Source of the DNA: a virus
Length of the DNA: 24,289 nucleotides
Strand: one strand, 5' to 3'
IMG/VR virus record: IMGVR_UViG_3300049846_000484
Span: 1-24,289 of that record
The notes below the pieces were generated by a model that did no database searches, was not told where the DNA came from, and saw only the letters and a program-made list of their open reading frames with translations. The first letter of the stretch is position 1. Each line of letters starts with the position of its first letter. Below are positions 1 to 24,289 of this stretch, in pieces. The position numbers and the translations under genes were made by a program.

Positions 1-18
1 GAAAGGCAGGACGGATGA
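1..18 (+). CDS. 3' end of an upstream gene (partial)
   Basis: Frame 1 reads five codons (ERQDG) and then TGA at 16-18. The TGA overlaps the ATG at 15 in the ATGA arrangement used at most junctions in this window. This suggests the tail of a gene lying mostly off the left edge. Nothing can be said about its product. Confidence 0.3.
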   Translation, partial: ERQDG

Positions 19-101
19 GTGACGGATATAAGTTTTTAACAATATGTGTAGTTTGTATTACAATTTGCCACATTGTAGAGGTGCTGTGGGGACACAGATG
101 A
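15..101 (+). CDS. tiny membrane protein, 28 aa
   Basis: A short frame starts at ATG 15, a few bases after an AGGACGG stretch, and ends with TGA at 99-101. The peptide (MSDGYKFLTICVVCITICHI...) is mostly hydrophobic from about residue 8 to 24, enough for one membrane segment, and has three Cys in that span. It is bounded by ATGA overlaps on both sides, which fits translational coupling and argues that it is real. The function is unknown. Tiny phage membrane proteins can be host-takeover or superinfection factors, but nothing here selects among these. Confidence 0.4.
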   Translation: MSDGYKFLTICVVCITICHIVEVLWGHR

Positions 102-241
102 CTGAATCAAATTGTTTAAAATGTGGCGGCCTCATTGGAGAGCCAATGAAAATGTCTTTAGATAAAGAACCTGATTTTGTTTTTGAAAATGTTAATTATG
201 AAAAACAGGCAGTGGCGTTTCCAGATGCAGGGTGCTGTTAG
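98..241 (+). CDS. small Cys-containing protein, 47 aa
   Basis: I chose ATG 98 over an in-frame ATG at 44. It follows GGGGA with about 6 bases of spacing and overlaps the previous stop as ATGA. The N-terminal residues up to CLKCGG look like half of a zinc ribbon (C6, C9), and the protein ends in a second Cys pair (C46, C47), so the four Cys could bind one metal ion. The middle is acidic and polar. The family is not recognised. It sits at the head of a series of small early genes. Confidence 0.5.
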   Translation: MTESNCLKCGGLIGEPMKMSLDKEPDFVFENVNYEKQAVAFPDAGCC

Positions 242-498
242 TGGACAACAAAACAACTCAAACAGTCTCGTTAACTTTTAGCCTTCCAGAAGAAAGAGAA
301 AGTTTTGAGCTTGCATATTATGGACATAAATATAAGTTTGCTATTGATGATTTAAAAAACTACATTAGAAGTAATTTAAAGTATGGTTTTAGTAACGAGA
401 TAAAAGCACTAATGAGTCAGCATAAAAAGCGTGATGAGCTAGTTGATGCCATATTAGAACACATAAGAGAGAAGTTATATGAAATCGAATCTGAGTAG
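241..498 (+). CDS. small phage protein with an LPEE-type motif, 85 aa
   Basis: The start is placed at GTG 241, overlapping the previous TAG by one base and about 8 bases after CAGGG; an in-frame GTG at 232 is the alternative. The protein holds FSLPEERESFELAYYG followed by an amphipathic C-terminal helix (IDDLKNYIRSNLKYG). From memory, small phage proteins with this (F/I)xLPEE...ELA...DLxxxxRxxxKYG pattern are common beside replication genes, but their function is not known to me. Coupled with its neighbours, it is probably expressed early. Confidence 0.65.
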   Translation: MDNKTTQTVSLTFSLPEERESFELAYYGHKYKFAIDDLKNYIRSNLKYGFSNEIKALMSQHKKRDELVDAILEHIREKLYEIESE

Positions 499-718
499 AG
501 CACAATATGTATTTTTACTAGAAAATAGAATTACTAAAAGACAGATTGATGTCTGTGTTGAGGTGTTAAAAGCAAAGCCAAATAAAGAGATAGCTAAAAT
601 ACTTGGGATTTCTGAAAAGTGCGTCAAGCAATATCTGACATCTGTTTATAAGAAGTTTAATTTAAGAAGTAGGTCTGAACTTATTTGTTTTTTACACGAT
701 AAGAAGGAGCTGGTATGA
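479..718 (+). CDS. stand-alone LuxR/GerE-type HTH protein, 79 aa
   Basis: The region from residue 17 to 72 matches the LuxR/GerE helix-turn-helix. It has the typical opening ITKRQIDVCVEVL, the NKEIAKILGISEKCVKQYL recognition part (about residues 35-53), and the closing KKFNLRSRSELICFL. There is no receiver or ligand-binding domain, so any regulation must come from dimerisation or abundance. It would bind DNA and could act on phage or host promoters. The start overlaps the previous gene by 20 bases and the stop overlaps the next as ATGA. I am confident of the fold, not of the targets. Confidence 0.75.
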   Translation: MKSNLSRAQYVFLLENRITKRQIDVCVEVLKAKPNKEIAKILGISEKCVKQYLTSVYKKFNLRSRSELICFLHDKKELV

Positions 719-933
719 GTAAAGTTTGGCATGAAAAATGTTCTAAGTGTAAGGCTGAGACATCACATAGATCAGGAGTATGTAAGGCTTGTAGACAGTG
801 TAAGTGTGTTGACTGCGGTGTTTTATTTAATCCATACATGAATAGAGAATCCTGTTGTAGTAAGTGTAAGAGAAGTAGGATTAAAGTAGGTCGGGAGGCT
901 AGAAAGTATATTCCAGCCAGTGCAATTATATGA
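715..933 (+). CDS. Cys-rich putative zinc-binding protein, 72 aa
   Basis: AAGGAG lies just upstream of ATG 715, which overlaps the preceding stop. Ten Cys fall in the first 51 residues: C9xxC12, C23xxC26, C29, C31xxC34 and C47-C48xxC51. This is the pattern of one or two zinc ribbons. The Cys-rich part is followed by a basic stretch (KRSRIKVGREARK) that could contact nucleic acid. The family is not recognised beyond that. The overlapping minus-strand frame in the same place is a by-product of base composition. Confidence 0.65.
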   Translation: MSKVWHEKCSKCKAETSHRSGVCKACRQCKCVDCGVLFNPYMNRESCCSKCKRSRIKVGREARKYIPASAII

Positions 934-1091
934 AGCAATACCAATATGTTACTGAGTATTGCTCAAACATTCCGCACTACACTTACTTTAGTTTCACAGA
1001 CTTTTTCACTTTATTATTTTTACTAGGATTTTTTTGTTATGGAGTATGCAGATTCGTTCAAGAGCAAGCTGATAAAAGATATAAAGATTAG
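930..1091 (+). CDS. small membrane protein, 53 aa
   Basis: ATG 930 overlaps the TGA of the preceding gene (ATGA), and the frame runs to TAG 1089-1091. It codes for an aromatic-rich N-terminus, a hydrophobic segment (FFTLLFLLGFFCYGVC, about residues 25-40) that should span the membrane, and a charged tail. Its last 53 bases overlap the start of the next gene in another frame. There is no strong ribosome binding site, so translation would depend on coupling. It fills what would otherwise be a gap of about 100 bases. Function unknown. Confidence 0.45.
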   Translation: MKQYQYVTEYCSNIPHYTYFSFTDFFTLLFLLGFFCYGVCRFVQEQADKRYKD

Positions 1092-1233
1092 CCCTAGCGA
1101 GCTTGGGTTTATATTCGACTACTTACCTGATGAGTATGTAAGTTTTACACTGTTAAAAGAGTTAGCAGAAAAGACAAATGAAATAATTACAAAAAGAGTC
1201 AACAGTATAGACACTAATTATCTGCTTGAGTAG
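1039..1233 (+). CDS. hypothetical protein, 64 aa
   Basis: Small acidic, helical protein starting at ATG 1039 with AGGA about 10 bases upstream. It contains KISPSELGFIFDYLPDEYV followed by a helix. No family is recognised. Position just before the replication initiator suggests an early role. It overlaps the end of the small membrane protein in a different frame, so one of the two could be spurious; the better spacing and composition favour this one. Confidence 0.55.
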   Translation: MEYADSFKSKLIKDIKISPSELGFIFDYLPDEYVSFTLLKELAEKTNEIITKRVNSIDTNYLLE

Positions 1234-1265
1234 TGGTGGCTAAAATTTTAAATTACGGGGGTATT

Positions 1266-1991
1266 GTGGCTAAGAGATTCACTGAAACAGACAAGTGGGA
1301 TAAGGGATGGTTTTGCGCTTTGCCGCCAAAAATGAAGTGCGCTTGGTTTTATCTTTGCGACAAATGCGACTATGCTGGGGTGTGGGATATTAATTTAGGC
1401 CTAATGAGTTATCAAATCGGTGATAATATAACGCTTGATGATATAAAATCTCATTTTAGTGATAAAATAATAATGCATAGTGATAAAATAATTGTCACTG
1501 ATTTCATTAAATTCCAGTATTCCAATTTAAATCAAGCAAATAGAGTACATTCTTCTATTATTAAAAGGCTACAAAAGTTAGGTGTTAGCTTGCACCTAGC
1601 TAGCCCCTTGCTAGGTGCTAAGGATAAGGACAAGGACAAGGAAGAGGATAAGGATAAGGATAAGGATAAGGATAAGGAAGAGGTAAAGGTAAAGGATATT
1701 ACTAACAGTGCGTCAAATAAGTTTAATGCTTTATACGATAAAGACTGGTTAGAGATGCAAGAGTATTTAAAAAATATAAACATAGCCAATGTTAAGAATC
1801 TACACAAAAGACTTAGATACCCAAGTCAGATGCTTGATAGATTTTCTAGTAAAGAAGAATTAAGGGAGTTTATTAACAAAATAATAAACAACAAGACTGC
1901 AATAAAACTTGATGGCTTAAGTTTATCAGACTATGTAGCAGTAGCTATAAAAAAAGAAATTGGGGTAATCAATGAGATTAGAAAAGACTGA
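1266..1991 (+). CDS. phage replication initiator-like protein, 241 aa
   Basis: Likely recognises the phage origin and delivers the helicase encoded next. The start is GTG 1266 after GGGGG, giving MAKRFTETDKWDKGWF, which I recognise as the usual opening of this family of phage replication proteins; in-frame GTG codons at 1233 and 1236 are alternatives. Residues 1-110 form the putative winged-helix DNA-binding part with a Cys pair (C31, C34). Residues about 118-144 are an almost pure Lys-Asp/Glu linker encoded by hexamer repeats. Residues 150-241 form a helical C-terminal part that may bind helicase. The layout resembles lambda O-type initiators, with the helicase gene overlapping by 20 bases. 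Confidence 0.75.
   Translation: MAKRFTETDKWDKGWFCALPPKMKCAWFYLCDKCDYAGVWDINLGLMSYQIGDNITLDDIKSHFSDKIIMHSDKIIVTDFIKFQYSNLNQANRVHSSIIKRLQKLGVSLHLASPLLGAKDKDKDKEEDKDKDKDKDKEEVKVKDITNSASNKFNALYDKDWLEMQEYLKNINIANVKNLHKRLRYPSQMLDRFSSKEELREFINKIINNKTAIKLDGLSLSDYVAVAIKKEIGVINEIRKD
1592..1618 (+). repeat. 9-bp perfect inverted repeat inside the initiator gene
   Basis: GCACCTAGC (1592-1600) and GCTAGGTGC (1610-1618) are exact reverse complements around a 9-base loop. The hairpin lies in coding sequence directly before the hexamer repeat block, at the junction of the DNA-binding domain and the linker. It may be part of a replication origin or an mRNA structure. Confidence 0.6.
1620..1697 (+). repeat. 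13 tandem AAGGAT-type hexamers (possible origin iterons)
   Basis: Thirteen consecutive 6-base units of form (A/G)AGG(A/T)(T/C/A), six of them exactly AAGGAT, encode the Lys-Asp/Glu linker. The plus strand is almost all purine here. Repeats inside an initiator gene, flanked by a hairpin, recall the lambda origin inside gene O. The alternative is a low-complexity linker produced by slippage. Confidence 0.75.
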
Positions 1992-3177
1992 GTTTTTAGA
2001 TTTTTTAAAATCAATCGCAAAACTTTATCTAATCTCGAAAAGCAATAAAGAGTTTTTCGTTACTGCAAAAGTAAATCCTGAGCAATGGCCATACTGTGAT
2101 GCTAGAGAGGTAATGCGAGAAATAGTTTTCTTAGATAAAACCAAAGGCCATGACTTCGTTAAGTTTATGCTATTCGATAAAGTTAAGGATTACGAAATTA
2201 AACACTTAGATTTAACTTTGGATCTTGGTAGGTTTGCAGAAGTATATAAAACAAATTTAAACTTTTACAGACTTCAAGACATTGGCAATAGAATCATATC
2301 AAAGCCAGAGTTTGGTGATGAGATAATTCAAGAATACTTAACCAACAAAATTACTACACAAGAGGCTTACAGACTAAGTGATGTCTGTGCAACAGCAATA
2401 GCAAGTAACGAGCAGAGAATTAAAGAAGGCAAGAGCTTAGTTAGTTTAGAAGATTACCCGATACTTTCTCAGTGCATTGGCGGATTTAATCCAGGCAGAA
2501 TAACTTTACTCGGAGCCATCTCAGGTTTTGGTAAGACAAAGCTAGCAGTTAATCTAGCTCACTCTGCTGCAAAGACTTTGAATGTAATTTACATCAACAT
2601 GGAGATGTCACTTGATGATTTTACTTCGATGTTTTTACAGCATACTTGTCAGATTAGTTCTTACGACTGGGTTTATGGTAACTACACAAATAAACTTTTA
2701 GATTTAAAAAATGCCATTAACTCACCTGCTTTTAAAAACATCACTGTGACTGATGGCAGAGCTATGGACATAAACGACATTTGTGCTCTGATACGAGAGC
2801 ATCAAAGTTATGAGCTACAGAATTTTATTATCGTAGACTATGACCAAAAGATAACTACTAGCTCAGGCGACGAAGAGTGGAAGTCAATGCTTAAGACCAT
2901 TGTTCGATTAGAGGACTTGTCAAAGCAAACTAACAGCCATGTAATAATTTTATACCAAGCCGATGACGAAGGTCAGGTTAAGTCTAGCAAGCGTTCTATG
3001 CAGCCAGCATCAAGTGTATTAAATTTCTACGAAGATGGCGGTATGTATTTTATTCGCAGTATGAAAAATAGATTTAACAAAAAGTTTATTCTTGATGTAG
3101 ATTACTATCCTGAGATTACGAAAATAAAAGAACGAGGGCTTTATGTTGAAGTTAAGCAAAAACCAAGAGAAACCTAG
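1972..3177 (+). CDS. DnaB-like replicative helicase, 401 aa
   Basis: RecA-fold ATPase of the DnaB type that would unwind DNA at the phage fork. The Walker A is AISGFGKTK (A182-K190). A DnaB-like acidic strand follows as INMEMS. The Walker B is NFIIVDYDQ with D289, where cellular DnaB has VDYLQ. A conserved-looking QAD/SSVLNFYEDGGM region follows. The N-terminal ~150 residues are divergent and helical, and the length is somewhat below cellular DnaB (about 470). ATG 1972 has GGGG upstream and overlaps the initiator gene by 20 bases. Call is firm for family, less so for exact role. Confidence 0.85.
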   Translation: MRLEKTEFLDFLKSIAKLYLISKSNKEFFVTAKVNPEQWPYCDAREVMREIVFLDKTKGHDFVKFMLFDKVKDYEIKHLDLTLDLGRFAEVYKTNLNFYRLQDIGNRIISKPEFGDEIIQEYLTNKITTQEAYRLSDVCATAIASNEQRIKEGKSLVSLEDYPILSQCIGGFNPGRITLLGAISGFGKTKLAVNLAHSAAKTLNVIYINMEMSLDDFTSMFLQHTCQISSYDWVYGNYTNKLLDLKNAINSPAFKNITVTDGRAMDINDICALIREHQSYELQNFIIVDYDQKITTSSGDEEWKSMLKTIVRLEDLSKQTNSHVIILYQADDEGQVKSSKRSMQPASSVLNFYEDGGMYFIRSMKNRFNKKFILDVDYYPEITKIKERGLYVEVKQKPRET

Positions 3178-3427
3178 TTTTTACGAAGAAACGATAAAAG
3201 AATTAAAAGAGCTTGATGCTAAAGAAGTAGCGAGTATGGATATTTTTAAAAGCCAAGTTGGTGTTTGGAAGTCAATAGCAGATTCGGGTCTTGCGATGGG
3301 TGAGTATGAAGATTTGATGTATGATGTTTTAAAAACTTACTGGGGTGATAAAGCAGAGATGAGTCTTGATTATGAAACTAAGCAGGTAAAAATTACACAC
3401 CCTGATGGTAGGCTTTTAATTTTATGA
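3143..3427 (+). CDS. hypothetical protein, 94 aa
   Basis: Starts at ATG 3143 with GAGGG at good spacing and overlaps the helicase gene by 35 bases, so it is probably translationally coupled to it. The first part is charged and helical (KELKELDAKEV), and the last part looks like a beta hairpin (LDYETKQVKITHPDGRLLIL). The family is not recognised. The location between helicase and annealing protein suggests a replication accessory role, by context only. Confidence 0.6.
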   Translation: MLKLSKNQEKPSFYEETIKELKELDAKEVASMDIFKSQVGVWKSIADSGLAMGEYEDLMYDVLKTYWGDKAEMSLDYETKQVKITHPDGRLLIL

Positions 3428-3702
3428 AAAAGGAGTTTGAACATTATCAACACGACAAGACTCCTGAGACTGCAGAGGCTTTGCATCGGCACAGAGAAGA
3501 GGCTGCAGATTTAGAGTTTGCTAATCGTGAAAAGATCAGAGTAATGAACATGATTAGCACAGAGGGATTAACCAAAGAACAGTTTGTAATTTTAGCTATG
3601 TATGCTATTGGTACTGAGCAAAAGAAAATAAATAACATGGCAAGAACATTATGGGGTGCACAATGCGAGAAGGAACTGAAGAAACTAAACAAAATCAAGT
3701 AG
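3424..3702 (+). CDS. hypothetical helical protein, 92 aa
   Basis: ATG 3424 overlaps the previous stop as ATGA. The protein is highly charged and helical throughout, with a region rich in Glu/His/Arg in the first third (ETAEALHRHREEAADLEFA) and a basic end (KELKKLNKIK). Its last 40 bases overlap the ERF gene. No known domain is recognised. Confidence 0.6.
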   Translation: MKKEFEHYQHDKTPETAEALHRHREEAADLEFANREKIRVMNMISTEGLTKEQFVILAMYAIGTEQKKINNMARTLWGAQCEKELKKLNKIK

Positions 3703-4250
3703 AAATCTTTAAGGCACTAGCTAAAGCTCAGAGCAAGATTGTAGGAGCAGTAAAAGATTCTGATAATCCATTTTTTAAGAGCAAGTACGCAGACCTTGCT
3801 AGTGTAATGGACGCTATTAAAGCTGCTTTTACTGAGAATGGATTAGCGTATTATCAGCGAGTTTATACAGCTCAGTCTGCAGTGGCTACGGTTAAGAAAA
3901 CAGATCAAGAGACGATAGAAAAGAATGAGCAAGTTAATTTTATCGAGACTGTGATTGTACATTCATCTGGTGGATTTATTACAAGCGGAGCTATGCAAGT
4001 GCTTTGCGGTAACAGCCAAGATCCGCAGAAAGTGGCTGCAGCAGTAACCTACTACCGAAGAATGCAACTAAGCGCGTTAGCAGGTGTGTCACAAGTTGAT
4101 GATGATGGTAACACAGTAAGTCAAGGCATTACACATCAGCAAAGTCAGCCAATGGCCTCAAATTCAAACAAGAACGCGCCGCTCGCAAGCGCAAGTGGTC
4201 AAGGTGTACAAAATCAAAGGCCTGTAAAAAACTACGCTCCAAAGGCCTAA
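3663..4250 (+). CDS. erf: ERF-family single-strand annealing protein, 195 aa
   Basis: Promotes annealing of complementary single strands for recombination-dependent replication or genome circularisation. Residues ~10-130 fit the ERF family: IFKALAKAQSKIVGAVKDS, then NPFFKSKYADLASVMDAI and a C-terminal VTYYRRMQLSALAGV. The last ~60 residues are a Gln/Asn/Ser-rich disordered tail, as usual in the family. I start at ATG 3663, six bases after GGGG; the in-frame ATG 3651 would place that ribosome site inside the gene. Neighbours (helicase, SSB-like protein, RusA) support a recombination module. Confidence 0.88.
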   Translation: MREGTEETKQNQVEIFKALAKAQSKIVGAVKDSDNPFFKSKYADLASVMDAIKAAFTENGLAYYQRVYTAQSAVATVKKTDQETIEKNEQVNFIETVIVHSSGGFITSGAMQVLCGNSQDPQKVAAAVTYYRRMQLSALAGVSQVDDDGNTVSQGITHQQSQPMASNSNKNAPLASASGQGVQNQRPVKNYAPKA

Positions 4251-4262
4251 TAGGATAACACT

Positions 4263-4412
4263 ATGCATGACAATAGAGTAATTATTCTAGAGATGTTACA
4301 CAGCCTATCTATAATAATAGTAGTCATTCCGATTTTAGTAGGTGTTGCTTACTTAACAGTATTGCTAGTTGATAAGACTAAAACAGCAGTAACAAGATTT
4401 ATAGGTAAGTAA
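4263..4412 (+). CDS. tiny membrane protein, 49 aa
   Basis: ATG 4263 follows AGGA, and the frame ends at TAA 4410-4412. The product has one long hydrophobic segment (residues ~14-36, IIIVVIPILVGVAYLTVLLV) with a short acidic N-terminus and a basic C-terminus (KTKTAVTRFIGK), suggesting an N-out/C-in single-span protein. The next gene's ATG follows immediately. A holin-like or signalling role is possible but not shown. Confidence 0.55.
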   Translation: MHDNRVIILEMLHSLSIIIVVIPILVGVAYLTVLLVDKTKTAVTRFIGK

Positions 4413-4517
4413 ATGTTAGGATTATTCTTAGTAGCAGTAGCCTTCTTTAGTTTAGATTTTGAGGAGTTTATAGGTTTAATGATTGTTGTAGGTATAACAG
4501 CAATAGTAATTAGCTAG
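4413..4517 (+). CDS. tiny membrane protein, 34 aa
   Basis: ATG directly abuts the previous TAA (TAAATG). The peptide has two short hydrophobic stretches (LGLFLVAVAFF and IGLMIVVGITAIVI) divided by an acidic DFEEF turn, suggesting a hairpin or two short spans. It pairs with the preceding 49-aa membrane protein; tandem tiny membrane genes often act together. Ribosome binding is weak (AGG), so it probably depends on coupling. Function unknown. Confidence 0.45.
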   Translation: MLGLFLVAVAFFSLDFEEFIGLMIVVGITAIVIS

Positions 4518-4526
4518 GAGATTAAG

Positions 4527-4766
4527 ATGCAAAATAACAAACCAGAGCTTGGTGCAATTTGGATTAAGCAAACAAAGTCAGGTCAACAGTTCTTATCACT
4601 TAAAGATGGTAATAGATGGCGCACTTTCTTTGTTAACAATTACAAACAGCAAGGTGATAAGCGTCCAGACTACAAAGAGGCTCCACCAAGACAACAGCAA
4701 AGCCCTGAACAAAACCTCTTTGGCCCTCCACCTGCTTTTAATACTGATGAAGACATAATGTTCTAG
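4527..4766 (+). CDS. small SSB-like protein with acidic C-terminal tip, 79 aa
   Basis: GGAG lies at good distance from ATG 4527. The N-terminal ~45 residues look like a small beta barrel (LGAIWIKQTKSGQQFLSLKDG, then RTFFVNNYK). Residues 50-71 are a Pro/Gln-rich flexible linker. The end is TDEDIMF, very like the acidic tip of bacterial SSB (DDDIPF), which recruits DNA repair and replication enzymes. A full OB fold would need more residues, so it may be a mimic or accessory rather than a true SSB. A second frame overlapping it is a shadow. Confidence 0.65.
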   Translation: MQNNKPELGAIWIKQTKSGQQFLSLKDGNRWRTFFVNNYKQQGDKRPDYKEAPPRQQQSPEQNLFGPPPAFNTDEDIMF

Positions 4767-4933
4767 AGTTGAAATAGGCCCGGATTAAGAGCCACCCACC
4801 TTAGATACTTAGCAACGGTAGTTTTGTTATCTTTGGCCTGTTTCTTTATAAACTCTAACTCCTCGTCATCAACTCTAATGGCTAAGACATTTCTTTTAGT
4901 GTATGGATTTTTCTTTTTTACTTCTTTAATCAT
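4763..4933 (-). CDS. ribbon-helix-helix-like DNA-binding protein, 56 aa
   Basis: Reads from ATG at 4933-4931, which overlaps the upstream gene's TGA as ATGA, to a TAG whose CTAG palindrome is shared with the opposing gene. AGGAGT precedes the start. Residues ~15-50 fit the ribbon-helix-helix pattern: a beta strand NVLAIRVDDEELEFIKKQA, then TTVAKYLRWVAL. This is the fold of Arc/CopG-type repressors and plasmid-type accessory regulators. As the last gene of the minus-strand operon it is a candidate for the repressor acting on the divergent operator region, but this is inference. Confidence 0.6.
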   Translation of the reverse strand: MIKEVKKKNPYTKRNVLAIRVDDEELEFIKKQAKDNKTTVAKYLRWVALNPGLFQL

Positions 4934-5124
4934 TTGTTACTCCTGTTTGTTTCTTTCAATAAAGCTAATGATAATTTACTGACAAATTTGTTAAGTCTAC
5001 CAATAAGCACAACACTATTATCTGCTTTATCGGCTAACAAGCCTAGCGCCATCTCAATTAGTTCAAAATCTCTTTCATCAAGACTTATTAAAATCTCTTT
5101 TCGTTTGTTTATTTTCTTTTTCAT
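4930..5124 (-). CDS. hypothetical protein, 64 aa
   Basis: Minus-strand gene with a strong CGGAGG ribosome site. It begins with a very basic stretch (MKKKINKRKEILISL) and then a helix-rich segment (DERDFELIEMALGLLADKA). It overlaps both neighbours as ATGA, so it is translated as part of the operon. The family is not recognised. The basic N-terminus could bind nucleic acid. Confidence 0.6.
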   Translation of the reverse strand: MKKKINKRKEILISLDERDFELIEMALGLLADKADNSVVLIGRLNKFVSKLSLALLKETNRSNK

Positions 5125-5570
5125 CTTATCCTCCGTTTTTTTGTCTTACCTTGTTTGGTTAAACTATCTTGAAAATCCATTACCTTTTTTATTTGCTCTT
5201 TGGTTATAATTCTTAGTGTAGCCGTAGAGTAAGGGAATACGCTAAGTGTTACTTCTCTGTTGCCACGATTTAGCACCACTGATGTATAATTTAGCCATTC
5301 ATCTCCAGATTTATATTTGCTATCACTAACTCCTATTGACACAACTGTACCAGCGTATCCACTAATTACAACTTTATCTCCTGCATTCAGTACAGACACA
5401 CCTATAGTTAGCAAGTCATTCATAAACTCTTTAGCCTTTAGCCCTCGTTTTGAAAGAGCCTTGCCTGATCCTCTACATTTAAAGCAAGTGTCACCATAAG
5501 CCTCACAGTAAGAGTATTTGCCTGATCCATAGCATCTTGAGCAAATAACAGTTTCAAATTGTAATCTCAT
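5121..5570 (-). CDS. DnaJ-type zinc finger protein, 149 aa
   Basis: The N-terminus holds two CxxCxGxG motifs (C10-C13 in CSRCYGSGK and C29-C32 in CFKCRGSGK), the zinc-binding unit of DnaJ. There is no J domain and only half of the usual four motifs, so it is not a co-chaperone. The rest (residues ~60-135) is beta-rich (GDKVVISGYAGTVVSIG) and could be a small barrel. The C-terminus is basic (KQGKTKKRRIR). Many phage proteins carry such a finger; the role is unknown. CGGAGG precedes ATG 5570. Confidence 0.65.
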   Translation of the reverse strand: MRLQFETVICSRCYGSGKYSYCEAYGDTCFKCRGSGKALSKRGLKAKEFMNDLLTIGVSVLNAGDKVVISGYAGTVVSIGVSDSKYKSGDEWLNYTSVVLNRGNREVTLSVFPYSTATLRIITKEQIKKVMDFQDSLTKQGKTKKRRIR

Positions 5571-5592
5571 CCTATCCTCCGTTTTGTTTTTA

Positions 5593-5814
5593 TTAAGCTA
5601 ACCAGTCTTGATAATCCATCTCACCAGCTCCGTATCCTCTGAGCTGTAAGTATTCGTTTAATGCTGGGTTACTATTCATTTTCTCAATTATTTGTCTTAG
5701 TTCTGATCTTGCGTTCTCTGCTGTTTGGCTTTCTTTATTTCTTACCGATCTAAATTTTCTAACTTGTGTCAATGCCTTCTTTTCTAGTTTTAACATCTCT
5801 TTTAAGTTGCTCAT
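5593..5814 (-). CDS. hypothetical protein, 73 aa, first gene of the minus operon
   Basis: I use ATG 5814 (MSNLKEMLKLEKKAL), which follows AAGGAGATAAAA on the minus strand; a longer in-frame start at 5856 lies in the promoter. The protein is Lys/Arg-rich and helical in its first half (KKALTQVRKFRSVRN) and ends in an acidic, aromatic tail (MDYQDWLA). No known family. It is the first gene downstream of the minus-strand promoter, so probably the most strongly expressed of the four. Confidence 0.6.
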   Translation of the reverse strand: MSNLKEMLKLEKKALTQVRKFRSVRNKESQTAENARSELRQIIEKMNSNPALNEYLQLRGYGAGEMDYQDWLA

Positions 5815-5846
5815 TTTTATCTCCTTATCATCTTGTTTACATACAT

Positions 5847-5875
5847 AGAATATCAATGTTAACGAAAAAAGTAAA
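5847..5875 (-). promoter_or_regulatory. promoter of the minus-strand operon
   Basis: On the minus strand TTTACT (rc of 5870-5875) is followed after 17 bases by TATTCT (rc of 5847-5852), each 4/6 to consensus. It lies ~35-60 bases upstream of ATG 5814. GTTTAC (5835-5840) and GTAAAC (5871-5876) form an inverted pair around it. Confidence 0.4.
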
Positions 5876-5891
5876 CATAAACAAAGTAGAT

Positions 5892-5957
5892 TCTCATAAT
5901 GATACGAAAATAAATAAAGACTGTATCAAATTGATATGAAACTATTTCAAAATGATA
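5892..5957. promoter_or_regulatory. three phased 13-bp operator-like sites
   Basis: A perfect odd palindrome TATCAAATTGATA (5924-5936) has an 11/13 copy TTTCAAAATGATA (5945-5957) and a 10/13 copy TCTCATAATGATA (5892-5904). Centre spacings are 32 and 21 bases, about three and two helical turns. The array lies between divergent transcription units and the last site covers the RusA start codon, as expected for a repressor or autoregulator. A further TATCAA half site sits at 5851-5856. Confidence 0.55.
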
Positions 5958-6389
5958 CTAATAAAAAACTTCCCAATGCCACCCACAGTAAATCAGTGCC
6001 ACGCTGTCTTTCGTGGACGCATGATTAAGACAAAGCAAGCTAGACTATTTAATAACCAAGTTAATCACTATATATATAGATGTAATCAGAAAGAAGAATT
6101 TAAGCTCTTAAAAGAAATAGTAGATAGTGGTCACAGCCTTAGAGTAGATGCTTACTTTATATTCCCAAGATCAAAACTCATTACAAAGAAAAATACACTA
6201 AAGAAGATAGATGCTAACAACAGACTTAAGCCAGCACTTGATGGCCTTGCTGATCTTATAGGCATTGACGATAGTCACTTTGTTTCAGGTAACTGTCAGA
6301 AGGTGATAGGTCTAGATTCTGAAAAATCATATATTCATTTTGTAATTTCAAAAGATACAATCCAAACAGAGGGTAGCCTTACTTTTTAA
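5952..6389 (+). CDS. rusA: RusA-like Holliday junction resolvase, 145 aa
   Basis: RusA-type endonuclease that cuts branched DNA made during recombination, completing the ERF/SSB-like/helicase module. Seen: N-terminal strand plus PMPPTVNQ, a central strand RVDAYFIFP, and the active-site region KIDANNRLKPALDGLADLI followed by IDDSHF. The usual D-x-D-N is D87-A-N89-N90, so the second Asp is Asn; D-x-x-N variants may occur in the family, but activity is not assured. No ribosome site precedes ATG 5952, and it lies inside an operator-like site. Keeping the first strand argues for this start over ATG 5976. Confidence 0.8.
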   Translation: MILIKNFPMPPTVNQCHAVFRGRMIKTKQARLFNNQVNHYIYRCNQKEEFKLLKEIVDSGHSLRVDAYFIFPRSKLITKKNTLKKIDANNRLKPALDGLADLIGIDDSHFVSGNCQKVIGLDSEKSYIHFVISKDTIQTEGSLTF

Positions 6390-6401
6390 ATGGAGCTGAT
6401 C

Positions 6402-6608
6402 TTGAGTACAAAAAAAGCAACTAACAATGATGAAGAAATAACTACAGCTAGACTTATAAAACTAATCTGTGAAATCTTTGATTGCATAGAAGACGATAAT
6501 GGCAATAAACCATACCTAACAATCTTATCAGAAGACCTTGCACTAATAGAATTTGAAAACGGGCCAAGATACAGGCTAACTATTGAAGATTGCTCAAAGT
6601 TTCAATAA
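6402..6608 (+). CDS. hypothetical protein, 68 aa
   Basis: I favour TTG 6402, six bases after GGAG, over ATG 6390, which directly abuts the RusA stop and has no close ribosome site (71 aa + Met if used). The product starts MSTKKATNNDEE and continues as a helix then a beta-rich half (PYLTILSEDLALIEFENG). Family not recognised. It is the last gene before the intergenic region that ends the early block. Confidence 0.6.
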   Translation: MSTKKATNNDEEITTARLIKLICEIFDCIEDDNGNKPYLTILSEDLALIEFENGPRYRLTIEDCSKFQ

Positions 6609-6612
6609 TATA

Positions 6613-6640
6613 TTGACACACCAAGACCTTAATCCATACT
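6613..6640 (+). promoter_or_regulatory. putative promoter upstream of the micro-ORF
   Basis: TTGACA at 6613-6618 matches the -35 consensus exactly; CATACT at 6635-6640 (16-base spacing, 4/6) could be the -10. A 6-bp hairpin, GCCTTA-ATTA-TAAGGC (6651-6666), lies in the putative leader. Not tested experimentally. Confidence 0.45.
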
Positions 6641-6686
6641 CTAGTTCATTGCCTTAATTATAAGGCCACAAACAGGAGTAATAAAA

Positions 6687-6737
6687 ATGGCTAAGAAAAA
6701 AGCTGGTAAGAAAATTAAAAAAGTAATGAAGAAATAA
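6687..6737 (+). CDS. lysine-rich micro-protein, 16 aa
   Basis: AGGAG (6674-6678) is eight bases from ATG 6687, and the frame ends at TAA. The peptide MAKKKAGKKIKKVMKK has nine Lys in sixteen residues and no acidic residues, so it should bind nucleic acid or acidic proteins or membranes. The ribosome site is among the best in the window and the gene has its own candidate promoter, which argues against chance. It is followed by a chain of hairpins and a terminator. Function unknown; this could also be a leader peptide for the downstream RNA. Confidence 0.55.
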   Translation: MAKKKAGKKIKKVMKK

Positions 6738-6746
6738 GTTAGATAC

Positions 6747-6846
6747 TAGACTTGCTATCAGTCTAATAGCTGGTAGCATAAAAAAAGTTGCTACAAATTC
6801 AATACGATTTTGTAGCAAAAACGGCATTTAATCTTTTAGATTATGC
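6747..6846 (+). ncRNA. hairpin cluster, possible structured RNA
   Basis: Three consecutive inverted repeats: TAGACT/AGTCTA (6747-6765, 7-base loop), TTGCTACAAA/TTTGTAGCAA (6788-6818, 10-bp perfect stem, 11-base loop), and GCA..TAATCT/AGATTATGC (6824-6846, 9 bp with a 2-base bulge). With the terminator after them they would form a ~130-base structured 3' part of the micro-ORF transcript. A partial tRNA likeness (AGCTGGTAGCA, TTCAATAC) does not make a valid cloverleaf. No known RNA family is recognised. Confidence 0.4.
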
Positions 6847-6848
6847 TC

Positions 6849-6878
6849 AAGAGCAGAATAAACTGCTCTTTTTTTTTT
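6849..6878 (+). terminator. rho-independent terminator before the late genes
   Basis: AAGAGCAG (6849-6856), loop AATAAA, CTGCTCTT (6863-6870), then an unbroken T run to 6878. An 8-bp stem followed by ten T is a typical intrinsic terminator and would stop early transcription before the packaging genes. Confidence 0.85.
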
Positions 6879-6905
6879 GACATAAGCATAAAAACTGTAT
6901 CCACT
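6877..6905 (+). promoter_or_regulatory. possible late promoter -35 element
   Basis: TTGACA (6877-6882) begins in the terminator's T run. A clear -10 is missing; TATCCA (6898-6903) at 15 bases is the nearest. Late genes begin at 6932 with no other promoter seen, so this or a phage-specific element is the candidate. Confidence 0.25.
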
Positions 6906-6931
6906 ATTAACTAACCTTAGTGAGGTAGCCA

Positions 6932-7426
6932 GTGGCAGAAATAGAAATACATTGTAAATATGATGAGTTAGCAGATCCAAAGCTATTAAAACCTTACAAG
7001 AAAAATAGAAATAAACACCCACAAACTCAAATAGACAGACTAGCAGAATCTTTTGAATATCACGGCATAAGAAAAGCCATAATTGTAGATAAAGAAAGAA
7101 AAGTAATTGCAGCAGGACACGGCAGAAGGCTAGCAGCAATAAAAGCAGAGATAAAAAAGTATCCTGTTGAGTATCAATCTTTTAAAACAGAAGAGGATCT
7201 TTACACTTTTTGCCAAGCAGACAACGCTGCAACACTAGAATCAGAGTTAGATTTTGCATCTATAAATCAAGACATTGTAGATCTTGGCCCTTTTGAAATT
7301 AAGAAAATGCTAATACCAAACTTTAAAATAGATTTCTTTGAAAAGAAAACTGATGAAGAATTAAGCAGAAACAAGATTAAATCTGTAAAAATATGTCCAC
7401 ACTGTAAAGAGGTAATAGATGGCTAA
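6932..7426 (+). CDS. ParB-like nuclease-fold domain protein, 164 aa
   Basis: GTG 6932 follows GAGG. Residues 10-100 match the ParB/Sulfiredoxin N-terminal fold: the opening strand with LADPKLLKPYKKNRNKHP, helix QIDRLAESFEYHGI, strand KAIIVDKERKVIA, and the nucleotide-binding motif GHGRRLAAIK (62-71), equivalent to GERR in ParB. Modern ParB domains bind CTP, and phage versions lie near terminases or methylases. No ParB HTH or partner ATPase is seen. The C-terminus has a Cys pair (CPHC, residues 155-158) that could bind zinc. Overlaps the small terminase by 8 bases, suggesting a packaging-related role. Confidence 0.75.
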   Translation: MAEIEIHCKYDELADPKLLKPYKKNRNKHPQTQIDRLAESFEYHGIRKAIIVDKERKVIAAGHGRRLAAIKAEIKKYPVEYQSFKTEEDLYTFCQADNAATLESELDFASINQDIVDLGPFEIKKMLIPNFKIDFFEKKTDEELSRNKIKSVKICPHCKEVIDG

Positions 7427-7793
7427 AATGGGTAGACCTATAGTAGAAATAGATAAGGACACATTCGAGGCTGTAATGGGCATTCCATTTGTTACTTATG
7501 CATCAGCTTGTGAAGTTTTAAAGTGCAGTCAGTCAACTTTGCAAAGATGGGTGACAAAAGAGTACAAGAAAACCTTTGAACAGATAAAGCAAGAAAAGCT
7601 AGAAGGTGTTAAGTTAAAACTAATGGGTAAGCAACTAGAAGTAGCCATGAAGGGCAATGTCTCTATGCTTATTTTCTTGGGCAAAAACCTACTAGGACAG
7701 TCAGATAATGTAAGAGCAGAAGTAAATGCAGATAGCACACTTAAGCTATTATACTCATTAGAAAACAAAAAGGAAGAATCTGAGGCAGAATAA
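7419..7793 (+). CDS. terS: terminase small subunit-like protein, 124 aa
   Basis: Would bind phage DNA at the packaging start and hand it to the large subunit. Residues ~22-48 form a helix-turn-helix (YASACEVLKCSQSTLQRWV), the usual DNA-binding unit. Residues 50-85 are helices (KQEKLEGVKLKLMGKQLEVAM) likely for oligomerisation, with FLGKNLLGQSD typical of small terminases near the end. It abuts the large subunit gene (TAAATG). Ribosome site GAGG. Size is normal for the family. Confidence 0.82.
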   Translation: MAKMGRPIVEIDKDTFEAVMGIPFVTYASACEVLKCSQSTLQRWVTKEYKKTFEQIKQEKLEGVKLKLMGKQLEVAMKGNVSMLIFLGKNLLGQSDNVRAEVNADSTLKLLYSLENKKEESEAE

Positions 7794-9155
7794 ATGGATA
7801 GCTCTACACCGAGTATATCACAATTCTATCCACACATTGAGTATCAGTTTAAACTCATCAAAGACATTCGAAAGCACTACGATTATTCACTAGGTACGCA
7901 TGAGATTTTGTTAAGCGGATCTGTTGGATCTGCTAAGTCTACAGTAGCTGCTCACTTAGCAGTAACTCACTGCTTATTTAATCCAAATGCAAGGCTAGCA
8001 ATTTGCAGGAGAGCTTTACCAGATATTAAGAGAACTATCTTTTTAAAGATACTAGAACACATCGGACAAGACTTAAAAGAAGGCAAAGACTACAGTGTAA
8101 ATACAACTCTAGGAGTGATTAAATTCTCAAACGGATCTGAGATTATTTCTCTATCGTGGGCTGATAAGAGATATGTAAAGGTAAGGTCAGTTGATCTTTC
8201 TGCTGCTATCTTTGAGGAGATCATAGAAAATACTGGTGATGATATACAAGCATACACAGAGATTAAGATGCGTGTTGGACGCTTGCCACACATTAAAGAG
8301 AAGTGGATAGTAAGCTGTACTAATCCAGACTCACCATCATCTCACTGGTATGATTATTTCTTTGTTAAAGAGTCTAAGACTAAACACATATTTCTATCCA
8401 GAACTGAGGATAATCCTTTTCTGCCAAAGGAATACATAGAGCAGCTAAAGCTAGACCTTGATCCTAAGATGGCTAGACGCATGATTTATGGTGAGTGGGT
8501 AGAGCTAGACAAATCAAGAGTGTATTATGCTTATGAATCAAGTAGAAACTTAATCAATAAGCCTTATGAGATAAACAAGAAATACCCTATCATACTATCG
8601 TTTGACTTTAACATTGGTGAAGGTAAGCCAATGTCATCAGTTGCTATGCAATACTATAATGACACTTTTCACATCTTTGACGAGGTAGTTTTACTTTCTG
8701 CTAGAACTGCTGATGCAATGGACGAATGGAACGGCAAAGGGTATTTTAACGGTGAGTATGAGATAGTTATTCATGGAGATGCTGCTGGTAAGCATAAAGA
8801 TACTAGAAACATTCAGTCAGATTATGACATCATTAGAAAATATCTATCTAACATTACTAGCCTAAAGTTTAGATCAGAAGTTCCACTAGCTAATCCAGCA
8901 ATTAGAACTAGACATAACAGAGTAAATGCATACTGCTTAAATGCTGACAGCAAAGTTAGGCTCTTTGTTTATCAAAAAGCTAAAACAGTAGATAAGGCTT
9001 TAAGATTGACACAACTTAAAAAAGGTGGCGACTATATAGAAGATGATGGCCCATCTCACCCATATCAGCATATCGGTACAGCAGTTGGTTATGCAATTAT
9101 GAGTGAGACTAATAAGCCAACAAGACCAATGATAGAAAGTCACAGGAGATTTTAA
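7794..9155 (+). CDS. terL: terminase large subunit, 453 aa
   Basis: ATPase/nuclease motor that packages DNA through the portal and cuts concatemers. ATPase domain: Walker A GSVGSAKST (42-50, with Ala in place of the usual Gly before Lys) and acidic Walker B region AAIFEE (E141/E142). The coupling region is SCTNPDSPSSHW (around 174-185). RNase H-like nuclease domain: ILSFDFNIG (D271) and VIHGDAAG (D329), with a last conserved HIGTAVGYAI near the end. Length is typical. Directly follows the small subunit and overlaps the portal start by one base. Confidence 0.95.
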   Translation: MDSSTPSISQFYPHIEYQFKLIKDIRKHYDYSLGTHEILLSGSVGSAKSTVAAHLAVTHCLFNPNARLAICRRALPDIKRTIFLKILEHIGQDLKEGKDYSVNTTLGVIKFSNGSEIISLSWADKRYVKVRSVDLSAAIFEEIIENTGDDIQAYTEIKMRVGRLPHIKEKWIVSCTNPDSPSSHWYDYFFVKESKTKHIFLSRTEDNPFLPKEYIEQLKLDLDPKMARRMIYGEWVELDKSRVYYAYESSRNLINKPYEINKKYPIILSFDFNIGEGKPMSSVAMQYYNDTFHIFDEVVLLSARTADAMDEWNGKGYFNGEYEIVIHGDAAGKHKDTRNIQSDYDIIRKYLSNITSLKFRSEVPLANPAIRTRHNRVNAYCLNADSKVRLFVYQKAKTVDKALRLTQLKKGGDYIEDDGPSHPYQHIGTAVGYAIMSETNKPTRPMIESHRRF

Positions 9156-10633
9156 TGCTTAATTACAGTAATCAGCTTTTGTTAAAACAAATCGTAGAAG
9201 AAATAAAAAACTCTGAAAACATGGAGCAGAAAGAAGTATCTCTAGCTGAATGGGAGATATATTCAGATAGAATCTTGCCTCATGTTAAAGCATACTTATC
9301 AGGATTTTACTCGTCTGATTCTTTAAACGAAATACCAATAATTGCTTGCATTAACCTCGCTAAAAGAATCGTAGACAAAGAGGCTGAGATATACACATAT
9401 CCAGTTCAAAGAACATTTAAAGGGCTAACAGATGCTCAAGTAATGTTAATGGAGCAGATTTATAAAGACATGAACATTAACAATGTTATGTTAGTAGCAA
9501 ACAAAAGATACAGACTACAAAACCTACAAACTACTTTGCAAGTAAGTCTAATCAATAAAAAGCTAAAAGCTAAAGTGTTAATGAGGCACCAGGTTGATGT
9601 AGTTCCTTCGCCACTTGATTCAGAGCTTGCAGATGCTTACCTTGTCAGTGGATTTAACAAAGCATATTCTGGAACTAGCAAAGAAGAAACAGATAATCAA
9701 AATCAGTTAATAGCAGATCCAGATGATTACAAAGCAGGAGAGAAGGCCATTAGCTTATGGTCAGATCAGTTTAACTTTGTAATAGATGAAAATGGCAATA
9801 TCATATCAGGCAATGATACGATTAACCCTATTCAAATGATACCTTTTGTAGATGTAGCATCTAGCAAAGATGGTGAGTATTGGCGAGAGGGTGGGGCATC
9901 ACTTACTGATTTTACTATTCAGTTTAATGCTGCTTATTCTGATCTTTCAAACATTGTAAGAATGCAAGGCTTTGCACAAGCATTCTTAGTAACAGCAGAA
10001 GATGGCAATGCTCCTAAAAACTTTCAGATTGGCCCTAATCAGATTTTACACTTAAAAGTAAATCCTGAAAATCCAATACAACCACAATTTAACTATGTAA
10101 ATCCTAATCCTGATCTAGATGGCTCAATTAAGTTTATTGAAAGCCTTTTATCTTCTTTCTTAACTTCTAGAGGTGTTAACCCTAAGACTGTTAATACTAA
10201 AGGTGAGGCAGAGTCTTACTCATCAGGCATTGAAAGATTACTAGCACAGATTGATAGCTTTAAACCTTCTCAACAAGACTTTGATGTATTTAAAGAGGCA
10301 GAAAAAAAGCTATTTAAGATCATTATTAGATACTTAAACACATACCAAGGTAGTGATTTGCTTGAATACAACTTAGGTAACATTAACGAGCAAGCGGCTG
10401 ATGTTGATGTAATCTATGCATCTCCTACTGTTGTTAAGTCTGAGAAAGAAAGACTAGATGAAATCATGCAATTAGTTGAGATGGGTGTAATTACAGAAGT
10501 TGATAAGATTGCAATGGCTAGACAAGTAGACCATGAGACTGCAGAAGAAATACTAGAAGAAATTAAGCAAGAGATGACTGAGCAAGAGTCTGACGCAGAA
10601 GTAGAAAACGAAGAGGAGCCATTACTTGGCTAA
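9155..10633 (+). CDS. portal protein, 492 aa
   Basis: Forms the dodecameric channel at the capsid vertex through which DNA enters and leaves. Evidence: position between large terminase and scaffold/capsid, size near 500, and the portal-type layout with an N-terminal wing (residues 1-110, CINLAKRIVDKEAEIYTYP), a central stem and clip (~220-330), and a helical C-terminal region starting around NPKTVNTKGEAESYSSGIE. The C-terminus is strongly acidic. AGGAG precedes ATG 9155, which overlaps the terminase stop (TAATG). The SPP1 gp6-type portal is the nearest model I know; this is based on pattern, not a search. Confidence 0.85.
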   Translation: MLNYSNQLLLKQIVEEIKNSENMEQKEVSLAEWEIYSDRILPHVKAYLSGFYSSDSLNEIPIIACINLAKRIVDKEAEIYTYPVQRTFKGLTDAQVMLMEQIYKDMNINNVMLVANKRYRLQNLQTTLQVSLINKKLKAKVLMRHQVDVVPSPLDSELADAYLVSGFNKAYSGTSKEETDNQNQLIADPDDYKAGEKAISLWSDQFNFVIDENGNIISGNDTINPIQMIPFVDVASSKDGEYWREGGASLTDFTIQFNAAYSDLSNIVRMQGFAQAFLVTAEDGNAPKNFQIGPNQILHLKVNPENPIQPQFNYVNPNPDLDGSIKFIESLLSSFLTSRGVNPKTVNTKGEAESYSSGIERLLAQIDSFKPSQQDFDVFKEAEKKLFKIIIRYLNTYQGSDLLEYNLGNINEQAADVDVIYASPTVVKSEKERLDEIMQLVEMGVITEVDKIAMARQVDHETAEEILEEIKQEMTEQESDAEVENEEEPLLG

Positions 10634-11198
10634 TCCTAAAGGTCTAACAGTAGAGCTAGATGAAATTAGCCAGACTCTAGACCTTGAGGAGTTAACAGGT
10701 GTTGATGTGTCTCAAGATCCTGAGCTTATGCGTGAGATAGCTCAGGCTACTATTGATTACATGAAGAAAAGAATTACTGAAAATAATCTAGGCATCAATT
10801 ACACAAAACTTAAATCTCCTTACAGTAAGTCTTATCAGGACTCGCTTGAATTTAAAGCAGCAGATAAATCAGCTACTGACATCAACATAACTCTATCAGG
10901 TGAGACCTTAGATAGCTTTGATATTCTAGACGAAGATGGCTCTACAGTTAAGATTGGCTTAAACAACGAAGATGTATTGCCAAGAGCTTATGGTGCAATG
11001 ACAGGATATGAAGGTCACCCGACTATTCCAGAGGGTAAGTATAAAAGACCGTTCTTTGGTATTGGTAAGAAAGAGTTTAAAGAAGAAATCTTGCCTAAGT
11101 TTAAAAAAGACTTAGCTAATGTAGAAAAGAAAGAATCTAGCCAAGACACTTTAATATCTAAAATAAGAACTGCAGCAGATTTCTTTGTAGAGGAATAA
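10626..11198 (+). CDS. putative neck/head-tail joining protein A, 190 aa
   Basis: TTG 10626 follows GGAG with seven bases of spacing and overlaps the portal gene by eight. The layout, an N-terminal helix (REIAQATIDYMKKRITENN), GINYTKLKSPYSKSY, ITLSGETLDSF and a C-terminal helix after KRPFFGIGKKEFKE, resembles HK97 gp10-like or virion morphogenesis-type connector proteins. The following gene has the same landmarks in the same order, so the two look like a tandem duplication. Assignment rests on context and pattern; a minor capsid role is possible. Confidence 0.55.
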   Translation: MANPKGLTVELDEISQTLDLEELTGVDVSQDPELMREIAQATIDYMKKRITENNLGINYTKLKSPYSKSYQDSLEFKAADKSATDINITLSGETLDSFDILDEDGSTVKIGLNNEDVLPRAYGAMTGYEGHPTIPEGKYKRPFFGIGKKEFKEEILPKFKKDLANVEKKESSQDTLISKIRTAADFFVEE

Positions 11199-11795
11199 AT
11201 GCTTAAATTTAAAGTAAATGAAAAGTCTCTTAAAAATGTTGAAGATAATGTTAGAGAGGCTTTTGATAGAGTAATTAAAAATGACCAGATGCTAAATCAA
11301 ATAGGTGATCTAGTAATAAAAGACATTAAGTACACAACTAGAAAAGGTCTTAACTATACTTTATCACAACAATGGAGAAAAGAAAGAAAGAGACTTGCAG
11401 AGCTTGGTCAAGAAACTCACCCGGCATTTTCACCAAATAGAACTAATCTAACTATCTCAGGTCAATTAGTAGACTCACTTAAGAAATTCATTTTAGGTAA
11501 AGGTGTAGTAGAAATTAGACCGGACGGGATACATGAGCCATACATAAGACAAGCTGTTAAGAAGTGGACTAGCTTTTCTAAATACGGAAAGCTATTTGAT
11601 GTCTATAGAAGAAAACCAATAGAGCAAGTGCAAGTTGGTAGCAAAACTCCTAACGAAGAAATTGCAAAAGGGTTAGAAGATCGAGGGATTAAGTTTATAG
11701 TCTTTAATCCAAGACTTACACCTAGAATAAAGCAGCTTGTCATAAATTATATAAGACGCTCGACAAGAGTCCTGAAATTATTCAACAATAAATAA
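11199..11795 (+). CDS. putative neck/head-tail joining protein B, 198 aa
   Basis: Starts right after the previous stop with AGAGGA upstream. Landmarks: QIGDLVIKDIKYTTRKGLNY, WRKERKRLAELG, NLTISGQLVDSL, a VVEIRPDG strand and a C-terminal helix beginning FIVFNPRLTPRIKQLV. These parallel the upstream gene, and the order TSGxxxDSL plus 'R/NPRL' end fits phage morphogenesis (HK97 gp10/tail-completion-like) proteins. It is more basic than its neighbour. Likely sits at the neck. Relationship to the upstream paralogue is my inference. Confidence 0.6.
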   Translation: MLKFKVNEKSLKNVEDNVREAFDRVIKNDQMLNQIGDLVIKDIKYTTRKGLNYTLSQQWRKERKRLAELGQETHPAFSPNRTNLTISGQLVDSLKKFILGKGVVEIRPDGIHEPYIRQAVKKWTSFSKYGKLFDVYRRKPIEQVQVGSKTPNEEIAKGLEDRGIKFIVFNPRLTPRIKQLVINYIRRSTRVLKLFNNK

Positions 11796-11833
11796 AGTGT
11801 AATTGACACAATAACAAAATAAGGAGTTAAATT

Positions 11834-12421
11834 ATGTCTGAATCGAAAGAGACCAGTGGTCAGCCTGACCAAAAAGCCAGTGGCGAAAATCAGGAAGGTG
11901 CTAATCTAGTATCTTATGATACTCATCGCAAATTATTAGGCGAGAAGAAAGCCTTACAAGCTAAACTTGCTGAATTTGAAATGCGGGAGAAAGAAAAAGA
12001 GCAGGAGTTGTTAGCCGAGCAAGGAAAATGGAAAGAACTAGCCGAAGAAAAAGGCAAGAAACTTTCTGAGAGCGAAAAGAAATATAATGAAGCTCTTAAA
12101 ACATTTGGCCGTCAAGTTTTCGTAAAAGAAGCTAAAGCGGTGGCTTTACAACTTGGAGCTGATCCTCAAGGTGTAGATGACTTGATTAAAGTTGGTGACT
12201 GGTCAAGTGTCGAAATTGGAGATGACTTCAAGGTTAACGAGCAGCAACTCAAGGAATCTATTGCAAGGATGCAAAAAGAAAAACCTCTTTTCTTTAAGAA
12301 ACAGGTAAGTGCGCCAAAAGATGTAAATGCATCTGCAGACTTAATGTTAGAAGGTAAAGACTCAGATAAAATAAATTATGAGTTAGAGCTTTTAAAATTA
12401 GGTGGAAAGATGTTCGAATAA
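11834..12421 (+). CDS. capsid scaffolding protein, 195 aa
   Basis: Guides assembly of the major capsid protein and is then removed. Disordered Ser/Gly/Gln-rich N-terminus, then a long charged coiled coil (residues ~31-92, with KKALQAKLAEFEMREKEKE), then a C-terminal part with KEAKAVALQLGADPQGVDD. That layout and the position just before the capsid gene are typical of the GP20-type scaffold. A strong AAGGAG precedes ATG 11834. There is no protease gene near, so the scaffold may simply exit. The gap before it has TTGACA at 11803-11808. Confidence 0.85.
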   Translation: MSESKETSGQPDQKASGENQEGANLVSYDTHRKLLGEKKALQAKLAEFEMREKEKEQELLAEQGKWKELAEEKGKKLSESEKKYNEALKTFGRQVFVKEAKAVALQLGADPQGVDDLIKVGDWSSVEIGDDFKVNEQQLKESIARMQKEKPLFFKKQVSAPKDVNASADLMLEGKDSDKINYELELLKLGGKMFE

Positions 12422-12454
12422 AGAACTAAAAAAACAATTTAAAAGGGGTATATA

Positions 12455-13303
12455 ATGGCTACAGTAATCACAGGTAATACACAATTATCTGCATCTAAAA
12501 ATAACTTAATCATCGGAATGGTTCAGCGCGAACTAAAATTCGCAGCAAAACTATTACCATTCATCAGTGATTTCTCAATGTTTGCACAAAAGGGTATGAA
12601 ACAAATCCAAGTGCCAAAAATGGGATCTTTCACAGTACAAAACAGAGCATCAGGTGTTGATGGTGATGTTTCTGCTCTTACTGTTACTACTGATGTATTA
12701 AATCTTGACCAAAAAAATTACATCTCTTGGATCGTAGATTCAGCAGATGAAATCGAGTCAAGCATCGCAGTACAAGCTGAGTACATCAAGAGAGCATCTG
12801 CAGCTCACGGTCGTAAGATTGACGAGCTAATCTTAGCTGCTGCTCAAGCTGCTGCAACAGATTTCGGTGCTGGTGTAACTTACGCTAATATGCTAGCGAT
12901 GAATACATTCCTTAAAAAGAATGACGCATTGATGGATCAAGTTGTAATCATCGCATCTCCTGATGCAGAAGAGGACTTAATGTCTTTAGACGAATTTAAG
13001 AGAGCAGATGTTTATGGTGCTCCTGTAATTCCAAACGGACTTGAGCAAGTTGGTAAAATCTTTGGTAGACCTGTTATGATCCACAACGGATTGACTGGCT
13101 CTAAAGTACTAGCTTTTGAAAAGTCTGGTCTTGGTTATGCATTCCAACAACAGCCCAATGTTGCTCGTCAGCCAGAAGTTGGTTACGGTACTTCTGCAGA
13201 GCGCGTAGCAATCGACCTTAAAATGGGTGTTGCTGCTCTACAATTAGGTGAAAAAGGATTGTTGGCTACCGAATCACCACTTATCGCTGGTATCTTGTCT
13301 TAA
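12455..13303 (+). CDS. major capsid protein, 282 aa
   Basis: Shell subunit of the head, HK97 fold by inference. Evidence: location after the scaffold, AGGGG ribosome site, composition with more ATC/GCA/CGT codons than neighbours (high-expression style), and sequence segments typical of phage coat proteins: IQVPKMGSFTVQNRASG, VDSADEIESS, KIDELILAAAQAA, then VVIIASPDAEEDLMS and IFGRPVMIHNG. Length 282 is on the small side for HK97-fold coats but normal for this type. There is no obvious N-terminal delta domain to cleave. Confidence 0.88.
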   Translation: MATVITGNTQLSASKNNLIIGMVQRELKFAAKLLPFISDFSMFAQKGMKQIQVPKMGSFTVQNRASGVDGDVSALTVTTDVLNLDQKNYISWIVDSADEIESSIAVQAEYIKRASAAHGRKIDELILAAAQAAATDFGAGVTYANMLAMNTFLKKNDALMDQVVIIASPDAEEDLMSLDEFKRADVYGAPVIPNGLEQVGKIFGRPVMIHNGLTGSKVLAFEKSGLGYAFQQQPNVARQPEVGYGTSAERVAIDLKMGVAALQLGEKGLLATESPLIAGILS

Positions 13304-13311
13304 TTGACAAG
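13294..13311 (+). repeat. 6-bp hairpin at the end of the capsid gene
   Basis: CTTGTC (13294-13299) and GACAAG (13306-13311) flank a TTAATT loop that contains the stop codon TAA. No T run follows, so it is not a terminator; it may stabilise or process the capsid mRNA. Confidence 0.4.
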
Positions 13312-13325
13312 CTAAAGGGGATTAA

Positions 13326-13562
13326 TTGATCGGTAATCAGACTCCAAGTCAGATTCCAAACTATATAAAAGCGGGCAGTCTACAAGGGCTGCGCCGCTTG
13401 ATGCTTTTAAACAATACTAGAAAATCAGCATGGCATAAGTATTTTGATATTAAATATGTAAACGAAGGTCTCAAGACTTATTGGATTGCATGGTATTATG
13501 AGAATATAGATGACAAGTCGATAGACGAGCAATCAGAGGAGTTAAGCGATGCCTCTGAGTAA
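13326..13562 (+). CDS. hypothetical protein, 78 aa
   Basis: TTG 13326 follows AAGGGG with five bases of spacing. The first part is basic (LQGLRRLMLLNNTRKSAWHKY), the middle aromatic (YWIAWYYENID), the end acidic (EQSEELSDASE). No family recognised. Position after the capsid gene suggests a minor head protein or head-completion role, by context only. Confidence 0.6.
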   Translation: MIGNQTPSQIPNYIKAGSLQGLRRLMLLNNTRKSAWHKYFDIKYVNEGLKTYWIAWYYENIDDKSIDEQSEELSDASE

Positions 13563-13818
13563 ACATATTGTAGATAGAGAATATGAGAAGTTTGTAGCTG
13601 ATAGCAACTTAGATACTGCTGTTAGAACTGTAACTGAGATTTCTACTAACTTCGGTGTTCCTCCTAATGCTGATGCTTTTACTGTTGCTTATCCTAATAA
13701 CACTACTGAGGTGTATTCATTTAAAGAGGGTGGAATATCTGGCACAGTGGTAGCTACCCTCACTTTAACTTATGCTAATGCATCTAAAAAAGAATTAGTA
13801 AGTGGGGCTTGGACATGA
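13549..13818 (+). CDS. small structural-type protein, 89 aa
   Basis: ATG 13549 overlaps the previous gene by 14 bases with GAGG upstream. The N-terminal helix (LSKHIVDREYEKFVADSN) is followed by a beta domain with PNNTTEVYSFKEGGISGTVV and TLTYANASKKELVSG. This kind of 'vYxFKegGxxGtvvaTi...YtdaskkdL' domain appears at the start of phage fibre and decoration cassettes. It could be a capsid-bound base for the adhesins downstream. Name left open. Confidence 0.65.
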   Translation: MPLSKHIVDREYEKFVADSNLDTAVRTVTEISTNFGVPPNADAFTVAYPNNTTEVYSFKEGGISGTVVATLTLTYANASKKELVSGAWT

Positions 13819-14177
13819 GTTGGCAGTTTAACCCATTTACTGGCACCTTTGATAAAGTTAATGATGCTGGTGCTCCTGATCCTGAAAACTTTAGTTACAA
13901 ATATGTGCAGTCTGGACAAACATTAGAAATACCAGAATACCAAGAGATGTTACTGCAAAGTGATTTAATGGTAGATGGTGACTTATTAGTTAATGGCGAT
14001 ATATTCCAATTACCTGACCAGACTTTTAATTCATTTTTCTTTACAAAAATAAAATCAAGTGAGTCAATACTTATACCAGAGGATAGGCTAATGTTGTTTG
14101 CTAACAATCTGATGGTTGATGGTAACTTGCTTGTATATGGAGATTTAACAGACGCTTTCTTTGGCGTATATTATTGA
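13815..14177 (+). CDS. repeat-containing fibre-related protein, 120 aa
   Basis: ATG 13815 overlaps the previous TGA as ATGA with GTGGGG in front; an upstream in-frame TTG at 13809 is less likely. It opens with SWQFNPFTGTFDKV, a common N-terminal motif of phage tail fibre cassettes. It then has two copies of a ~34-residue unit (29-63 and 78-111), each with IPE, ML and LMVDG(D/N)LLV followed by GD. The repeat looks like a beta-strand turn of a solenoid, so it may be a short spike or connector for the following fibres. Confidence 0.65.
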   Translation: MSWQFNPFTGTFDKVNDAGAPDPENFSYKYVQSGQTLEIPEYQEMLLQSDLMVDGDLLVNGDIFQLPDQTFNSFFFTKIKSSESILIPEDRLMLFANNLMVDGNLLVYGDLTDAFFGVYY

Positions 14178-14186
14178 GGGGTTTAA

Positions 14187-14944
14187 ATGGCTATAGGTTA
14201 TAAACAACAATCTCAAGCAAGTGTTACTCTGCCACCTAATGGCTCACAGTACACTTTTATAGATGCAGCAGACGGTAAGTTAAAAAGAAAAGACTCAACA
14301 GGTGCTGTAGTTTCTATTGAAGATGTAGCAAGTGGTGTAAATACTTTTAATACTAGAAATGGTGATGTTGTACCTGTTGCTGGTGATTACACTGCAGCTC
14401 AAGTAGACTTTGCTCCAAATGGAAATTTAATTGCTACAGATGTCCAAGATGCGATTGAAGAATTAGATGCTGAAAAAGCACCTATTACTCATGTTGGAGC
14501 AGCAGGAGTAGCGCAGCATCCAGTGGTGACAGCGTTTGATGCTGGCTTTATGTCACAAGCTGACAAGATTAAATTAGACACAGTAGAAAATGGAGCAACG
14601 GCTAATCATACAAACTCTTACTTATTAAATAGAGCGCATCACACAAATACTCAGTTAGCTAACACAATTTCAGACTTTGACACGGCTGCTGATGCAAGAG
14701 TATCTGCTGGAATTACTACTCATGAGGCTGCACTTGATCCTCATCCTCAATATTCAACTCAAGCAGAAGTAGATGCTAGAATAAATTTTTTTAAAGGTGC
14801 AGTTTCAGGAATTGCACCTCTAGACATAAATCAAAAGGTACCAGTTGCTAACTTACCTGATAGTATTGTTAGCGGTAATATAGATGGCGGCAATGCATTT
14901 GCTGTCTTTGGTGGAACTAATAACATAGATGGTGGAGGGGCATA

Positions 14945-14945
<1 letters not shown>
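14187..14945 (+). CDS. tail/head fibre protein, 252 aa
   Basis: GAGGGG precedes ATG 14187. Fibre landmarks: residues 53-74 with TFNTRNGDVVPVAGDYTAAQV, a motif shared by many phage fibres; ATDVQDAIEEL; KLDTVENGAT; YLLNRAHHTNTQ near 146-156; and THEAALDPHPQYSTQAEVDA near 178. The C-terminus ends in Gly/Asn-rich sequence (NIDGGNAFAVFGG) that leads into the Gly-rich neighbour. Likely a trimeric fibre. Overlaps the next gene by one base (TAATG). Confidence 0.78.
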
Positions 14946-16150
<1,205 letters not shown>

Positions 16151-16160
16151 GAGGTAGAAA

Positions 16161-16631
16161 ATGATTACTAGAGATGCATTAAATTATTTAGGTCAGAAAA
16201 TTGGTGAAGTGAGCTTCCCTGATGGCACAAGTGAGGATGTAATTGCTAAAAAGTTAGCTCCTTATGCTGTTGCTCCTGTCAGCCAAGAAGAAATGGTGCA
16301 AAAATCTTTAATGAAAAACATTAAGCAAAGAAAAGAATACGCTGATGATCTTTTAGAGAGATTTAAAGCGAAAAATATAAGTGAGGGCATTAATGCACTT
16401 CAAGCAATGAAATTACACGAAAAGATGGCAGAGCTACACTATGTTTTTATGGGACAAAGCATGAAGGCTGATATTTTAAATATGGCTGTCAGTGGTGATA
16501 TTGAAACAGCAATTTTAGCATTAATGAACACAACTGATCTTGATGATGGCTCTGCTCCGTATCATTGGCTAAATGAAGCTAGAAGAGATTGGTTAGTGGC
16601 TGACATGAAGGCTTACTTAGGCTGGTCATAA
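16161..16631 (+). CDS. hypothetical helical protein, 156 aa
   Basis: AGAGG is at good spacing from ATG 16161. Mostly helical, with a charged central region (KNIKQRKEYADDLLERFKAKN) and a C-terminal aromatic segment (YHWLNEARRDWLVADMKAYLG). It directly follows the Gly-rich adhesin and precedes the peptidase-like gene. A fibre-assembly chaperone is one possibility given the location, but no family match is recognised. Confidence 0.65.
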   Translation: MITRDALNYLGQKIGEVSFPDGTSEDVIAKKLAPYAVAPVSQEEMVQKSLMKNIKQRKEYADDLLERFKAKNISEGINALQAMKLHEKMAELHYVFMGQSMKADILNMAVSGDIETAILALMNTTDLDDGSAPYHWLNEARRDWLVADMKAYLGWS

Positions 16632-17137
16632 TGCAAATAAAAGTTGGCTTTGGTAAAAATGATAAACCTTTAGCTATCGGCTCTAAGTTAATTAGAGCAG
16701 TAGAAGGCTGCCCTTATTCACATTGTTGGATAGAAGTTGATAATAATGTTTATGAGGCAGTATTCCCTAAGTCTAGAGTAATACCAAAGTCAGAGCACAT
16801 TAAGCACTATGACTATGTAGAAGAGTTTTTATTGTTTCAAGATTCAGCATTGCATTTTGAAATGATTAAATTCTTAAAAGGCCAAGTGGGTAAATGGTAT
16901 GCCACTCCTCAGCTTGTGTTAATAGCTATAGGATTTTTGGGTAAAAAGATAAATGCTTTAGTAAGTAAAGTAGACTTAAACGGTAACTCACAGCTTATAT
17001 GCACAGAGTTTTGCGCTCGGTTTTTATCTAAGTTTTTTAATGCAAAGATAGATGAAACTTTTGATTCAATATCATTAAAAGATTTACATAAAATCTGTAA
17101 AGACTTGGAGTTGAAAAATGATATTTGGAAACCTTGA
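16631..17137 (+). CDS. permuted NlpC/P60-like (YiiX-type) protein, 168 aa
   Basis: Papain-fold enzyme of the permuted type, in which the His comes before the Cys. Seen: CPYSHCWIEV with H31, then VYEAVFP, a GQVGKWYATP turn, and the likely nucleophile C124 in QLICTEFCARFL, followed by E126. That order and the C(T/S)E motif match the YiiX/YebB branch, whose members act on amide or ester bonds, possibly in peptidoglycan or lipids. A hydrophobic segment (VLIAIGFLG) lies between. Phage function may be entry (wall degradation) or lysis. Start overlaps the prior stop (TAATG). Confidence 0.68.
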   Translation: MQIKVGFGKNDKPLAIGSKLIRAVEGCPYSHCWIEVDNNVYEAVFPKSRVIPKSEHIKHYDYVEEFLLFQDSALHFEMIKFLKGQVGKWYATPQLVLIAIGFLGKKINALVSKVDLNGNSQLICTEFCARFLSKFFNAKIDETFDSISLKDLHKICKDLELKNDIWKP

Positions 17138-17822
17138 ACTAGAGGCAATAGTACAAGTTAACGACAAGACTAGATTAAATGCTGCTAAGTCTTTTATCAG
17201 TAAAGATGAGGCTGCAATAACTTTAGTAGAAATAGATCCTGATGGTAGTGGCTACATTACTGTTAGCGGTGTTGGTTTAACTTTTAAAGATTGGTTTATT
17301 GATTGGCAGTATTCAACAAGTGGAACTAAGACTGTTAGCCTTAGAATTACAACTAACGGCGCTCCTGTTGTTTTCACTAAGACTATTTCTGTATTAACTG
17401 CTGCACAGGATTTACTCTGGTCATCAGATCAAGACTTAGCAAGACATGAGCAAGACATTTTAAAATGGGTGACTAATGGTAGAAACTCTTTTCTAGACAT
17501 ACATAGAAAAGTACAAGGCTTAATATTAGATTGGCTTGATAGCATCAGAATGCATAAAGAAGATGGCTCAAGACTTGAGAAAGAAGATATTTTAGTTACT
17601 ACAGATGTTAACTTAATTTCTACTTACTGGGCTTTAAGTGTAATCTTTCAAAACCTTAGTAATAAGCCAGATGATACTTTTGCAGTAAAGTCTAAGCTAT
17701 ATGAAAAGCTAAAAGAAGCAGTTAAGGCTAGAGGCAGAATACAAGTAGACTTAAATGATAATGGAGAGATTGATTCTGATGAAGGTCAGGACTTAGTATC
17801 TATGAGGTTAATTAAAAGATGA
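17118..17822 (+). CDS. connector-like protein with EF-hand-type loop, 234 aa
   Basis: GGAG precedes ATG 17118, which overlaps the previous gene by 20 bases. Residues 1-95 look like an Ig/PKD-like beta sandwich (FKDWFIDWQYSTSGTKTVSL, APVVFTKTISV). Residues 100-200 are helical with LARHEQDILKWV and ISTYWALSVIF, as in head-tail connectors. The end has DLNDNGEIDSDE (211-222), a perfect EF-hand loop pattern D-x-N-x-N-G-x-I-D-x-x-E, so it may bind Ca2+. It lies just before the tail terminator, fitting a head-tail connector. Role inferred from order. Confidence 0.6.
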   Translation: MIFGNLELEAIVQVNDKTRLNAAKSFISKDEAAITLVEIDPDGSGYITVSGVGLTFKDWFIDWQYSTSGTKTVSLRITTNGAPVVFTKTISVLTAAQDLLWSSDQDLARHEQDILKWVTNGRNSFLDIHRKVQGLILDWLDSIRMHKEDGSRLEKEDILVTTDVNLISTYWALSVIFQNLSNKPDDTFAVKSKLYEKLKEAVKARGRIQVDLNDNGEIDSDEGQDLVSMRLIKR

Positions 17823-18247
17823 CCTTACTTAGTCTAAAGTCTTATATTACAAATAGACTTACAGACGCTGGTTTTACCGAGTGGGTTGATCCATTTGGTG
17901 ACGATAACATTCCTAGTAGCATAATTGACATGGCTTTTCATCAAAGGCCACCAGTAGCTAATCTTACAGGTGCAGCTCATGGTACAGCCTCTTACTTAGC
18001 AGAAGTGCAGGTTAAGTTATACTTTAAGGGCTATAATAATCCAGATGAGGCAGTTAAATCTGCAATTACTAAAACAGAGTTAGCGATTAGCTCACTTAGT
18101 AACCAAGGTAATTATGATCCTCAAGGTCTAGCAGAGGTAACAGTTCCAGCCTTTTCTATTGACCCTTATGTAGATGAGGTCAATGATAATATCGTAGTAT
18201 CTACTGTGACCATATCTGGTCGAGTAGTCATTTGTTTAGATAATTAA
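17819..18247 (+). CDS. tail terminator-like protein, 142 aa
   Basis: ATG 17819 overlaps the previous stop as ATGA. The protein is alpha/beta with an N-terminal helix (LSLKSYITNRLTDAGFTEWV), a strand segment (YLAEVQVKLYFKGYN) and a long helix (AVKSAITKTELAISSLS), followed by C-terminal strands. This, its size, and the place directly before the tail tube gene are typical of tail terminators (lambda gpU-like), which cap the tube and join it to the head. Based on layout. Confidence 0.7.
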   Translation: MTLLSLKSYITNRLTDAGFTEWVDPFGDDNIPSSIIDMAFHQRPPVANLTGAAHGTASYLAEVQVKLYFKGYNNPDEAVKSAITKTELAISSLSNQGNYDPQGLAEVTVPAFSIDPYVDEVNDNIVVSTVTISGRVVICLDN

Positions 18248-18270
18248 AACATATTAAAAGGAGATTAAAT

Positions 18271-19206
18271 ATGTCTTGTAACACTAGAAAATATAAACTT
18301 GGTATCAGTAACATTTTGTTAGGTAAAGATGTAAAGCAAGAGTTTTGCATCACTACTAAAGCAGATGTTTCTTCATCACTTAACAACAAATACTTTGTTG
18401 TACATAAAGCTAATGACAATGCTAAGCACTACTTTTGGTTCGATGTCGGAGGTGCTGGGGTAGATCCGGCTGTGCCTAATTCCGTTGGTCACACTATTGC
18501 TATCTCTGCTAATGATTCTGCATCTGCTGTTGCTACTGCTGTTGCATCTGCTCTTGCTGGTGTTGCTACTTTAATTCAGTCTGCTACTGCATCAAGCAAT
18601 GAAGTATCTGTTATGCTTAAAGACTTTGGCCCCGCTTATGTTTCTCGTGACGCTCTTGATCCTGCTGATAGATGTGGATTTAAGTTTGCTTTAGCAAAAG
18701 CTGGTTATGTTCAGATTGATCTTGGGCCAACAGATGGTGAGATTTCTATCACTAAAGAAGAAGAATTTACAGACATTACTTCTGCACAAACAGGATCTTA
18801 TGTTCTAGATCAATTAAGAAAAGGTATGTCAGTATCTGCATCTTTCAGCCTTAAAGATACTTCTAAAGAGATGATGTTGAGAATCATTGGCTTTGACGGT
18901 ACTGTTTATGTAACTGATGACGCTGACTCTAAAGTAATCGGTGGATACGGAACTAAAAATATCTTTACATCTGCAAGTGATGTAGCGACTCAGTTAATCT
19001 TTAGGCCTTCATACAATGCTGCAGACGCTGTGGCTGATGAGGACTTGACTCTTCTTAAAGCTAAGTTAACTCTAGGTGAGTTTGTATTATCACCAGAGGA
19101 CGAGTTGTTATTGCCAGTTGAGGCAGTAGGATACTTAGACGAGTCTCTATACAATGGTTCTAACTATCTTGTTTATGGTGATGCAAGCAAAGTCGGCGAA
19201 GCATAA
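18271..19206 (+). CDS. major tail tube protein, 311 aa
   Basis: AAGGAG before ATG 18271. Tube core: N-terminal KYKLGISNILLG, and residues ~140-311 with GYVQIDLG, LKDTSKEMMLRIIGFD and LTLGEFVLSPEDELLLPVEAVG. Residues ~31-135 appear to be an inserted domain (KYFVVHKANDNAKHYFWFDV, VGHTIAISANDSASAVATAV) of a type I recall from several phage structural proteins, probably on the tube surface. Next to the chaperone and tape measure, as expected. Longer than minimal tube proteins because of the insertion. Confidence 0.82.
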   Translation: MSCNTRKYKLGISNILLGKDVKQEFCITTKADVSSSLNNKYFVVHKANDNAKHYFWFDVGGAGVDPAVPNSVGHTIAISANDSASAVATAVASALAGVATLIQSATASSNEVSVMLKDFGPAYVSRDALDPADRCGFKFALAKAGYVQIDLGPTDGEISITKEEEFTDITSAQTGSYVLDQLRKGMSVSASFSLKDTSKEMMLRIIGFDGTVYVTDDADSKVIGGYGTKNIFTSASDVATQLIFRPSYNAADAVADEDLTLLKAKLTLGEFVLSPEDELLLPVEAVGYLDESLYNGSNYLVYGDASKVGEA

Positions 19207-19229
19207 TCATTTAACGAGTGAGGGGCTTA

Positions 19230-19496
19230 ATGGAGTTTAAGGCTAAGAAAAAGACAATGAAAGTAACTGTATTAGATGGCACTAGCTATGATGTAGCGGT
19301 GCCTTCTGTTGGTCAGATAGAGACTTTAAATGACAAACTACAGGCAGCAGGTGACGCAAAAGCTATCGGGGTTTATAGAGAGTTTTTTGCAGAGCTTGGC
19401 TTGCCAGATGCAGCTTCTAAGTCTTTTGATTATGATGATTTCTTAGACTTCGTTAAGTTTGTAATGTCACCAAAAAAAGAGAAGCCTCAAGCGTAG
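19230..19496 (+). CDS. tail assembly chaperone, short form (gpG-like), 88 aa
   Basis: The start is ATG 19230 with GAGGGG upstream; an in-frame GTG at 19218 lies before that ribosome site. The product begins MEFKAKKKTMKVTVLDGTSYDV and ends with acidic/Lys residues (SPKKEKPQA). Position between tube and tape measure and the presence of a slippery heptamer before the stop identify it as the unshifted product of a lambda G/GT-type pair. It would bind the tape measure to keep it soluble until the tube polymerises. Confidence 0.82.
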   Translation: MEFKAKKKTMKVTVLDGTSYDVAVPSVGQIETLNDKLQAAGDAKAIGVYREFFAELGLPDAASKSFDYDDFLDFVKFVMSPKKEKPQA

Positions 19497-19783
19497 CAAT
19501 TACTAAAGCACAAGTAGCTCGGTTTTATGGCTGGGCTCCTAGTGAGATAAACAAGTTACCATACACAGAATTTCTAGATTATCATTCAGCGATTAAGCAC
19601 CTTGAGGCTAAAGAGTTAATAGATCAGATTTTAATTGGTGATTATCCTCATGCAGATAAGAACTACAGGTCTAGACTTATGAAAAATCTTGAGTCAAGAC
19701 TCTTAAAGGATAAGAATAGTGCTAAGAAAAGCGATAAGGCACTTACTACTAAGCAGCTTTATGATCTTTTAATGAATGGGTGA
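19230..19783 (+). CDS. tail assembly chaperone, -1 frameshift product (gpGT-like), 184 aa
   Basis: The first 83 codons are in the frame of the short form (19230-19478). After A-AAA-AAA (19472-19478) the ribosome slips back one base and reads from 19478 to TGA 19781-19783, adding 101 residues. The second part runs REASSVAITKAQVARFYGW and later KLPYTEFLDYH, then a Lys-rich C-terminus (SAKKSDKALTTKQLYDLLM). It has no start codon of its own until a late ATG that would give only 35 residues, so it must be made by shifting. The extension would contact tail tube subunits. Confidence 0.85.
19472..19478 (+). promoter_or_regulatory. -1 ribosomal frameshift slippery site
   Basis: A AAA AAA in exact X XXY YYZ phase with the zero frame (CCA AAA AAA GAG). 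The stop of the zero frame is 15 bases after it (19494-19496), so most ribosomes end soon after the site. No strong downstream stem was found by eye. Confidence 0.85.
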
Positions 19784-19785
19784 AT

Positions 19786-21882
19786 ATGGCTAGTGATTCT
19801 CAAATTTTAATTGAGATAGTTCTTGAAGATGGCTCAGTACAAAAGGGCTTTGCTAAGATTAAGCAAGAGGCTCAAAAGACATCTAAGGACATCGGCACTG
19901 ATTTTAAGAAAAATGCAAATTTAGAAGATGCCTTAGACATAACAGGTCTGGGCAGTAAGTTTAAAGACCTTGGCAGTAAATTTACAGCTCTTGTAACTAA
20001 TCCAATAGCTCTTGGGCTTGGTGCTTTAGGTGCTGCTGCATTAGCTTTAAAAGCTACATTCGATGAAACAATTAAGGGCGAGAAGCTACAGGCTTTAGAT
20101 AATCAGTTTAGATTATTAGCTGGTAATGCAAACATAGCATCTTCTGAATTAAGAAAGAGCCTAGAAGAGGTTTCTAACGGTTTAATAAATAACACTCAGT
20201 TGATTGAGGCTACTAATAAAGCAATTTTAGAGCTTGGATCTAATGCTGAGAAGTTACCTGAGATATTATCTATAGCTAATAAATTAGCTCAGGCTACTGG
20301 TAAAGATGCATTACAGACTTATGATGAATTATCTACAGCGATTGCTAAGGGTAACCAGAGAAGTCTTGCGAGTCTTGGTATTATTGTTGATCTAGACAAG
20401 GCATATAAGGATTATGCAGATTCTATCGGTTTAACTGTTGGTCAATTAGAAAAGCAAGATAAGCAGCTAGCTACACTTGCAGCAGTATCAGCACAGGCTG
20501 AAAAATCTTTATCTGGTTTAACTGGTAACATTGGCCCTGCTACTACTGAGGCTAAAAAGTTAGCCAATGCTGTTGATGACTTCTTTGATATTATTGCTAC
20601 AAAGACATCTTCTGTAGCTGGCCCTGCTTTTGCGAGCCTTACAAGTTTAGTGACTACATTTGTTAGTAACTTAAATAAAGGTTTAGCAGATGCTCCTAAA
20701 GATCCTCTAGAGAATGCTGCTTTTAATGTTGATAGACTTACAAGTAGAATAGAATTTTTAAAAAATACTTTAAAAGATGGTTTAGACTTTGAAGAGATTA
20801 GACGAGTTGGCGGTGTAACTGAAATCAATAGAGAGATACAAAGCCTTACAAACTCTTTAGAAGTTTATAAATTAAGACAGAGTGAATTAACTCAAAATAT
20901 ATCTCTACAAAAAAGAGAAGAAATAGCACTAGCAGAAATAAGAAAAGAAAATCTAAGAGAGCTTAATGCTGCTGCTGATGTTGCAAAACAAAAACAGCTT
21001 GAGGCTACACAGACAGCTCAAGGTGGCGGTCTAAATATAACTAATCTACAGTTACAGTTAGAGCAACAAAAGCAGTTGTTAGATGGTGCAGAGCTTGAGG
21101 CAGAGACTAGACGATTAAATAGAAGGATTGCAGAGGAGCAGTTTGCAATAGAATTAGCTAACATAGAGGCACAAAAGGCTGCAGATATTTCTGCTAATCT
21201 TGCTAATGCTCAGGCTATTAGAGATTACTATGATGGCATAGAGGCTGCTGCTACTACTAATCATAAACTAAGAATACAAAACATAGAAAATGCAGCAAAT
21301 GAAGAAAGAAGAAAACAATTAGAGAAAACACAAAAGCTATTTCAAATTGTTGTAAGCGGTACTGAGAGAATAGTAGCAGATGGTTTGAGTAGAATTGGGG
21401 CAAGTCTTATTAAAGGACAGGCTGCCTTTGATGGCTTTGCTGGTGCAGTTTTAAATACTATTGGTGATATGATGATTAACCTTGGTATAGCTGCAATAGG
21501 TATAGGAAATATGATAAACAGCATTAGAGACTCTTTAACGAAACTGTTTGGAGGAAACGCCATAGCTGCGGGTGCCGCAATGATAGTAGCAGGTGGAGCA
21601 ATTAAGGCTATTGCCTCATCACTCACAGACACGGCATCTAGTTCTGTTGCTAACTTCGGAGGCTTTGGCGGTGGCACTACTGCAGTAGATACAAACACAG
21701 GACTTGAGCCAATAGATAACACAGCAAGAGCAGAGGTAGAGCGCAGAGCTGACACATCTATAGTAGTTAATTTAAACGGTGATATTTTAGGTGATGAGGA
21801 TAGTGGAGAGAGAATTGTAAGTCTAATCAATACAGCTTTTGATAAAAAAGGTGTAGTAGTTAGACAGGGAGTATTTGCATAA
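19786..21882 (+). CDS. tape measure protein, 698 aa
   Basis: Sets tail length and is ejected with DNA. ATG 19786 (MASDSQILIE) is preferred to in-frame GTG 19780. Layout: helical, Ala/Leu/Lys-rich throughout; hydrophobic segments at ~71-91 (NPIALGLGALGAAALALKA), ~548-578 (IGDMMINLGIAAIGIGNMI) and ~591-613 (AAGAAMIVAGGAIKAIASSL); and long coiled coil at ~380-520 (EEIALAEIRKENLREL). Longest gene in the window. At ~0.15 nm per residue the tail would be about 105 nm. Long minus-strand frames inside it are shadows. Confidence 0.9.
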   Translation: MASDSQILIEIVLEDGSVQKGFAKIKQEAQKTSKDIGTDFKKNANLEDALDITGLGSKFKDLGSKFTALVTNPIALGLGALGAAALALKATFDETIKGEKLQALDNQFRLLAGNANIASSELRKSLEEVSNGLINNTQLIEATNKAILELGSNAEKLPEILSIANKLAQATGKDALQTYDELSTAIAKGNQRSLASLGIIVDLDKAYKDYADSIGLTVGQLEKQDKQLATLAAVSAQAEKSLSGLTGNIGPATTEAKKLANAVDDFFDIIATKTSSVAGPAFASLTSLVTTFVSNLNKGLADAPKDPLENAAFNVDRLTSRIEFLKNTLKDGLDFEEIRRVGGVTEINREIQSLTNSLEVYKLRQSELTQNISLQKREEIALAEIRKENLRELNAAADVAKQKQLEATQTAQGGGLNITNLQLQLEQQKQLLDGAELEAETRRLNRRIAEEQFAIELANIEAQKAADISANLANAQAIRDYYDGIEAAATTNHKLRIQNIENAANEERRKQLEKTQKLFQIVVSGTERIVADGLSRIGASLIKGQAAFDGFAGAVLNTIGDMMINLGIAAIGIGNMINSIRDSLTKLFGGNAIAAGAAMIVAGGAIKAIASSLTDTASSSVANFGGFGGGTTAVDTNTGLEPIDNTARAEVERRADTSIVVNLNGDILGDEDSGERIVSLINTAFDKKGVVVRQGVFA

Positions 21883-22670
21883 TGGCACTTCGAACTAGAT
21901 CAATGTTTTATTATGGTTTTGAGGTAACAGAAGATTATACCATATTAGACTTCTCTGAGGCTTCTACTCCATTAGTTGAGAGATACGCAGAGATTCAAGC
22001 TGGTTATTACTCACCTACAGAGTTTTATGCAGCCATTGCTACAGCAATGAGTGAAGCTGGAACACAGGCTTATAGTGTAGACTGGAATAGAACTACTAGA
22101 ACGACTAATTTTAGTGCTGCTGCAAACTTTACTTTAAAGATAGCATCAGGCTCTCACAGCATTTCTACATTATGGGATTTAATTGGATTTAATTCTGCAG
22201 GAGCAGATCAGTCTGGAACTAGCATTGTTACACCTAATGCAAGTGGTAAGATTTATGAGCCTCAGTTTTACTTACTTGATTATGTACCAACAGAAAACAG
22301 ACAAGAGAGTATTGAGTCATCTGTTAACGAGACTGGATCTGGTAAAGTAGAAATAGTTAAATATGGTGTTAGACGATTCATGGAGTGTAAGATTAGCTTT
22401 ATAAACAACTATCAAAACTCTGTTAATGGATATTTACTTTATAATCCTAATGGTGTTGCAGATGCTAATGATTTTATGAGTGACTTAATTAAAAAAGGAC
22501 ACATAGAATTTATACCAGATAAGACTGATGTATATACTTTTGAAACTTTAATGTTAGAAAACACTGAGGAGAATCGACAAGGTATAGGTTACAAACTTAA
22601 AGAAGATTTGCAATTTGGTGCAGATTATTACACCACTGGCAAATTGGTCTTTAGAAAGATAGAGAGCTAA
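21882..22670 (+). CDS. putative distal tail / baseplate protein, 262 aa
   Basis: ATG 21882 overlaps the tape measure stop (TAATG) with GGGAG upstream. Residues ~1-90 are a domain with FSEASTPLVERYAEIQAGYY, YSPTEFYAAIATAM and WNRTTRTTNFSAAANFTL, which I have seen in tail and baseplate proteins. The C-terminal half is beta-rich (KVEIVKYGVRRFMECKISF, NGYLLYNPNG). It lies where the distal tail protein sits in most siphoviruses. No experimental family match is claimed. Confidence 0.6.
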   Translation: MALRTRSMFYYGFEVTEDYTILDFSEASTPLVERYAEIQAGYYSPTEFYAAIATAMSEAGTQAYSVDWNRTTRTTNFSAAANFTLKIASGSHSISTLWDLIGFNSAGADQSGTSIVTPNASGKIYEPQFYLLDYVPTENRQESIESSVNETGSGKVEIVKYGVRRFMECKISFINNYQNSVNGYLLYNPNGVADANDFMSDLIKKGHIEFIPDKTDVYTFETLMLENTEENRQGIGYKLKEDLQFGADYYTTGKLVFRKIES

Positions 22671-22673
22671 AAC

Positions 22674-23456
22674 ATGGCAGTAGTAAATGGCAATCCAGTA
22701 GAAGCAAATTATACAAATAGTAAGCTAGCAAGTAAAACTGCTGACAATAACTTGCAAGGTAAGCAGACATTATCTAACGGAGATGTAGTTTCTGGTGCTA
22801 CGATTAACAATGCTCAAAGATATATAAATGAGATAGCTGCTGCTGTTGGTGTAAATGGTGAGGGTGATGCTAGTGTTAATAACTATGCATCTAATAACTA
22901 TTTAGTAGATGGCCAGAATAGAAAACAAAGTTTAGAGACTATAGATGCAGCTATTGGAATATTTGGATCTGACATTACTGATTTACAAAACGATCTTGCA
23001 GCAGAGATAGCTTTACAAGCTAGTAATCACTCAGCTCAAGCTGTACAGATTACTAACTTACAGAATGATGTAGCTGATTTAAGAATTAAGAAATACACAA
23101 TAGACTACTCTGATTTTACTGCTGCAGCTTTAACTGAGGACATAGAGTTATTCTCTATGCCAGCTAAGGGAATGATTAAATATGTGTTAATTAGTCACAA
23201 TACTAAGTTTGACGGCCCAAGTTGTACGCTGTGTAAGGCTAATGTTGGCTTAAGTGGTGATTTAAAGAAGTACAGCTCTGATTTTGACGCTTTTAGTACA
23301 CCAGCAGACGGTAACTATCAAATGGTCGAGATTTTCGATTATCCCTCAAAAATTAGCTCGACAAGTGTTAGAGTTTCAATCGAGTCAGATGTTAACTTAA
23401 ACACACTAACTCAAGGACAATTAGAGATTCATGTCATGTGGTCTTTGTTGCCTTAA
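22674..23456 (+). CDS. tail fibre-type protein, 260 aa
   Basis: GAGAG upstream of ATG 22674. Begins MAVVNGNPVEANYTNSKLAS with QTLSNGDVVSGATINNAQRY, common in phage fibres, then a coiled coil (residues ~100-135, TDLQNDLAAEIALQASNHSA and ITNLQNDVADL) that would make a trimeric stalk, then a beta-rich C-terminal domain (~150-260) with two Cys (SCTLCKA) and an ending IHVMWSLLP. Likely trimeric with a receptor-binding tip. Function by pattern. Confidence 0.7.
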   Translation: MAVVNGNPVEANYTNSKLASKTADNNLQGKQTLSNGDVVSGATINNAQRYINEIAAAVGVNGEGDASVNNYASNNYLVDGQNRKQSLETIDAAIGIFGSDITDLQNDLAAEIALQASNHSAQAVQITNLQNDVADLRIKKYTIDYSDFTAAALTEDIELFSMPAKGMIKYVLISHNTKFDGPSCTLCKANVGLSGDLKKYSSDFDAFSTPADGNYQMVEIFDYPSKISSTSVRVSIESDVNLNTLTQGQLEIHVMWSLLP

Positions 23457-23477
23457 TAATTATATAGGAGATTTAAT

Positions 23478-24289
23478 ATGGCTGAAAGAATTATAAGAAG
23501 TGATAAAATACAAGGTTTAGATGTAATAGAAGTAAAAGAGCAAGCATCAGGGCCAGCTACTCCTGACAGTGGTAAGGCTAAATTTTATGCAAAGAATGAT
23601 GGTAAGCCTTACTTTAAAAATGATGGTGGCACTGAGTTTGATTTAAGCCCGCAGTCTTTGGCTGCTTATCAATTAACTTCTGAAAAAGGCTCTGCTAATG
23701 GCTATGCTTCTTTAGGTGCTGATGGTAAAGTGCCTCTTTCACAGATGCAGCAAGCAGCACTAGAAAGACTAGCTCTAGTAGCAGATCAAACTGCTCGTTA
23801 TGCTTTAACAACTGCAACAGTTCAAAATGGTGACACAGTAAAGCAGTTAGATACTGGTGTTATGTATGCTGTTGTAGATGACACTAATCTTGGTAATGCA
23901 TCTGGGTATGAGGTTTATATTGCGGGATCTGCTGCAAGTGTTCCTTGGTCTGGTATTACTGGAATAGATACGCAAGTTGCAGATGTAGCAGCTCTTTCTT
24001 ACTCAGGTAATGCTTTAAAAGTAATTAGAGTAAATGCTGGTGAGACGGCTTTTGAGTTAGCAGCAGATCAAGGTGAGGCTAATACTGCTTCAAATGTTGG
24101 TACAGGATCAAATGTATTTAAACAAAAAACTGGTGTTGATTTAGAGTTTAGAAAAATTAACGCTGGTGCAAACATCACAGTAACTCAGAATGCAAATGAT
24201 ATTACTATCGCATCAACTGGTGCAGCGTCTCCTTTAACAACTAAAGGTGATTTATACACTTACGATACAGCAAATGCGCGGTTGCCAGT
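23478..24289 (+). CDS. tail fibre protein (partial, runs off the right edge)
   Basis: TAGGAG precedes ATG 23478; the frame is open for 270 codons to the end of the window. N-terminus [19 protein letters not shown], then [19 protein letters not shown], a motif typical of fibre base domains. It has [16 protein letters not shown], a fibre repeat-like segment, and [20 protein letters not shown] at the very end, a motif I have often seen in fibres just before the receptor-binding part. The C-terminal part is missing, so receptor specificity cannot be judged. Confidence 0.75.

Follow-up and report, generated by a model that had tools for sequence, protein, structure and literature searches.

Reading frames between the tail tube and tape measure genes

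The question raised by this locus is whether the short gene in front of the tape measure gene encodes one protein or two, and by which route a second product could be reached. Judged from sequence, one gene almost certainly gives rise to two forms of a protein that assists tail building, and the route is very probably a programmed -1 ribosomal frameshift, located in the tail-chaperone gene of a long-tailed, uncultured phage.

The window, meaning the whole stretch of DNA analysed, is a virus record of 24,289 bases taken at full length, with a G+C content of 36.6%. Its plus strand carries genes arranged head-to-tail, and all of the features described here lie on this strand. The gene for the terminase large subunit (7794-9155) has terminase matches in phages and served as the anchor for the search for relatives. 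It is followed by the portal gene (9155-10633), assigned through similarity to the counterpart in the related record L002 and through its position, a probable capsid gene (12455-13303), assigned by position, and a gene for a probable major tail or tail tube protein (18271-19206), which is placed by position and matches PHROG 2175 'protein with Ig domain' with an E value of 7.6e-6. The next gene, G (19230-19496), is preceded by the Shine-Dalgarno-like sequence GAGGGG, encodes a putative short tail assembly chaperone of 88 residues and ends with TAG at 19494-19496. An open -1 frame containing the T region (19457-19783) overlaps its end and closes with TGA at 19781-19783. Two bases separate this stop codon from the ATG of the tape measure gene (19786-21882), which matches PHROG 3779 (tail length tape measure protein) with an E value of 1.4e-6 and has an alternative in-frame GTG start at 19780. 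The G/T pair is thereby located immediately 5' of the tape measure gene and 3' of the tail tube gene, the tube assignment being positional. Neither tRNAs nor matches to Rfam families were found in the window. A gene at positions 1233-1991 contains a long low-complexity KDKDKEEDKDKD stretch.

The slip site

The junction reads CC A AAA AAA GAG AAG CCT CAA GCG TAG. The heptamer A_AAA_AAA (19472-19478) is in phase with G, with codon boundaries at CCA/AAA/AAA/GAG, which is the exact X_XXY_YYZ phase. An earlier sequence-only reading had placed it 18 bases before the end of the short frame, which is correct with the stop codon counted; the distance to the TAG itself is 15 nt. After the slip, T starts at 19478 and comprises 101 codons, and the length of 184 residues given in that reading for the G-T fusion, together with its coordinates, was confirmed on recount. 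The same is true of the proposed lack of a usable start in the overlapping frame: the earliest ATG, at 19679, leaves 34 codons, and no ATG, GTG or TTG start leaving more than 34 codons occurs in the T frame of the window.

Of the 6,875 codon positions in genes of the window, 5 carry an in-phase A_AAA_AAR; at this frequency, about 0.007 occurrences are expected in the 12-codon overlap. For any X_XXY_YYZ heptamer, about 0.08 would be expected there by chance. At the stop density of the window's -1 frames, 108 stop-free codons have a chance probability of about 2e-7, and the next longest -1 open run in the window is 65 codons long.

In the proposed mechanism, most ribosomes would stop at the TAG at 19494 and release the 88-residue G. 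In a minority, the two lysyl-tRNAs would re-pair one base back on A_AAA_AAA, and reading would continue with AGA GAA GCC into the 184-residue G-T fusion. The fusion is probably the minor product. Two tail-chaperone genes examined in a reporter shifted at 6-7% (PMC3711429), and a shift of a low percentage is expected at the A_AAA_AAA of the window. In Escherichia coli, A_AAA_AAG is slippier than A_AAA_AAA (PMC5009743); the lower shiftiness of the window's heptamer there and the missing stem at canonical distance, described below, count against the frameshift reading.

Relatives with the same chaperone family

A two-sequence profile of the C-terminal part of the terminase was searched against viral contigs and yielded 80 loci, whose whole records were the target of a tblastn search with the fusion as the query. 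Homologues of G, T or both were detected in 12 further records, which represent 11 distinct relatives (12 with the window) because L085 and L086 are near-identical. G and T stand in the -1 register in all 12 of these records, and each of the 12 carries an in-phase A_AAA_AAR, either A_AAA_AAA or A_AAA_AAG, 0 to 6 codons before the stop of G. Since the records were selected for similar proteins, irrespective of the heptamer, the presence of the latter is no selection effect. The G homologues of the 11 distinct relatives show identities of 13-57%. Homologues of the T frame were detected with tblastn E values down to about 1e-16, with pairwise T identities of only 17-39% and a shared motif, A...xRFYGW, beginning about 10 residues past the junction. 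The divergence of T with retention of this motif indicates that the reading frame has been preserved by selection across a long divergence.

The slip site, too, appears to be under selection. Among the codons that immediately precede the A run, eight are four-fold degenerate; the third position of these codons forms the X of the heptamer and is A in 7 of the 8 (L002 included), compared to a background of 27% for the genes concerned (P about 7e-4). L094 forms the exception, and an extra AAA codon there restores the heptamer.

When G, T and the capsid protein were each used alone to scan viral contigs, no relatives were returned, and the 184-residue fusion gave only weak matches to Synechococcus phages among GenBank phages (E 0.3). 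The terminase of L002 is 51% identical to that of the window. In L002 it occupies two overlapping ORFs (9986-11370; 199 and 262 residues) in a -1 relation with an ATGA overlap, a split that is either a sequencing error or genuine.

Other routes to the fusion

The fusion could also arise during transcription: if RNA polymerase slipped at the A run, a fraction of the transcripts would contain one additional A and would yield the fusion by conventional translation. Slippage is used at nine As in Thermus dnaX (PMC3711429), and nine-A runs at the G/T junction of six distinct relatives (L084, L090, L091, L092, L093 and L094) favor this route. The runs cited for transcriptional slippage are, however, An with n>7 (PMC3711429), whereas the window has seven As. 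Furthermore, the junctions of L002, L085, L087 and L089 contain six As and then a G, an arrangement below the cited run length but ideal for ribosomal slippage, and the other chaperone family described below mostly uses G_GGA_AAC, without a long homopolymer. As a general account of the pair, polymerase slippage is improbable; it is unlikely at the seven As of the window and possible in the nine-A relatives. We infer that the ribosome rather than RNA polymerase slips.

The sequence-only reading had also considered an error in the A run. If a base-count error or mutation had occurred and the true run consisted of eight As, the two frames would be one gene; sequence errors are common in homopolymers, and the window is a virus contig derived from a metagenome. 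The A run in the separate contigs of the relatives comprises six, seven or nine bases; the -1 register is never broken, the stop of G follows 0 to 6 codons later, and the frames are fused in no relative. This constancy of register over different run lengths makes a base-count error very unlikely. Translation of T alone from an internal or nonstandard start, such as the ATT at 19499 in its frame, or no translation of T at all, is scarcely credible in view of the lack of any conventional start giving more than 34 codons in the window, a conserved T region that begins few codons from the junction, and a heptamer X base that is conserved where the synonymous choice is free.

Downstream structure and possible stimulators

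In programmed ribosomal frameshifting, the usual spacing between heptamer and stem is about 5-9 nt. RNA folding shows no stem at this canonical spacing in the window, where the earlier statement that there is no obvious downstream stem holds; it does not hold for the region overall, as a hairpin occupies 19509-19544, at a distance of 30 nt from the heptamer. The 51-nt fold of this hairpin has an energy of -16.2 kcal/mol (z -2.2), for windows of 70-82 nt that begin immediately 3' of the heptamer, z is -0.8 to -1.4, and the hairpin is not outstanding compared to local controls. Its role as a stimulator is doubtful because it is too distant from the heptamer.

Among 13 sites, strong downstream folds are present in L002, L087, L089, L085 and L094 and not in the others, with the hairpins of L087 and L002 located four nucleotides past the heptamer. 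The 13 sites are slightly more structured than local controls (P 0.14 for 50 nt and P 0.03 for 70 nt). As the site folds barely exceed these controls, conservation of a downstream structure, a possibility considered here, is not established. The atypical mechanism suggested by the sequence-only reading is weakly founded, since the downstream structure varies among the relatives, some of which form strong hairpins at the normal distance. A Shine-Dalgarno-like upstream stimulator is absent from the window, and one candidate occurs in L089.

A stop codon directly 3' of the heptamer is found at 8 of the 13 sites (A_AAA_AAG_UAG type); five codons separate the two in the window. Proximity of a stop codon enhances shifting in pea enation mosaic virus (PMC5009743). 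Tentatively, and with low confidence, a stop codon occupying the A site may act in place of a stem as the stimulator determining the G:GT ratio in the stem-poor members.

Identity of G and T

Neither G nor T of the window has a significant match in Pfam and PHROGs. AF2 models based on family alignments predict a beta-hairpin plus helices for G (pLDDT 82) and a helical structure for T (pLDDT 78). In the PDB, the top three matches to the G model are the HK97 chaperone 2ob9, with two chains, and YqbN (3klu), with weak E values of 0.12-0.99. Among viral structures, many of the named matches to this model are tail assembly chaperones, the best E value of 0.0035 again being weak. A fold search with the T model gave no informative match. 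The lack of Pfam and PHROG matches for the window's proteins and the weak E values of the fold search count against the chaperone reading.

Some G homologues show more similarity to named families. The best match to PF10109 (Phage_TAC_7) is that of L095, with an E value of 4e-4; its 20.8 bits fall short of the 25 bits of the curated cut-off. Homologues also match PHROG 166 'tail protein' (5e-6). G of the window itself matches neither. With no PF10109 match for the window and homologues below the cut-off, the pair would work like gpG/gpGT without being filed under the named Pfam family. A further gene of L002 (12823-13083), situated directly after the portal in the head module, matches Phage_TAC_7 with 38.7 bits, above the curated cut-off; it was rejected as a tail chaperone on account of its place after the portal.

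The gpG/gpGT-type chaperone pair proposed by the sequence-only reading is supported by the agreement of the gene order, the in-phase heptamer, the absence of a start for T, the conservation of the T frame in distant relatives, the recurrence of A_AAA_AAR at the equivalent position and, with weak E values, the predicted fold of G. In lambda, G and GT associate with the tape measure protein at a ratio of about 30:1, and the tube protein is recruited through T (PMC5009743). By analogy, G of the window would coat the tape measure protein, the T extension would recruit the tail tube subunit, and both G and G-T would depart before the tail is completed. A role of the pair in tail assembly is probable on the strength of this analogy.

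A second chaperone pair on related head genes

A different G (∼113 to 132 residues) and T (∼77 to 85 residues) are found in L002 and in many further terminase relatives. With hhalign, no alignment to the window pair was obtained for this second family (T P-value of 0.55; G marginal, at 0.008). In 19 of its records the interval before the tape measure gene is interpretable; in 15 of these 19 the frames overlap in the -1 register and a complete X_XXY_YYZ heptamer is present. The usual heptamer is G_GGA_AAC, one codon before the stop, as found in L111, L112, L122-L128 and others. L116, L117, L118 and L119 show a -1 overlap without a classical X_XXY_YYZ heptamer; examples of the junctions in this set are CTG GGG GAG and TTG GGG AAG. 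The heptamer of L121 lies 36 codons before the stop and is doubtful.

L002 belongs to the second family, its T being 45% identical to that of L125 (E 1e-22), and has the slip site A_AAA_AAG immediately 5' of the stop. This occurrence within a G_GGA_AAC family indicates that the slip motif has switched inside one family with retention of the shift. Within one terminase lineage, two unrelated chaperone families keep the -1 shift, whereas the slip motif differs (A_AAA_AAR versus G_GGA_AAC).

Comparison with known systems

The lambda-GT-like pair is a new sequence family, and the frameshift strategy itself is textbook. The analysis adds a putative product of 101 codons that annotation by ORFs would miss or mislabel, and it delimits a tail-chaperone family not described before, whose slip site is consistent. 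The two unrelated families, with their two main slip motifs and variable downstream structure, form a natural series for studying how the G:GT ratio is set.

Lambda gpG/gpGT resembles the window pair in combining a short chaperone with a -1 extended fusion before the tape measure gene and in slipping close to the end of the short frame (PMC5009743). No sequence homology was detected between the lambda and window pairs. Their slip heptamers also differ, with A_AAA_AAA in the window and G_GGA_AAG in lambda. The HK97 tail assembly chaperone 2ob9 is the best PDB match to the predicted G fold, with an E value of 0.12 and 14% identity, and is not a relative at the sequence level. The P2 gpE/Mu gp41-type proteins (PF10109, Phage_TAC_7) show weak matches, below 25 bits, to some of the G homologues. 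The G_GGA_AAC pairs of related phages encode proteins that hhalign does not align with G and T of the window, but share with it the gene order, the -1 register and terminase-related head genes.
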